Shown piece by piece: positions 1 through 64,000 of a stretch of 64,000 nt of DNA. The translations under genes were made by a program, and so were the position numbers. The notes below the pieces were generated by a model, which was given only the letters and a program-made list of their open reading frames with translations, ran no database searches and was not told the origin of the DNA. Origin of the DNA: Bacillota bacterium (lineage in GTDB: Bacteria > Bacillota > UBA5301); contig JACDOJ010000003.1 in the NCBI GenBank assembly GCA_017656135.1, forward strand, positions 57,788 to 121,787, written 5' to 3'. Numbering within the stretch: the first letter of the stretch is position 1; each line of letters starts with the position of its first letter.

Positions 1-171
1 CAGGTTGGCAAAGAAAAGCTTACGATTGGCTCGGACCAGCTCGGGATCATCCCCGACGTGAAAAGCCATGTTCAAAGCGGAAAAAGGAGGCCTGCTCCGA
101 CCTCCTTCTCTAGTACTGAAGGCATGTACCACCTTTTCGGCGGTGGTAAAATCAGGATACTGGATGATCAT
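1..171 (-). CDS. pgeF: Peptidoglycan editing factor / laccase-domain (YfiH, DUF152) protein, 3' truncated by the window edge
   Basis: Manual translation of the reverse complement gives [68 protein letters not shown]...HVGDDPE.V..NR is typical of the family. Not in the ORF track. ATG overlaps the nrdR stop (ATGA). Confidence 0.85.
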
Positions 172-626
172 GCCGAACCTCCATCCAACAGCTGCTGAAG
201 TTCTTCCATGAACCGATTGATGTCTTTGAACTGGCGGTAAACTGAAGCAAAGCGAACGTAAGCCACCTGGTCCAACTTACGCAGCCGCTCCATGACCGCC
301 TCGCCGATCACCGCCGAGCTGACCTCCCGGTATTCCCCGACGAGCTCTTGTTCGATCTCGTCAACCAGTTTTTCCAGTTCCGAAAGGGGAATCGAGCGTT
401 TCTCACAGGCCTTGATCAGACCCAACAAGACCTTGTTCCGGTCAAAAGCCTCTCGCCGGGAGTCCTTCTTAATCACAATCAAAGGGAGTTTGTCCACCCG
501 TTCGTATGTGGTAAACCGCTTGTTGCAGCTGGTACACTCCCTCCGCCGGCGTACTGATTCGCCTTCATCTGTAGTGCGGGAGTCCAGAACTCTGGTATCT
601 GCTTGGCCGCAATAAGGACACTTCAT
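168..626 (-). CDS. nrdR: Transcriptional repressor NrdR
   Basis: [17 protein letters not shown]...[19 protein letters not shown]: zinc ribbon plus ATP-cone. Confidence 0.98.
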
Positions 627-645
627 CTGGGACCACCTGTTGTCG

Positions 646-939
646 TCAGTATTCGCCGGGTTCTTTCAAGAAGTAGTGTGAGTTCTCCTTCTTAGCCAGG
701 GATGGTAAGTCGACTAGGATGACATCGGTACCAAAGCGCTGAACCTGCTCCCAGGGGATCACAATATTCTCCGACCTCAAAAGCCAGAAACTGCTCTTTC
801 CTGGAACAATGATGGACCGGATCCGGCCCGATTCCAGGTCCAGTTCAATATCTTCGATGAAACCCAGCCGCTTACCGTCTGCAAGATTGATAACTTCACG
901 GAGTTTTAAATCTGATATTCGGGACAGCAAAGCGGACAC
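646..939 (-). CDS. YlmC/YmxH family PRC-barrel sporulation protein
   Basis: [43 protein letters not shown]-barrel; between spoIIR and nrdR. Confidence 0.85.
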
Positions 940-997
940 CTCCCGCCACTCTCAATATTTTATGTCAGGAGCACGGGAGGTGTCACACCAGCATAGA

Positions 998-1642
998 CTA
1001 TTTTCCACGCAGACCGGGAGTTACCACCGGAATCTGTCTGGTTTGGAAACCCCAAGGATTCTTCAGATCCACCGCCACCTCAGTCTTCCCGTTAGGGGAC
1101 TCTTCCTTCTGAAGCCGCTCAGTAGCCAAGGGACCGGACATATTCAGGAAACAGAGCGGCGGGAAGAGGACGCACCACCAATTGTGGCCGCTGCCCTCTC
1201 CGATAGTGACCTTGAGGGTCGGATAGACCCCACCGGCCAAGACGAAATTGCCGTAGGCCTTGGGTGGAAAAGGATATTTCCCCAACTCCACCTGGACCGG
1301 GTAGTTCTCCCCGGCGGCCAGAATCCGCTGGGCAGCTGCTTTCTTCAGAACATCTAGATTGCTTTGGAGGATCTGCCAAGCGGTTTCGAAATCATGGGTG
1401 TCATCCAGGAGGGCGCCTGAGGCCTCCAAAATGGCATCCCTGACTCCCAGCTTCAATTGTTGATCAGTGCTGGAGTCGCTGTTGGCTACAACATGCAATC
1501 TGATCAAGTTATCTTTATTGAAGGCGATTTCCGCTTGTCCGCTATCAGTCCTAGTAAGGCCGATACCCACACTCACCACTAGGGTTATCAGGGAGAGAAT
1601 CACCAGCCAGAGGGTAAACCTTTTGCTTCGTACTGCTAACAT
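998..1642 (-). CDS. spoIIR: Stage II sporulation protein R
   Basis: NLIRLHVVANSDSSTDQQLKLGVRDAIL and GNFVLAGGVYPTLKVTIGEGSGHNWWCVLFPPLCF, SpoIIR signatures. Confidence 0.95.
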   Translation of the reverse strand: MLAVRSKRFTLWLVILSLITLVVSVGIGLTRTDSGQAEIAFNKDNLIRLHVVANSDSSTDQQLKLGVRDAILEASGALLDDTHDFETAWQILQSNLDVLKKAAAQRILAAGENYPVQVELGKYPFPPKAYGNFVLAGGVYPTLKVTIGEGSGHNWWCVLFPPLCFLNMSGPLATERLQKEESPNGKTEVAVDLKNPWGFQTRQIPVVTPGLRGK

Positions 1643-1654
1643 AAATGGTACCTC

Positions 1655-2431
1655 CTAGTCTTGCGAAATGTACCTGCGTATGTGTTTGAGAGCTGCCTTT
1701 TCCAACCGCGATACCTGAGCCTGAGAGATACCGATCTCCTCAGCGACCTCCATTTGGGTCCGCCCCTCATAGAACCGGAGAGTCAAGATGAGTTTCTCCC
1801 GTTCTGACAGGTGCTGCAGAGATTCCCGGATCGAGATACCCTCCAGCCACTTGCTGTCTTGATTCTTCTCGTCACCGATTTGATCTAGGACGAAGATGGG
1901 GTCCCCCCCGTCGTGGTACATCGGCTCAAAAAGGGAGATGGGCTCCTGGATGGCATCTAAGGCATAGACGATCTCTTCCTGAAGCATGTTCAGTTCAGCG
2001 GCAATCTCCGCTACCGAAGGTTCCTTGCCGTTCTTTTGGACCAGGGTGTCCCGGACTTGCAGGGCCTTGTAAGCCACGTCCCGCAGGGAGCGACTGACCC
2101 TGATGGGATTATTATCCCTGAGGTAGCGCCGGATTTCGCCGATAATCATCGGCACGGCGTAGGTGGAAAACTTGACATTTTGGGAGAGGTCGAAGTTGTC
2201 AATGGCCTTCATCAGGCCAATGCAACCTACCTGAAAAAGGTCGTCCACATACTCTCCCCGATTGTTAAATCGCTGAATAACGCTTAACACCAACCGCAAG
2301 TTTCCCTGGACCAGTTGTTCCCTAGCTGATTTATCCCCTTGACGCATTTGTCGTAAAAGCTCCCGCATCTTCTTGTTGGATAAGACAGGGAGCTTAGAGG
2401 TATTGACTCCGCAGATCTCGACTTTATTCAC
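1655..2431 (-). CDS. sigG: RNA polymerase sporulation sigma factor SigG
   Basis: VNKVEICGVNTSKLPVLSNKKMRELLRQMRQGD and sigma regions 2-4; ORF track extends upstream, a GTG start near 2431 is preferred. Confidence 0.95.
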   Translation of the reverse strand: MNKVEICGVNTSKLPVLSNKKMRELLRQMRQGDKSAREQLVQGNLRLVLSVIQRFNNRGEYVDDLFQVGCIGLMKAIDNFDLSQNVKFSTYAVPMIIGEIRRYLRDNNPIRVSRSLRDVAYKALQVRDTLVQKNGKEPSVAEIAAELNMLQEEIVYALDAIQEPISLFEPMYHDGGDPIFVLDQIGDEKNQDSKWLEGISIRESLQHLSEREKLILTLRFYEGRTQMEVAEEIGISQAQVSRLEKAALKHIRRYISQD

Positions 2432-2537
2432 CGTAATCCCCCCGCAAATTAGCAAAAGAAAGAAATCATAGCCCGTATGCGACTCATTCACATTATGGCC
2501 ATGATTTTTGGTGGGTATACATCTAGGGAAGCTGGCT

Positions 2538-3581
2538 TTATTCAAAATAGAAGAGGCCCAAAGCATCCCAGGTGGCCGTATCTACCACTCCTGTAGGATT
2601 GAGACCGTGATCTTCCTGGAATTTTTTGACAGCCTGCTGGGTACCGAAACCGTAGATGCCGTCAACCCCGATGTCATAATAGCCCAACTGCTTGAGCCTC
2701 CTCTGAACCACCATCACCGGACTGCCTTTAAGACCGCCCCGCTTAAGAAGCGGCCTGCCTCCTAACTCACCCCAAGGGCCTTTGGTAATGTAGACAGGAG
2801 TCCCCACCTTCACCCACTCGAAGAGTTCCTCGACGTGACGGTTATGCATCCTGATGCAGCCGTGAGAAGCGAAGCTACCAATTGACCAGGGTTTGTTGGT
2901 GCCGTGAATCCCGTACTTGCCGAACTTGGTATCGAGCTGCATCCACCTGGTGCCAAAACCCTCTCCCCACCACTCTTTGGAGACGATGCGGAAGTAGCCC
3001 AGCGGGGTAGGAGTTTCCGGTTTGCCTACTGCCACCGGATAGACCTTATAGGGGGTTTCGTCAGAGTAGACAGTCAGCCTACGGGCGTAAATGTCTATCT
3101 TGATTCTAACCTTGCCAGGAGGCGGCAGGGTCTTCTCTCTGCCTACCGGCAGGCTGGCATCTGCCAGGCTGCGCCAGGTAGCAAGGTCAACTCTACTGTC
3201 GGCAGGCAGTCCGTGTTTACTTTTGTAGTTTTGTACAGCCGCGGCGGTCTGGGGGCCGAAAACACCGTCAATTCCCCCTTGATACTCGCCGAAAGACTGC
3301 AGCAATTTTTGGAGCTCTACCACTTCCGAACCTCGGAGCCATGGATCGGTATAATAAAGCAGCCGGTCACCTTCACAGTCACAAGGGTAACTGGTGATAT
3401 ACTCGGCTTTAGGCGGTGCTACAGGTGAAGGGCTACTGAAGGTGCTCGCGGCCCCAAGGTCTTTTGGTTCAGTCTCCACCACCTGTGGTAATTGATCATA
3501 AGGAGAACCAGGTAGGAGATAGAAGGCTGTGAGGACTCCAAATATAGCGAAGAAGGCAAAGATAGCCAGGTGTCGACTCAT
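2538..3581 (-). CDS. L,D-transpeptidase (YkuD) with N- and C-terminal PG_binding_1 domains and N-terminal TM/signal anchor
   Basis: HGTNKPWSIGSFASHGCIRMHNRHVEELF (YkuD HxxN..SHGCxR) and two DGxxGxxTxxAVxxFQ-type repeats. Confidence 0.93.
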   Translation of the reverse strand: MSRHLAIFAFFAIFGVLTAFYLLPGSPYDQLPQVVETEPKDLGAASTFSSPSPVAPPKAEYITSYPCDCEGDRLLYYTDPWLRGSEVVELQKLLQSFGEYQGGIDGVFGPQTAAAVQNYKSKHGLPADSRVDLATWRSLADASLPVGREKTLPPPGKVRIKIDIYARRLTVYSDETPYKVYPVAVGKPETPTPLGYFRIVSKEWWGEGFGTRWMQLDTKFGKYGIHGTNKPWSIGSFASHGCIRMHNRHVEELFEWVKVGTPVYITKGPWGELGGRPLLKRGGLKGSPVMVVQRRLKQLGYYDIGVDGIYGFGTQQAVKKFQEDHGLNPTGVVDTATWDALGLFYFE

Positions 3582-3606
3582 TCTGCGCCCTCCTTAAACT
3601 CTCCGA

Positions 3607-3636
3607 TAAAAAAGGTAGGCCAAAAAAGCCTACCTT
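3607..3636 (-). terminator. Rho-independent terminator downstream of sigE
   Basis: minus strand AAGGTAGGC-TTTTTTG-GCCTACCTT then TTTTATC. Confidence 0.8.
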
Positions 3637-3669
3637 AGTGTAAACCAGCAGAAAGTATTATATACCCCG

Positions 3670-4392
3670 TCACTCCATGCGCTTGATCTCCTTCTGCAGC
3701 TTTTTGATGATCCGCTTTTCCAAGCGGGAGATGTAGGACTGAGAAATTCCTAAACAATCAGCTACCTCTTTCTGGGTCTTTTCCTTACCGTTCTTAAGGC
3801 CAAACCGGAGCTCCATGATGGTCTTCTCCCGGGAAGTCAGCTTATGCATAGCCATTTGTAAAAGGTTTCTGTTGACGTTTTCCTCGATGCCCTTGTAGAC
3901 AATATCATTGTCGGTACCTAGTACATCTGAGAGCAGCAGTTCATTGCCGTCCCAATCCACGTTTAATGGTTCATCGAAGGAGATCTCCGTCTTGGTTTTA
4001 CTGTTCCTCCTGAGGTACATCAGGATCTCGTTTTCGATGCACCGGGAAGCGTAGGTCGCCAGTTTAATTTTTTTCAGGGGATCAAAATTGTTGACCGCCT
4101 TGATCAAACCAATGGTTCCGATGGAAACCAGGTCTTCGATGAGGATTCCCGTGTTCTCGAACTTCCGGGCAATGTAGACTACCAGGCGGAGATTGCGCTC
4201 AATAAGGGCGGTCTTGACGCTACTGTCGCCCTGGGCCAACCGATCCAAAAGCTCCTTCTCTTCCTCGGGGGAAAGGGGCGGCGGCAAGACCTCGCTGCTG
4301 CCCACATAAAAGATTCTGCCCTTGGGGACCAACTTCAGTTTAATAAGCAAGTTTAACAGGTAAATCCGGAAGCGAAGCCAAAGTCTCCTCAC
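3670..4392 (-). CDS. sigE: RNA polymerase sporulation sigma factor SigE
   Basis: [28 protein letters not shown], sigma-70 regions; next to spoIIGA. Confidence 0.97.
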
Positions 4393-5324
4393 CCTACGAT
4401 CTCCTTTACCTTGGAATTGTCAGGCTTGTGAACGGCTATTCTCTGTAGCAGTTCAGGATGGAGCAGTGCCTTGTAGGTGCCGTCATCACTGAGCGGCCGA
4501 TCGTGAATCCCGATTACCGCATTGGCGACCCCAAGGGTTTCGCCGCCGTAGTGCACCTGAAGAAAGTCGGGTTTAATCCCAACCAAGAGACCGTTGTTCT
4601 GCCCTAAAGTGGTGTAGGGGATCAGCCGAACCCGGGTCGACCAGGGCGAATCGTACACCAGCTCAGACACCCTGGTAAGCTCCCCGCTGCTGGCCGCAGC
4701 CACCAAAGCTTGCAGGTTAGGATCTGTGGCTTCAGCGAAGAGAGCCGATTCCACTATCACCACCGGGACCCCTGACAAAGGATCTCGCAGGCTGTTGCCG
4801 GTATCCAAGAGTGCAGTGGTCTGAAAACGCTCCGGCCCCAACCTAATCTCCAGCGGCACCCGCAAAGTCTTCTCCCAAAGCCAGTTCTGAACGATATTCC
4901 AGCCGATTTCACCGGTGAGCAGCACGGTCAGGATGGATACCACCGGTCCGGACCAGTCCAGGCCAGTGAGGCTCTGGACCGCCAGGCCGCAGCCGGCTGA
5001 AAAAAAGGCCAACCCGTAGAAGTACCCAGCTAGTTTCAATCCGTTCTTGAGACTATTGGGTTTGAAAAGCACCACCAAGAGAACTAAGGAGAAACCGATG
5101 ACCACCGCCGGATTAACCAGCAGCCTGAGAGAGGGAAAAAGACCATAAGTGGCCAGATCCACCAGGATGTCATAGGCAGCGAATAACAAGGCGCCGGCCA
5201 GCAAACGGCTGGACTTGACCTTGTAACCGGTAATCATTTTGGTCGCCCAGAGAAGGACATATCCCTGGACGGTCAAAAGGGTAAACAAGTATGAATATGC
5301 GTAGAGGTTAATCCGAAACGTCAT
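4389..5324 (-). CDS. spoIIGA: Sigma-E processing peptidase SpoIIGA
   Basis: multi-TM N-terminus and aspartic protease-like [22 protein letters not shown]; start [14 protein letters not shown] preferred over the ORF-track start at 5381. Confidence 0.92.
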
Positions 5325-5381
5325 CTTAGCTCTCCACTTGAAACCATACCCTAGATGGGAAATGGTTTCCTTCCTAACCAA

Positions 5382-5409
5382 AAAGAAAGAGACTCCCCGC
5401 TTGAGGGAG
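5382..5409 (-). terminator. Terminator downstream of ftsZ
   Basis: minus strand CTCCCTCAAGCGGGGAG followed by TCTCTTTCTTTTT. Confidence 0.65.
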
Positions 5410-5428
5410 CCTTCGCTACTCTTCCACG

Positions 5429-6481
5429 CTACCTGCGGCGTAAAAAAGCCGGTATATCCAGGTCATCACTGGCGAAGGGCTTGATTTCAAGGCCCTGGGC
5501 TTTGTCCTTGGACTGCTCAGGCTTTTCGCTTACATCAAATCCGGTGGCAATGACGGTGACCCTAACCTCATCCTTTAGACTCTCATCGATCACCGCCCCG
5601 AAAATAATGTTGGCATCTGGATCGGCGGCCTTAGCGATGATCTCAGCTGCCTCATTGACCTCGAAGAGGCCCAGGTCGGCTCCGCCGGTGATATTCAAGA
5701 GCACTCCTTTGGCTCCTTCGATGGAAGCCTCCAACAGCGGACTGCTGATGGCGGCGGTGGCAGCTTCGGCAGCCCTGTGTTCGCCGGACCGGACACCGAT
5801 ACCCATCAGCGCTGAACCGGCGGAGGACATGATCGTTTTCACATCGGCAAAATCCAGGTTGATCAAACCAGGTATCGTAATTAGGTCAGAAATTCCCTGC
5901 ACACCCTGGCGCAGGACATCATCGGCCACCTTAAATGCCTCCAGAACCGAGGTCTTTTTCTCCACAACCTGTAAGAGCCGATCATTGGGGATGGTGATCA
6001 AGGTGTCCACTTTGTCCTTCAGGTTGGCTATTCCCATCTCAGCTTGACGTAACCGCCTACGTCCCTCAAAGGTAAAAGGTTTGGTGACAACACCTACAGT
6101 CAAAGCCCCAACTTCCCGGGCAACCTCAGCAACTATAGGCGCTCCTCCGGTCCCCGTTCCGCCGCCCATGCCGGCGGTGATGAAGACCATGTCCGAGCCT
6201 TCCAAGAGTTCCCGCAACTCGTCCCGGGATTCCTCAGCGGCCTCCTTGCCGATCTCCGGATTGGAGCCGGCTCCCAAGCCTTTTGTTAAGCGTTCACCCA
6301 GCTTCAACTTATATTGGGCGTTGGAAAGCCGCAGGGCCTGAGCATCAGTATTCAAGGCCACAAACTCAACACCCTGAACTCCGGCGTCAATCATCCGGTT
6401 GACCGCATTGGAGCCGCCGCCGCCGACTCCGATTACTTTGATTTTGGCAAACTGTTCTGGAGCAAGATCTAATTCAATCAT
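5429..6481 (-). CDS. ftsZ: Cell division protein FtsZ
   Basis: [34 protein letters not shown]-terminal [11 protein letters not shown]. Confidence 0.99.
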
Positions 6482-6508
6482 ACCTATGAAGCCTCCCTAA
6501 AACTCTTC

Positions 6509-7699
6509 CTATTCCGTAGGAATAAAATCTTTGAACCATCTGGTTATGCGCTCGATAATCTGTTCTAAAAGCCCCGGACCCTCTACCGAAGTCTCTTCCC
6601 CAGCCAGACCCTGTTTGGCAGCATACTGAACCAGGCCAATACCGGTGGCATAAGCCGGGCTATTGATGATGTCAATCAAGCCGCCCACTGCTCTGGGAGT
6701 GCCAATGCGCACCGGCAAACCTAAAACCTCTTCGGCGATGTCGGTCAAGCCTCTGAGCTGCGAGGCACCTCCGGTGAGTACACACTGAATTGGTGCAATA
6801 CCGGACTGGTCCAACTTGGCCAGCTCCTTTTCCACCAACTGGAAGACCTCTTCCCCTCTGGGATACAAGATAGATTGGAGCTTGTCCACCGGCAGCTCAT
6901 TCCCGGTATCTCCTTGAGAGCTGTAGAGCAGCTTCAGGCGTTCCCCCTCAGCAAAGGGAATCCGGAGTCCGTAAGCCAAGTCGTGGGTAAAGTGATCTCC
7001 ACCGACCGGCAACACCGCCGTATGGAGAACCGAACCCTCGTAGAAGACGGCCAAATCGGTAGTGCCTCCGCCGATATCAATGAGGACTGTCCCACACTCC
7101 TGTTCGTCGGGAGTCAGGACACTGGTACACGAGGCCAAAGGCTGCAGAATCAGGTCTCTGACCTCAAGCCCGGCCCGCTGTACACATTTAACTATGTTCT
7201 GCAAAGCGGTGACCCTACCTGTAACTATGTGGACCTCGACCTCCAAACGCTTGCCGGCCATGCCCTCTGGGTTTTTGATACCCCGGCAGGAGTCGACGAT
7301 GAACTCCATGGGCAGGGCATGAATAATCTGGCGGTCGGTAGGAATAGCCACCACCTTTGCGGCCTCAATAACCCGCATGACATCACGGTGAGTGATCTCC
7401 TCTGAGTCAGCCACAGCGACCACACCGCTGCTGTTGAAGGAAACAATATGTCCGCCGGCGACCCCGACAAATACCGAAGAAACCCTGGTCCCGGCCATGC
7501 GTTCCGCAGCGCGGGTGGCCGCATTGATTGCCTGGACGGTCTTATCCAGGTTAACAACCATGCCTTTTTTCAGTCCATGGGAGGGGCTTGTACCTACTCC
7601 AATGATATTGACTTGTCCGCTTTCGCCTACTTCGCCAATGATTGCACAGACTTTGGATGTGCCGATATCAAGACCGGTGATGATCTCACGCTCAGGCAA
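6509..7699 (-). CDS. ftsA: Cell division protein FtsA
   Basis: EIITGLDIGTSKVCAIIGEV...IDIGGGTTDLAVF; TTG start near 7699 after GGAGGAG is likely. Confidence 0.97.
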   Translation of the reverse strand: MPEREIITGLDIGTSKVCAIIGEVGESGQVNIIGVGTSPSHGLKKGMVVNLDKTVQAINAATRAAERMAGTRVSSVFVGVAGGHIVSFNSSGVVAVADSEEITHRDVMRVIEAAKVVAIPTDRQIIHALPMEFIVDSCRGIKNPEGMAGKRLEVEVHIVTGRVTALQNIVKCVQRAGLEVRDLILQPLASCTSVLTPDEQECGTVLIDIGGGTTDLAVFYEGSVLHTAVLPVGGDHFTHDLAYGLRIPFAEGERLKLLYSSQGDTGNELPVDKLQSILYPRGEEVFQLVEKELAKLDQSGIAPIQCVLTGGASQLRGLTDIAEEVLGLPVRIGTPRAVGGLIDIINSPAYATGIGLVQYAAKQGLAGEETSVEGPGLLEQIIERITRWFKDFIPTE

Positions 7700-7759
7700 C
7701 GGAGTCCCTCCTCCACTCACTAAACAATTCAACGGCCCAGAAGCTTTTCCTTTTTTTAG

Positions 7760-8509
7760 CTAGTTTAGTCTGTATTTAACAATCGGTCCATCGCCGGAGC
7801 GGAGATTGATGAGACTAATCCCGGTAAGACCATCTTCCTCGGCGCTGATAACCTGAAGAAGTTGCAGTTTCTCCTCCTGGTTCTGAAGGGAACCCCAGAC
7901 AACTTTGAGACCACCGGTGCAGTAAAAAGTGACTCCTTCAGAGGAAGAGTAGTTGACCTCACTGATTTCCAAGGGCAGTCCGGCCAGCTGCAAACGGCAG
8001 AGCAATTCTATGGTCTCGGGAACCCCCTCGGCTTCAACAGGCTCGCCGATGGTCACCGGCACGGGAGCGCTGCAGGTCAAAGCCGGGACACCGTATTTGC
8101 TGAAACTAGGAGTTCGTGCTATGGCCAGGCCCTCACTGTTGAGTAAAACATAGCCCTCACCTGTAGTTAAGGCGGCCACCGGATAGGTTTCGAAGATGCG
8201 AACCTCCAAGGTGCGAGGAAAGACCCGATCCACTTCGGCCCGTTCAATCCAGGGGTGTCTTTCCAGGTCCCGCCTGAGCTGGCTGGTAGATAAGAGAAAG
8301 ATGTTCCCCAGGCGATTGGGGTCCAAAAGCTCATTTAGATACTCCTGGGAGGAAAAGTAGTCTCCTTTGACTACCACCTCGTTGATTCGGAAATACGGTG
8401 AGAGCGAAACAGCCCAAACTGCTAGAACAGCTAAAATCAGGGCTAAAACGATGGCCACAAAGGGCCTGATTTTGGATCTTTCACTACCTCCCGTGCTACC
8501 TCTATCCAT
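7760..8509 (-). CDS. ftsQ: Cell division protein FtsQ/DivIB
   Basis: TM followed by POTRA FRINEVVVKGDYFSSQEYL; ATG at 8509 (MDRGSTGG) follows an AGGGGG SD. Confidence 0.93.
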   Translation of the reverse strand: MDRGSTGGSERSKIRPFVAIVLALILAVLAVWAVSLSPYFRINEVVVKGDYFSSQEYLNELLDPNRLGNIFLLSTSQLRRDLERHPWIERAEVDRVFPRTLEVRIFETYPVAALTTGEGYVLLNSEGLAIARTPSFSKYGVPALTCSAPVPVTIGEPVEAEGVPETIELLCRLQLAGLPLEISEVNYSSSEGVTFYCTGGLKVVWGSLQNQEEKLQLLQVISAEEDGLTGISLINLRSGDGPIVKYRLN

Positions 8510-8568
8510 AAAAAAACCCCCTGCTAGAACTATTATAGCATGGGCTTCCATCAGGGAAAATAGTCTAC

Positions 8569-9828
8569 TCAGGATTCAGTTATTTCCACACCTATACCCC
8601 GGAGTTTGCCAACCACATCCTCATAGCCCCGATCAATGTGCTCCCCGTTCTCCACCGTAGTCTGGCCTTTGGCAGCCAGGCTGGCCAGAATCAGGGCAGC
8701 ACCCGCCCTGAGATCGGTAGCCCTGACGGTGGTGCCGCGCAGTCTGTCAACTCCGGTAATAATGGCCAAACGGCCTTCTGTTCTAATCTGAGCTCCCATC
8801 CGGATCAAGTCATCGACATGTTTAAACCGGCTGGCGAAGACCGATTCATAGACCATGCTTACCCCCTCGGCCAGGGACAGCAAGGAAATCATCTGGGGAA
8901 GCATGTCAGTGGGGAAACCCGGGTACGGCATGGACCTAACGCCGATGGCCCTGCCACGGCGTGCTGCTTTGATCCGGACGCTGTCCGAACCCCTCTGAAT
9001 ATCGTACCCCATCTCAGCCAGTTTGGCCAAGGTTGATTCTAGGTGTTCAATAATGACGTTTTGAATCAGCACATCTCCGCCGGTAATGGCCCCAGCGATC
9101 AAGTAGGTTCCGGCCTCGATGCGGTCCGGAATGACCGTATACTCAGTGCCGTGAAGCTCCTCCACCCCATATACAGTGATGCGGTCGGTGCCCGCTCCTT
9201 TGACCCGTGCGCCCATAAGGTTTAAAAAGTTCTGGAGCTCAATGATTTCCGGCTCCTTGGCTGCGTTGTGGATCACCGTTTTGCCCGAGGCGGTACAAGC
9301 AGCACACATGATATTCTCGGTAGCCCCCACACTGGGGTAATCCAACATGACTTCAGCCCCGGTAAGCCGTGGACTGGTGAAAACGATCTGCCCATCCCCC
9401 TCCACTATCTCCGCCCCGAGAGCTTCCATTCCTTTGAGATGAAAATCGATGGGCCTGGGTCCGATATTGCAACCGCCCGGTGGCGTTACGATGGCCTTCC
9501 CTTCTCTGGCGAGCAAGGGGCCAACCACCAAGATAGAGGCCCGCATTTCCCGTAGGAGCTTCTCAGGTGCGGTGACACCCAGCTCGGAAGGAGGGGAAAT
9601 CCTTAAAGTGTAGGCATCTTCCCATGAACAGGCGGCTCCCAGAGCTTCGAGCATCTCCAGCATGATATCTACATCATGTATCCTCGGAACCCTTTGGAGC
9701 AAAACCGGGCTTCTAGCCATAAGTGAAGCCGCCATAATAGGAAGAACTGCATTTTTGGCCCCAGAAATGTCAACCTTGCCCTCTAAAGGCCTACCGCCTT
9801 TAACCACGTAGGATTTAATTTTCCTCAC
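8569..9828 (-). CDS. murA: UDP-N-acetylglucosamine 1-carboxyvinyltransferase
   Basis: LEGKVDISGAKNAVLPIMAASLM, GGCNIGPRPIDFHLKGMEALGA. Confidence 0.98.
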   Translation of the reverse strand: MRKIKSYVVKGGRPLEGKVDISGAKNAVLPIMAASLMARSPVLLQRVPRIHDVDIMLEMLEALGAACSWEDAYTLRISPPSELGVTAPEKLLREMRASILVVGPLLAREGKAIVTPPGGCNIGPRPIDFHLKGMEALGAEIVEGDGQIVFTSPRLTGAEVMLDYPSVGATENIMCAACTASGKTVIHNAAKEPEIIELQNFLNLMGARVKGAGTDRITVYGVEELHGTEYTVIPDRIEAGTYLIAGAITGGDVLIQNVIIEHLESTLAKLAEMGYDIQRGSDSVRIKAARRGRAIGVRSMPYPGFPTDMLPQMISLLSLAEGVSMVYESVFASRFKHVDDLIRMGAQIRTEGRLAIITGVDRLRGTTVRATDLRAGAALILASLAAKGQTTVENGEHIDRGYEDVVGKLRGIGVEITES

Positions 9829-10799
9829 CCACTTTTCTCGAGAGTGGGAAAGCCGATCATCTCGATCTCTGTCTTCAGTTCTACACCGGCTTCCCTGTAG
9901 ACGATGGACTTCACTTCCTCGATCAATCTGTAAATGTCACTGGCTGTGGCATAACCTGTGTTGACAATGAAGTTGGCATGCACAGTAGAAACCTGAGCAC
10001 CACCGATGCTGAGGCCTTTTAAGCCTAATTGATCGATGATTCTCGCCGCTTTTTGACCGGGGGGATTGCGAAAAACACTACCGGCTGAAGGCAGCCCTAG
10101 AGGTTGTGATTCCTGCCGCCTTTTCAAGTAGTCTTGCATAAGCTCATGGATTTGGTCCTGAGAGGCATCTGTAAGAGCCAACTCTGCAGCTAGAATGATA
10201 TTGGAACCTAAGTTGCTCTGGCGGTAAGAAAAATGGAGATCCTTCTTCTCCAACTCCTTCTCCTTCTCTCCGGCCAAGATCCAGACCTTCGTGACCAGCT
10301 CACCCACGGTGGATCCCCAGGCTCCAGCGTTCATATGAATTGCCCCACCGAGAGTCCCAGGGATTCCGGAAGTGAACTCCAAGCCGGAAAGCCCTTCATT
10401 GGCTGCTCTTTTCGCCATAACCGGCAAAGCTATACCGGCCTCGGCCAAAATTCGGTTGCCCTCCCGGGACCAATTGGCCAGTCTTGGGCCGAGGCGGATG
10501 ATCGCTCCCCGAAAGCCTTCATCTGAAACCAGCAGATTGGTCCCATTGCCTATCACTCTGTACTCAACTTGAGCCTGTTTGAGAAAAGCAACACACGCCA
10601 TCAACTCCGCTCTGCTGGTTGGCTCAATATAGAGGTCAGCAGGTCCTCCGACCCGAAAAGAGGTGTGAGCGTTCATCGGTTCATTGACCTTCACCTCTAT
10701 GCCCAGCTCTTTCTCTATTGCATCAGCGAGAATCAAATTATCTTGCTGGTGGTAGCCGCTAATCACAGGCAACTTCTCCTTCACCATGATAGTATTCAT
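9825..10799 (-). CDS. murB: UDP-N-acetylmuramate dehydrogenase
   Basis: NAHTSFRVGGPADLYIEP, SGIPGTLGGAIHMNAGAWG, GSVFRNPPG. Confidence 0.97.
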   Translation of the reverse strand: MNTIMVKEKLPVISGYHQQDNLILADAIEKELGIEVKVNEPMNAHTSFRVGGPADLYIEPTSRAELMACVAFLKQAQVEYRVIGNGTNLLVSDEGFRGAIIRLGPRLANWSREGNRILAEAGIALPVMAKRAANEGLSGLEFTSGIPGTLGGAIHMNAGAWGSTVGELVTKVWILAGEKEKELEKKDLHFSYRQSNLGSNIILAAELALTDASQDQIHELMQDYLKRRQESQPLGLPSAGSVFRNPPGQKAARIIDQLGLKGLSIGGAQVSTVHANFIVNTGYATASDIYRLIEEVKSIVYREAGVELKTEIEMIGFPTLEKSG

Positions 10800-10821
10800 A
10801 AAGGATCAATGTGTGCCAAAG

Positions 10822-11964
10822 TCACTGTCTTTTTGCAATCCTGGCTATGATTGCTGCCCCTTCCTCAGCAGCCCGAGGTCTGGCCAGCTTACGACTGGCC
10901 GCAGCCATCTTCTCCCTTTTGGTGTCATTCTCCAAAAGGTCTTGAACGGCATTTAGGAGGGTTTCCCCAGACAAATCAGCTTCCAAAATCACCTGAGCAG
11001 CTCCTTCAGCCTCAAGGGCTCTGGCGTTGTACTCCTGGTGGTTTTCGGCGGCGGTAGGCAGTGGAATTAGAATACTGGGCAACCCCTTGACCGTAATCTC
11101 AGCCAAGGAAATGGCTCCAGCCCTGGCCACCACCAAGTCAGCAGCAGCCAAAGCCTCAGGCATCTGGTGAATGTACGCCCTAAGCTGAAGGTTGCCGGTG
11201 GAGACAAACCCTGGTTCCCGCTCAAAACCACCCAAACCCAGTTTATCCACGATGGCTTGATACTGCCCTTCACCTGTTTGCCAGATCACCTGGAGAGACC
11301 TATCCTTGGCCAGCTGCTGCCAGGCAGAGGAAAAAGCGGTGTTAATCGCCTTAGATCCCTGACTAGCCCCAAAAACCAAGAGAGTCTTTTTTGCCGGATC
11401 AAGGCCCAGCCGAGCACAGCCTTCTGCCCTACTGACCTTGGTGATGTCTGCTCTAATGGGGTTTCCGGTGTACTTTATTATATTCGGATCCCCCTTCAAT
11501 TTCGGCAAAAGCCGCTCTTTGGCAGCAGCGTACCCCACCAGCACCGCCGAAGCCTTGTTCAAAAGGAGTCTGGTGGTGACACCTGGCAGGGCATTCTGCT
11601 CCTGGAGCACAATGGGTACTCGCAGCCAGTGAGCAGCCAGAACCGGTGGTCCGCTGACATAACCCCCTGTGCCAATGACCACATCAGGCCTGAACCTTCT
11701 GATGATTGCCAGGGACTTCGGCAAGGAGTAGGCTGCCTTGGCCACTGTTACCAGAGTATCAAATGACAATTTACGCTGGAAAGCCTGGATATCAACGGTT
11801 TCTAAAGGATATCCTGCCCTGGGAATGATCTTCTGCTCCAACCCCCGTCGGGATCCGATGAACACAAACTCGGCTTTTTCGTCTATCTTACTCAAGGCCT
11901 CGGCCAAGGACAGAGCGGGATAGATATGACCACCTGTCCCGCCGCCAGCAAAAAGGTAGCGCAT
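10822..11964 (-). CDS. murG: UDP-GlcNAc-undecaprenol-P-P-MurNAc-pentapeptide GlcNAc-transferase
   Basis: RYLFAGGGTGGHIYPALSLAEAL, VIGTGGYVSGPPVLAA, RAGAISLAEIT. Confidence 0.98.
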   Translation of the reverse strand: MRYLFAGGGTGGHIYPALSLAEALSKIDEKAEFVFIGSRRGLEQKIIPRAGYPLETVDIQAFQRKLSFDTLVTVAKAAYSLPKSLAIIRRFRPDVVIGTGGYVSGPPVLAAHWLRVPIVLQEQNALPGVTTRLLLNKASAVLVGYAAAKERLLPKLKGDPNIIKYTGNPIRADITKVSRAEGCARLGLDPAKKTLLVFGASQGSKAINTAFSSAWQQLAKDRSLQVIWQTGEGQYQAIVDKLGLGGFEREPGFVSTGNLQLRAYIHQMPEALAAADLVVARAGAISLAEITVKGLPSILIPLPTAAENHQEYNARALEAEGAAQVILEADLSGETLLNAVQDLLENDTKREKMAAASRKLARPRAAEEGAAIIARIAKRQ

Positions 11965-11973
11965 AAAAACCTC

Positions 11974-13092
11974 CTACCTGGCTGAATGGGCTGATATGTT
12001 TAATAGTATTCCAATGGAAGCCAGGGTTATCGCCAGGGAAGACCCGCCGTAGGAGATGAGCGGCAAAGTGATGCCGGTGATGGGCAAGGCACCTGAGATA
12101 ACCCCGATATTCATGGCAGCCTGAAAGACGATCATCGAGGTAAGTCCCGTGGCCAGGAGGGATCCAAAGAAATCCGGGGCCTTCAAAGCAATCCGGAAAC
12201 CTCGAAAGGCAAAGACCATGAAGAGGGCCAAAACAGTGATAGTACCTAAAAGTCCCAGCTCCTCCCCAAGGATGGCAAAAATAAAGTCGGTGTGGTTGGC
12301 CGGCAGATAGGAAAACTTCTGTCTGCTCTGGCCAAGCCCTAGGCCAAAGAACCCCCCGGAACCCAAAGCCAAGAGGGACTGGATCGTCTGATATCCGGTA
12401 TCACTAGGGTCAGCCCAGGGGTTCAAAAAAGCCATCAGCCGCCGGACCCGGTACGGCTCAGCCCACGCCAGGCCCCAAAGAGCAGGGATAGTGGCACCGG
12501 CCAAAAGGCCCAGGTAACCCCAGGGTATTCCCGCCGTAAAAAGCAGGATGAAAGCAACTCCACTGATGGCAACGACAGAGCCAAAGTCAGGCTGGAGCAT
12601 GATTAAAAGGTCAGTGATCCCGATCCAAAGCAAAGGGGGCACAAAGCCTTTAGTAAAACTGGACAGTTTCTCCTTGGAGAGGCGAGAGAAGAAAGTGGAA
12701 AGAAAGAGAACCAAAGCGAGCTTAGTTAATTCAGTGGGCTGAAAGTTAAAAAAGCCCAGATCTATCCAGCGCTTCGACCCGCTGATCACATCACCCACCA
12801 GTACCACAGTGACCAAAGAGACCAAAGAAAAAACCATGGCCGGCCAGGCCAACCGCTGCCAATAATGAAAATCAATGTGCATAGTGATGTAGAGGGCCAC
12901 AAGACCAACAATGATCCAGAGAACCTGCCGTTTCAAGTAAAAAGCCGCATCACCTAGCTGAGCGTAAGCTCGGGCGGAGCTGGCACTGTAGACCATGACA
13001 ATGCCCAGGCAAAGCAGAGCGATAGTGACCCCAAAGAGCAGGTAATCAGGGGTTAACTTGCCTGGCTTCCTCTGTACAGCTACTCTTCTCAT
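11974..13092 (-). CDS. ftsW: FtsW/SpoVE/RodA-family SEDS protein
   Basis: multi-TM SEDS: MVYSASSARAYAQLGDAAFYLKRQ, TELTKLALVLFLS, LPLISYGGSSL; dcw context. Confidence 0.94.
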   Translation of the reverse strand: MRRVAVQRKPGKLTPDYLLFGVTIALLCLGIVMVYSASSARAYAQLGDAAFYLKRQVLWIIVGLVALYITMHIDFHYWQRLAWPAMVFSLVSLVTVVLVGDVISGSKRWIDLGFFNFQPTELTKLALVLFLSTFFSRLSKEKLSSFTKGFVPPLLWIGITDLLIMLQPDFGSVVAISGVAFILLFTAGIPWGYLGLLAGATIPALWGLAWAEPYRVRRLMAFLNPWADPSDTGYQTIQSLLALGSGGFFGLGLGQSRQKFSYLPANHTDFIFAILGEELGLLGTITVLALFMVFAFRGFRIALKAPDFFGSLLATGLTSMIVFQAAMNIGVISGALPITGITLPLISYGGSSLAITLASIGILLNISAHSAR

Positions 13093-13110
13093 CCTCTCCT
13101 CACCATCCCC

Positions 13111-14067
13111 TTACAGCCGGTAAAAAATATACAGACCTACCAGAGAAAAGAACAAACAAACCAACCAGAATCTGGCCACAACCTTGGTTTCGGCAAGGCC
13201 TGTGAGTTCATAATGGTGGTGCAAGGGCGCCATTTTAAAGACCCGCTTTCCCCTGAGCCGGAAAGAAAGCACCTGAATCATTACACTGAGGGTCTCAGCC
13301 ACGAAGACCACCCCGATAATGGCCAGATACAGCTCGGTTCCGGTGAAAACAGCCATCGACCCAACAAAAGCCCCTAAAGCCAGTGACCCGGTATCCCCCA
13401 TGAAGACCTGGGCCGGGGGAGCGTTATACCAAACAAAACCCAAACAGGCACCGGCTACGGTAACCGCCAACACCGCCAGGCCAGTGAAACCTGTAGCGAT
13501 AGCCAACAAGGCCTGGGCCAGCGCTACAATGGTCACTGAGCCAGCTGCCAACCCGTCAAGACCGTCTGTAAGGTTGACTGCGTTAGAACTACCGACAATG
13601 ATGAAGACCGAAAGAGGCAGGTGGATCCATAAGGGAACGTCTACCGAACCTACCAGCGGAACCTGAATAGTCGTCCCTTTGAAAGAAAGGGCGGCCAGGG
13701 ACACGATCAGAGCCAAGAAAACCTGGAATAACAATTTGTACCTGGCTTTTAACCCTAGAGACCGGCGCCTGACCACAATCAGAAAATCATCTAAAAGGCC
13801 CACAGCCCCATAGCCCAATAACGCTAAAAGCACGACCAGAGCCGGTACATCTTGGGCGTTGGTGGTCAAGGTGACAATCGCGGCTGCCAAGAGGATGAGA
13901 ACACCGCCCATGGTCGGTGTTCCGCTTTTTTTCAGGTGGGCCTGGGGACCGTCACTGCGCACGCTCTGCCCGAACTTCAGCCGCCGGAGCAGAGCTATGA
14001 CCGGCTTGCCGGCGACAATTACTAGGGAGAAAGCAAAAATCCCTGGGAGTATGAGGTCAACATCCAT
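13111..14067 (-). CDS. mraY: Phospho-N-acetylmuramoyl-pentapeptide-transferase
   Basis: KKSGTPTMGGVLIL, NAVNLTDGLDGLAAG, FMGDTGSLALG, MAPLHHHYEL. Confidence 0.98.
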   Translation of the reverse strand: MDVDLILPGIFAFSLVIVAGKPVIALLRRLKFGQSVRSDGPQAHLKKSGTPTMGGVLILLAAAIVTLTTNAQDVPALVVLLALLGYGAVGLLDDFLIVVRRRSLGLKARYKLLFQVFLALIVSLAALSFKGTTIQVPLVGSVDVPLWIHLPLSVFIIVGSSNAVNLTDGLDGLAAGSVTIVALAQALLAIATGFTGLAVLAVTVAGACLGFVWYNAPPAQVFMGDTGSLALGAFVGSMAVFTGTELYLAIIGVVFVAETLSVMIQVLSFRLRGKRVFKMAPLHHHYELTGLAETKVVARFWLVCLFFSLVGLYIFYRL

Positions 14068-14070
14068 GGA

Positions 14071-15459
14071 CTATTCCTCCATCAATGCGTGAACGATCTC
14101 TTCCAGCTTCATTCCTCTGGAACCCTTGACCAGAACCACATCATTATTACTCACTAAGGCGGGAACCTCCTGCTGAGCTTGGGATGTTGTCTCAAAGCTG
14201 AGAACAGATCGTTCCGGCAATCCGGCGGCCAGAGCACCCCTGGCTATTTCTCGGGACTTTAAGCCCACGGTGATCAGAAGATCGACCCCGCTTTTGGCGG
14301 CATACTCTCCTACTCGTCTGTGCATCTCAGTGCTCACCGGGCCCAACTCCAACATATCTCCAAGCACAGCTACCCCTCGCCGGTCTGGGCGCTTCATGCT
14401 GGCTAAGAGGTCAAGCCCGGCGGCCATCGATTGATAACAGGCATTGTAGGCATCATTGATGACGGTGCTGCCCTTGGGGGTTTGCAAAACCTCACAGCGC
14501 ATCCCCGTCAGCTTGGCTTGAGCCAAACCAGCTGTGATCTCATCTATGCTCATTCCCACACAGTGGGCCACAGCGGCTGCAGCCAGGCCATTGATGACAT
14601 TATGTTTTCCGGGCACGGGCAGGGTCAGACGTGTTTTCTTCCCCGCCACCACCAGGTCGAACTTAATTCGGCCGTCTGGAAGCTGGCTGAGATTCTCCGC
14701 CGAGACCAGGTAATCTACATCTCCGTTGCCCAGACCATAGTAAACCACCCTGGCCTGGCTGCGCCAGGCTTGACCCACGACATAGGGATCATCGCCGTTT
14801 AACACGGCCCAACCATCAGCGGGCAGGGCCGTGAGGAGCTCGCCTTTAGCCTGGGCAATAGCTTCCTTACTGCCTAAAAGCTCGATGTGGCTCTCCCCGA
14901 TATTGGTGATTACCCCAATATTCGGTTGGGCCATTTCGGCCAGGTGAGCGATTTGACCCGGTCCCCGCATGCCCATCTCCAGGACGGCGTACTCTGTCTC
15001 CGGCTCGATTTGGATCATGTTCAAAGGCAACCCAATCTCGGTGTTTAGGTTACCTTTGCTGGCCAAAACAACATGTTTTGCCCTCAAAACTGCGACGATT
15101 AAATCCTTTGTCGAGGTCTTCCCGACACTGCCGGTCACAGCCACTACTTGAGCCCGGCTCTCTATCCGGCGCCAGCTGCCTAAAGTCTGAAGGGCCTTGA
15201 GGGTCGAATCTACCTTTAAAAGTGGGACCGGACTCTCTGTCGGCAGCTCCTCTTCCCAGAAAGAGGCTACAGCGCCCTGCTTAGCGGCATCGCCCAGGAA
15301 GTAGTGTCCGTCGACACGCTGGCCCTTGATGGGCACAAAAAGATCTCCAGGCTGCACCTGGCGGCTGTCAATGGCCACCCCGGTGACCGTCACCTCACCG
15401 CTGGCAAAATGGATTTTCCCGGAACAGACCTCTGCGATTTTACTCAAGTTAACTTTCAT
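14071..15459 (-). CDS. murF: UDP-N-acetylmuramoyl-tripeptide--D-alanyl-D-alanine ligase
   Basis: VVAVTGSVGKTSTKDL, VINDAYNACYQSMAAGLD, Mur ligase fold. Confidence 0.97.
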   Translation of the reverse strand: MKVNLSKIAEVCSGKIHFASGEVTVTGVAIDSRQVQPGDLFVPIKGQRVDGHYFLGDAAKQGAVASFWEEELPTESPVPLLKVDSTLKALQTLGSWRRIESRAQVVAVTGSVGKTSTKDLIVAVLRAKHVVLASKGNLNTEIGLPLNMIQIEPETEYAVLEMGMRGPGQIAHLAEMAQPNIGVITNIGESHIELLGSKEAIAQAKGELLTALPADGWAVLNGDDPYVVGQAWRSQARVVYYGLGNGDVDYLVSAENLSQLPDGRIKFDLVVAGKKTRLTLPVPGKHNVINGLAAAAVAHCVGMSIDEITAGLAQAKLTGMRCEVLQTPKGSTVINDAYNACYQSMAAGLDLLASMKRPDRRGVAVLGDMLELGPVSTEMHRRVGEYAAKSGVDLLITVGLKSREIARGALAAGLPERSVLSFETTSQAQQEVPALVSNNDVVLVKGSRGMKLEEIVHALMEE

Positions 15460-16960
15460 CGTTCTCTTCCCTTAAGGCGCGCAGAATCTCAGCGGCCTCT
15501 TCCCTATCGTCAAAGTGAATAATCTTGTCTTTGAAGACCTGGTAATCTTCGTGGCCTTTACCGGCTATCACCACCACATCCCCGGCCTCTGCCGCCTCCA
15601 GGGCGTACTTGATGGCATCCCGACGGTCTACGATCACCTTGTACCCCTTCGGCTCAGTCACCGCCTTAAGGCCTTCAACTATGTCGGCACAGATCTGGGC
15701 CGGTTCTTCGCTCCGAGGGTTGTCGGAGGTGACCACCACGAAATCGGCCAGTTCACCGGCGATACGCCCCATCTTCGGGCGTTTGGTTCGATCCCGGTCA
15801 CCACCACAGCCAAAAACCACCCACAGCCTGCCGGCGGTGAAAGCCCGGGCGGTCTCAAGAATGTTCTCCAGTCCGTCTGGGGTATGGGCGTAATCAATAA
15901 CTACTGCAAAATCTTGGCCCTCATCAACTAATTCTGCGCGGCCTCTCACTCCGCCAGTGGCCTCCAATGCTTCTTTGATCGTCGCCAAATCCAACCCCTC
16001 GACAAGGCCAACGCCGATAGCCGCCAGGCAGTTATAGACATTGAACTCTCCCAGAAACTTCACTGAAAACTCAGCCTGTTGGCCACAGGCCTCCACATGG
16101 AACTTGGTACCGTTGGGGTTCAGCTCAAGTCCTAAGCCGCGTAAATTGACTCCGTCAGATAACCCATAGGTTAAAACATCCACTTGACTTTCCTCAATAA
16201 TCCTGGAACTGGCCGGATCGTCGGCATTGACAATGACCGCCTTGGGCCCGGTCTTCCACGGGTCCCGGCCGATCCCCGCGAAAAACTTGGCCTTGGCAGC
16301 CAGGTAGTTTTCAAAATTCTCGTGAAAGTCCAAGTGGTCCTGGGTAATGTTGGTAAAGATCCCGATATCAAACTCCGTCCCGACGATGCGTTTCAACGTT
16401 ACGGCGTGGGAAGAAACCTCCATGACCACGTGGGTCACCCCTGCCTCCAGCATCCTCGCAAAAAGCTCCTGCAGGTCAGAGGCCTCGGGAGTGGTACGGG
16501 AGGATTTGATCTCCTCGGAGCCGATCATATTTTTGATAGTGCCAATTAATCCCGTCTTTAAACCGGCACGTTCCAATACCGATTTGACCAAAAAGGTTGT
16601 GGTGGTCTTACCGTTGGTGCCGGTGACCCCGATCACCCGCAGGTGTCGGGAGGGGTGCTGCCAAAATTTGGCAGATACCAATCCCAGCGCCTTCCGGCTG
16701 TCTGGTACGATCACCTGTGGAACCTTGAGGCCGGGAAGGATTCGTTCGCCCAGCACCGCCACAGCTCCGGACCTTACAGCTTCCGGGGCAAAGTCGTGGC
16801 CGTCGTAGCGAAAACCGGAAATGCTGACGAAAAGATCCCCAGGCTTCACTTTCCGGGAGTCGTATGCTATTCCCTGGACCTCCAGGTCAGGCCGTAAGTT
16901 TTCCACCTGTACTTGCGGTAAATCCTTAACTAACTCTTCCAAATTTGCCAATTGTTTCAC
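15449..16960 (-). CDS. murE: UDP-N-acetylmuramoyl-L-alanyl-D-glutamate ligase (MurE)
   Basis: VIGVTGTNGKTTTTFLVKSVLERAG, VVIDYAHTPDGLENIL, VFGCGGDRDRTKRPKMG, SDNPRSEEP. Confidence 0.97.
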   Translation of the reverse strand: MKQLANLEELVKDLPQVQVENLRPDLEVQGIAYDSRKVKPGDLFVSISGFRYDGHDFAPEAVRSGAVAVLGERILPGLKVPQVIVPDSRKALGLVSAKFWQHPSRHLRVIGVTGTNGKTTTTFLVKSVLERAGLKTGLIGTIKNMIGSEEIKSSRTTPEASDLQELFARMLEAGVTHVVMEVSSHAVTLKRIVGTEFDIGIFTNITQDHLDFHENFENYLAAKAKFFAGIGRDPWKTGPKAVIVNADDPASSRIIEESQVDVLTYGLSDGVNLRGLGLELNPNGTKFHVEACGQQAEFSVKFLGEFNVYNCLAAIGVGLVEGLDLATIKEALEATGGVRGRAELVDEGQDFAVVIDYAHTPDGLENILETARAFTAGRLWVVFGCGGDRDRTKRPKMGRIAGELADFVVVTSDNPRSEEPAQICADIVEGLKAVTEPKGYKVIVDRRDAIKYALEAAEAGDVVVIAGKGHEDYQVFKDKIIHFDDREEAAEILRALREENDES

Positions 16961-17007
16961 ACCCCAAATTTATCTTTGCCGGAAATCATTACTGCTAATG
17001 CAGAAGA

Positions 17008-19119
17008 TCAATTATCGGCGAAGGTTACTTCAACTTTAGCCCCTCGAGGAGCCACACTTCCTGCCTTCGGAGACTGGCTGACCGCCAGACCGCTACCCTT
17101 GGGAACCAGCAGGAAGCCCTCGCGTTCTAAAACAGCTGCCGCCTCCCGAATGGTTAATCCAAATACATTAGGAACCAGAGATTCGCCATTCTCCTCAGAG
17201 CCCAAAGGCATATTATCCTCGCTATTTTCCAAAGAAGTCTCCAGGATGACCGTGGTTCCCTTCTGAACAGTAGCCACCGGTTTTGGGACCTGATCTACGA
17301 CGATCGGTCCTTCCCCGGAAACTGTTACCTTGAAACCGGCCTTGGTCAAAATGTCTATAGCTTCTGAAACCGGGTAGTTCCGAATGTTAGGCACTCTGGC
17401 CAGGCCGGTGAATTTCAGTGCCTGCTCCTGGTCGAAATAGGGTTCCACATTCAGGTACTCTAAAACATCCTTGACAATAGCTTGAAAAACCGGTGCCGCC
17501 AAAACACCACCGTAGGTAATGGCCGTTTGGGGCTCGTAAAGGGCGACCAGACAAACCAGCTCTGGGTCATCAAAAGGAGCAAATCCGATAAAGGAGGAAA
17601 CCACTTTTGAGCGACTGTACCCACCACCCACAGCGATCTGGGCCGTTCCGGTCTTCCCAGCCACCCGGTAGCCTGGTATGTCGGCCCGACGTCCGGAACC
17701 ATTAACCACTACCGACCGGAGAATACGCCGCATCTTGTGAGAGGTTTCTTCAGAGATAACCCGCCGCCTCACCTCCGGCGAGATTACCTTCTCTCCATCA
17801 GGACCAATTATCTTACTAACCAAGCGGGGCTGAACCAGCACCCCACCATTGGCCACCGCCGAAACAGCTGTGACCAGCTGCAAGGGAGAGACGCTGATAC
17901 CTTGGCCGAACCCAATGTTGGCCCAGCCCACCTGGGCAATGGTGCCGGGCTTGTGAACTTGCCCGACAGCCTCCCCAGGGAAATCAATACCGGTTTTAGC
18001 CCCGAAACCAAAAGCCTTGATGTACTTATAGAAGACCTCTTCCCCGATCTCCATACCTAAAGTGGCAAAGACGGGGTTACAGGAGTTCTCCACGGCTTCC
18101 ACGAAACTCTGACTCCCGTGACCCCCGGCCTTCCAACATCTGATCCGGTGTTTGCCGATGACGATGTAACCAGGATCATAAAAGCGGCGTTCCAGGTCAG
18201 TGACTCCTTCCTCCAAAGCCACTGCCGAAGTGATGATCTTGAAGGTAGAGCCGGGTTCGTACAGGTCTGTAACTGCATAATTGCGCCGGTTGGCAGCAGG
18301 ATAATCCTGATAGGCGTTAGGATCAAAACTGGGCCAGTTAGCCATGGCCAGCACCTCACCGGTGGAGGGGCGCATGATGACCACTATGCCCTTAGAGGAG
18401 TTAGTTTCTCGGACGGCTTTGGCCAGTTCTCGTTCGGCTATATACTGGATGACCTGGTCAATAGTTAAGACGATATCCTTCCCATCTACCGGGGGAATAT
18501 ACTTACGGATGCCCCCGGGAATCTCCCGGCCGGCAGCATCTCGTTCCGCCACCACTCTCCCCGGCAACCCCCGCAGGTAGCTATCGTAATAGAACTCCAA
18601 CCCTTCCAGACCTTGATTGTCAATGCCGGCGATCCCCAAGACCTGGGCCGCCAGCTCCTTGTTCGGATAGAATCTCTGGGGATTTTCAACGATGCCTATG
18701 CCTGGAAGGTCTAGCTCCCAAAGGGCTTTTGACTCCTCTTCAGAGATCCGCTTTTTCAGCCAGACACTGGCGGTGTGCTTGGTAAGCCGCTGGTATACAA
18801 AATCGTAATCCAAGTCTAAGATCTGAGCCACCTGCCTGGCCGTCTCTTCGGGGTTTTCAATGTCAGCCGGTACGGCGTAAGCAGCATCGGCGCTGACACT
18901 GACCGCCAGTTCGTTCATGTTTCGGTCATAGATGGTGCCTCTTTTGGCATCAACAGGCATTGGCCTGAGCCGTTGGTTGAAGGCATACTCCTTTAACCTG
19001 GGGTTCTGAAAAACTTGGACCTGAACCAATCTTAAGGCGAGTATAAACAGAAAAGCGACGGCCACTAATAATACCAACGCGATCCGCCGCTTGATTGCCA
19101 GCTCTGTAACTTTGGGCAT
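17008..19119 (-). CDS. Class B penicillin-binding protein with two C-terminal PASTA domains (SpoVD/FtsI type)
   Basis: YEPGSTFKIITSAVALEEG, KTGTAQIAVGGGYS; PASTA repeats VPNIRNYPVSEAIDIL and VPNVFGLTIREAAAVL. Confidence 0.95.
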   Translation of the reverse strand: MPKVTELAIKRRIALVLLVAVAFLFILALRLVQVQVFQNPRLKEYAFNQRLRPMPVDAKRGTIYDRNMNELAVSVSADAAYAVPADIENPEETARQVAQILDLDYDFVYQRLTKHTASVWLKKRISEEESKALWELDLPGIGIVENPQRFYPNKELAAQVLGIAGIDNQGLEGLEFYYDSYLRGLPGRVVAERDAAGREIPGGIRKYIPPVDGKDIVLTIDQVIQYIAERELAKAVRETNSSKGIVVIMRPSTGEVLAMANWPSFDPNAYQDYPAANRRNYAVTDLYEPGSTFKIITSAVALEEGVTDLERRFYDPGYIVIGKHRIRCWKAGGHGSQSFVEAVENSCNPVFATLGMEIGEEVFYKYIKAFGFGAKTGIDFPGEAVGQVHKPGTIAQVGWANIGFGQGISVSPLQLVTAVSAVANGGVLVQPRLVSKIIGPDGEKVISPEVRRRVISEETSHKMRRILRSVVVNGSGRRADIPGYRVAGKTGTAQIAVGGGYSRSKVVSSFIGFAPFDDPELVCLVALYEPQTAITYGGVLAAPVFQAIVKDVLEYLNVEPYFDQEQALKFTGLARVPNIRNYPVSEAIDILTKAGFKVTVSGEGPIVVDQVPKPVATVQKGTTVILETSLENSEDNMPLGSEENGESLVPNVFGLTIREAAAVLEREGFLLVPKGSGLAVSQSPKAGSVAPRGAKVEVTFADN

Positions 19120-19122
19120 TAA

Positions 19123-19599
19123 CTATCTCCCCTCGTACAGCCCCGCCGCCTTTGCCACTGATGTAAAGAAACCACTTATATATTCGGCAACTTGGGCCAC
19201 AACCCTTTGGGGCCCGGAACCGATAGTTTTATTCGTCGGCTCTGCCAAGGCCACATATTTAATATCAAGAGGTTCGACCATTCCTAATTCTGTCCGCGCC
19301 ACCTGATCAATCCGGTCCAAAGACTTCAGTTTCATGATTTCAAGGGCCAAGCGGTCACGGTACACTTGGAGTTCCTCTTTTTGTGTCTCCAGTTCATCCA
19401 GGCGATAGGAATAACTCATGACCACATTCTTTTCGGTGACATAAGCCAAAAGGAGCAGGGCGGTCACTAGGCCTGCCAGCGCTATTTGAGCCATGGGGCC
19501 AAGAACTCTATTACGTGGGCGGCACCCAGGCCGGCTGCGCTTAATAGTGGCTCTAATCGGAGTTTCCTTATGGTTCTTTATGCGTTTTGCTACAATCAT
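19123..19599 (-). CDS. ftsL: Septum formation initiator / FtsL-like protein
   Basis: single TM followed by coiled coil; between rsmH and the PBP gene. Confidence 0.8.
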   Translation of the reverse strand: MIVAKRIKNHKETPIRATIKRSRPGCRPRNRVLGPMAQIALAGLVTALLLLAYVTEKNVVMSYSYRLDELETQKEELQVYRDRLALEIMKLKSLDRIDQVARTELGMVEPLDIKYVALAEPTNKTIGSGPQRVVAQVAEYISGFFTSVAKAAGLYEGR

Positions 19600-19610
19600 A
19601 TTCGCCCCTC

Positions 19611-20570
19611 CTACTCCTCATTACCGGTGGCTGAAACCACTTTCTGGGCTACCCGGAGTTTGGCGCTGCGGGAGCGAGGATTGGACTTCACCTCACTAGA
19701 ACCAGGCACAATAGGTTTCTTAGTGATAATCTCCAGTTGACGTCGGTGTCCACAGGTGCAGACCGGCAATCCCGGCGGGCAGATGCACTCAGCCGCCTCC
19801 TGCTTGAAAAGATGTTTGACGGTCCTGTCCTCCAAGGAGTGAAAGCTGATCACCGCAATCCGTCCCCCTGGTTTCAACAGAGAGATTGCCTGCCCAAGAG
19901 CATCCTCCAGTCTTTCCAGTTCTCGATTTACCGCAATCCTTAGAGCTTGAAAGGTCCGTCTGGCCGGATGGGTTCCATCCCTGTTTGGTGCCGGATAGGC
20001 CTCCATGATGGCTTCCACAAGGTCAGTGGTAGTTTGGAGCGGACGTTCCTGTCGGCGGGTGACAATGGCCCTGGCGATTCGTTTGGCCCACCGTTCTTCA
20101 CCATAGTCTTTGATGATGCGGGAGAGCTCTTCTTCGCTGGCTGTATTCACCAGGTCAGCCGCTGTCAGCTCCTGATTTCTATCCATCCGCATATCCAAAG
20201 GAGCCGTGAACCGATAAGAAAAGCCCCGCTCAGGGTCGTCAATTTGCATCGAAGAAAAGCCCAAGTCAAAGACGATGCCGTCTACCTGTGAGTAGCCGAG
20301 ACCAGCCAAAATCGGCAGGAGGAAATCATAATTGGAATGGACCAAAAAGAGACGATTGGCTTTGCGAAAGTTGTCTAGCCTCCCTGCAGCCAGTTTTAAG
20401 GCTCTGCTGTCCTGATCGATCCCTACGACCGTTCCTGTCGGGGCCGATCTTTCCAGAAGCAACTGGGAATGTCCTCCAGCTCCCAAGGTGCAGTCCACAT
20501 AGACTCCCCCTGGACGGGGCTCAAGAGCATCCACAGTCTCTTCCAGCAAAACTGGGCGGTGGTGATCCAT
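19611..20570 (-). CDS. rsmH: 16S rRNA (cytosine(1402)-N4)-methyltransferase
   Basis: HRPVLLEETVDAL, YVDCTLGAGGHSQLLLE, ISFHSLEDRTVKHLF. Confidence 0.98.
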   Translation of the reverse strand: MDHHRPVLLEETVDALEPRPGGVYVDCTLGAGGHSQLLLERSAPTGTVVGIDQDSRALKLAAGRLDNFRKANRLFLVHSNYDFLLPILAGLGYSQVDGIVFDLGFSSMQIDDPERGFSYRFTAPLDMRMDRNQELTAADLVNTASEEELSRIIKDYGEERWAKRIARAIVTRRQERPLQTTTDLVEAIMEAYPAPNRDGTHPARRTFQALRIAVNRELERLEDALGQAISLLKPGGRIAVISFHSLEDRTVKHLFKQEAAECICPPGLPVCTCGHRRQLEIITKKPIVPGSSEVKSNPRSRSAKLRVAQKVVSATGNEE

Positions 20571-20586
20571 CCTTGGATTCCCCCCC

Positions 20587-21018
20587 TTAGATACCTAGAT
20601 CAACAATGTGTTCGGCGATTTCTTCGAAGGAGTCAGCGGCATCTTCTGAATAGCTTTCCCATTCAGCCTTGCTCCAAATCTCCACTCGTGTAGAAACACC
20701 TATTACCACAGCATCTTTATCAATCCCCGCATATTCCAGTAAGTTTTTAGGCAGGTTGATCCGCCCTTGTTTATCAACCTCGCACTCAGTGGCACCGGAA
20801 AACAAGGTGCGCACAAAAGCGCGGACATCCCGTTTGGTCATGGGCAGAGTTTTGATTTTTTCTTCCAGCTTTTGCCACTCATCTTGAGGATAAACGAAAA
20901 GACAGCGATCCAGACCTCTGGTGACCACAAACTTCTCACCCAGGCCGTCCCGGAACTTGGCCGGCATGATCATCCGGCCTTTAGCATCGACAGTGTGGTT
21001 GTACTCTCCCATGAACAC
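20587..21018 (-). CDS. mraZ: Transcriptional regulator MraZ
   Basis: [24 protein letters not shown], two MraZ/AbrB-like domains; GTG start after GAGGTGA. Confidence 0.98.
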
Positions 21019-21049
21019 GGCCCGTGGTCACCTCGGCTTCAGCTGTCCA

Positions 21050-21086
21050 CCACTTTCCACCACTTTCAACCACTTTTCGCTACTTT
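21050..21086 (-). promoter_or_regulatory. Four-repeat MraZ-box-like operator upstream of mraZ
   Basis: plus-strand CYACTTT at 21050-21056, 21060-21066, 21070-21076 and 21080-21086 (minus AAAGTRG N3 x4), exact 10-bp period. Confidence 0.8.
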
Positions 21087-21132
21087 TATTCTCCCCCGCC
21101 ACCAAAAATCCTTCAAGTCTCCTATTTTTTGC

Positions 21133-21163
21133 AAAAAAAAAAAGAGACCGAGTGCATACTCGG
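21133..21163 (-). terminator. Terminator downstream of the liv operon
   Basis: minus CCGAGT-ATGC-ACTCGG then TCTCTTTTTTTTTTT. Confidence 0.85.
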
Positions 21164-21210
21164 CCCCCAATCCCTTTCTGGAAACGCTCTTGAACTAGAA
21201 AATTATTAGT

Positions 21211-21915
21211 TTACTCACCCAGGTAAGCCTGGCGCACCTTGGAATTTTTGAGTAGGTCTTCCCCACGGCCCTCTAAGACCACCCGCCCGGTCTCGAGGAC
21301 ATAAGCGTACTTGGCCAGCTTAAGAGCGGCATTGGCGTTCTGTTCAACTAGCAGAATCGTGGTACCTTCACTGTTGATGGCCTCCAGAACGGAAAAAACC
21401 TCCTTGACCAAAAGGGGAGCCAAACCAAGTGAAGGTTCATCCAGAGCCAATAAAGCAGGCCTGCTCATCAGCGCCCTACCGATGGCCAGCATCTGCTGCT
21501 CACCGCCGGATAGGGTTCCCCCTGATTGCCTTTCCCTTTCCTTTAGGCGCGGGAAGAGCTCATAAACCCAGTCCAGGTCTTTCTGGATCTCGGCCTTATC
21601 CTTACGGGCATAGGCTCCCATGGCCAGGTTTTCCCGGACTGACAGGTTGGGAAAGATCCGCCGGCCTTCAGGGGCCAAAGAAATCCCCTTTTGAGCCACG
21701 CGATAGGCCGGAAGATGGGTAATGTCCTGGCCCAAAAACCGGATAGTGCCTTCTTTAGGCTTGACCAGCCCGGCAATGGCGCGTAAGGTCGTACTCTTAC
21801 CGGCACCGTTAGCTCCCACCAAAGTAACAATCTCGCCCTTAGGAACCGATAAAGAAACACCTTTTAAAGCGTGGATTCCTCCGTAGTAAACATGCAGATT
21901 ATTTACTTCAAGCAT
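21211..21915 (-). CDS. livF: Branched-chain amino acid ABC transporter ATP-binding protein LivF
   Basis: [21 protein letters not shown], Walker A GANGAGKSTTLRAI, LSGGEQQMLAIGRALM. Confidence 0.95.
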   Translation of the reverse strand: MLEVNNLHVYYGGIHALKGVSLSVPKGEIVTLVGANGAGKSTTLRAIAGLVKPKEGTIRFLGQDITHLPAYRVAQKGISLAPEGRRIFPNLSVRENLAMGAYARKDKAEIQKDLDWVYELFPRLKERERQSGGTLSGGEQQMLAIGRALMSRPALLALDEPSLGLAPLLVKEVFSVLEAINSEGTTILLVEQNANAALKLAKYAYVLETGRVVLEGRGEDLLKNSKVRQAYLGE

Positions 21916-22699
21916 AGTTCTCAGCCTCCCCTAAGTAGGCCTCGATCACTTTCGGGTTTTGCTGAATCTCAGCCGGAGTCCCATGGGCGATGGTGGTGCC
22001 GTAGTCCAAGACCCTGATCTCCTCACAGATCTTCATAACCAGGCTCATGTCGTGTTCAATGAGGAAGATGGTGAGGTCAAAATCATCGCGAATCTGCAGG
22101 ATGAAATCAGCCAACTGGGCCGTTTCCTCTGGATTCATTCCGGCAGCCGGCTCATCTAAAAGGAGCAGCTTAGGTTGGGTCGCCAGGGCCCTGGCTATCT
22201 CCAGCCGACGCTGCTGGCCATAGGGGAGAGAGCCAGCCGGTTCATGAGCCAAGTGAGCCAGCTCCACCCTCTCCAAAAGCTCTAAGCCCTTCTCTCGCAT
22301 GGCCCGTTCTTCCTTGGTGTAGCCTGGCAGAGCAAAAAGAGCCGACCAAAAACTGGATTTCAAGCGAACATGATAGGCCACCAACACGTTTTCCAAAACG
22401 GTCATACTGTCAAACAAGCGGATGTTTTGAAAGGTGCGGGCGATCCCGGCTTTAGTAACGGCATAGGGTTTCAGACCGGTGATATCTTTACCGTCAAAGA
22501 AGACCCTGCCCTGGGTGGGGCTGTACTGGCCGGTTATTATGTTAAATATGGTGGTTTTCCCCGCGCCGTTGGGACCGATCAGCCCGACCAACTGGCCGCA
22601 ACTAATCTGAAGAGAAAAGTCCCTGACCGCTATCAATCCGCCAAAAGCCATTGTCACGTTTTGTACATCCAGTATTACTCGTTCAGGGGAGCCTGCCAT
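21908..22699 (-). CDS. livG: Branched-chain amino acid ABC transporter ATP-binding protein LivG
   Basis: [51 protein letters not shown]. Confidence 0.95.
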
Positions 22700-23754
22700 T
22701 GTGCCACCTCTTTCCTCTTCAGCTTGCTATAGAGCCAATCCCAGGAGAACTCCCACTGTCCGAAGAGCCCTCTGCGGAAAAAGAGCATCAACATGATGAG
22801 CATGAAAGCGAAGATCACCATGCGCATGCCGGAGATGCCCGGCAAATGAATGGGACCAATGTTAATTGGGCTTTCCACTGCGCGCAAGAGCTCTTGGAGA
22901 ATGGTAAAAAGCACAGCTGTAACCGTCGCTCCAGTGATACTGCCAAGGCCTCCTAAGACGATAATGATCAACAGGTTAAAAGTCATAAAGAAAGAAAACA
23001 GAGTCGGCGAAACCGTGGTAATCAAAGTAGCCAGAAGACCACCGGAGACCCCAGCAAAAAACGCACTGATCATGAAAGCCAAAAGTTTAGTCTTGAAGAC
23101 ATCGATGCCCATGGCTTCTGCAGCGACCTCATTCTCCCGCACCGCCTCCATGGCTCGGCCAAAACTAGAGTTGGTGATGTTCTTGATGACAATCACGGTG
23201 AAGACAGCCCAGCCCCAGGTCCACCAGAGATTGGAGTACTCCGGTATGGACTTTATGCCCAACGCACCATTGGTCAGAGGAATCAAGTTATTGGAGAGCA
23301 CAAAGATGATCTCGCCGAGACCAAAAGTGGCGATGGCCAGGTAATCGCCTTTCAGTCGCAAGGTCGGGTACCCAATGATGAAACCACCTATGGCTGCCAG
23401 GATACCACCGATGATCACTGCCAACACAAATAGGTGCTGTGGAAATGAAAAGGTATTAAAGGGCCAAACCAGGGGCTCCAGGAACCAAACCATCTCTTTT
23501 TGAACAACCGGAAGCACTAAGAGCGCCGTGGTATAGCCACCTATAGCCATAAAGCCGTTGGGACCCAAAGATAACTGGCCCGTGGTGCCGTTGATAAGGT
23601 TATAGCTCACTGCCGCCACCACATAGATGGCTGCCGTGTTAGCCACACGGACCAGATAGGCGTTGAAATACCGATCAGCGAGAAAAACAAACAAAGCTAC
23701 AAGCCCGATGCTGATTAGGTTCAATACTAATTTCATTCGTCCGCTCATGATCAT
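22675..23754 (-). CDS. livM: Branched-chain amino acid ABC transporter permease LivM
   Basis: multi-TM; YNLINGTTGQLSLGPNGFMAIGGYTTALL; LIIIVLGGLGSITGA. Confidence 0.93.
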   Translation of the reverse strand: MIMSGRMKLVLNLISIGLVALFVFLADRYFNAYLVRVANTAAIYVVAAVSYNLINGTTGQLSLGPNGFMAIGGYTTALLVLPVVQKEMVWFLEPLVWPFNTFSFPQHLFVLAVIIGGILAAIGGFIIGYPTLRLKGDYLAIATFGLGEIIFVLSNNLIPLTNGALGIKSIPEYSNLWWTWGWAVFTVIVIKNITNSSFGRAMEAVRENEVAAEAMGIDVFKTKLLAFMISAFFAGVSGGLLATLITTVSPTLFSFFMTFNLLIIIVLGGLGSITGATVTAVLFTILQELLRAVESPINIGPIHLPGISGMRMVIFAFMLIMLMLFFRRGLFGQWEFSWDWLYSKLKRKEVAQWQAPLNE

Positions 23755-24644
23755 ACCTTCTCCTTCAGTGACTGTCCCAACAAGCCACTGGGCTTAACCA
23801 ACAGGACCAAGATTAAAATCGCAAAGACAAAAGCATCTCGGTAACCGGAAAGCTGGGGCAGGAAGGCAATGGTCATAATCTCGGCGATACCGATGATGAA
23901 ACCGCCAATGGTTGCCCCGACAATATTACCGATCCCGCCTACCACCGCAGCGGTAAATGCCTTCCAACCGGGATATACCCCCATGAGCGGCTGGATCTGC
24001 GGGTACTTGGAAGCCCACATCATGCCACCGGCAGCAGCCAAAGCCGAACCTAAAGCGAAGGCATACATGATAATCCTATCCACGTTAACTCCCATTAACC
24101 TGGTTGCCTCCACATCTTTAGAGACCGCCCGCATGGCCATGCCCACTTTGGTACGGTAAACTATAAACAAAAGCAGTACCAAAAGGACGCTACTTAACAG
24201 GGGCACCCAGATACTGACACCGCTCATGCGGATACCGCCTAGATCAATGACCTGAGACATGAGCTTAGGGGTGGGGAAGCCTTTGGGCCTGGCACCCACC
24301 GTCACAATGGCCAGGTTTTCGATGAAGAAAGAAACACCGATGGCAGTTATGAGCAACGAGATCCGGGGCTCGTTCCGTAGAGGCCGGTAAGCAACTCTTT
24401 CCACCAGCACGCCAACCATCGCGGTAAGACCCAACGTAAGGAGTGCTGCCGCCCACCAGGGGAGCGCAAAAACTGCCACCAAATAGAAGGCAAAGTAAGT
24501 GGCCACCATGAAGATGTCGCCGTGGGCAAAGTTAATTAGCTGCAGGATTCCATAAACCATTGTGTAGCCGATGGCTATCAGAGAGTATAGTCCTCCCAGG
24601 GTCAATCCGTTCAGTAGCTGTTGAATAAAGACCTCAAATGTCAT
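23751..24644 (-). CDS. livH: Branched-chain amino acid ABC transporter permease LivH
   Basis: LLNGLTLGGLYSLIAIGYTMVYGILQLINFAHGD; AAVVGGIGNIVGA. Confidence 0.95.
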   Translation of the reverse strand: MTFEVFIQQLLNGLTLGGLYSLIAIGYTMVYGILQLINFAHGDIFMVATYFAFYLVAVFALPWWAAALLTLGLTAMVGVLVERVAYRPLRNEPRISLLITAIGVSFFIENLAIVTVGARPKGFPTPKLMSQVIDLGGIRMSGVSIWVPLLSSVLLVLLLFIVYRTKVGMAMRAVSKDVEATRLMGVNVDRIIMYAFALGSALAAAGGMMWASKYPQIQPLMGVYPGWKAFTAAVVGGIGNIVGATIGGFIIGIAEIMTIAFLPQLSGYRDAFVFAILILVLLVKPSGLLGQSLKEKV

Positions 24645-24734
24645 TTTTGGCCACCACCTAAAAATTTAAAGCATGGGATACCCCGGCGAGCGGGGTATCC
24701 CTAAACCAATATTTACCATACATAAAAACCGACG

Positions 24735-25850
24735 TTACGGATTGATTGTTGCTCGGTAAGCAGGTTTGCCGTCCCTAACTTCTTTGATAACGGCATTACG
24801 CACTGCATCACCGTTTTCGATGGTGATAACACCGGTCAAGGTTTGGACATTTTCAGAGGCCTCTAAGGCATCCCGAATGGCTTTCGGATCATCGGAACCG
24901 GCCCGCTCGATAGCATCCAAAAGCAGCATAAGGCTATCGATACTCAAGGCACCGAAGGCATTGGGATCCTTGCCATACTTCTCCCGGAAAAACTCGGTGA
25001 ATTCTTTTGCCAAACCTTCAGTAGCGGCATCCGGATGCCAGAAACCGGTATACATGAAACCTTCGACGCTTTCCTTGCCGATCTGCAGAAACTCTGGAAC
25101 GTCAGCACCGTCACTGCCGATCATTGGCACATCGAGGCCAAGGCTTTTAGCCTGAATAGCCAGAAGAGCATCTTCAGTATAGTAGTTGGGAGTGTAAATG
25201 ACATCGGGGTTAGCAGACTTGATGGCGGTCAGCTGAGCGGAAAAATCCTGGTCGCCCGCTTTGATGTACTGCTTGCTGACCACCTGGCCGCCCATTTGGA
25301 CAAAGGCCTTCTCAAAGTATTTGCCTAAAGCGACACAGTAGTCGTTGGTGATATCGGAGATGATAGCCGCCCGCCTTTTGCCCAGGTCTTCATAGGCGAA
25401 CTTAGCGGCGACTTCAGCTTGGAAGGAGTCAACGAAACAAGCTCTGAAGACGTATTTTTTACCCTGAGTGGTCAAAGGGTTTGTTGTGGAGGGACCAATC
25501 ATCGGAACGCCATACTTCTCGGCAATCGGCCCGGCGGCGAGCATATTACCGCTGGTCATGGTACCGATGATGGCAGAGACGTTTTCTTTCTCAATCAACC
25601 GGCTGGTGGCGTTAGCGGCCTCGACTTTGTCGGATTTGTTATCGACCAAAACGAACTCTACCGGGCGCCCCAACACCTCTAGCTTTTGGAACTCAGCAAA
25701 GGCCTGTAGACCTTCCCAGCCCATCTGCCCGTAACCAGCGAGCATTCCGGTCATTTCCAAGTTGACACCAATTTTGATCGGTTCGACAGCCCCCACCGTC
25801 ATAGATAACAATAGTACTAAAGTCAACACGAACAATAATACTCTTCTCAC
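24735..25850 (-). CDS. livK: Branched-chain amino acid ABC transporter substrate-binding protein
   Basis: signal peptide; IKIGVNLEMTGMLAGYGQMGWEGLQAF periplasmic-binding fold; GTG start. Confidence 0.93.
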   Translation of the reverse strand: MRRVLLFVLTLVLLLSMTVGAVEPIKIGVNLEMTGMLAGYGQMGWEGLQAFAEFQKLEVLGRPVEFVLVDNKSDKVEAANATSRLIEKENVSAIIGTMTSGNMLAAGPIAEKYGVPMIGPSTTNPLTTQGKKYVFRACFVDSFQAEVAAKFAYEDLGKRRAAIISDITNDYCVALGKYFEKAFVQMGGQVVSKQYIKAGDQDFSAQLTAIKSANPDVIYTPNYYTEDALLAIQAKSLGLDVPMIGSDGADVPEFLQIGKESVEGFMYTGFWHPDAATEGLAKEFTEFFREKYGKDPNAFGALSIDSLMLLLDAIERAGSDDPKAIRDALEASENVQTLTGVITIENGDAVRNAVIKEVRDGKPAYRATINP

Positions 25851-26061
25851 TACTCAAACCTCCTTAAAAAATGGTCTATCGAAACTGGAACTCCGGGGTA
25901 ACTCCCTGCTACCTACTCTCCCCGAGTCTCACCCCCCTCAGACCTGGCCGCTTACAGAATTCAGAAAAAACAAGATATTTAGGGTGATATTTTCTCCCTC
26001 GGATATGAATTCCTGCTTAATTGGGAAAATTTTTTGTGAAATATAACATTTTTAGTTCGCT

Positions 26062-26664
26062 TTACTCCGCCAGGCTGGGAAGAAGTTGAAGGGTTTTTTC
26101 CACCACCAAGCCTATGCCTACCACGGAAATCAGGGTGCCGAGGCCAACAGTACCGCCCAACAAGCAGCCTATCACGGTTGCGGAAAAATCCATGAAAATC
26201 CGGACCCTACCCACGTGCCGGCGTCCATTTTCAGTTAGAGCCAGCATGAGCTGTTCGATGGGACCCTCTCCCAGAGAGCCAGAGACATAGGTACCGACTC
26301 CGGCGCCAAGAATGATGATTCCGGCTGCAAGCAAGATGAGTTGGCCAATAAGAGTGGTGGGGGTAGGCCAAAAGTAGCTGAAAGTATCGATGAAGAAACC
26401 AACCAGAAACATATTGAGCAGTGTACCTAGACCTGGCCGGCGCCGAAAGAAGAGGTAGACACCGGCCATTATGATCACCGCCTGAATCTGCGACGCTCTC
26501 CCAGGAGTCAGATTAAAGGTATGACTGGTTCCCAAGGTGAGCACAGTCCAAGGGTCAACCCCTAACCCGGCGGTGATCACGGCCGTTATGCCCAGACCCA
26601 TGAGCGTGTTTCCAATCAGTACTCGGAATAACTTGCGCAAAAATGTTAGTGCGTTTTGACTCAT
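26062..26664 (-). CDS. YczE/YitT-like integral membrane protein
   Basis: multi-TM; GNTLMGLGITAVITAGLGVDPWTVLTLG, typical of the YczE-like family. Confidence 0.75.
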   Translation of the reverse strand: MSQNALTFLRKLFRVLIGNTLMGLGITAVITAGLGVDPWTVLTLGTSHTFNLTPGRASQIQAVIIMAGVYLFFRRRPGLGTLLNMFLVGFFIDTFSYFWPTPTTLIGQLILLAAGIIILGAGVGTYVSGSLGEGPIEQLMLALTENGRRHVGRVRIFMDFSATVIGCLLGGTVGLGTLISVVGIGLVVEKTLQLLPSLAE

Positions 26665-26681
26665 GACTGCAGATTATTCTT

Positions 26682-27107
26682 CTATTTCTTGTTAAGTTCC
26701 TGCTGGGCAACTACGAGATCTTGAATTGAGGTATCCCCTAAAACCTCGACCACTTTCTGTTGAGCTCTGGCCCAAACGTTGCGCAAGGGGCATCCTGTCT
26801 GATTTGGACAACTCTTACCCTGTTGAACCAGGCAACGGCTGACAGTAATCGGGCCCTCTACGGCTTCGATGACCGAGACCAGAGAGATTGTACCCGGGTC
26901 AACTGCCAGTCTAATTCCGCCTCTTGGTCCCCGGATAGCCTCAATCCAGCCCTGTTTGCTCAGGATCGCCACCAACTGAGGAATGAGGTTGGCAGGCACG
27001 CCCTGCCTTTCCCCAACCTCCCGACTGGGGATGAATTCTTTATCTTTTGATTGGGCCAGTTCCAAAAGAATAGAAATGGCATACTCCGCCTTTTTAGTGA
27101 TATCCAA
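26682..27107 (-). CDS. Rrf2 family transcriptional regulator with conserved Cys triad
   Basis: MDITKKAEYAISILLELAQ wHTH; CLVQQGKSCPNQTGCPLRNVW Cys motif (IscR/NsrR-like cluster ligands). Confidence 0.93.
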   Translation of the reverse strand: MDITKKAEYAISILLELAQSKDKEFIPSREVGERQGVPANLIPQLVAILSKQGWIEAIRGPRGGIRLAVDPGTISLVSVIEAVEGPITVSRCLVQQGKSCPNQTGCPLRNVWARAQQKVVEVLGDTSIQDLVVAQQELNKK

Positions 27108-27120
27108 AACGATCCCCCTC

Positions 27121-27498
27121 TTATCCGTGGATCAACCTTGGGAGACAGCGGGTGCAAACCCAGAGAGCCTCCCCTTTGAGGCGAACCGGTAAGAGTGGTG
27201 CCTCCTGATCGCTGTTTCCACAGCTGAAGCAGTAAATTTGAGAGGCATCCACCGGTTTGGCCGAAGCCTTGTGCTCTGCCACCGCCTTCTCATCGAAAGG
27301 CGCAGCTTCCCGCTCCTCGATGGTAAGAGCACCGGTCGGACAGACCCCAATACAGTAACCTGCACCGTCACAGAGCTCTTCCCTGATAACTTTAGCTTTC
27401 CCGTTGACGATGGTAATAGCACCTTCGGCGCAGGGAGCTACACACTTTCCACAGCCTGTACATAGTTCTTCATCTATTTTTACGATTTTCCTTTTCAT
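27121..27498 (-). CDS. 4Fe-4S dicluster ferredoxin-like protein with extra C-terminal CxxC pairs
   Basis: CTGCGKCVAPCAEGAI and CDGAGYCIGVCPTGAL; C-terminal CFSCGN and CTRCLP. Confidence 0.9.
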   Translation of the reverse strand: MKRKIVKIDEELCTGCGKCVAPCAEGAITIVNGKAKVIREELCDGAGYCIGVCPTGALTIEEREAAPFDEKAVAEHKASAKPVDASQIYCFSCGNSDQEAPLLPVRLKGEALWVCTRCLPRLIHG

Positions 27499-27541
27499 AG
27501 ATTACAGCCTCCTCGAAATATTAACTTAAATGGTTAGCTAT

Positions 27542-27570
27542 AATATATCACGTTTCGGAACATGTGTCCA
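27542..27570 (-). promoter_or_regulatory. Candidate sigma-A promoter for the ferredoxin-rrf2-yczE operon
   Basis: minus TGGACA - 17 bp - TATATT. Confidence 0.6.
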
Positions 27571-27579
27571 CTGGAAGCT

Positions 27580-27608
27580 TTGCATACATCTTCCAAGGGT
27601 GGTATACT
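27580..27608 (+). promoter_or_regulatory. Candidate sigma-A promoter for the cytochrome c gene
   Basis: TTGCAT - 17 bp - TATACT upstream of AAGGAGG and ATG. Confidence 0.6.
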
Positions 27609-27646
27609 GAACTATATGAAAGAATCTACATACAAGGAGGTAGAAA

Positions 27647-27991
27647 ATGATGAAAAAGGCTTTGTTCTTCTGCGCGGTACTCGCCCTGGTAGTTGGCACC
27701 GTAAGTGTCGCAGCATTGGCAGCCGAGGGTTGTGCATCCTGCCACACCGGTAAGTACAGCCTGGCCAATGAAGTCAAAAATATATCCGGACATCCTCCGG
27801 TTCCTGCCGATGCTGATTTCGACACTTGCATGAAGTGCCATAAAGCCGGCAAGTTGGCCTTTGGTCCTATTCTGCACAAGGTTCACTATGCCGGTGGCGA
27901 GGAGAACCACTTTGTAAGCCATTATGAAGGCAAGTGCCAGCACTGTCACGTAGTTGATCCGGCTACCGGTAGCATTAGTGTTGCCAAATAA
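27647..27991 (+). CDS. Small exported c-type cytochrome (cytochrome c3/c7-like) with three CXXCH motifs
   Basis: signal peptide MMKKALFFCAVLALVVGTVSVAALAAEG; CASCH, CMKCH, CQHCH; AAGGAGG SD upstream. Confidence 0.9.
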   Translation: MMKKALFFCAVLALVVGTVSVAALAAEGCASCHTGKYSLANEVKNISGHPPVPADADFDTCMKCHKAGKLAFGPILHKVHYAGGEENHFVSHYEGKCQHCHVVDPATGSISVAK

Positions 27992-28007
27992 GGCTTTTTG
28001 CCAAGTT

Positions 28008-28043
28008 GAAGAAGGCTTGGGTTGTGATTCCCAAGCCTTCTTC
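28008..28043. terminator. Perfect 14-bp hairpin terminator downstream of the cytochrome gene
   Basis: GAAGAAGGCTTGGG (28008-28021) pairs with CCCAAGCCTTCTTC (28030-28043), followed by T-rich ATTTATCTTTGTTCTTT. Confidence 0.85.
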
Positions 28044-28045
28044 AT

Positions 28046-28180
28046 TTATCTTTGTTCTTTACACCTATGAATCATCGCTGCCAGTCTCTGGGCCATCCGG
28101 GTGAAGTCTTCGGTAGTTGCGGTCACTTCCTCGGTAACCGCGCCTTGTTCCTCGATAAGTTTGCTGTACTCCTGAGAAAG
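28046..28180 (-). pseudogene. C-terminal remnant of a methyl-accepting chemotaxis protein
   Basis: manual translation LSQEYSKLIEEQGAVTEEVTATTEDFTRMAQRLAAMIHRCKEQR*, MCP C-terminal coiled-coil style; in-frame TGA close upstream and no start. Confidence 0.6.
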
Positions 28181-28277
28181 CCTTCAGGATAACCCATTTT
28201 TACCACTTGTTTAAAATCGAAAGACGGCTGCCCACTCAAGGTGAACAGCCACTTCCTAATATGTACCTGTCAGTTTG

Positions 28278-28559
28278 CTATTTTTTCAGTGCTTGTCGAA
28301 AGCCAGCCTTGACATTGGCGGCAGCCTGCTCAATTAAGCTCTGCTCAGCAGCGGCAATCATCCGGCGAACCATGTGCCCGCCTACGGCACCGCATTCTCT
28401 GGAGGAGATGTTCCCCCAGTAACCAGTCTGATACTCTTTGTTGATGCCCAATTCATTGGCCACTTCGTACTTGAACTGCTCTAGGGCTTTGTATGCTCCC
28501 TGCACCAATGGTTTGTTGAAAGTATCAGAACCTTGAGCCATCCTAATTCCTCCTTTCAC
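28278..28559 (-). CDS. Alpha/beta-type small acid-soluble spore protein
   Basis: YEVANELGINKEYQTGYWGNISSRECGAVGGHMVRRMIAAAEQSL. Confidence 0.95.
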   Translation of the reverse strand: MKGGIRMAQGSDTFNKPLVQGAYKALEQFKYEVANELGINKEYQTGYWGNISSRECGAVGGHMVRRMIAAAEQSLIEQAAANVKAGFRQALKK

Positions 28560-28781
28560 TATCTAGGCTGGCTAGCGCAGCGATGTTTAACACGTAATAA
28601 TTACCGGAAGCAGAGTCAGAATAACCCTGCCTTGGGTGGAGTACTCTTTGAGGCTTGGTTGCGTAGTCTGTAAGTGCAGAGAGGTTGTTCAAAGGAGAAA
28701 CTGTTGATGAGCAAGAACGCGCTTTATTCGTTGCCGTCTTTGCCTTGGCCCTTTTCTATTTCTTATTTCCCAAATAAGACC

Positions 28782-28810
28782 AAAGGACCTGGCCATTAAC
28801 CAAGTCCTTT
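28782..28810 (-). terminator. Terminator downstream of rnpB
   Basis: minus AAAGGACTTGG-TTAATGG-CCAGGTCCTTT, one mismatch, then TCTTATTT. Confidence 0.6.
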
Positions 28811-28819
28811 CACGGAATC

Positions 28820-29163
28820 AAGTAACTAAGTCGATAAGCCGAGTTTTGTCGAGGGTAATCATCTATCTGGGGTGCCAGTTGCCTGACACCTCTAGCGACC
28901 AACCCGGGAGAAAAGCGGGCCACTTTATCTCTCCCCTATTTGGTCTTGCTCCGGGTGGGGTTTACCTAGCCGACCGGTCGCCCGGTTCGCTGGTGCGCTC
29001 TTACCGCACCTTTTCACCCTTACCGTCGACGCTGCGACGGCGGTTTGTTTTCTGTGGCACTTTCCTTGAGGTCGCCCTCACTGGGTGTTACCCAGCACCC
29101 TGCCCTGTGGAGCTCGGACTTTCCTCACGGCCAAAGCCGTGCGATTACCTGACTTAGTTACTT
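28820..29163 (-). ncRNA. rnpB: RNase P RNA, A-type-like
   Basis: minus strand has GAGGAAAGTCCGAGCTCC, AGGGTGAAAAGGTGCGGTAAGAGCGCACC, GGTAAACCCCACCCGGAGCAAGACCAAATAGGG and 3' AAGCCGAGTTTTG...; ends pair as P1 (AGTAACTAAG / CTTAGTTACT). Confidence 0.95.
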
Positions 29164-29202
29164 ATTCATTTCCAAAGCGCTTACTATTATAACACTATAT
29201 CA

Positions 29203-29233
29203 AAAACAGAACAAGCCAGAGTAGCTGGCTTGT
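29203..29233 (-). terminator. Terminator downstream of the small zinc-finger gene
   Basis: minus ACAAGCCAG-CTACT-CTGGCTTGT then TCTGTTTTT. Confidence 0.8.
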
Positions 29234-29260
29234 CAGGAAAAACCGACCTTTTACACTAAA

Positions 29261-29443
29261 TTAGCTTCGGGTAGCGTTGAGAAGATCCTTGTATGTCTCA
29301 ATATCCATCCCAACATCAGAACGCTTCCCATGAATATCGGAACCGTTCTTGCGGGCGCAATCAATGCAACGTTTGGTATCCGGGAGCGCTTCCAGTCTCT
29401 CGGGCTTGATAACTTTGCCACATATCTCGCAGACCTTCTTCAT
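29261..29443 (-). CDS. Small DksA/TraR-type C4 zinc-finger protein
   Basis: MKKVCEICGKVIKPERLEALPDTKRCIDCARKNG, CxxC...CxxC; internal start preferred over ORF-track 29518. Confidence 0.75.
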   Translation of the reverse strand: MKKVCEICGKVIKPERLEALPDTKRCIDCARKNGSDIHGKRSDVGMDIETYKDLLNATRS

Positions 29444-29465
29444 TTGGCACGCCCCCTTTCGATCC

Positions 29466-30578
29466 CTAAAATACGCTGAAGACGGGCTTGGCCGGCAGAT
29501 AGGTAACCACCGGGACACCCTCAGCCTGAATCCTGTCCTGGTTAATTAAAAACTCAGCTAGGGCAGGAACAATGGGAAATTCCATCACATCATGGCCAGG
29601 ATCCACTACCAAGAGACCAAGAAATTCAGCCTCCTGAGCCTGGTGATACTTAACGTCCGCTGTGATATAGACATCAGCCCCGGCCTTAGCGGCACTAGAA
29701 ATGAACTCGGCACCGCTACCGCATAAAACGGCCACAGTCTGAATCTTCTCCGGGAAACTGCCGGCCACCCGGAGGAAACCACAATCCAAGGCCTTCTTCA
29801 CCATGACCAAAAACTTTTCTACTCCAACGGCCACCTCCAGCTTCCCGATTCGCCCCAGGCCTAAGCGACTGCCCTTATTCGCCAGTGGAAAAAGATCGTA
29901 GGCCACTTCCTCATAGGGATGCGCCTCGAGCATGCTGTTCAAAACTTTAGGGATGAGCGGCTCTGGGACAATGCTCTCCACTTTGACTTCTGAAACCCTT
30001 TCCAGCCGGTTCACGCTGCCGATGTAGGGATTTGCGCCTTCCCGGGGCTGAAAGGTGCCGGTCCCTGAGTAACTGAAAGTACAGTGGCTGTAGTTGCCCA
30101 TGAAACCTGCACCGGCTTCGCAAATGGCATCTCTAACCTGGTCCTGGTGCTCTTGGGGCACCATAACAGCCAACTTGTAGAGTTTCTCGGCGTAGGTTTC
30201 CACCAACACCTTATGATTAGATAAGCCTAAACGTTCCGCCAAGAGATGACTGACGCCCCCTTCGGCCACATCCAAATTGGTGTGGACCGCGATCAGGTTG
30301 ATCCTGTTCCGGGCGGCGTCCAAAATCAAGCGGCCCACTCGGTTTTCCCCGGTGACCGATTTGAGCGGCTTGAAAATCAGGGGGTGATGAGTGACAACCA
30401 AATCGGCTCCTTCTTCGATGGCGGCTTCCAAAGTGGCCTCCCCCATATCCAAGGCCACTAGGATCTTGGTGACGGTAGCATCTCTCTCTCCTACCAAAAG
30501 CCCCACGTTATCCCAATCCGCGGCCGCCTGAGGCGGGGCCCAGTTATTTAGGATCTTTAAGACATCTTTAACCCGCAT
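29466..30578 (-). CDS. Nif3-like dinuclear metal centre protein (YqfO-type with inserted domain)
   Basis: WDNVGLLVGERDATVTKILVALDMGEATLEAA, DLVVTHHPLIFKPLKSV, VDPGHDVMEFPIV. Confidence 0.93.
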   Translation of the reverse strand: MRVKDVLKILNNWAPPQAAADWDNVGLLVGERDATVTKILVALDMGEATLEAAIEEGADLVVTHHPLIFKPLKSVTGENRVGRLILDAARNRINLIAVHTNLDVAEGGVSHLLAERLGLSNHKVLVETYAEKLYKLAVMVPQEHQDQVRDAICEAGAGFMGNYSHCTFSYSGTGTFQPREGANPYIGSVNRLERVSEVKVESIVPEPLIPKVLNSMLEAHPYEEVAYDLFPLANKGSRLGLGRIGKLEVAVGVEKFLVMVKKALDCGFLRVAGSFPEKIQTVAVLCGSGAEFISSAAKAGADVYITADVKYHQAQEAEFLGLLVVDPGHDVMEFPIVPALAEFLINQDRIQAEGVPVVTYLPAKPVFSVF

Positions 30579-31345
30579 AATTTTTCTTTCAGCTCCCATA
30601 AAGTCTCTAGTTTACTCCGTAGCTCTCGGCGGCGGATTCTTGTGCTCTCCACTTCCGGTATGTTCTGTAAGATGCGGTTCAAATTATTTTTCTTGTCTTC
30701 TAAAAAGCCTGAGGCCTTTTCAGGATCCTCCCCTAGTAGCGGCACCAGCTCCAACATCGTCTGCAGAGGCAAATAACGGTGATAATCAAACTCACGGGCA
30801 AATAGCCTCTGCATCCCCGCATGCAAAGAGCTTAAGCTAGGGTATGGTCTAACGAGGGCCGACTCCAAGTCTCCGGGATGCGCCTGAATAATCTCATACC
30901 AGCGAAACTCATGAACCAAAAGCTCTCTCTGAATGGAGTAATTATTCAACAAAAGGTACTGCCTGAGCTTGTAGGCATAATCCATAGGACCCAAAACCAA
31001 CCTTGAGAGCCCTTGAACAACCCTCTTCCCTTTACGGAGGATCTCCGCGGTGGTGGCGCTCCCCAGACCGGCGATGATGGCCACCTCTACCTCACCTGGC
31101 TCAACACAATCCAAGCCGTAGCCCTTGCGAATCTCGACCACCAATTCCAAGCCGGCATTGACGATCTTTTGCACCGCTTGGTGGTAGGGACGGAGATTGT
31201 ACTCCACTCCGATAATTTTCCGGTTAGGATTGATCCGAGCCAACTGGATGGGAACGGTAGCATGGTCAGTGCCAACATCCACCACTCCGGAATCAGGTGG
31301 AACCAAGTCTACTATTGTCCTTAGTCGTTCCGATAATGGCACCAA
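30557..31345 (-). CDS. trmK: tRNA (adenine(22)-N1)-methyltransferase TrmK
   Basis: LSERLRTIVDLVPPDSGVVDVGTDHATVPIQLAR...VAIIAGLGSATTAEIL; downstream of dnaG-rpoD. Confidence 0.92.
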   Translation of the reverse strand: MVPLSERLRTIVDLVPPDSGVVDVGTDHATVPIQLARINPNRKIIGVEYNLRPYHQAVQKIVNAGLELVVEIRKGYGLDCVEPGEVEVAIIAGLGSATTAEILRKGKRVVQGLSRLVLGPMDYAYKLRQYLLLNNYSIQRELLVHEFRWYEIIQAHPGDLESALVRPYPSLSSLHAGMQRLFAREFDYHRYLPLQTMLELVPLLGEDPEKASGFLEDKKNNLNRILQNIPEVESTRIRRRELRSKLETLWELKEKLCGLKMS

Positions 31346-31424
31346 CCAATCACCCTGAAAAAAACAAACTTTTTCAAAAGTTTCCCATTATTTGTATGTT
31401 CTACAGAAAGCAAGGACTTCCTTT

Positions 31425-31456
31425 CAGAAAAAGAAAAACCACCACTTAAGTGGTGG
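31425..31456 (-). terminator. Terminator downstream of the CAT-anticodon tRNA
   Basis: minus CCACCACTT-AAGTGGTGG then TTTTTCTTTTTC. Confidence 0.85.
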
Positions 31457-31472
31457 AGTACTGACAAAAATA

Positions 31473-31547
31473 TGGTGGGCCCACCTGGATTCGAACCAGG
31501 GACCAACCGGTTATGAGCCGGTGGCTCTACCGCTGAGCTATAGGCCC
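31473..31547 (-). tRNA. tRNA with CAT anticodon (elongator Met or Ile2)
   Basis: GGGCCTATAGCTCAGCGGTAGAGCCACCGGCTCATAACCGGTTGGTCCCTGGTTCGAATCCAGGTGGGCCCACCA folds as a cloverleaf; encoded CCA. Confidence 0.93.
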
Positions 31548-31603
31548 ATCCCAAACTCTATCGCACAAATTATTATACGTCATAACAGCCAAAAGGTCAA
31601 CCT

Positions 31604-32713
31604 CTAGTCGAGGAAGTCCTTGAGTTTCCGGCTGCGGCTGGGATGACGCAGCTTACGCAGGGCTTTGGCCTCTATCTGGCGGATACGTTCTCTGGTAACA
31701 CCAAAGACTTTACCGACTTCCTCCAGGGTACGGGCTCTACCGTCATCTAAGCCAAAGCGCAGACGGAGTACCTTTTTCTCCCTGGGAGTGAGGGTATCTA
31801 AAACCTCCTCCAGCTGCTCTTTAAGCATGGAATAGGAGGCAGCCTCCGCTGGAGCCGGAGAATCCTCGTCTTCGATGAAATCACCCAGATGACTGTCTTC
31901 CTCTTCCCCAATGGGGGTCTCCAAAGACACCGGCTCCTGGCTGATCTTCAAAATCTCCCTGACTCGTTCTTCGGTCAGACCCATCTCTTTAGCAATCTCC
32001 TCCGGGGTCGGGTCCCGTCCCAACTCCTGGAGGAGCTTACGGTTGACCCTAATCAACTTGTTGATAGTCTCGACCATGTGGACCGGAATCCTGATGGTTC
32101 TGGCCTGATCAGCGATGGCCCTGGTGATGGCCTGCCGAATCCACCAGGTGGCATAGGTGCTGAACTTGTAGCCCTTGCTGTAGTCAAATTTCTCCACCGC
32201 TTTGATTAGGCCCAAGTTTCCCTCTTGAATCAGATCCAAAAAGAGCATGCCCCGACCAACATAGCGCTTGGCTATACTTACTACCAAGCGCAGGTTGGCT
32301 TCGGCCAAGCGCCGCCGGGCGCTCTCGTCTCCTTCCTGGATCCGTTTTGCCAGCTCCACTTCTTCCTCTGCGGTGAGCAACGGTACCCGGCCAATCTCTT
32401 TGAGGTACATCCGCACCGGATCATCCAAGCTGATTCCCTCAGGCACAGTGAGATCCAAATCAGCCTCTTCGCCGATATCTTCATCAGCATCATGAGTTTC
32501 TTTGTCGATCTCTACATCGGCGTCTAAGTCGGCTATGATATCAATGCCGCTCTCAGCGATGTGCCCATAGATGTTGTCAATTTCTTCCGGAGAGAGATCG
32601 ATGCTCTGGAGTTTATCCATGATATCTTTGTAGCTGAGGCTCCCAGTGCGTTTCCCTTCGGCAAGCAGTTCTTGTACTTCAGGGATATCCATAACTGTTT
32701 TGGTCTTGGCCAT
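31604..32713 (-). CDS. rpoD: Primary RNA polymerase sigma factor (SigA/RpoD)
   Basis: [56 protein letters not shown]; region 4 [24 protein letters not shown]. Confidence 0.99.
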
Positions 32714-34548
32714 TACCGTTCCCCCCTTTCGCTGGCAGATTGCACATCTTTATATAAGTGAATATATTTTACGAGCAACCGGTTAATATCTGTGACTTGT
32801 CCAATATTACGTATGTTAACCAATTTCTGAATCAAATCCTTCAGTTCCTCCTGGAAATAGTGTGTCCTTAGTTTAGCCATACAGTCGTGCACATTCTCTA
32901 TCGACCACTGTAATTCCTCGGAAAAATTGAGCTGGCTAAATATTTTTTTTACTTCTGGATCCTCGAACCTATCCAGCATCTGGGCAGGGGTTATCTCCTG
33001 GCCGCTGGTGGCAACCTCCAAAACTGTTCTGGCTATTTCCAGGACCTGACGGTCGGTGAAATACTTCAAACCTTCCCGCGGAAACTCTCGAGCAAACTCT
33101 CTGTTTTGAAGCAATAATTTTAAGGCCGCCATCTCAACGGGTGACCGAGGTGTCGGCCGTACTCGAGGCGCGCTATTGTGGCCTTGTCCAGTTATATTAT
33201 TACGAATACCCGGTAAAATATTCCTTTTTTTCTCTTTCCGCAGACGCTTTTCATACTGCTGCAGCTCCCGCACGAGGGCTCCGGTACTGATTCCAATTTT
33301 TCTGGCCACCAACTCCAAGTACGCTTCTCTGGCCACAGCACTGTTTATGCCGGTTAAAATTGGTAGCACTGCCCGGGCGGCTTTAACCCGCTCATTGACC
33401 TCTCTGAGATCGAACCCGGCCAAACTGCGGTCAATCTTGTAATCCAGCAGGGGAACAGCATTCTGGACCGCCTGCTGAAAGACGTGTTTCCCTTCCCGGC
33501 GGATCAATGAATCAGGGTCTTCCCCCTCCGGTAGTACAACCACTTTGACCTCTAAGCCATACTTATTCAAAATCTCCAGACCTCGCCAGGTGGCAGTCTC
33601 CCCGGCGGTGTCCCCGTCGTAAGCGATGAGGGCCTTTGATGTAAATCTACTCAAAAGCCGTACTTGTCCCTCTGTTAATGAAGTCCCTAGTGAAGCCAGT
33701 GCCGAGGTGAAGCCATGGCTGTGTAAGGCAATCACATCCATGTACCCCTCGACAATCAGCGCAGGCTCTCCGCGGCGCAGTGCCTTTTTAGCTTGGTCTA
33801 ACCCGTAAAGGTGGGCGCCTTTGGTGAAAATCTCGGTCTCCGGGGAGTTCAGATACTTGGGAGCCGTGTCGTCTTTCTCCAAAACGCGCCCACCAAAAGC
33901 AATAACCTTGCCACGCTGGTCTTTAATGGGAAAGATCAGGCGGTCCCTGAAACGGTCATAATAGCCACTCCCACCCCTTTTGGGCAGTATCAAACCGGCC
34001 CCGAGGATCTCCTGATGGGTGTACCCCCGCTTTAACAACACATTAAGGAGGTCATCCCAGTCCGGATTTGCGTAACCTAAAGAGAAAGCCTCAACGGCTT
34101 CCTTGTTAATTCCTCGGAGTTTCAGGTACTCCCGGGCTTTCTGGGCTTCAGGCGCAGTTTTCAGCAGGTGAGCAAAGTATTTGGCGGCGAGGCTAGTGAT
34201 CGCCAAAAGCCGCCGTTCTCTTTCAGCCTTCCTCCGGTCCAAAGGGCTGTATTCCTGCTCCTCTATGGGAATACCGGCTTTTTCCGCCAATAGCCCTACG
34301 GCTTCCGGAAAGCTGAGGTTCTCAATGTCCATAATGAAGGAAAAAACATTGCCCCCGGCCCCACAGCCAAAACAGTGATAGAGCTGAGTTTCAGGACTGA
34401 CAGTAAAAGAAGGAGTCCTCTCATTGTGGAACGGGCATAACCCGACCAGGTTTCGACCTCTTCTCTTCAACCGGACGTATTCACCTATTATCTTTACGAT
34501 GTCAGAACCGTCTCTGACCCGCTCGATGAACTCCTGGGAGAAACGCAC
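32713..34548 (-). CDS. dnaG: DNA primase DnaG
   Basis: zinc finger [29 protein letters not shown]; Toprim [11 protein letters not shown]...AYDGDTAG. Confidence 0.98.
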
Positions 34549-34604
34549 TAAGATACCTCCTGCCGAACAGTACTACTGAATTCGACAAGAGGCAGTAAAC
34601 TCCT

Positions 34605-35633
34605 TTAGTATTGCCGCCAGTTGTGGGGGACGAAATGCTCCAGGAACTTGTGAATGGCGTAGCGATCAGTCATACCGGCGATATAGTCGGCCGCCAGGCG
34701 GGGAACCACAGCATCTGTCACCTCTCCCTTATACCCAGATTCCCGAACCAAGTCCTCTACATGGGTAAGGTAATAGTGATACAGCTGCTGCAGGAGCTCT
34801 TTGGCTTTAGCCTCTTCCTTTTTGGCCACAGAGCCGATGTAGACAGTGGTAAAGAGGAATTCCCTTAAGTTTGTCATCGCTTCCGCCACCTTTGGGCTCT
34901 GGCGGATCTCTCTCTGGCCCAGGCTCTCCTGGACTATGTCCTTGACCAGGGTATCGATTCTCTGCCCTGAGCCGGTACCCAAGATCTCAACCGCCTCTTT
35001 TGGCAAATCCTGCTCAGAAAGCAATCCGGCCCTGATGGCGTCATCGATATCGTGGTTTATGTAGGCAATCCGGTCGGCAATGCGGACAATTTGTCCTTCG
35101 AGAGTCTCAGGGAGCTCCGGGCCGGTATGTTTAAGAATTCCGTCTCTGACCTCGTAGGTCAGGTTTAGCCCCGGATAAGCAGAGCTCTTACGCTCCAGCA
35201 CCTCCACCACCCGCAGACTCTGCTGGTTGTGGGCGAACTCAAAAGGAGTAACCGCATTCAACGCCTCTTCTCCAGCATGTCCAAAAGGAGTATGCCCCAA
35301 ATCATGGCCAAGGGCGATGGCCTCAGTCAAGTCCTCGTTTAACCTAAGGCCCCGGGCAATAGTCCGGGAGATCTGGGCTACCTCCAGGGTGTGGGTGAGT
35401 CGAGTGCGGTAGTGGTCCCCTTCCGGTGCGATGAAGACCTGGGTCTTGTGTTTCAGACGCCTGAAGGCCTTGGAGTGAATGATCCGATCTCGGTCCCGCT
35501 GAAAGCAAGTCCGGTATTTACAGGGCGGCTCCTCGAACTTCCGACCTATGCTGGCCCCACTTTTAGCGGCAAAAGGCGCCAGATGCGCCTCTTCCCATTC
35601 CTCCTGCTGTATTCTCTGCCAACCGTTGTCCAT
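34605..35633 (-). CDS. Deoxyguanosinetriphosphate triphosphohydrolase-like HD protein
   Basis: RDRIIHSKAFRRLKHKTQVFIAPEGDHYRTRLTHTLEVAQISRTIA; HDLGHTPFGHAGEEAL. Confidence 0.95.
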   Translation of the reverse strand: MDNGWQRIQQEEWEEAHLAPFAAKSGASIGRKFEEPPCKYRTCFQRDRDRIIHSKAFRRLKHKTQVFIAPEGDHYRTRLTHTLEVAQISRTIARGLRLNEDLTEAIALGHDLGHTPFGHAGEEALNAVTPFEFAHNQQSLRVVEVLERKSSAYPGLNLTYEVRDGILKHTGPELPETLEGQIVRIADRIAYINHDIDDAIRAGLLSEQDLPKEAVEILGTGSGQRIDTLVKDIVQESLGQREIRQSPKVAEAMTNLREFLFTTVYIGSVAKKEEAKAKELLQQLYHYYLTHVEDLVRESGYKGEVTDAVVPRLAADYIAGMTDRYAIHKFLEHFVPHNWRQY

Positions 35634-35645
35634 ATCGACACCCTC

Positions 35646-35918
35646 TTAGATCTTGCCGGTTAACATAAGAACACCTAGAACAATGAAGGCCACAGCAGCC
35701 ACATTCTGGATGATATTAGGTGGGATGAGTTTGCTGATCGCAACCCCTGCCACTACGCCTATCAACGAAGAAACCACCAGTGCACTGGCTGAGCCGGCAA
35801 AGACGGCCAGCGGCGATTTTTCTTGGGCCACCAGGAGCATGGTAGCCAATTGTGTCTTATCTCCCAACTCTGCCAGAAAGACTAGTCCGAAGGTGCTAAG
35901 AAAGGTTTGCCAGAACAA
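35646..35918 (-). CDS. GDT1/UPF0016-family small membrane protein (single repeat)
   Basis: LVFLAELGDKTQLATMLLVAQ (E-x-G-D-K-T/S motif). Confidence 0.88.
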   Translation of the reverse strand: MFWQTFLSTFGLVFLAELGDKTQLATMLLVAQEKSPLAVFAGSASALVVSSLIGVVAGVAISKLIPPNIIQNVAAVAFIVLGVLMLTGKI

Positions 35919-35946
35919 GTTGACCCCACCTTTTGCAAAGCTCTAA

Positions 35947-35971
35947 ACCGGGGGCAGTTCCTGCCCCCGGT
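35947..35971 (-). terminator. Terminator-like hairpin downstream of ppdK
   Basis: ACCGGGGGCAG-TTC-CTGCCCCCGGT perfect inverted repeat; weak T tract. Confidence 0.65.
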
Positions 35972-35983
35972 CCTAAGTTAGTT

Positions 35984-38617
35984 TTACTGGTTGTTCCTCA
36001 AACAGGCCTGAGCGGCTGCCAGTCTCGCCACCGGAACCCTGTAAGGTGAACAGGATACGTAGTCGAGCCCTACTTGATCGAAGAACTCGATGCTATCCGG
36101 ATCACCGCCGTGCTCACCGCAGACGCCCAACTTGAGATTAGGATTGGCCTTCCTACCCCGCTCGACACCGATCTTGACCAGTTCACCTACGCCCACCTGG
36201 TCGATGGACCGGAAGGGATCAGAGGACAAGATTCCCTTCTCTAGGTAAACCGGGAGGAAAGAACCGGAGTCATCTCGGGAATAACCAAGAGTCATCTGGG
36301 TCAAGTCGTTGGTTCCAAAGGAGAAGAACTCAGCTGTCTCCGCAATCTCATCGGCGATCAGCGTTGCCCTGGGGACCTCGATCATCGTACCTACTTTGAA
36401 TTTGAGCTCGACACCGTATTTGGCTTCCACCTCTTTGGCCACTCTGAAAACCATATCCCGGAGAATCTCGAACTCAGCCCGAGTACCGATCAAGGGAATC
36501 ATGATCTCCGGTTCGACGTAAATCTCCTCTTCCTGCAGTTCGGCAGCGGCAGCCAAAATAGCCCGCACCTGCATTTCATAGATCTCTTCAAAGGTTATGC
36601 CTAAACGACAGCCTCTATGCCCTAGCATAGGGTTAAACTCTACCAGAGAGTCAACCTTCCGACTGACCTCGGCCGGTGTCTTGCCCATACTCTCCGCCAG
36701 CTCGGCAATCTGTTCCGGCTCATGAGGCAGGAACTCATGCAGGGGCGGATCCAGCAGCCTGATGGTAACCGGCAGATCTCCCATCACCCGGAAGATGTCT
36801 TTGAAGTCACCCCGCTGCATGGGCTCAAGTTTCTTAAGGGCCCTGCTCCGATCTTCAGAGTTGTCAGAGAGAATCATCTCCCGAACGGCTTTAATTCGGT
36901 CTTCGGCGAAAAACATGTGCTCCGTACGACAGAGCCCAACACCCTCAGCACCGAATTTGAGCGCCATGGCGGCATCCGACGGGGTATCGGCATTGGCCCT
37001 GACGCCCAGCCTCCGATAGCGGTCAGCCCACTCCATCAGCCGACCGAAGTAACCGCTGAGTTCTGGCTGGATCAGCGGGACCTGACCAATGATTACCTCA
37101 CCGGTGCTGCCGTTCAAGGTCAACCAGGTGCCTTCTCGAACCACTTTATCACCTACGTAAAAACACTTATTAGCCAGATCCACCTTGATGGCAGAGCACC
37201 CAGCAACACAGCACTTGCCCATACCTCTGGCCACTACAGCAGCGTGGGAGGTCATGCCGCCGCGGGAAGTGAGAATACCTTCGGCCACGTGCATGCCGCC
37301 GATATCCTCTGGAGAGGTCTCGGTTCGAACCAAGATGACTTTCTCCCCGTTAGCCGCCCATTTTTCCGCGTCTTCGGCGGTGAAGACCACTTTACCTACA
37401 GCGGCACCGGGGGATGCCGGAAGACCTTTGGCCACCGGTTTAAACTTGGCCTTCGGATCCAGCATGGGATGGAGCAGTTGGTCCAGCTGATCCGGAGAGA
37501 CCCGCATAACGGCCTCTTCCTCAGAAATCAGACCCTCTTCGACCATTTCCACAGCTATGCGAACCGCGGCCTGGGCGGTACGTTTCCCGTTCCTGGTCTG
37601 TAGCAGAAACAGCTCACCCTCTTGGATGGTGAACTCCAAGTCCTGCATATCCCGATAGTGGCGCTCGAGCTTCTGATAGATATCAACCAACTGCTTATAA
37701 ACGGCAGGGTTGGTCTCCTCCAAGGTCTTGATAGGCTGAGGTGTCCGGATGCCGGCTACAACGTCTTCCCCTTGAGCGTTCATCAGGTACTCACCAAAGA
37801 AACGCTTTTCACCGGTAGCAGGATCTCTAGTAAAGGCCACTCCGGTACCGGAGTTCTCACCTAAGTTACCGAAGACCATGGTCTGCACGTTGACGGCGGT
37901 GCCCCAGTCTCCGGGAATGTTGTTAAGGGCCCGGTACTTAATGGCCCTGGGGTTGTTCCAGGAGTTAAAGACAGCGTTGATAGCCCCGACCAGCTGCTCC
38001 CAGGGATCATCTGGGAAGGGCCGATCAAGCTTGGACCTGACCAACTTCTTGTACTCGGAAACCAATTCTTTCAGGTCCTGGGCAGTCAGCTCGGTATCCA
38101 GCTCTGCTCCTCTGGCCTCTTTCTTGGCCTCCAAGAGCTTCTCAAACTCTTCATGCTCGAGACCCAGCACCACATCGGAGTACATTTGAATGAAACGGCG
38201 GTAGCTATCGTAAGCGAACCGCTCGTTTCCGGTCTTTTTAATGAGGCCCTGAACGGTCTCGTCATTGAGACCCAGGTTCAAGACGGTATCCATCATCCCC
38301 GGCATAGACACTCTGGCCCCGGAACGAACCGAAACCAGCAGGGGATTGTCACTCCCGCCAAACTGCTTGCCCATAGTCTCTTCGAGTTTTGCTAGATTGG
38401 CCCGGATCTCTTCTTCTAGCCCCTCTGGCCACTGGTGATTCTGAGTGTAGTAGATGCAAGCTTCCGTGGTGATGGTAAAACCTGGCGGAACCGGAATCCC
38501 TAGATTAGCCATCTCTGCCAGGTTTGCGCCTTTGCCCCCTAGAAGATCGCGCATTTTGGCATTGCCTTCAGTCTGGCCGCGTCCAAAAAAATAAACCATC
38601 TTCCCCGACATTTGCAT
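35984..38617 (-). CDS. ppdK: Pyruvate, phosphate dikinase
   Basis: [41 protein letters not shown]; swivel [25 protein letters not shown] near 38617/38611 after GGGAGG preferred over 38761. Confidence 0.97.
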
Positions 38618-38704
38618 CAAACCTCCCTGCTGAATAGTAATATTTGGTACAACGTCAAAAAAAATTATTCTTGAACAGAGAATGGTATCCCTCCTAAGGC
38701 CATC

Positions 38705-38737
38705 CAAAAAAAGAAACGCCCCAAATTGAGGCGTTTC
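38705..38737 (-). terminator. Terminator downstream of recO-DUF4342
   Basis: minus GAAACGCC-TCAATTTGG-GGCGTTTC then TTTTTTT. Confidence 0.8.
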
Positions 38738-38757
38738 AGAAGGAAGTGAGGTTTGGT

Positions 38758-39174
38758 TCACTCCTGTTTTTGGGTAGTATTAATGGCAGAATTAACCCGC
38801 TCGATTTCGATGGTACAGTTGGTGGCCAAGGCAGCCAAGGCTCCCAAAAGGGCCAAATAAGGTGCAAGAACCACCCCCACGACTCCGGCGGTGACCGGCA
38901 AGTCCAAGACGATGTTGTCTTTGGTCTTGACCCTGATCTTAGTCACGTTCCCCTGGCGAATGATCTCCTTCACTTTGTCAATAAGCTCATAGCCCTTGGC
39001 CTGTATCTTTTCCCGTTCCGTTTTCCCTTTTTGTTCCAAGTGAACCAAAGCAGAAACCAGATCCCCACCGGCAGCATCCAAAGCCTCTTTGGCCTCGGTG
39101 TAGCTGATGCCAAGCCGCTCCCGAATGATATCGATTTTCTCCAATTCGGTAAAATCCCTGGACACAGCGCTCAT
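38758..39174 (-). CDS. DUF4342 protein with N-terminal UBA-like domain
   Basis: [32 protein letters not shown] (UBA-like) then [39 protein letters not shown]. Confidence 0.8.
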
Positions 39175-39920
39175 CTCCTTATTGATTTCAAGAACTCGCT
39201 GGATTTGGCCTCGACCTCCAGATGATAGCGATAAAAGCCCTCCAACAAGTCCTCAATAGTCTGTTGGTAAGGTTCCAGTTTAATGATTCCCAGTTTGGGC
39301 CAGCCTAAACTGGATAATTTGACCAGAGAAGCGAAAACAGCCGGAGCCACAGCCAGGGCTCCCTGATCCCGTCCGCTGCAGGCCGCACAGAGGGGACCGC
39401 CCTCCTTGAAGCTGAAGGTCGAAAGTTCCTGCCCTCGTCCACAGTTTGTACAAGAGGCAAAATCCACCTGATACCCCAGGGCCGCCAGGAGTTTCAGGCG
39501 GAAAAAGGTAAGCGCATTGCCCAGGGAAACTCGAGACGCCGGGGTTTCCTGCAGGTAATCAAAGAGACCTTTGACCAACACGAAGACATTCTCTGCCGGT
39601 TCGCCCACTGGAAGAAGCTTATCCACCAGTTCACAACAGTAGGTACAAAGGGCGAAGTAATCCAACTCTTCTCGGAGACGGCGGTAAGCCGAAAGTACTT
39701 CTCCCTGGTTCAGTCTTTCCAAGGTACGTCCTGGAAAAAGCAGGTATCGCCCGTAGACAAAGGGCTGGGTAACAGCCAGGTGTTTACTGCGGGGCCTCCG
39801 GGCCCCTTTGGCCACCACATCCAATTTGCCCCGTTCCTTTGACAGTAGATGTACTATGGAATCGGCTTCTCCTAAAGGAAACCGGCGCAGGACCAAACCA
39901 ACTGTAGTGTATGTGCTCAT
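39171..39920 (-). CDS. recO: DNA repair protein RecO
   Basis: TVGLVLRRFPLGEADSIVHLLSKERGKLDVVAKGARRPRS; C4 zinc site CTNCGRG...CAAC. Confidence 0.95.
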   Translation of the reverse strand: MSTYTTVGLVLRRFPLGEADSIVHLLSKERGKLDVVAKGARRPRSKHLAVTQPFVYGRYLLFPGRTLERLNQGEVLSAYRRLREELDYFALCTYCCELVDKLLPVGEPAENVFVLVKGLFDYLQETPASRVSLGNALTFFRLKLLAALGYQVDFASCTNCGRGQELSTFSFKEGGPLCAACSGRDQGALAVAPAVFASLVKLSSLGWPKLGIIKLEPYQQTIEDLLEGFYRYHLEVEAKSSEFLKSIRR

Positions 39921-39923
39921 GGT

Positions 39924-40142
39924 CTATCTCCGAAAGAGGGCAAGGATTAACGATAAGAGCAAGCTAAGGATAATGGAGGTGGCGAGCGGAAAATAGAAGG
40001 TGAAGTTCCCGCGCTTGATGACTATGTCCCCAGGGAGTTTGCCCAAACTGGGGAAGGCTCCCAATAGCCTTAACAAGAGACCTAAAGCGACGATTATTAA
40101 GCCGGTGGTAATCAGAATTCTGGAAAAGGCAGATGTATCCAA
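39924..40142 (-). CDS. DUF2905 small membrane protein
   Basis: RILITTGLIIVALGLLLRLLGAFPSLGKLPGDIVIKRGNFTFYFPLATSIILSLLLSL; TTG start likely. Confidence 0.85.
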   Translation of the reverse strand: MDTSAFSRILITTGLIIVALGLLLRLLGAFPSLGKLPGDIVIKRGNFTFYFPLATSIILSLLLSLILALFRR

Positions 40143-40150
40143 GAGACTCC

Positions 40151-40696
40151 CTACCTTTCTCCGCTGAAACGCTCGTACTCGCTGAAAATGCATCCGCAGT
40201 AGGGCTGGCGGTAAAGCTGCAGCTGTTTGGCCCGGCCCACTGCAGATTTGTACCCTTCCCGAAAGTCTCGGTAGATGAAGGGAATTCCTTCCTTCTCCCC
40301 TATTTTCTCCCCAAGCTCAGCGATTAAGGCATGATCCTGGAAGGGGCTGACCAGTAAAGTGCTGCTGAAACCGGCGTACCCTTGCTCTTTGGCCCTCTTG
40401 GCCGTCTTGGCCAAACGCAGGCTGTAGCAGGTCCGGCAGCGTTCTTTCCCCTGACCGCTGACGGCCTTGAGAAAGTCTTGAAAAGGGTACTCGCTACTGA
40501 CCTCCACCGGAAAATTCTGCATTTCTGCATACTGGAGGAGAGTGTCCCTGCGGCGAAGGTATTCCCGGTAGGGGTGAATGTTGGGATTGAAGAAAAAGCC
40601 GTAAACTTCAAAACCTTCCTCCCGCAGGGCCTTCAAGGGATAGATGGTGCACGGTCCACAGCAGTTGTGGAGCAATATTTTCTCCTTCTCACTCAT
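40151..40696 (-). CDS. queH: Epoxyqueuosine reductase QueH
   Basis: ILLHNCCGPCTIYPLKALREEGFEVYGFFFNPNIHPYREY; CRTCY; YCGCIFSEYER. Confidence 0.95.
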   Translation of the reverse strand: MSEKEKILLHNCCGPCTIYPLKALREEGFEVYGFFFNPNIHPYREYLRRRDTLLQYAEMQNFPVEVSSEYPFQDFLKAVSGQGKERCRTCYSLRLAKTAKRAKEQGYAGFSSTLLVSPFQDHALIAELGEKIGEKEGIPFIYRDFREGYKSAVGRAKQLQLYRQPYCGCIFSEYERFSGER

Positions 40697-40714
40697 CTCT
40701 GGCGGTACCTCCGG

Positions 40715-41737
40715 TCAAAACAAACTGCTCTGTTTCTCCTCGCCGGGCTGGTCCAGCCCTAGGTACTGGTAGGCTTTACCGGTAGCCACCCTGCCTCTGG
40801 GGGTCCTTTGCAAGTAACCCAGCTGCAGTAGGTAAGGCTCGTAGACATCTTCAATAGTCGCAGCCTCCTCCTGGATGGAGGCGGCCAGCGTCTCAAGGCC
40901 CACAGGGCCACCGCTGAACTTGTGGACTATGGTTTTCAAAAGGTTCCGGTCGTTTTCATCCAGCCCCAGTGAATCCACATTCATCATCCGGAGAGCCCTA
41001 TCGGCGATCTCTCGGGTGATGACGCCTTCTCCCCGAACTTGGGCGTAGTCTCTTACCCGCCGGAGAAGCCGGTTAGCTATCCGGGGAACCCCCCTAGACC
41101 GGCGGGCCAGCTCCATCGCCCCGTCAGGGTCGATGGGTATACCCAGAATCTGGGCTGACCTAGTCACAATTTGACAAAGCTCATCTACAGTATACATTTC
41201 CAGCCGGCTGATGATACCAAAGCGGTCTCTCAGCGGAGAGGACAGGTTGCCCGCCCGAGTGGTGGCGCCGACCAGGGTGAACGGATTCAAATCCAATCGG
41301 ACAGACCGAGCGGCGGGCCCCTTGCCGATGATGATATCCAGGGCAAAATCCTCCATCGCCGGATACAAGATCTCTTCAATGGATCGGTTCAGGCGATGAA
41401 TCTCATCAATGAACAAGACATCTCTAGGCTGCAAGTTGGTGAGGATGGCAGCCAAATCCCCAGGACGCTCAATGGCCGGCCCGGAGGTGACATGAAATTG
41501 AACCCCAAGCTCGTTGGCGATAATCCCGGCCAGCGTGGTCTTTCCTAGGCCGGGCGGCCCATATAAAAGAACATGGTCCAGCGCATCTCCCCTGGCCAGG
41601 GCTGCGGTTATGTAAACCTCGAGGCTGGTAACAGCCTTCTTTTGACCGATGTATTCACTGAGCCGCTTAGGCCTGACATCCCGGTCGAAATCGGCATCTT
41701 CGGGCCGTTCCTTGGGAGATACAAATCGCTCAGTCAT
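40715..41737 (-). CDS. ruvB: Holliday junction branch migration helicase RuvB
   Basis: [57 protein letters not shown]. Confidence 0.99.
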
Positions 41738-42357
41738 GAGTTTACCTCCAGGTTCCTGGTTTGCTTCAAGGCCTCTTTGATTAACTGCTGCACCTCTGCC
41801 TCTTCACCTAAAGCCCGGTAGGCGGCCTGAGCAGCCCTGGCAGCAGTCAATTGGGGATAACCTAAGGCCACCAAAGCCTCAATGACCTCCTGCAGCTTGC
41901 TCCCGCCGGATGGGTGACTGTCTGCCGCTGCCACCTGAACTGCAGCTCCGCTCTCTACGCTTAACTTGTCTTTTAGTTCTACGACGAGCCGCTGAGCGGT
42001 CTTTTTACCTATCCCATTGATACTGGTCAATAAGTTCAAGTTCTCAGTTACCAAGGCCTGTACTAGCTCATCCAGGCTCAGCTGAGAAAGGATTCCCAGA
42101 GCGGTCTTGGGACCGATACCGGAGACTCCGATTAAAACCGAAAAGATCTCCCGTTCCTCCCAAGTCTCGAAGGCAAAGAGCTGCATAGCGTCCTCACGAA
42201 CCACAAGGTAGGTGAAGACGAAAACCTCAGACCCCTTGGGACCAAGGTTGTTCCAGCTTCGTTCCGCCATCAGCGCCCGGTACCCGACGCCGCCAGCTTC
42301 AATCACCACTTCCCCGGGCTTCTTAAACAGGATTTTTCCTCTTAAGGAAGCAATCAA
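41734..42357 (-). CDS. ruvA: Holliday junction branch migration protein RuvA
   Basis: [64 protein letters not shown]. Confidence 0.98.
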
Positions 42358-42860
42358 TGTCCTATCCTTCCTCTCCTAGCCAAGCCAGCCAGGCTTTCCG
42401 CAGAATTAATATGACAGATGCCTACCGCCAGGGCATCACAGGCATCATCAGGCTGGGGAACCTCTTTGAGTTTTAGCAAAGCCTTAACCATGTAACCTAC
42501 CTGTTCCTTAGTGGCCCTGCCCTCTCCGGTCACCGACTGTTTCACTTGCAGAGGTGTATATTCAAAGACCTCCAGCCCGTGCTGAGCGGCAACTAGAAGG
42601 GCCACTCCCCTGGCCTCTCCCACGGATAAGGCGGTCTTCACATTTTTGTTAAAAAAGAGCGACTCAACCGCCAGACAATCGGGAGCATAGTGCTGGACCA
42701 GTTCCTCCAACCCGGAGTAGAGCTTGGCCAGGCGTAGATGAGGAGCCATTTTAGCCGGAGTGCGTAAAACCCCGTACGTACCCACTTGGATACCCCGTTC
42801 CTTTTTTAGAACGGAATAGCCCATAATGGCAGTTCCAGGGTCTATTCCCAATACAATCAT
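42354..42860 (-). CDS. ruvC: Holliday junction resolvase RuvC
   Basis: MIVLGIDPGTAIMGYSVL; AVESLFFNKNVKTALSVGEARGV. Confidence 0.98.
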   Translation of the reverse strand: MIVLGIDPGTAIMGYSVLKKERGIQVGTYGVLRTPAKMAPHLRLAKLYSGLEELVQHYAPDCLAVESLFFNKNVKTALSVGEARGVALLVAAQHGLEVFEYTPLQVKQSVTGEGRATKEQVGYMVKALLKLKEVPQPDDACDALAVGICHINSAESLAGLARRGRIGH

Positions 42861-42861
42861 A

Positions 42862-42907
42862 AAAACCGCCTCCCAACAGCCAAAAGACTATTTCGACAGG
42901 CGGTTTT
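42862..42907 (-). promoter_or_regulatory. Perfect 10-bp inverted repeat between the bofC-like gene and ruvC abutting the ruvC SD
   Basis: plus AAAACCGCCT (42862-42871) pairs with AGGCGGTTTT (42898-42907); minus ...GGGAGGCGGTTTTTATG (ruvC start). Confidence 0.65.
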
Positions 42908-42930
42908 GTATCTCCTGTGCTGGTATTGAC

Positions 42931-43521
42931 TCAATCGGCAAAGGCCAGGCTGCTGAGGCTCATGAGCACCTCCATGAGGTTCTTGTCGTTGTAAACGGTA
43001 ATCCCCTTCTGCAAGTCACTGACCTCCTGCGGCGGGAGCATATTGACCGGAATGTCCGTGGTTTCCGCCACCTCATAGGCAAGGCCCGGCACGCCCCGGA
43101 AGACGGCTACATAGCCCCCGTCAATTCCCAAAAAACGCCGGGATGCATGCAAAGGAGCCAGCTCATTCCGAACCTCGCGGATGACAATCTCACTGGGCGT
43201 GAACCGCTCGATGATCCCGTTTTTGAGATGAATGGCCAGTTCAGCTCTGGTCAAACCCACAAGCTCAGTCGGAAGTGTGCCTCTCTCCTCCACTTCCAAC
43301 TTAGATTTGGCGTAAAAAACCTTACGAACCACTACCGCCCCTGAGCGGGTAAGATCTTCCCCTGAACCTTCGGAAAAGGGAAAGAGCCGAGGCAGCAGCT
43401 TGGGCTCGCTCTTTTCCACCGGGTGCAGGTAGACAAAAGAGAAATAGGTGATGGCGAAACTGGCCAGCGCCAACACCAACCCTACGAGCAAGAGGGCTTG
43501 AAAACGTCTTCTGGAATTCAT
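42931..43521 (-). CDS. BofC C-terminal-domain-like, membrane-anchored protein
   Basis: N-terminal TM; IREVRNELAPLHASRRFLGIDGGYVAVFRGVPG... BofC-C-like; between yebC and ruvC. Confidence 0.65.
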   Translation of the reverse strand: MNSRRRFQALLLVGLVLALASFAITYFSFVYLHPVEKSEPKLLPRLFPFSEGSGEDLTRSGAVVVRKVFYAKSKLEVEERGTLPTELVGLTRAELAIHLKNGIIERFTPSEIVIREVRNELAPLHASRRFLGIDGGYVAVFRGVPGLAYEVAETTDIPVNMLPPQEVSDLQKGITVYNDKNLMEVLMSLSSLAFAD

Positions 43522-43577
43522 CGGGATGGCCACCCCCTTACAGATAACCTTCCCGAGATCCGGCTGAATATACAAAT

Positions 43578-44342
43578 TTATTCTATTTTCTCAAAGACCT
43601 CATCGGGTATATCCGCATTGTAGTAGACATTCTGAACATCATCGTAGTCATCCAGAGCCGTGATCAACTTGGCCAGCTTGAGAGCGGTTTCCTCATCCAG
43701 ATTCACCTTGTTATTAGGGATCATGGTAATTTCGGCATCGGTGTATTTAACCCCTGCAGTGCTCAACTTCTCCTGAACCTCGTCAAACTGAGCAGGGTCT
43801 GTGATGATCTCCACATAATCCGGATGGGACTGGACATCCTCAGCTCCAGCCTCTAAAGCCAGCATGAGGAGAGTGTCTTCATCGAGACCGCCGGGAAGCT
43901 GGCCATCTTCTTTTTCCACCACAAAGAGCCCTTTTTTATCAAACATCCAAGCCACACAACCGGTTTCCCCTAAGTTACCGCCGTACTTGGAAAAAATGTG
44001 CCGGATATCGCCGGCGGTCCGATTACGGTTGTCAGTGACGATATCCAGGTAGACCGCTACTCCGCCGGGACCATAACCTTCATAAACCATCTCTTCGACC
44101 TGTTCGGCCCCGATTTCACCGGTCCCCCGTAGAATGGCCCGGTTGATATTATCATTGGGCATGTTGATAGATTTGGCTTTTTCCACGGCCAGGCGAAGCC
44201 GGAAGTTGGTATTGGGGTCACCTCCCCCTTCCCGGGCAGCGATCATGATTTCCCGGGCCAGTTTAGTGAACATCTTGCCCTTGACAGCGTCTGCCTTCGC
44301 CTTCTTATGTTTAATGTTTGCCCACTTTGAATGTCCTGCCAA
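43578..44342 (-). CDS. YebC/PmpR family transcriptional/translation factor
   Basis: AGHSKWANIKHKKAKADAVKGKMFTKLAREIMIAAREGGGDPNTNFRLRLAVEKAKSINMPNDNI; TTG start at 44342. Confidence 0.97.
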   Translation of the reverse strand: MAGHSKWANIKHKKAKADAVKGKMFTKLAREIMIAAREGGGDPNTNFRLRLAVEKAKSINMPNDNINRAILRGTGEIGAEQVEEMVYEGYGPGGVAVYLDIVTDNRNRTAGDIRHIFSKYGGNLGETGCVAWMFDKKGLFVVEKEDGQLPGGLDEDTLLMLALEAGAEDVQSHPDYVEIITDPAQFDEVQEKLSTAGVKYTDAEITMIPNNKVNLDEETALKLAKLITALDDYDDVQNVYYNADIPDEVFEKIE

Positions 44343-44366
44343 ATCAGTTCCCTCCCACACACGTGT

Positions 44367-45029
44367 TTAATGCTCCAGAATCCTCGTCTCCCTGATTTTG
44401 GCTCGTATGAACAAGTAGGCTGAGCCCAAAACCACCAGAGAAATGTAGCCAGGTAGCTGGGGAGAGAGGATAAATAAATCATAAACCGCATGCAGCAAAA
44501 TGGCAATAGTGAGCCCTTGGATCAAAAACGCCCGCTCCCTGTCAGGGTTGAATTTAGCCAGGCCCAAATAGTAGCCGAGCACTCCGGAGAAAGAGGCATG
44601 GGCCAAGCAGGCCACCAGTGCCCTCAAGGGAGCGATGGAAATCCCAAAACTCAAGGCGTAAAACAGATTTTCCAGGGCGGCAAAACCTAGACCTACACCG
44701 ATGGAATAAATGATGCCGTCCACCGGTTCATCAAACTCCGGGTGCTCGTAAACCTCCCGGCGAACAGCCAGGTACTTGATTCCCTCTTCCGGAAGGCCAA
44801 TAAAAAAAACACTGGCCAAAGCCAGACCCCAGAGGGAGCCGGGGTTGGTAATGAAACCTCTAAAAGGCAGTTCCACCAGTGCCGCAGGGAGAACCGCCAG
44901 CATTCCGGCGACAAAGGATTTGGTAACAAGGGCCCTGGGTTCAGGAGCGAACCTGTCCTGACGGTAAAAGAACCAAAGCCAGGCCAAACCTGGCCCCAAA
45001 GAGACTGCCAAAAGGATGATATAGGACAT
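44367..45029 (-). CDS. PrsW family intramembrane metalloprotease
   Basis: multi-TM; FFIGLPEEGIKYLAVRREVYEHPEFDEPVDGIIYSIGVGLGFAALENLFY. Confidence 0.9.
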   Translation of the reverse strand: MSYIILLAVSLGPGLAWLWFFYRQDRFAPEPRALVTKSFVAGMLAVLPAALVELPFRGFITNPGSLWGLALASVFFIGLPEEGIKYLAVRREVYEHPEFDEPVDGIIYSIGVGLGFAALENLFYALSFGISIAPLRALVACLAHASFSGVLGYYLGLAKFNPDRERAFLIQGLTIAILLHAVYDLFILSPQLPGYISLVVLGSAYLFIRAKIRETRILEH

Positions 45030-45087
45030 AAGACCCTCCTCAAGGATTTGATTACATCACTCTAGTTTCTTGAGGAACTTCAGGGAA

Positions 45088-45588
45088 TTATGCGTGCCGG
45101 GATTTTATAAAATAATCCAGGCCGGCGATAAGAGAGATAATGAATCCCAGGGAAACCAAGTAAACCCCCGCCGGAAACCGCAGGATAGTGGAAATGATTC
45201 CTATGTACAAGACCACAGTGGCTCCTTTACCCAAGTAGGAGGCGCTTAAAAGCTCCTGGTGAGTCAGGTAGTACCTGGCTCCGCCAATGACCAAGGCCAG
45301 TTCCTTGAAAAAGAGGGCGAACCCGAGCCAATCCGGCAGCTCCCTGGTGACCATCAAGGCGGCCACAGCGGAGATAACCATCAGCTTGTCCGCCACTGGA
45401 TCCAGTATCTTACCCAACGTCGAAATCTCGTTTCGGCTGCGGGCCAGATACCCATCTAACATGTCACTGGCACCGGCTAAAAGCAAGACTGCCACACTCC
45501 AAACCCGGCCGCCGCGATGCACAAAAAAATAGAGGAACACGGGAATGAGAAAAACTCTGGCTACCGAGATATAGCTTGCTAACGTCAT
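45088..45588 (-). CDS. pgsA: CDP-diacylglycerol--glycerol-3-phosphate 3-phosphatidyltransferase
   Basis: CDP-alcohol phosphotransferase motif DMLDGYLARSRNEISTLGKILDPVADK; MTLASYISVARVFLIP start preferred. Confidence 0.93.
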   Translation of the reverse strand: MTLASYISVARVFLIPVFLYFFVHRGGRVWSVAVLLLAGASDMLDGYLARSRNEISTLGKILDPVADKLMVISAVAALMVTRELPDWLGFALFFKELALVIGGARYYLTHQELLSASYLGKGATVVLYIGIISTILRFPAGVYLVSLGFIISLIAGLDYFIKSRHA

Positions 45589-45691
45589 TACGCTGTCTCC
45601 TCCTGTAACTACCCCTCTATTGTTCTTGGCAAACCGTCTTTTTTCCTTTTTAGCGGCAGGGCTCTTTTCAATAATAGCGTATGCTAGGATT

Positions 45692-46267
45692 ATGGACAAC
45701 AAGAAGCACCAGTTACGCGAAGAGATTAAGAGACTGCGCCGGGAGTTGGAACCGGAAAAGCGTGAAGAGTGGAGCCGCAAAATCCGCCGGCGGCTTTTGG
45801 TACTGCCGGAGGTTCAGGCGGCTAAAACCCTCATGGGGTATTTAGCTTTACCTGGCGAGGTAATAGTAGACCCACTCCTCATCAGGCTGCAACAAGCCGG
45901 AACCAGAGTGGGTGTGCCCGTGTTGTTAAACGGTGAAATCGTGCCTTATGAACTGACTGCCCCGGAGAGACTCACCACCGGCAGCTTTGGACTCCGGGAA
46001 CCTGACCCACGGGCCAGCCACCGGATCCCTCCGGCCCAAATCGATTTGATCATAATGCCCGGTTTAGCCTTTGATGAAGCCGGGCATCGCTTGGGCTTTG
46101 GAAAAGGTTACTATGACCGTTTTCTCGCACGCTTTGGAGCCAAGGCCAAGCGCCCCAAACTACTCGCAGTAGCCTTCGATTTCCAGGTATACCCCGAAAT
46201 CCCCTCTGAGGAACACGATATCCCTGTAGATGCCGTGTTAACTCCAACGAGGCTGATTCGGGTTTAG
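45692..46267 (+). CDS. 5-formyltetrahydrofolate cyclo-ligase
   Basis: MDNKKHQLREEIKRLRRELEPE; DLIIMPGLAFDEAGHRLGFGKGYYDRFLARF. Confidence 0.95.
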   Translation: MDNKKHQLREEIKRLRRELEPEKREEWSRKIRRRLLVLPEVQAAKTLMGYLALPGEVIVDPLLIRLQQAGTRVGVPVLLNGEIVPYELTAPERLTTGSFGLREPDPRASHRIPPAQIDLIIMPGLAFDEAGHRLGFGKGYYDRFLARFGAKAKRPKLLAVAFDFQVYPEIPSEEHDIPVDAVLTPTRLIRV

Positions 46268-46270
46268 CCT

Positions 46271-47326
46271 CTACGTCTCTAATAGGGCCTCGATCTTGGC
46301 CAAGTCGCAGTACTCTTCCAGGTGCTCCCGGGCCTGGGATATGGCTTTGGAATCTGAAGCCTGGATCTTCCTGGTCACAAAGTGCAGCTTCTCCACGGTG
46401 GTGAAGGTATCGTGCGGCACCAAGAGAACCGGGACCTTTTGCTCCGCCGCCCGGGTCAAGACCCGCATATCGGGGTAAATTCCGCCGGTGAGAATCAGTA
46501 CCGAGGTGCTGGTTTCCAGAGCTGCCAGAGCGATCATCGGCCGGTCACCGCCGACCACCACGGCCTTATTAATTGAACGGTGGAAATAATTCAGGGCGCT
46601 CTCCGGGGTCATGGCCCCGATCACCGTTTCCTCTACCGGCCGGTCCAGGTGTTTCTCCCCTTCCAAAACTTCGCCGCCTAAGACCTCAGCGACCTCCCGA
46701 ACTGTAGGAGCCACCAGTTCGGCTTTTTTGGGAATAATCCCCAACACCGAATAGCCTTCTTTCTCCAAAATGGGTGTGTAGACCCCCCGGCACTTGTCCA
46801 TGTTCTGTTTGGGGACGTTGTTGAAAATGACTCCACCTACATCTGCCCCAACTGACTCCAGATACCGGAGATGGAGTAAAGCATTGTCCAGATGGTAATC
46901 AAATTCCCCTTTGCTGACCAAGAGGGGTTTCAGACCTAAAAGTCTGCTTAACCGCGGTGCATCAAGCCTTAAAGCCATCATGGTCTGGGGAGCAGTGGTT
47001 CCCTCCACAATGAGGTAGTCCAAGCCTCGGGTAACTTCGTCAAAGCACTCTTTGACCCTAGCCTGTGTTTCCTCCGGGGAGGTATACTTTGACAAGTAAC
47101 TGGGGCTGGTGTGGAAGGGGACGATGGTTTCCACATCGGCAGCCATGCCCAATAGCTCTTTCATCAAGATACCGTCTCTGTCCTGCCGCTGGCTGGTTCC
47201 AGCCACGCTCCCCACCGGTTTGAAGTAGCCGACCTTCGCCCCTCTGTCTATTAAGCGCATGGCTATAGCCACACACAAGGCGGTTTTACCGCTCCCTCCC
47301 GAACCTAGCACAAATAAACCTTTCAC
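46271..47326 (-). CDS. BioD-like P-loop + DRTGG domain protein (resembles the N-terminal half of long-form phosphotransacetylase)
   Basis: LFVLGSGGSGKTALCVAIAMRLIDRGAKVGYFKPVG; C-terminal DRTGG-like ALAALETSTSVLILTGGIYPDMRVLTRAAEQKVPVLLVPHDTFTTVEKL. Confidence 0.85.
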   Translation of the reverse strand: MKGLFVLGSGGSGKTALCVAIAMRLIDRGAKVGYFKPVGSVAGTSQRQDRDGILMKELLGMAADVETIVPFHTSPSYLSKYTSPEETQARVKECFDEVTRGLDYLIVEGTTAPQTMMALRLDAPRLSRLLGLKPLLVSKGEFDYHLDNALLHLRYLESVGADVGGVIFNNVPKQNMDKCRGVYTPILEKEGYSVLGIIPKKAELVAPTVREVAEVLGGEVLEGEKHLDRPVEETVIGAMTPESALNYFHRSINKAVVVGGDRPMIALAALETSTSVLILTGGIYPDMRVLTRAAEQKVPVLLVPHDTFTTVEKLHFVTRKIQASDSKAISQAREHLEEYCDLAKIEALLET

Positions 47327-49437
47327 GCTTTTCCCACCTCTCGCAAAGTGATTTTAATATCGACTGCTGAAACCCCGTCCTCCCAGACGAAGAGGGGATT
47401 GATGTCGATCTCGTTGATTTGCGGAAAATCTCTGGAGAGAATGGCTACTTTTGCTAGCGTGTCCACAATCGCGTTTATATCCCCGGGCTTCTCGCCCCTG
47501 ATGCCCTTAAGCAGTTTGTAGGCTTTGGTTTCCTGAACCATCTCATGCAAGTCAGCTAAATCAAGGCCATGAACCACCCGGAAGGAGACATCCTTGAGCA
47601 AATTGACGTAAATGCCGCCGAGACCAAACATCAATAGCGGGCCGAACTGAAGGTCTCGGGTCATCCCAATGATACACTCGCGGCCGGGCCGGTCCATCTT
47701 TTGAACCTCTACTCCGTAGGCCTGGGTACCGGGCAAGTGATAGTGCAGGTTCTCAATGATCTCGTGAAAAGCCTGGAAGACCTCGCTCTCAGTTTTGATG
47801 TTCAGCTTCACTCCACCCAAGTCCGTCTTGTGGAGCACTTTGGGAGCCGCCAATTTCATGACCACCGGGAAACCGATTTCCTTGGCAATCTCCACCGCTT
47901 CCTCGGCGCTTTTCGCCAGTTTAGTGGGTGCCGAGTTCACCCCCATGAGGGTGAGAATCTCAGCGCCTTCACTGCCAAAGAGAATATGGCGCCGGTCAGC
48001 CGCAGCCTCGCTGATGATTTCATTGATGCGGTCCCGTTCCACTTCAAGCTCTGGTAAAGGTTTGTGGCCTTGTCTCTCCCGCAATCGGGCGTAGGTGGAG
48101 AGATAGGAGAAAGCCTCCACTGCCGGTTCGGCAAAACTGTAGCAGGGTATGCCCGCTGACCGCAGGAGACTAGCTCCCTCAGCAACCGACTTGCCGCCCA
48201 TGAACGCTGCCACAATCGGCTTGTCGGGAGCCTTTTTATGCACCTCGAGGATGGTCTCGGCTGTTTCTTTAGGTTCAGTGACCGCCTGCGGAGTCAAGAG
48301 AACCACTATGCCGTCCACATTTGGGTCCTCTGCGACGTGTTCCAGAGCGATTTTATACCGGTCGGCCTTGGCATCGCCGATCACGTCCACAGGGTTCAAC
48401 AAGTTGGACTCAGCAGGAAGCAGAGGACGCATCGATTCGATGGTCTCTTTGGTGAACCGCGACATCTCCAAGCCTAAAGATTCAACAGCATCAGCGGCGA
48501 TGATGCCGGGACCGCCGGCATTGGTGACAATGGTCACTCGGTTGCCGCGAGGCAATGGCTGAGAGAGGAAGACCAACGCCAAGGAGAAGAGATCCTCCAT
48601 CCGCCGCACCCGTAAGACGCCGGACTGCTTGAAGACGGTCTCATAGGTGCGGTCGTTGCCGGCCAAAGCACCGGTATGCGACGAAGCGGCTCTGGCCCCT
48701 GCTTCGCTGGTACCAGCTTTGAAAATGATCACCGGCTTACGGGCGCTGGCTTTGCGAGCCACCTCCATGAACCGGGGACCGTCGACCACATTCTCGATGT
48801 AGCACAAGATCACTTTGGTATTTGGATCCTGGGCGGCGGCTTCGATGAAATCAGCTTCATTAAGCCCGGCCTTATTCCCAAGGCTAACGAATTTGCTCAG
48901 CCCGATCTTTTGCGAGATGGCCCAGTCCAGAACAGCGGTTCCCAAGGCCCCACTCTGGGATATGAAAGCTATTTCCCCTGGCTCCGGAAAATCCTGAGCG
49001 AAGGAGGCGTTGATAGGAGTGTGAGTATCCATCATTCCCAAACAGTTGGGTCCCAACAGGTTCATCCCGCTGGTCCGAGCGATCTCCACCAACTGCCGCT
49101 CTAGTTCGGCCCCTGCTTTGCCCACTTCCTTGAAGCCGGCTGTGATTACAATCAGGTTCTTAATCTTCTGGCGGGCACACTCCTGGGCCACAGCCAAAAC
49201 CGCCCGTGCTGGGACGGTCACAATCACCAGGTCAATGCTGCCGACATCTTGCACTGCCGCAGTGACATTGGGGTAGGCGGTTAAACCCTCAATCTGATCG
49301 GCTTTAGGGTTGATAGGAATGATTTTGCCCTTGAACCCGCACTCAATCAAATTGACCAGAACACTGTTCCCCACTTTGCCACGTGTGCTGGAAGCGCCTA
49401 CAACTGCTACCGATTTGGGATTGAAAAACCGTTCCAC
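47323..49437 (-). CDS. ADP-forming acetate/acyl-CoA ligase, fused alpha-beta subunits
   Basis: FFNPKSVAVVGASSTRGKVGNSVLVNLIECGFKGKIIPINPKADQIEG; ATP-grasp VGFPVVMKLAAPKVLHKTDLGGVKLNI. Confidence 0.93.
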   Translation of the reverse strand: MERFFNPKSVAVVGASSTRGKVGNSVLVNLIECGFKGKIIPINPKADQIEGLTAYPNVTAAVQDVGSIDLVIVTVPARAVLAVAQECARQKIKNLIVITAGFKEVGKAGAELERQLVEIARTSGMNLLGPNCLGMMDTHTPINASFAQDFPEPGEIAFISQSGALGTAVLDWAISQKIGLSKFVSLGNKAGLNEADFIEAAAQDPNTKVILCYIENVVDGPRFMEVARKASARKPVIIFKAGTSEAGARAASSHTGALAGNDRTYETVFKQSGVLRVRRMEDLFSLALVFLSQPLPRGNRVTIVTNAGGPGIIAADAVESLGLEMSRFTKETIESMRPLLPAESNLLNPVDVIGDAKADRYKIALEHVAEDPNVDGIVVLLTPQAVTEPKETAETILEVHKKAPDKPIVAAFMGGKSVAEGASLLRSAGIPCYSFAEPAVEAFSYLSTYARLRERQGHKPLPELEVERDRINEIISEAAADRRHILFGSEGAEILTLMGVNSAPTKLAKSAEEAVEIAKEIGFPVVMKLAAPKVLHKTDLGGVKLNIKTESEVFQAFHEIIENLHYHLPGTQAYGVEVQKMDRPGRECIIGMTRDLQFGPLLMFGLGGIYVNLLKDVSFRVVHGLDLADLHEMVQETKAYKLLKGIRGEKPGDINAIVDTLAKVAILSRDFPQINEIDINPLFVWEDGVSAVDIKITLREVGKA

Positions 49438-49466
49438 ATCTACTCACCTCGATGCCTATTCCCTTC

Positions 49467-49499
49467 TGAAAAAACCCGGCACTAATATAGTACCGGGTT
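49467..49499 (-). terminator. Terminator downstream of the MCP gene
   Basis: minus AACCCGG...CCGGGTT then TTTT. Confidence 0.75.
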
Positions 49500-49519
49500 G
49501 TACTATAGAGTTATGCCTC

Positions 49520-51232
49520 TCAATCGAGTTTGAAACGATCAACCTCTTCTTGAAGCTCTTTGGCCAGTTGAGCCAGGGAATCAGCGGCCGAGGCAATTTC
49601 CTGTACTGCTGCGGTTTGTTCTTCTGCACTGGCTGAGACCTCTTCTGTGCTGGCTGCGCTCTCTTCCGTGATGTTGGCGATATTCTCCACTGCGCTGACG
49701 ACTTCCTCACTACTGGAGTTCATCTGTTGAGCCGCCGCTGAAACTTCGTTGATCTGTTTAACCACTGTTTCCACTGCCCTGGCAATCTCTTCAAAAGCAG
49801 ACCCGGTGTTGTTGATTACAGCACTGCCAGAGGCGACCTCTTTGGTTCCGGATTCCATAGCTGCCACGGCCTTGGCGGTCTCAGACTGGATCTCCTGGAT
49901 CAACCCGGAGATCTGTTCAGCGGCTTGGCGGCTTTGTTCTGCCAACTTCCGGACTTCTTCAGCGACCACTGCGAAACCGCGGCCTTGCTCACCGGCCCGG
50001 GCCGCTTCAATGGCGGCATTCAAGGCCAAGAGGTTGGTCTGTTCGGCGATACCGGTGATCACATCCACAATCTGGCCAATCTCCCGGGAGCGTTCACCCA
50101 ACCCCTTGACCACTGAGGCAGAGTTATCGACGGTATTACGGATGGAATCCATCTGGGCCACCGCCTCTTTGACCAAGCTGGCGCCGGTGGAAGCAGCCTC
50201 AGAAGCTGTGGAAGAATCGGCGACCATATTCTGCAGCTTCGCACTGATACTCTTGATGATCTCAGACATCTGGTTGACCGCTCGCCCGGCGATATTGGCG
50301 CTCTTGGCCTGTTCCTCGGCTCCCCGGGCCAGCTCCTCCACTGTACTGGCCACCTGTTGGGCGGCGCGACCGGTCTCACCGGAACTGGCAGCCAGGCCTT
50401 GGCTGGAGGAAAGCACCTCCTGAGCCGTTTGTTGGACTTGACGCATCAGACCGCGAATTTTTTCCATAGCCATGTTGAACTCCTTGGCCATGTTTCCGAT
50501 CTCATCTTTGGAGTCGATATCCACATGCTGGCTTAAATCGCCCTGGGCGATGTGAGTCATGTAACCGGCAAACTTATTGAGAGGTTTAGAGATGACGGTA
50601 CTGATGTACCAAGCCACCAAGACGTTGGTGATGACCCCGATGATGATGATAATCAATTGGGCGGTGAAGGTGTCTTCATACATGCCCGCCGCGCTAAGAT
50701 GAGCCTCGTGGGCCGCCTTGTGTTTGAGCTCGGCCAACTTTTCGAAGGAAGCACCGGCCTTCTCAAAGATGCTGGAGTTGGAGATGAAAGCGGCACTGGC
50801 CAGTGAATCCAAGTCGGATTCGCCGTACATGACTATCTGCTCCAGTTGAGGCAGGGCCTCTTGGATGGCAGACCTGGTTTCAGCCAAAGCAGCCTTACCC
50901 TCTTCGGATGAAAAAGCGTTATCCAAACTATCCAACTTCTCCATGAGGGTGGACCTATATCTTTCAAAAGCCTCTTTGTAGTAGGCAATCTCCTCAGAAT
51001 TGGAAGCCAAAGCCACGTTGTTGGCCTCGACAATCATCCTGTTGAAAACGTTTTGAGCGGTCAAAACGGAATCCAACCCTACCAATTGGACATTGTAGAT
51101 CTCATCCACAGCCGAGTTGATCTGCCCAAGATTGGTCATGGCATTATAGCTGATCCAAATCAGATTCAAAGTGACCAAGATATTCAGGATCAGCATTTTC
51201 CTCTGAGTCTTTAAATTATATAGCCAGCGCAT
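49520..51232 (-). CDS. Methyl-accepting chemotaxis protein (4HB-type sensor, HAMP, MA domains)
   Basis: two TMs, HAMP, hairpin tip [47 protein letters not shown]. Confidence 0.97.
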
Positions 51233-51258
51233 ACATTTTCCCCCTTGATCCGTTATAC

Positions 51259-51738
51259 TTAAGCTATCTCAGACTCATCAACCCTTGGCATCTTGTCCAG
51301 CTCAAAATCAGGGACAATCTTAGGCAGATCCAGGAGCATTATCAGTCTGTCCCCCTGCTTGCCGATGCCGGCGAAGTAGGCGGCTTCAGCCCTCTCGCTC
51401 AACCGCGGTGGAGGCTCGATAGCATCCTCAGGCAGCCGCAGGACCTCAGAGACGTGGTCTACGATCACTCCCAGGATCTTATCGCCGACCTCGACCACAA
51501 CAATCCTGGTGTCGTCATCGGCATCTGAAGTTTCCAACTCAAAGAAGTTCTTCAGATCTACAATAGGAATGATATCACCCCGCCGATTAATGACACCGGT
51601 CACGTGTTTAGGGGTCTTAGGAATTTTGGTAATCTGGGTCATGCGAATAATTTCTTGAACATTTTGAACTGGTACGCCGTACTCTTCGTCATTTAATTTG
51701 AAAACCACTAGTTGGATTTCTCCGGATGAGGCCATCCT
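51259..51738 (-). CDS. cheW: Chemotaxis protein CheW
   Basis: [58 protein letters not shown]. Confidence 0.96.
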
Positions 51739-51928
51739 ATCCTCTCCTTTCCGATGTCTTCTTAGATGATGCTTGACCCGAGGCAATCATTTGATACCAG
51801 TTTCTCCCTTATAATTACAAAATCCTCCCTGATAAGGGACAATTTGCACCCCTCGTCAACAAGTACCATCCTTTCTAAGAAGGTCTAGAACTGTTAATTA
51901 CCGAAGTAGTCAGCAAAGCCAGTACAAG

Positions 51929-52510
51929 GTGATGGTAGTGAGAAGCAGCAAGAAAATACTAATTACGATATTATTAACCACAATCATAATATCCGGATAT
52001 ACCCTGGCGGCCAGTGCAGCGACTATTAACTCGGCCCGGGACGCTTATGAGAAGGCTTTTCCGGAGATTGCCGGCCTCAGGCACGAAGAGGCTATCGTCT
52101 ACTTCACAGATGCCGCAGGGGAAATCCTCAAAGAATCCCGCATTACCCAGCACCGGAAAGGCGGCATTTACTATGTCCCCTGGGAACTTCTCTTCGGCCC
52201 CCTTTTGCCGGACGGGGCTGCTGCCATTTACCTGGTGCATAATCACCCCAGCGGAAACCCTGCTTTGAGCGGCCCCGATATCGAGTTAGGCTCGTTCTGG
52301 GCCCATAGAGCCAAAGAAATAGGCGTAACCTTGGACCTCTTGGCCATAACTGAACACAACGGCTACACCAGCCTCTTGGAGTCGGGGCAATTGTTAAGCC
52401 CAGACCAACTGGATGAAAGGCGCTCCAATTACCTCTCATACGTTATTCAGCCTGGGCTAAAAATCCTAGGTTCCGGTTTTACCAAAGTCTTTGCGGATAC
52501 CAATAACTAG
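51929..52510 (+). CDS. Predicted exported RadC-like JAB/JAMM domain protein
   Basis: N-terminal signal peptide ILITILLTTIIISGYTLAASAA; JAMM motif HNHPSGNPALSGPD = HxHx7Sx2D. Confidence 0.8.
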   Translation: MMVVRSSKKILITILLTTIIISGYTLAASAATINSARDAYEKAFPEIAGLRHEEAIVYFTDAAGEILKESRITQHRKGGIYYVPWELLFGPLLPDGAAAIYLVHNHPSGNPALSGPDIELGSFWAHRAKEIGVTLDLLAITEHNGYTSLLESGQLLSPDQLDERRSNYLSYVIQPGLKILGSGFTKVFADTNN

Positions 52511-53871
52511 ATGACCAGGGTTCCTTCTTTGGCGTCAACCACCTGAAGAACCTGTTCCTCTTCGCCGGTTTCGGCGTTGAGGTATACTAGGTAGGTTTCG
52601 CCGTTTAAAGTACTCTTGACCTCCCAACAGAGAACCTCGGCCAAGGTCGGCAAGGGAATCAACGCTAAGGTCACTTTTTCCACTTGGAGCCTAGGGTTAA
52701 CCATCCGCCTGGCCTCTTCAGCTGTAATTTTAGGCTCTGGAAAATCCCTGTCCCGGTGAGCCATGTAATATTGGAAGGCGTCGAAACCAATGACCTCACC
52801 GTTATCTAAGGCGACCTTCACCTTAACTTGATCAGGATAAACTACTACCCCATCCTCTTTGTTTACGTAGACTATTACCGCTGACCCTTCTCCCTGAACC
52901 TGGTAGCTGGGGATCATGTCTTCAAAGCCCCGGTCCGCTAGAAACTTTTTGGCGATGTCTTTGGCCCGGTTGAGGTCAATGGTGGTCTCACCGATGGACC
53001 TGGTGGTCAAAAAAGAAATCACCTGGCCGCCTTGCCGGCTGACATTGATGTCGGCCCTGATGTTTCTGCCGCTGCCTTGGGGCTCCACCACCACGTGATA
53101 GGCCGGGATGCGACCCTCGACTTTCCCCCTGGTTTTCACGTTCATCTGTTCAGCGCGTTGGAAACTCACAAACCGACGGGCTGCCTCCTCAGCCTGGTTT
53201 TCATCTATGTTCCCACCTTCTAACCCTTTTGGCTTGACGTTCAGCACGTGATCAGAGAAAGGACCGTCATAAATCAGAGTCGGGTACTGGACCATCTGTT
53301 TGTCGATACGGTCGAAGAAGGTGTTGATGCTCCTATCCGCCGATTCCTGCACCTGGCGCCTGGTGTTCTGGACCATCTCTCCCCAGCGATTAGCCAGTTG
53401 ATCCACGGTTTCATCCTGGGCTTGGTGCAGTTGGGTGCTGAGGTAGGCCGCCTCTTCCCGGAGTCTGCCCAGCTTCTCCCACTGCTGGTCGGTGGTGGGT
53501 CTTCCTTTAGCCAGCTGCCTGGCCAGGCTGTAGGCATAGTCCCCCAATTGAGTGAGAAACTGAGAGGTGCGGCTCAGTGTCGGGTGCTCGATAGGAATGT
53601 TGTCCAAGTTGGACTTGGCGATATTGGACTGCCGCCACAGATCGGTTAGGTTAATAATGTTTTCTCTGGGTGAGGCGGAAACCAGGCTCTTGGCGGCGGT
53701 CACCTGGGCCCCCTCTACCGCACTGATCAGTTGGTAAAAAGACTGCTGATATTGATTGGAGAGGTAATTCTCCAACCGCTGCCTGGCGGTGTACTGGGAA
53801 TAGCCCCAAAAACCTACGGCAGCAATTAGTATCAAGCTTACCAGCAAAACAGGCCAGTTCTTCTCCATCAA
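52507..53871 (-). CDS. ypeB: Germination protein YpeB
   Basis: N-terminal TM; GYSQYTARQRLENYLSNQYQQSFYQLISAVEGAQV; PepSY-like C-terminal repeats; next to sleB. Confidence 0.93.
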   Translation of the reverse strand: MMEKNWPVLLVSLILIAAVGFWGYSQYTARQRLENYLSNQYQQSFYQLISAVEGAQVTAAKSLVSASPRENIINLTDLWRQSNIAKSNLDNIPIEHPTLSRTSQFLTQLGDYAYSLARQLAKGRPTTDQQWEKLGRLREEAAYLSTQLHQAQDETVDQLANRWGEMVQNTRRQVQESADRSINTFFDRIDKQMVQYPTLIYDGPFSDHVLNVKPKGLEGGNIDENQAEEAARRFVSFQRAEQMNVKTRGKVEGRIPAYHVVVEPQGSGRNIRADINVSRQGGQVISFLTTRSIGETTIDLNRAKDIAKKFLADRGFEDMIPSYQVQGEGSAVIVYVNKEDGVVVYPDQVKVKVALDNGEVIGFDAFQYYMAHRDRDFPEPKITAEEARRMVNPRLQVEKVTLALIPLPTLAEVLCWEVKSTLNGETYLVYLNAETGEEEQVLQVVDAKEGTLVI

Positions 53872-53894
53872 TCATCTCTCCCCTTCAATTTAGA

Positions 53895-54629
53895 CTAGCG
53901 AGCGAAGACGTGGTTCCCAATCCGGGCCACAATCTGTCGGGACCAAACCCAGGGGTTCACCGGTTTAGCTGGATTCCAGAAGTAGATAGCCCCATAGGTA
54001 GGATCCCAGCCGTTTAAGGCATCCCGGGCTGCCCGGACTGACTCGGAGGTAGGAGAGCGCCGCCAGATTAGACCGTTGGAAACCGATTCAAAGGCAAATG
54101 GTTGGTAAATCACTCCCGCGAGTGAGTTGGGGAAGCGAGGGTCTTCCACTCTGTTAAGAATAACGGCAGCTACCGCCACTTTTCCGATGTAGGGCTCAGC
54201 TTCTGCTTCACCATTTACCACTCTGGCCAAGAGCGAGAGGTCGTCCCGGCGGGAAACAGCACCGGTGCTGGCCGTCGTGGCTTGGGGGCGAGCAGCCGTC
54301 CCCCCTCTACCGACGGGGAATCCCAACGCCTGCCAGGTCTGAGGCCCCACAATTCCGTCTACCCTTAAACCGTTCCGGCTCTGAAACAACCGCACGGCTG
54401 CATAGGTTTGGGCTCCGTAGATTCCATCAATGGGTCCGTCGTAGTAGCCCCACTGCTTTAAGCGGGCTTGCACATCGTAGACATGGGCTTTATAAGGACT
54501 GCCCCAGTAGAGAGTGGGTCTCGTCTGGGCCAAAGTCTGGAGGGGTTCCTGATTAACTGTGGCGAGCAGCGTGAGCACGCCGAGAAAGAATAGAATCCAT
54601 TTGAAAGCACTACCTTTAAGAGCACGCAT
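53895..54629 (-). CDS. sleB: Spore cortex-lytic enzyme SleB
   Basis: PG-binding domain then LARVVNGEAEAEPYIGKVAVAAVILNRVEDPRFPNSLAGVIYQPFAFESV. Confidence 0.95.
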   Translation of the reverse strand: MRALKGSAFKWILFFLGVLTLLATVNQEPLQTLAQTRPTLYWGSPYKAHVYDVQARLKQWGYYDGPIDGIYGAQTYAAVRLFQSRNGLRVDGIVGPQTWQALGFPVGRGGTAARPQATTASTGAVSRRDDLSLLARVVNGEAEAEPYIGKVAVAAVILNRVEDPRFPNSLAGVIYQPFAFESVSNGLIWRRSPTSESVRAARDALNGWDPTYGAIYFWNPAKPVNPWVWSRQIVARIGNHVFAR

Positions 54630-54723
54630 CCTGAGTCACCTCAAATTAGTGTTTACAGCACTTATAGTCTCCGTAACCCAGGATAGGCTTATGCTTCATA
54701 TAATTTCCAAAGGAAGGACAAAA

Positions 54724-54752
54724 GAAAACCCCCCGGGTTCTCCCGTGGGGTA
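54724..54752 (-). terminator. Terminator downstream of tRNA-Asn
   Basis: minus CCCCACGGG-AGAA-CCCGGGGGG then TTTTCTTTT. Confidence 0.7.
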
Positions 54753-54771
54753 CAGTCTTTAGATATAAAAT

Positions 54772-54846
54772 TGGCTCCCCGGGCTGGACTCGAACCAGCA
54801 ACCACCCGGTTAACAGCCGGGTGCTCTACCATTGAGCTACCGAGGA
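54772..54846 (-). tRNA. tRNA-Asn (GTT)
   Basis: TCCTCGGTAGCTCAATGGTAGAGCACCCGGCTGTTAACCGGGTGGTTGCTGGTTCGAGTCCAGCCCGGGGAGCCA cloverleaf with encoded CCA. Confidence 0.96.
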
Positions 54847-54926
54847 GCGAATTCGTTTATCTCAGTCACATTTGTTATTTTACATAGGCAGCCCCCATTT
54901 GTCAACGTTTTTCCCCTAAAAATTTT

Positions 54927-55847
54927 TCACCGTATTTTGCCAGCTACCAGCGAGCAACAGCCCCGGAAATATTGAACAGTATACCCCATTTCCCTGGCGT
55001 ATTCAATAGTTTGGGGTGAGGCGTAGGCGATGCCATCGACACCGGCATCCACAGCCAGCTTCTCATAGTAGGTTTTCCGGTCACCTGCTGGGCGGGCGCA
55101 ACCCAGCAGCAGGCTACGGCCTTCCAGTTGACACCGAGCCGCATCTAAAAGCCTTTTAACCTCCTCCGGCTCAGGAGGAGCTAACCCACTCATTCTTGAG
55201 CCTGGCAGCGGCGTCAGTATCACCAAGACCAGACCGGGGACGGGGTAGCCCGAAACCCACTGGATGGCCCTCTCTTCCCCAGCCCCGATGCGGCCGAAGT
55301 TCAGACCGGCCACCACGTGAGGCACTACCGTCAACCCTTCAGCGCAGAGACAGTCCAGGGCCTGAAGGTAATCTTGGGCTTTGTAGGGCAAGCCGTAGAC
55401 CTTAGAGACAGTTTCAGCATCGCCGATTAAATCCAAAAGAACCTGGTCTACGCCGACCCTCTTGAGTTCGGTGGCAGTTTGCTTATTAACCAGCCCGGTG
55501 TGAACCACTACCTTCAGACCGGCCTCTTTGAGGGCAGCTATTTCCGAAAGTTTGGCCTTAAGGGGGACTCTGCCGCGAGAGTCGGCTCCACCGCTCACCA
55601 GTACCCCCAGGCTTTTTTGGGCCACGAGTTTAGGAACGAGGCTGGCCAAGGCCCCCGGCTCACTGACATCCAGCATGTTTTTAATGAGACGCCGCCCACA
55701 GTGAGCGCAGTTCAAAGCGCACCTATCACCGGTAACACTGACCGCCACGAAGTCGGTGGGGCTGTTGCGGAAGCCCGAACCGCTGTCATACTTCTTGGCC
55801 GAGGGAGCAGCGACCCAAAGCGTCTTTTGGAGGCTGACCTTTACCAC
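54927..55847 (-). CDS. Radical SAM protein, candidate LipS-type lipoate synthase subunit
   Basis: CALNCAHCGRRL (CX3CX2C); overlaps a second radical SAM gene next to lipoate ligase and gcvH-like genes. Confidence 0.7.
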   Translation of the reverse strand: MVKVSLQKTLWVAAPSAKKYDSGSGFRNSPTDFVAVSVTGDRCALNCAHCGRRLIKNMLDVSEPGALASLVPKLVAQKSLGVLVSGGADSRGRVPLKAKLSEIAALKEAGLKVVVHTGLVNKQTATELKRVGVDQVLLDLIGDAETVSKVYGLPYKAQDYLQALDCLCAEGLTVVPHVVAGLNFGRIGAGEERAIQWVSGYPVPGLVLVILTPLPGSRMSGLAPPEPEEVKRLLDAARCQLEGRSLLLGCARPAGDRKTYYEKLAVDAGVDGIAYASPQTIEYAREMGYTVQYFRGCCSLVAGKIR

Positions 55848-56905
55848 GCGAGCTGCTCCTTTATCTCCGCTATATCCGACGGCTCAGGGGGAAAGGGAAA
55901 GTTGCGAATGGCCTCTGACGGTCTTTCATTGCCGTAGGGCCGGTTGCAGGCATACCGGCACGTCTTTCCGGGACAGCCAGAAGTCAAAAAAGCCTCTCCC
56001 TCCTCAATTACCTCGGCCAGGTCCGGGTAGCCAAAATCAGTGATTTTACCCTCAGAAAAAGTCATCTTCTGGGCTGTGTGCCCGCGCTCATTAATCAAGT
56101 ATCTGGCCAGCTGAATCCGGCGGTACTGACCTAACGGGGGCTGAAGATGGGCAGCCAAAGCACTTCCTGGCTCCGGGAAGAAGCTGAACAAGTGAGTGTG
56201 GGCACCTTGGTCTTGAGCTTCTTGAATCACCCGCACCATCTCCTCTTCACTCTCTCCCAGCCCCACAATCAGGTGGATTCCCACTTTAAAGGGCCCGAAG
56301 ACCTGGACAGCGGTCTCCACAGCCTGCCAGAATCGTTCCCAGCGGTGAGGGCCTTTAACACCCTCTCCCCGGTGCCTGGCGAAAAGCTGGGGAGTGGCAG
56401 CATCGATGGCGATTCCGCACCTGTCGGCACCGGCATCTTTGATGGCCGTAAGGCTACCCTCAAGGTCAGCCATGGCCGAAGGGGCCACGAGGGCACTGAT
56501 GGACAAGTCGGTTTCCCCTTTAAAACGCCGCACCAGCTCCACCGTATCCTGAAGGGCCTTAGGGTGAGTGAGCATGGAGATGCAAACCCGCTCCAGAGAG
56601 TGAGGATGGTTCTCAACCTGTCTCAACACAGTTTCCAAAGGATAAACCGGCCACCTGACCCTGATAAAGGTCCGACCAGAGCTAGGAACCAGCCTCTCTT
56701 GGGCCAGGCCGCAGTAACTGCACCGCCCTCTACAGCCATCTTCATAGGTGAGAAGCAGGTTCAGACAGCGGAGCTCAGCCCCTCGGTAAAAACGGCCGGG
56801 CTTAAGACCGATGGTCATAGCAGCAGCCAAACTGGTCTGGATGTACTCTGGGCTTTCTATTTTGCGGTCTTGAGGGATTGGGTTAACCCCCACTTGCGGT
56901 CTCAC
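55841..56905 (-). CDS. Radical SAM protein with C-terminal Cys cluster, candidate LipS-type lipoate synthase subunit
   Basis: EDGCRGRCSYCGLAQ (CX3CX2C) and C-terminal SGCPGKTCRYACNRPYGN auxiliary-cluster-like motif. Confidence 0.72.
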   Translation of the reverse strand: MRPQVGVNPIPQDRKIESPEYIQTSLAAAMTIGLKPGRFYRGAELRCLNLLLTYEDGCRGRCSYCGLAQERLVPSSGRTFIRVRWPVYPLETVLRQVENHPHSLERVCISMLTHPKALQDTVELVRRFKGETDLSISALVAPSAMADLEGSLTAIKDAGADRCGIAIDAATPQLFARHRGEGVKGPHRWERFWQAVETAVQVFGPFKVGIHLIVGLGESEEEMVRVIQEAQDQGAHTHLFSFFPEPGSALAAHLQPPLGQYRRIQLARYLINERGHTAQKMTFSEGKITDFGYPDLAEVIEEGEAFLTSGCPGKTCRYACNRPYGNERPSEAIRNFPFPPEPSDIAEIKEQLAW

Positions 56906-57986
56906 CCTTTCCGGAAAAAAACTTCTTGGCCTCTTGGAATAGGTGCAGAAAATCTTCGGGAGTCACACCCGGTATCTCTGCCTTTCGGAAAAACTCTTGA
57001 ATCACTTCAGAGATGGTTTCTTGTTCATAAGGAAGGTCCTTAAGACGGCTCTCCAGGTCCAAGATCGCCCTCGGCGGAATACAGAAAAAGTCGCCGGTAA
57101 TCAGGGCCTGTTTAATCCGTTTAGCCGGCACATTGACACTCACTGCCAAGTTAATAAGACCACCCGGTGTCTTGCGCATGGCTGTAACCATGCTGGTCGC
57201 GGTCTTTTTGCGAATCTGGTAGACCCAGTCCGCTGAGGCATAATAGGGTGCGAGCTTCCGGTAGCAGGCCTTTTCCTGGGCAGAGAAATCACCGGGGACG
57301 AACTGGATACCCAAAATCTTTCTGAAACCATTTAGTATAGCCTGCTTGATGACGGGTCTTGGGGGTATCTCCCCAAGCTCCCAAGCCAGGCAGGTCACCC
57401 GCTCTTTGGTGCTAGAAACCGCCTTATCCTTGAGCTTTTCCGCAGGGATCTTGAGAGAGCGGACCATTGTCTCCACATCCAAATCCACCAAGAGCGACCC
57501 GTGAAAAAGCAGGGCATCACCTAAATCGGTTCCACCGGTGCCGGAGATCTTCCGACCCCCAACCTCTATATCGTTTTTCGGTCGGAACCTGGCCTCGACC
57601 CCCAACTCCTTCAGGCCTGCGGCCACAGCCCGGCAACAGACCTCAAACAAGGCCCGCCGGTCCCAGGGCAAAGCGGGATCATCCCTCTTGGCCACCAGCT
57701 CCCACCCGACCTGGGATTCATCCTCATAGATGGCGCCGCCGCCGGTTAAGCGCCGGTTAACCTCCAAGCCGTGTTGGCGACAGTAGGCCAGGTTGACCTC
57801 CTGCTCTACATCTTGGTGGAAACCTACCAGCACAGCACGGGGCCGAAATTCCTCGAACCGAAAGAGGGGTTCACCCTCTGTTTGACTCATCACTTCCAGC
57901 AGAGCGGCATCCCAGGCCATATTTTCATGAGCCCGCAGGTGCCCTGGGTCAATCAATCGCCAGGTGGATCCGGTCTTAGCTCCCAA
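56883..57986 (-). CDS. Lipoate--protein ligase with A and B (C-terminal) domains
   Basis: NRRLTGGGAIYEDESQVGWELV, PKNDIEVGGRKISGTGG, C-terminal GGLINLAVSVNVPAKRIKQALITGDFF. Confidence 0.9.
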   Translation of the reverse strand: MGAKTGSTWRLIDPGHLRAHENMAWDAALLEVMSQTEGEPLFRFEEFRPRAVLVGFHQDVEQEVNLAYCRQHGLEVNRRLTGGGAIYEDESQVGWELVAKRDDPALPWDRRALFEVCCRAVAAGLKELGVEARFRPKNDIEVGGRKISGTGGTDLGDALLFHGSLLVDLDVETMVRSLKIPAEKLKDKAVSSTKERVTCLAWELGEIPPRPVIKQAILNGFRKILGIQFVPGDFSAQEKACYRKLAPYYASADWVYQIRKKTATSMVTAMRKTPGGLINLAVSVNVPAKRIKQALITGDFFCIPPRAILDLESRLKDLPYEQETISEVIQEFFRKAEIPGVTPEDFLHLFQEAKKFFSGKGETASGG

Positions 57987-58025
57987 AGTGGTTCCTCCTA
58001 ACTCAAGGATTCGGCTTCTCCAGTT

Positions 58026-58445
58026 TCAAGCGTTTCGCGCCAGTTCCGCCTCAAACCACTCGCTAAACTCAGGGGTACCGGGTTTCAGCAGGTTACTGAG
58101 CTCCTTCAAATCCTCGAATTTGATTTTGACCATCCACCCTTCACCGTAAGGATCCGCATTTATTGGGGATGGATCATCCTCCAGTCTGGTGTTGACCGCC
58201 GTAATCACGCCGGAAACCGGGGCGTAAACTTGGCCCACCCACTTACCGGACTCTATAGAGGCAAAGGGCTTTCCTTGAGCGACAACCTTTCCGAGAGGAG
58301 GTGCCTGGAAAAACAAAATCTCCCCGGCGATCTGCTGAACATAGTCAGTGGCACCGACAGTGACTTCAGCACCGTCTACTCGGGCCCAAAAGTGGTTCCT
58401 CTCATAATAGAGCTCTTCCGGAAACTCATAACCAGCGATTTGCAT
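58026..58445 (-). CDS. GcvH-like lipoyl-domain protein (GcvH or LbpA-type)
   Basis: VTVGATDYVQQIAGEILFFQAPPLGKVVAQGKPFASIESGKWVGQVYAPVSGVI, single lipoyl Lys. Confidence 0.88.
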   Translation of the reverse strand: MQIAGYEFPEELYYERNHFWARVDGAEVTVGATDYVQQIAGEILFFQAPPLGKVVAQGKPFASIESGKWVGQVYAPVSGVITAVNTRLEDDPSPINADPYGEGWMVKIKFEDLKELSNLLKPGTPEFSEWFEAELARNA

Positions 58446-58465
58446 CAAAATCCTCCTTTGATCCT

Positions 58466-58768
58466 CTATAACCACGGTACAACCTTGTGCTTCACAACCA
58501 GGTCCACAAAGCCGTCGTAACCCACGGTCTTCAGCTCCGTTAGGATCTTGGTGATTCCCCGGGCCCTCAGGTCCTCCTCCAGCACGTAGATTTCCACATC
58601 CTTGGCGGCCTTCCTCAAGGTCTCCTCCAACGGCGAACCCTGTTTAGCTCCGTAAACCCCGTCTTCGTATAGCAGGATGGCTGAGCCGGGCGCTGCCACT
58701 TGCAGACAGGTGCTTAAAGCCGTTGATCTGTAGGGTGAATCGTTGACCATGAAGAGCATGTCTTTCAA
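58466..58768 (-). CDS. DsrH/TusB-like sulfur relay protein
   Basis: MLFMVNDSPYRSTALSTCLQVAAPGSAILLYEDGVYGA; downstream of DsrF- and DsrE-like genes. Confidence 0.75.
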   Translation of the reverse strand: MKDMLFMVNDSPYRSTALSTCLQVAAPGSAILLYEDGVYGAKQGSPLEETLRKAAKDVEIYVLEEDLRARGITKILTELKTVGYDGFVDLVVKHKVVPWL

Positions 58769-58774
58769 CCCCGC

Positions 58775-59140
58775 TTAGAAAGATAAAACGATCTCAAAAT
58801 CGGCAAAAAGGGAGGCCAGATTCTCCCGATTCACAGGTTCCAGCCCCCCAATCAGTTCGGCAAGGGACAACCCTCTCTCCTGCAAGGACATCCTATCCAC
58901 ATATATTTTCCCCAACTCACAATCGGACTGTAAAGAAGCCAGGGCTTGATCCAGAGGACTCATGTTTAAGGCGGAAGGATCTTGCCCGGCCAGAGCCCAG
59001 AAAACTCCATCTTCCATAAGGACCAGGGAGACATCAGCTTGGAAGGCGGCAAGTCCTAAGACACTCCGGAAGCCTTCAGCAGTATAGCTGCTCCCGTAAG
59101 GAGCTTTGCGAAACAACACCAGTATTCTTTTACTCCTCAT
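58775..59140 (-). CDS. DsrF/TusC-like sulfur relay protein
   Basis: ILVLFRKAPYGSSYTAEGFRSVLGLAAFQADVSLVLMEDGVFWALAGQDP. Confidence 0.82.
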   Translation of the reverse strand: MRSKRILVLFRKAPYGSSYTAEGFRSVLGLAAFQADVSLVLMEDGVFWALAGQDPSALNMSPLDQALASLQSDCELGKIYVDRMSLQERGLSLAELIGGLEPVNRENLASLFADFEIVLSF

Positions 59141-59154
59141 CCTTCAGGCCACCT

Positions 59155-59508
59155 TTAATCCCCAAAAGTTACAAACCGGTCGGCACAGGCAATGAACTCA
59201 GAAAGTCGACCTAAACCCATCATCCGAATCCAGTCCGCCTTAATGTTTTGGGTCAGACCCCTGAACCGAGCACCAGCCGTACAAACAACCAACTCCACTC
59301 CTTGTTCGGCGATTTCCTGCCACATCTCGCCCAGGCTTCTCTCACCTGGAGGATTGATACCTTGGTTGGCAACATTCACTCCATCCATGTAGAAGAAAAC
59401 CCCGCAAATTTCGTGTCCTTTGGCCAGGGCCGCTTTCACAAAGTGATACGCCGAATCACTGGCCTGGTGCTGGTAGGGACCTTCCAAAACTAGGACCCCG
59501 ATTTTCAC
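59155..59508 (-). CDS. DsrE/TusD-like sulfur relay protein with conserved Cys
   Basis: IGVLVLEGPYQHQASDSAYHFVKAALAKGHEICGVFFYMDGVNVA; VELVVCTAGARFRGL around the candidate active Cys. Confidence 0.85.
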   Translation of the reverse strand: MKIGVLVLEGPYQHQASDSAYHFVKAALAKGHEICGVFFYMDGVNVANQGINPPGERSLGEMWQEIAEQGVELVVCTAGARFRGLTQNIKADWIRMMGLGRLSEFIACADRFVTFGD

Positions 59509-59578
59509 CTTCCCACCCCCAACTCGCCGGATACTTCATTTTCGTTAATATCTTCTTTTACGCCTACTTTTGTCCTGG

Positions 59579-59608
59579 TTGACTGGTATAAATTGGGGTT
59601 GATAAAAT
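59579..59608 (+). promoter_or_regulatory. Candidate sigma-A promoter of the arsR-tusA gene
   Basis: TTGACT - 18 bp - TAAAAT, upstream of the GTG start at 59630. Confidence 0.6.
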
Positions 59609-59629
59609 GTTTCTGTAGGGGGGGTTCTT

Positions 59630-60172
59630 GTGTTGACCAGCAGGGAGTGTGAGGCGGTAGCCAGTTTTCTCCAAGGACTCACCAATCCATTACGCCTGAA
59701 GATTCTCTACTGCCTGCGCTCCGGCGAGAAAAACGTCACCGAAATCACCGCCTGTACCGGCGAAAGGCAGCCCAATGTCTCCCATCAGCTGAAGGTCCTT
59801 GTCACCAAGGGGTATGTTTCCCGCCGCAAAGAGAGGCGCAAGGTCTACTACTCTCTCAACAGCGAAAAGATCGTCGAACTCTTGGACCAGGTCCGGGAAA
59901 TCATACTGTCGGAGTCCGGAGAGACGAGAGGAGCTAAAACTATGCAGGCCGACAAAGTTTTGGATGCTTTGGGACTGATGTGCCCGATGCCTATACAGAA
60001 ACTCGCAAAGGTCATCAAAGAGATCCAGATAGGGCAGGTGATTGAGGTCCGGGTGGATGATACCCTGACCGCATCAGATCTGCCCATCTGGTGCGAAAAG
60101 ACAGGTCAAGAACTGCTGGACACCTGCAAACACGAAGACTATACATCCTATTTTGTGCGCCGCCGGCGCTGA
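59630..60172 (+). CDS. In-frame fusion: ArsR-family wHTH regulator + C-terminal TusA/SirA sulfur carrier
   Basis: LTNPLRLKILYCLRSGEKNVTEITACTGERQPNVSHQLKVL...RRKVYYSL (ArsR) followed by DKVLDALGLMCPMPIQKLAKVIKEIQIGQVIEVRVDD (TusA CPxP). Confidence 0.9.
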   Translation: MLTSRECEAVASFLQGLTNPLRLKILYCLRSGEKNVTEITACTGERQPNVSHQLKVLVTKGYVSRRKERRKVYYSLNSEKIVELLDQVREIILSESGETRGAKTMQADKVLDALGLMCPMPIQKLAKVIKEIQIGQVIEVRVDDTLTASDLPIWCEKTGQELLDTCKHEDYTSYFVRRRR

Positions 60173-60174
60173 CA

Positions 60175-61041
60175 CTAGGCCAAAGCCTCCAGAACAGTAT
60201 CCCAAACCGAACTGATGTTCTTGCTGGCTTTACTCTCCGGATCCCTGATCACCACAGGTTCACCCTGTATACTCGCCTCTATCAAGGAATCATCGAAAGG
60301 CACTTTGCCGGCTACTCTGATTCTCTTTTTTCGGCAGAACTCCTCTACTTGCTGTGAGATCTCAGGAGCCAGGTCCCATTTATTGATGCAGACCAGAGTC
60401 GGAACCTTGAAGTGATTGCAAAGCCCCAGCAGACGTTCCAAGTCATGCAAACCGGCTACGGAAGGCTCGGTGATAATCAATGCCAGGTCCACCCCAGTCA
60501 AAGAAGAAATCACCGGACAGCCAAGTCCCGGTGGGCCGTCGACCAGCACGTAAGCATATCCTTGTCTTTCGGCAAGCTCCCTGGCTGCTTGGCGGACCTT
60601 GCTCACCAACTTCCCGGAGTTTTCTTCGGCCAGGCCTAATTTGGCGTGGATCAGCGGCCCGTAGGCGGTTTCCGAAACAAACCAGTATCCAGAGAGGTTT
60701 GGCCTCATCTCGATGGCGCCTTCCTCACAAGCATAGTAGCATACCTGGCAGCCCTCGCAGCCAATGGGATCAACCCTGAAGTTGCTGATAGCATTAAAGC
60801 GACAGAGCTGCAAACACTTTCCGCACTCAGTGCACTTCTCTGGATCAATGTAGGCCTTATCCAGACCGTAAAACTCATACCTCTCTTTGACCCGCGGCTT
60901 CAAAAGCAGATGCAGATTGGCAGCATCTACGTCACAGTCAGCCAAGACCTTATCCTGAGCCAAAGCCGCAAAGGAGCCAACAAACGAAGTTTTGCCGGTG
61001 CCGCCTTTGCCGCTAATTACTAATAGCTCTTTCATAGCCAA
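60175..61041 (-). CDS. MinD/Mrp-like P-loop ATPase with inserted 2x[4Fe-4S] ferredoxin domain
   Basis: LLVISGKGGTGKTSFVGSFAALA; CTECGKCLQLCRFNAI...CEGCQVCYYACEEGAI. Confidence 0.92.
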   Translation of the reverse strand: MAMKELLVISGKGGTGKTSFVGSFAALAQDKVLADCDVDAANLHLLLKPRVKERYEFYGLDKAYIDPEKCTECGKCLQLCRFNAISNFRVDPIGCEGCQVCYYACEEGAIEMRPNLSGYWFVSETAYGPLIHAKLGLAEENSGKLVSKVRQAARELAERQGYAYVLVDGPPGLGCPVISSLTGVDLALIITEPSVAGLHDLERLLGLCNHFKVPTLVCINKWDLAPEISQQVEEFCRKKRIRVAGKVPFDDSLIEASIQGEPVVIRDPESKASKNISSVWDTVLEALA

Positions 61042-61876
61042 CCTCCCTTTGCAATCGCTGCCACAGATCCCGAAATGTCTCTTTCCACTCAGGGTATTCT
61101 TCCACTATGCACCCACCCCGGGCGTACAAGGCGGCTAACCGTCGATTAAAGGGTATCTTAAGAAGAATGGGGATCTTCTCAGCCCGACAGTACTCCTCAA
61201 TGCGCCGGTCTCCCTGATCCGACCGGTTGATGATCACCCCGAAGGGTAGCCCCAGCTTTCTAACCATTCCTACAGCCAAAACCAGGTCATTGAGGCCGAA
61301 AGGAGTCGGCTCCGTCACCAGTAGACAGTAATCGGCCCCGCTGACTGAATTAACTACAGAGCAAGATGTGCCCGGAGGAGCGTCAATGATCACAACCCTT
61401 TGCCGCTCAGCTTTTTCCCGGACTGCCTTCACCACAGGGGAAGCCAGAGGCGTTCCTACCGCTAGCTTCCCGTGGGCAAACTTGATCGTTCCAGCATACC
61501 CCAACTCTACGACACCTATCTTCTTTGGTGCTTCTTTGATAGCCCCGGTGGGGCAGGCCAACAGACAGCCACCGCAGCCGTGGCATAATTCGGGGAAAGT
61601 CAACACCCTTTTACCCATGACAGCTATGGCATGAAAAGCACAAACTTCTGTACATCGACCGCACTTCAGGCACCTGGCCTCGTTAACCACTGGTATCTTG
61701 ATTTGAACCTCTTCAGTAGTCTCAAAGGTGGGTTTTAGAAACAGGTGTGCATTGGGTTCCTCAGTATCGCAATCCAAGACCTGGACCGGCAAGTTTTCTG
61801 CCAGAGTCAAGGCCAAATTGGTAGCGATGGTGGTCTTGCCCGTCCCACCTTTACCGCTGGCAACTGCAATGATCAT
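61013..61876 (-). CDS. MinD/Mrp-like P-loop ATPase with inserted 2x[4Fe-4S] ferredoxin domain (second copy)
   Basis: IIAVASGKGGTGKTTIATNLALTLAE; CLKCGRCTEVCAFHAI...CHGCGGCLLACPTGAI. Confidence 0.92.
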   Translation of the reverse strand: MIIAVASGKGGTGKTTIATNLALTLAENLPVQVLDCDTEEPNAHLFLKPTFETTEEVQIKIPVVNEARCLKCGRCTEVCAFHAIAVMGKRVLTFPELCHGCGGCLLACPTGAIKEAPKKIGVVELGYAGTIKFAHGKLAVGTPLASPVVKAVREKAERQRVVIIDAPPGTSCSVVNSVSGADYCLLVTEPTPFGLNDLVLAVGMVRKLGLPFGVIINRSDQGDRRIEEYCRAEKIPILLKIPFNRRLAALYARGGCIVEEYPEWKETFRDLWQRLQREVGYERAISN

Positions 61877-61888
61877 TGACGATCACTC

Positions 61889-62251
61889 CTAACCGTGGTG
61901 GCAATGGCCGTGTTCTCCCTCTTCGTGGTCGCAGAGATTCTCTCGGCTGACCAAAGTATCTGCCAGATAGGCAAGGATAGCCTCTTCTACGGAACCGGAA
62001 ACCCCGGTAAAAGTCTCAATTCCTTGCTCGCTAAACAGGCCCTGCGCCCGAGGGCCCATGCCGCCGGCGATTATACAACAAACCCCCAGATTAGAGAGGT
62101 AACGGGGTAAGAAACCCGGTTCATGCCCTGGATTAGGGATGACTGTCTTACTGACTACTTTACCGTCAGCCACATTGTAAATGGTGTAGGCAGGGCAGCG
62201 CCCGAAATGACTGGCCACACTGTCCCCATCAGTGGCAATCGCGATCTTCAC
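61889..62251 (-). CDS. NifX/NifB-like (dinitrogenase Fe-Mo cofactor biosynthesis) domain protein with His/Cys-rich tail
   Basis: MKIAIATDGDSVASHFGRCPAYTIYNVADGKV...CCIIAGGMGPRA; tail CDHEEGEHGHCHHG. Confidence 0.88.
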   Translation of the reverse strand: MKIAIATDGDSVASHFGRCPAYTIYNVADGKVVSKTVIPNPGHEPGFLPRYLSNLGVCCIIAGGMGPRAQGLFSEQGIETFTGVSGSVEEAILAYLADTLVSRENLCDHEEGEHGHCHHG

Positions 62252-62256
62252 CGTTC

Positions 62257-62625
62257 TTACCTCCTTGTGCCAAAATGCGGCCCCACCATGGCCTTCAAAA
62301 CTGGTTTTAACTGGTGGTTTTTATACCTGGCCAGAGCCTCTCTGACCGAACACGAATCTACCGAATAGACCTCAATGTCGGAAGCTTCCAAGGCTTCCAT
62401 AGCCTTAGGGCCAATATGACCTGTAATCAAAGCCTTAGCCCCTTGCCCGGCAACAAACTGGGCGGCTTGGACACCTGCTCCACCGGAGGACCCAGCGCCC
62501 AAGTTTTCAACTACTTCAAATTTCTCGTTCTCCGGATCAATTAGGATAAAATAATGACATCTCCCAAACCTCTCATCCACGGTGGCATCTAAATCGGTGC
62601 CCTGAGATGTTACCGCTACTTTCAC
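62257..62625 (-). CDS. NifX/NifB-like (dinitrogenase Fe-Mo cofactor biosynthesis) domain protein
   Basis: VAVTSQGTDLDATVDERFGRCHYFILIDPENEKFEVVEN...ALITGHIGPKAMEAL. Confidence 0.9.
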   Translation of the reverse strand: MKVAVTSQGTDLDATVDERFGRCHYFILIDPENEKFEVVENLGAGSSGGAGVQAAQFVAGQGAKALITGHIGPKAMEALEASDIEVYSVDSCSVREALARYKNHQLKPVLKAMVGPHFGTRR

Positions 62626-62652
62626 CTTAAACTCACCTTCCCTGAGAATATA

Positions 62653-62690
62653 GGGGGGGGGAAACGGTCAGCCTCTCTACCGTCCCCCCC
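62653..62690 (-). promoter_or_regulatory. Strong GC-rich hairpin between the DUF5320 and NifX-like genes
   Basis: minus GGGGGGGACGGT...ACCGTTTCCCCCCCCC. Confidence 0.55.
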
Positions 62691-62710
62691 AAAGCAAAGC
62701 CGGCAGCCCA

Positions 62711-63082
62711 TTAATCTTCATGGCCCCTGTCTTTGCCCTCTTCTAAGTCCCGCAAGTAGTCCTTGATCTCGTCCAACCGGTCCTGCAGGATCTCTGCCTG
62801 ACGCTTAAGCAAAGACGCTTCCTCTCTCTTAGTAAGACCCGTAGCATAACCTGGGTGTGACGCACCAAACCAGCCAAAACCAGCGCCAGACCTGACCCAA
62901 CCTGGCAAACCGGTGACATAGTACATGTGGCGCCACCTCCTGCCTCCGCTGAAACCGCCCCAGCGGAAAGTCGGGTTCATAAAACCAGGAACCCGGAACC
63001 CAGAACAATAGCCCAAACCCCTTCCTGTCATTGGTCCTAGAAAGTTCGGGCCGCTCCCATCACCACGCGGCACCAAAACCAC
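62711..63082 (-). CDS. DUF5320 domain-containing protein
   Basis: PRGDGSGPNFLGPMTGRGLGYCSGF and C-terminal coiled coil KREEASLLKRQAEILQDRLDEIKDYLRDLE. Confidence 0.85.
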   Translation of the reverse strand: MVLVPRGDGSGPNFLGPMTGRGLGYCSGFRVPGFMNPTFRWGGFSGGRRWRHMYYVTGLPGWVRSGAGFGWFGASHPGYATGLTKREEASLLKRQAEILQDRLDEIKDYLRDLEEGKDRGHED

Positions 63083-63193
63083 CTCCTCTTTATGGTCGTA
63101 TGTTCATTATTACTATACCCATATTTATGGACATATGTCAATAACTAATTTAAAAAAATTTGCCTTTTCAGGCAAAGGTTTGCTAGGTACTTG

Positions 63194-63922
63194 TTACGTG
63201 TGACTCAAAACTTCCACATCTAAATCGCTCCAACTCTCTGCGACTTCTTGGAGGAACCGGCCGGGTACCGGCTGGCAGCCTGGTTCGGCCGGGGGTCGGA
63301 CAATGGTGTTGAGTTGAACCTTATCGGGTTTAATTTTGAGTATGGTCTCGTGAAGCCTAGAAAGGCTTTTGGGAGAATCGTTCACTCCCTGAACTATAAG
63401 TATCTCCAGCCAGATCGGACCGCTAAACTCCGACCTAAATTTGATTAACCCTTCGACAATTCCGGTCAAGTCGATATCCTTATGAGGCCGGTCGACCCGC
63501 AAAAACTCCTCTCTGGTGCAGGCGTCAAGTGAAGGTAAAACCAAATCACAGAGGGCGGCTTCTTGACGGACCTTCGGCTCGGAAAAAAGGGATGAATTGG
63601 TCAATAACGCCACCTTAAGATCTGGATAAGCAGCCTTGATCATCTTAGTCAACTGGCCCAGCTTCGAGTAAAGGGTGGGTTCTCCCGACCCTGAAAAGGT
63701 CACACAGTCAGGAAAAGGGTGACTGGCGAGATAGTCGGAAAGCTCCTTAAATACTTCCTCCACAGGGTAAAACTCGGCCCTCTCTGTGGTGAGCCTGGTG
63801 GTACGGCCGCGTTCACAGTAAACGCAATTGAAGGTGCAGGTTTTATAGGGGATCACGTCAATCCCCAAGGATACTCCTAACCTGCGTGATGATACCGGTC
63901 CAAAAAGATACTGGTAACTCAT
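63194..63922 (-). CDS. Radical SAM protein
   Basis: FGPVSSRRLGVSLGIDVIPYKTCTFNCVYCERGRTT (CX3CX2C); VTFSGSGEPTLYSKL. Confidence 0.92.
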   Translation of the reverse strand: MSYQYLFGPVSSRRLGVSLGIDVIPYKTCTFNCVYCERGRTTRLTTERAEFYPVEEVFKELSDYLASHPFPDCVTFSGSGEPTLYSKLGQLTKMIKAAYPDLKVALLTNSSLFSEPKVRQEAALCDLVLPSLDACTREEFLRVDRPHKDIDLTGIVEGLIKFRSEFSGPIWLEILIVQGVNDSPKSLSRLHETILKIKPDKVQLNTIVRPPAEPGCQPVPGRFLQEVAESWSDLDVEVLSHT

Positions 63923-63967
63923 AACTGATTTATTTGAACAAGATACTGCCCAATCCTCTTGCCTAAT

Positions 63968-63994
63968 AAAAAAAGCCCCCCACAGCTTGGGGGC
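63968..63994 (-). terminator. Terminator of a minus-strand gene lying beyond the right edge
   Basis: minus GCCCCC-AAGCTGT-GGGGGC then TTTTTTT. Confidence 0.75.
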
Positions 63995-64000
63995 AAAAAA

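Follow-up and report, generated by a model that had tools for sequence, protein, structure and literature searches.

A possible Hdr-less lipoyl–sulfur module: DsrEFH and TusA genes joined to lipoate assembly genes in a spore-forming bacterium

Why should a complete set of persulfide-carrier genes adjoin the genes for lipoate assembly? Lipoate serves as the swinging arm in 2-oxoacid dehydrogenases and in glycine cleavage, and a part in Hdr-like sulfur oxidation has been known since 2018. The locus considered here lies in a 64,000-nucleotide stretch of DNA from a Bacillota bacterium, referred to as the window. The initial annotation offered two explanations: the sulfur for lipoyl assembly comes from protein persulfides, or the lipoylated carrier handles sulfur itself. 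Judged by sequence comparison, the second appears favoured, which suggests that lipoic acid carries sulfur in this spore-forming bacterium, rather than sulfur carriers feeding lipoate synthesis. The features of the locus are as follows.

54927..55847, minus strand: lipS1, radical SAM protein for the second sulfur insertion (C6) of lipoyl synthase (NF053742)
55841..56905, minus strand: lipS2, radical SAM protein for the first sulfur insertion (C8) (NF053743)
56883..57986, minus strand: lpl, Lpl(AB), lipoate/octanoate-protein ligase with catalytic and accessory domains (PF21948, PF10437)
58026..58445, minus strand: GcvH-like lipoyl carrier with an ESGKWVG site (PF01597)
58466..58768, minus strand: dsrH, TusB-like (PF04077 / TIGR03011)
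58775..59140, minus strand: dsrF, TusC-like (PF02635; TIGR03010)
59155..59508, minus strand: dsrE, TusD-like, putative persulfide-bearing subunit (TIGR03012)
59509..59629, no strand: divergent intergenic region of 121 bp, presumed from its position to be the regulator's operator
59630..60172, plus strand: arsR-tusA fusion frame (HTH_5, HTH_metalloreg, TusA)
59942..60172, plus strand: possible free TusA, from an internal ATG behind GAGAGGAG

All eight genes first described between 54927 and 60172 were found in place, and profile searches agree with their families, with matches far above chance in every product. Among the seven minus-strand genes, neighbours either overlap or lie no more than about 40 nt apart, and arsR-tusA diverges from them; the DsrEFH/TusA set is indeed joined to the lipoate genes.

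LipS1 matches NF053742, its best family by far, over its full length (3e-65; 220 bits, short of the equivalog cut-off of 230), and LipS2 matches NF053743, also its best family, over the full model length (2e-67; 228 bits, short of the equivalog cut-off of 270). In alignments, LipS1 residues C43/C47/C50, C250, C297, C298 and H177 are invariant in 27 of 27 LipS1 proteins and fit the ligand pattern of TkLipS1 (PMC9585515); C58/C62/C65, C108, C311 and C320 are likewise invariant in 27 of 27 LipS2 proteins. Both radical SAM proteins are LipS1/LipS2 relatives in which the catalytic and auxiliary-cluster cysteines are all kept. Each has the CX3CX2C motif and three further cysteines also present in the Thermococcus kodakarensis enzymes, and LipS1/LipS2 draw sulfur from auxiliary [4Fe-4S] clusters (PMC9585515). 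Unlike T. kodakarensis, the window encodes a fused-domain Lpl(AB), and its genome has a second, paralogous LipS set. Neither protein matched a solved structure, and a LipS2 scan of the named-genome collection returned two loci only. The ligase matches LplA-B_cat (1e-45) and Lip_prot_lig_C (1e-10), and a ligase with A and B domains adjoining lipS1 and lipS2 is the arrangement of the sLpl(AB)-LipS1/S2 pathway. By best family, key cysteines and ligase domains, the original identification of these three proteins was right. As that pathway would lead one to expect, no lipA match above the family cut-off was found in the genome (a control exceeded it in 10 of 14 genomes), although absence of LipA is not a strict requirement of the pathway.

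The genome was searched gene by gene. A second LipS1-LipS2-Lpl set lies beside a complete glycine-cleavage operon (gcvT-gcvH-gcvPA-gcvPB, with its own H, on contig C1), with no DsrEFH. The initial annotation saw no glycine-cleavage P/T genes, which holds for the window but not for the genome; it also named a lipA/lipB system elsewhere as evidence against its proposal, and the second lipoyl synthase set, which is not of the LipA kind, bears this out in part. The reported lack of adjacent sHdr genes stands, and none were found elsewhere in the genome. The search for HdrB-type CCG proteins (PF02754) matched only GlcF-like, fused GlcD–CCG and DsrK-like proteins, and with an HdrA query from another Firmicutes genome, G019, matches were confined to ferredoxin-like segments and a single short flavin-binding stretch. 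These results speak against an Hdr block elsewhere, and the hdrA plus hdrB pair that marks sHdr sulfur oxidation was not found. LipT was not found in this genome either, with a query that finds LipT in many other loci and has no own-genome control.

The carrier matches GCV_H (PF01597) at 3e-36, and its likely start is the ATG at 58445, with a ribosome-binding site in front (AAAGGAGG), rather than the GTG at 58475. Its ESGKWVG lysine corresponds on sequence to the lipoylation site of LbpA, and the KWVG motif is common to Hdr-linked and most GlcD/F-linked carriers, whereas glycine-cleavage H has ESVKAVSD. The protein falls outside the glycine-cleavage clade and has no gcvT or gcvP neighbours, and it is not classed as a glycine-cleavage H. 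Two further marks of LbpA are missing: there is no adjacent Hdr-like gene, and the protein has no cysteine anywhere, so lacks the pair near the N- and C-terminus, a criterion from which some archaeal LbpA are exempt. The Hdr-linked carriers of the Firmicutes G019 and G236 also lack cysteine.

The sulfurtransferase genes have the features of a type I DsrEFH set, namely a DsrH domain, a DsrE active-site cysteine and adjacent E, F and H genes. DsrH (1e-27; TIGR03011 at 96 bits, above the cut-off) has a cysteine at residue 21, close to the position of A. vinosum DsrH Cys20. DsrF matches PF02635 (4e-19) and TIGR03010 (4e-20). DsrE matches the DsrE domain (4e-27) and TIGR03012 (93 bits, above the cut-off), and the cysteine of its VCTAGARFRG motif, which we take to be the Cys78 site, aligns with SCGACSKFRG of Hdr-linked DsrE. 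The three subunits and the DsrE and DsrH cysteines resemble those of DsrEFH type I/TusBCD (PMC3397948), but the usual partner DsrC/TusE was not found in this genome.

What, then, is the cluster? We see an even chance that it is an Hdr-less variant of an LbpA-type lipoyl–sulfane-sulfur module with a dedicated lipoyl carrier. It would then correspond to one half of the Firmicutes Hdr-linked DsrEFH-TusA-LbpA-type operon, the half for carrier and lipoylation, with the Hdr core left out. Several lines of evidence support this reading. First, LipS1/LipS2 split into two clades (100% support): members of one go with glycine-cleavage operons, members of the other with GcvH-like carriers and Hdr or GlcD/F enzymes. 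The genome's two sets fall one in each, the window's in the Hdr or GlcD/F clade, pointing to paralogous enzymes with different client carriers within one cell; the window Lpl is 62% identical to that of the nearest relative (G002) and 29% to the genome's own glycine-cleavage-linked Lpl. Second, the window is collinear with an operon of G019 and G236 (ArsR-DsrE-DsrF-DsrH-TusA-DsrE3-GcvH-HdrC-HdrB-HdrA-FlpD-like-Lpl-LipT-LipS2-LipS1), sharing the order of ArsR, DsrE/F/H, TusA, GcvH-like, Lpl, LipS2 and LipS1, but lacking DsrE3, HdrC, HdrB, HdrA, FlpD-like and LipT and having ArsR and TusA fused and divergent. By this collinearity, the joining of DsrEFH/TusA to lipoate genes, first thought unusual, is real but not unique. 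Related sets occur in G119 (DsrEFH-TusA-DsrE3-Lpl-GcvH-HdrCBA) and in G181 and G301 (ArsR-DsrEFH-TusA-DsrE3). Third, DsrH occurs in 5 of 199 relatives, and 4 of these 5 belong to the 15 that have an LbpA-type LipS1 (Fisher p 1e-4, or 1e-3 without the own genome, kinship being ignored). Fourth, in a family without window-type LipS, DsrEFH adjoins GcvH (G252; in G123 a transposase lies between) or lipoamide dehydrogenase (G383), which makes at least two independent genomic contexts that link DsrEFH with lipoyl carriers. Fifth, the KWVG site is shared with Hdr-linked carriers, and no DsrC was found in the genome. Sixth, Hyphomicrobium cannot carry out Hdr-like sulfur oxidation without LbpA, and dihydrolipoate is an acceptor of sulfane sulfur (PMC6067878).

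Known systems show a similar grouping. The sHdr-LbpA systems of Hyphomicrobium, Thioalkalivibrio and Aquificae likewise cluster a GcvH-like carrier, Lpl(AB), LipS1 and LipS2, and have TusA, DsrE-type sulfurtransferases and an ArsR-type regulator in common with the window (PMC6067878, PMC10332631, PMC12423496). The window differs in having a complete DsrEFH instead of DsrE3 and a carrier without the two LbpA cysteines, in a genome where neither sHdr genes nor LipT were found. Sulfobacillus hdr clusters I/II combine DsrE, TusA, gcsH and lpl with HdrABC (PMC4378227). Open-licence papers yielded no account of a DsrEFH–lipoyl cluster that lacks Hdr. Such a cluster, with a carrier, dedicated lipoylation enzymes and full DsrEFH/TusA, isolates the step between carrier and sulfurtransferase for testing.

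How might the module work? Going by family membership, Lpl(AB) would attach octanoate or lipoate to the KWVG-type lysine, and LipS2 and then LipS1 would insert two sulfurs from their auxiliary [4Fe-4S] clusters. The DsrE subunit, with TusA, would exchange persulfide sulfur with the dihydrolipoyl arm in one direction or the other; since no DsrC/TusE acceptor was found in the genome, this arm is taken to be the one that carries the substrate. At the weakest step, a flavin/Fe-S (CCG) oxidoreductase with its gene elsewhere would turn over the loaded or disulfide-form carrier; on the best reading, the oxidoreductase partner is elsewhere in the genome or lost. Candidates are a GlcD/GlcF-like pair with its own GcvH and LplA on contig C6, a fused GlcD-CCG protein on contig C7 and a TusA-DsrM-like-DsrK-like cluster on contig C9. 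ArsR(-TusA) would keep the cluster repressed until sulfane sulfur is present. A fuller scheme is put forward only tentatively: DsrEFH/TusA would load persulfide sulfur on a lipoylated carrier that replaces DsrC, a CCG enzyme of the GlcD/GlcF or DsrMK type would turn that carrier over, and control would lie with an ArsR-TusA whose carrier domain senses sulfane sulfur.

Several points count against the Hdr-less module: the missing two-cysteine hallmark of proteobacterial LbpA, the lack of an adjacent partner oxidoreductase, the occurrence of this arrangement in 1 of 398 genomes sampled across the phylum (the own genome only) and a DsrE3 remnant, a truncated DsrE3-like frame on contig C9 that suggests gene loss in progress. 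In addition, G002 keeps gcvH-lpl-lipS2-lipS1, but dsrH does not precede gcvH there and a search of the assembly gave no DsrH; the carrier can therefore work without DsrEFH. Loss of DsrEFH into an assembly gap was considered, but the 81 nt before gcvH hold no dsrH end; dsrEFH may still lie further upstream in an unassembled gap. A serious rival, though improbable, is a decaying remnant: the Hdr core would have dropped out of an ancestral ArsR-DsrEFH-TusA-DsrE3-LbpA-Hdr-Lpl-LipT-LipS operon and left no working sulfur pathway, the lipoylation genes perhaps being retained for the GlcD/F-linked carrier of contig C6. Collinearity with the Hdr operon despite the missing Hdr, DsrE3 and LipT genes fits decay, as do the truncated DsrE3-like frame, the truncated GlcD part of a gene on contig C42 and the arsR-tusA fusion. 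However, none of the eight frames is broken and their catalytic cysteines are conserved; the genes are tightly packed, their ribosome-binding sites are good, and the DsrE/F/H family matches are still clear.

Persulfide delivery from DsrEFH and TusA to lipoyl assembly, which could for instance renew the auxiliary Fe-S clusters of LipS1 and LipS2, is unlikely. These enzymes use up auxiliary-cluster sulfide that needs replacement (PMC9585515), and the genes lie together both in the window and in the G019/G236 operon, in keeping with such a supply. Yet no specific support emerged: DsrEFH is missing from the genome's second LipS1/S2 set, from the cluster in G002 and from most clusters with LbpA-type LipS, 11 of the 15 genomes with this LipS type lack DsrH, and the auxiliary-cluster cysteines are all kept. 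If the lipoylated carrier handles sulfur itself, DsrEFH is expected with the carrier, and it is seen there independently in the family without window-type LipS; this alternative is the better supported. A second finding that the initial annotation named as counting against its proposal also holds in part: most relatives have no DsrEFH beside their lipoate genes.

It is also doubtful that the carrier serves the GlcD/GlcF-like flavoprotein of contig C6 in organic-acid or redox metabolism, with DsrEFH unrelated. LbpA-type LipS clusters with GlcD/GlcF and one or two GcvH, and no DsrEFH, are found in many relatives, and contig C6 itself holds GlcD/GlcF, GcvH and LplA; that GcvH, however, belongs to a different subclade from the window carrier. 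NCBIfam calls the three sulfurtransferases TusB/C/D, but a role in tRNA 2-thiolation, with the lipoyl genes adjacent by chance or shared regulation, is very improbable given that TusE/DsrC was not found in the genome and that DsrEFH, seldom present in the phylum, occurs together with LbpA-type LipS.

The divergent regulator has its own peculiarities. AT-rich TTAAT elements lie upstream of arsR in relatives, and G019 and G236 have ATTAATAATTTAAAGATCATTAAT in common there; the window's 121-bp intergenic region has no clear operator palindrome and no clear ATTAATAATTTAAAGATCATTAAT counterpart. The fusion protein matches HTH_5 (3e-11) and TusA (2e-18), with the ArsR domain at residues 1-95 and the TusA domain from residue 105, and these parts are 52% and 53% identical to the separate G019 genes. 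Sulfane-sulfur ArsR sensors of the sHdrR/SoxR type are marked by a pair of cysteines, which in H. denitrificans sHdrR are Cys50 and Cys116. On inspection of the sequence, the ArsR domain has C7, C28 and C42, with none seen in its last helix; the TusA cysteine could substitute. The ATG at 59942, behind GAGAGGAG, sits exactly at the stand-alone TusA start of relatives, MQADKVLDALGLMCPMPI of the internal start aligning with MQADAVLDARGLLCPMPI; the frame may therefore yield both the fusion and a free TusA.

All eight genes described in the initial annotation are present where it placed them, and Pfam and NCBIfam confirm all eight identities:

54927-59508, minus strand: dsrE, dsrF, dsrH, gcvH-like, lpl, lipS2 and lipS1
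59630-60172, plus strand: arsR-tusA frame

GcvH, DsrH, DsrF, DsrE and the ArsR–TusA frame are each recognized individually, and Lpl carries both catalytic and accessory domains. The radical SAM pair fits its assignment as LipS1 and LipS2, though the scores fall below the NCBIfam equivalog cut-offs (220 bits versus 230 for LipS1; 228 bits versus 270 for LipS2). Residues C43/C47/C50, C250, C297/C298 and H177 of LipS1 and C58/C62/C65, C108, C311 and C320 of LipS2 are invariant (27 sequences), matching the ligand pattern measured in Thermococcus (PMC9585515). The gcvH start is most likely ATG 58445. An internal ATG at 59942 in the arsR-tusA frame has a good ribosome-binding site and could yield free TusA.

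The genome spans 1.9 Mb in 86 contigs and is 99.4% complete. It has no LipA match over the cut-off. On contig C1, a complete glycine-cleavage operon (gcvT-gcvH-gcvPA-gcvPB) is followed by a further LipS1-LipS2-Lpl set. Identity between window and C1 proteins is only 29-39%, and a concatenated LipS1 + LipS2 tree splits the window type, with same-family genome G002 as the window's sister, from glycine-cleavage-linked proteins with 100% support. We therefore infer from linkage that the window LipS/Lpl genes are a dedicated second set, glycine cleavage having its own. A third GcvH, on contig C6, accompanies GlcD-like and GlcF-like (CCG) genes and LplA.

What does DsrEFH partner? The suggestion that it supplies persulfide for lipoyl assembly has evidence against it, in that LipS sets exist without DsrEFH on C1, in G002 and in most relatives with window-type LipS1. 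Nor is DsrEFH generally kept beside the lipoate genes: G002 retains gcvH-lpl-lipS2-lipS1 without dsrH before gcvH, and DsrH was not found in its assembly. No other of the seven genomes of the class has DsrH or a DsrE/DsrF match on par with the window's, and DsrH is lacking in 11 of 15 relatives with window-type LipS1. DsrH nevertheless occurs almost only with window-type LipS: of 199 genomes, 15 have this LipS type, and these include four of the five with DsrH (Fisher p 1e-4, or 1e-3 when the window genome is left out; uncorrected for kinship). A third, unrelated family has DsrEFH preceded by TusA and a YeeE-like transporter (L113:1693-4627, L114:1-3070, L095:8047-12455). GcvH follows in G252 and in G123, where a transposase intervenes, and lipoamide dehydrogenase, identified by eye, follows in G383; window-type LipS1 was not detected in G123, the sole member searched. 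Since LipS sets occur without DsrEFH, and GcvH or lipoamide dehydrogenase adjoins it in this family, DsrEFH accompanies the lipoyl carrier system, not lipoyl synthase as such.

The best reading has three steps. First, Lpl, LipS2 and LipS1 would build a lipoyl arm on the window carrier, as their family functions suggest. Second, sulfane sulfur may pass between DsrEFH/TusA and the dihydrolipoyl thiols, consistent with gene linkage and the published role of LbpA, the lipoyl carrier of Hdr-like sulfur oxidation. Third, at a guess, an oxidoreductase encoded elsewhere might turn the carrier over.

The strongest rival is that the cluster is a decaying Hdr operon. In G019 and G236, the operon reads ArsR-DsrE-DsrF-DsrH-TusA-DsrE3-GcvH-HdrC-HdrB-HdrA-FlpD/MvhD-like-Lpl-LipT-LipS2-LipS1 (FlpD/MvhD label assigned by eye). 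The window keeps this order, but TusA has moved onto ArsR, and DsrE3, Hdr, FlpD-like and LipT are missing. Neither HdrA nor an HdrB-type protein was found in the genome, nor DsrC or LipT. Contig C9 carries a truncated DsrE3-like frame (L098:8233-8427) that joins the DsrE3 start and end without the middle; its neighbors (L098:5971-8200) are TusA and two further proteins, one DsrM-like and in the membrane, the other a DsrK-like CCG protein. Gene losses are visible, but eight of eight frames in the cluster are intact and catalytic residues are conserved. G119 has the DsrEFH-TusA-DsrE3-Lpl-GcvH-HdrCBA part, with LipS genes at another location, and G181 and G301 have ArsR-DsrEFH-TusA-DsrE3.

This Hdr operon is one of two settings of window-type LipS among the annotated Firmicutes neighborhoods. 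The other lacks DsrEFH and groups flavin and CCG proteins of GlcD/GlcF-like type with Lpl, LipS1, LipS2, in most cases LipT, and either one or two GcvH-like carriers (G043, G047, G052, G074, G084, G111, G128, G155). Hdr-linked and most GlcD/F-linked carriers share a KWVG-type lipoylation site with small variations, ESGKWVG in the window carrier, versus ESVKAVSD in most glycine-cleavage H proteins. Proteobacterial LbpA has two cysteines (PMC6067878), a feature absent from the window carrier, which has no cysteine, and likewise from the G019 and G236 carriers linked to Hdr. The window carrier can be called LbpA-like, not LbpA.

LbpA-dependent sulfur oxidation, LipS1/LipS2/Lpl(AB) and Sulfobacillus Hdr clusters, which place DsrE, TusA, gcsH and lpl with Hdr, are already published (PMC6067878, PMC10332631, PMC4378227). 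The literature searched yielded no description of a full DsrEFH set clustered with a lipoyl carrier in the absence of Hdr, of an ArsR–TusA fusion beside such a cluster, or of one genome holding two paralogous LipS1/S2 sets that each have their own client.

Several further loci were observed. Genes adjoining the cluster (60175-63922) encode two MinD/Mrp-like ATPases that contain ferredoxin domains, along with two NifX/NifB-type proteins and one radical SAM protein. A recurrent Firmicutes cluster (L042, L045, L046, L050, L053, L054, L058) of one or two GcvH-like genes with GlcD-like, GlcF-like, Lpl, LipT, LipS2 and LipS1 putatively brings a lipoyl carrier together with a complex resembling glycolate oxidase. 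In the window genome, contig C7 (L099:4960-7983) encodes a 1007-aa fusion of a GlcD-like FAD oxidase and a GlcF-like CCG protein. A GlcD-CCG fusion frame on contig C42 (L097:1391-3427), without most of its GlcD part, starts within a short sequence found again near L097:4557, and looks to have been disrupted by a small repeat.
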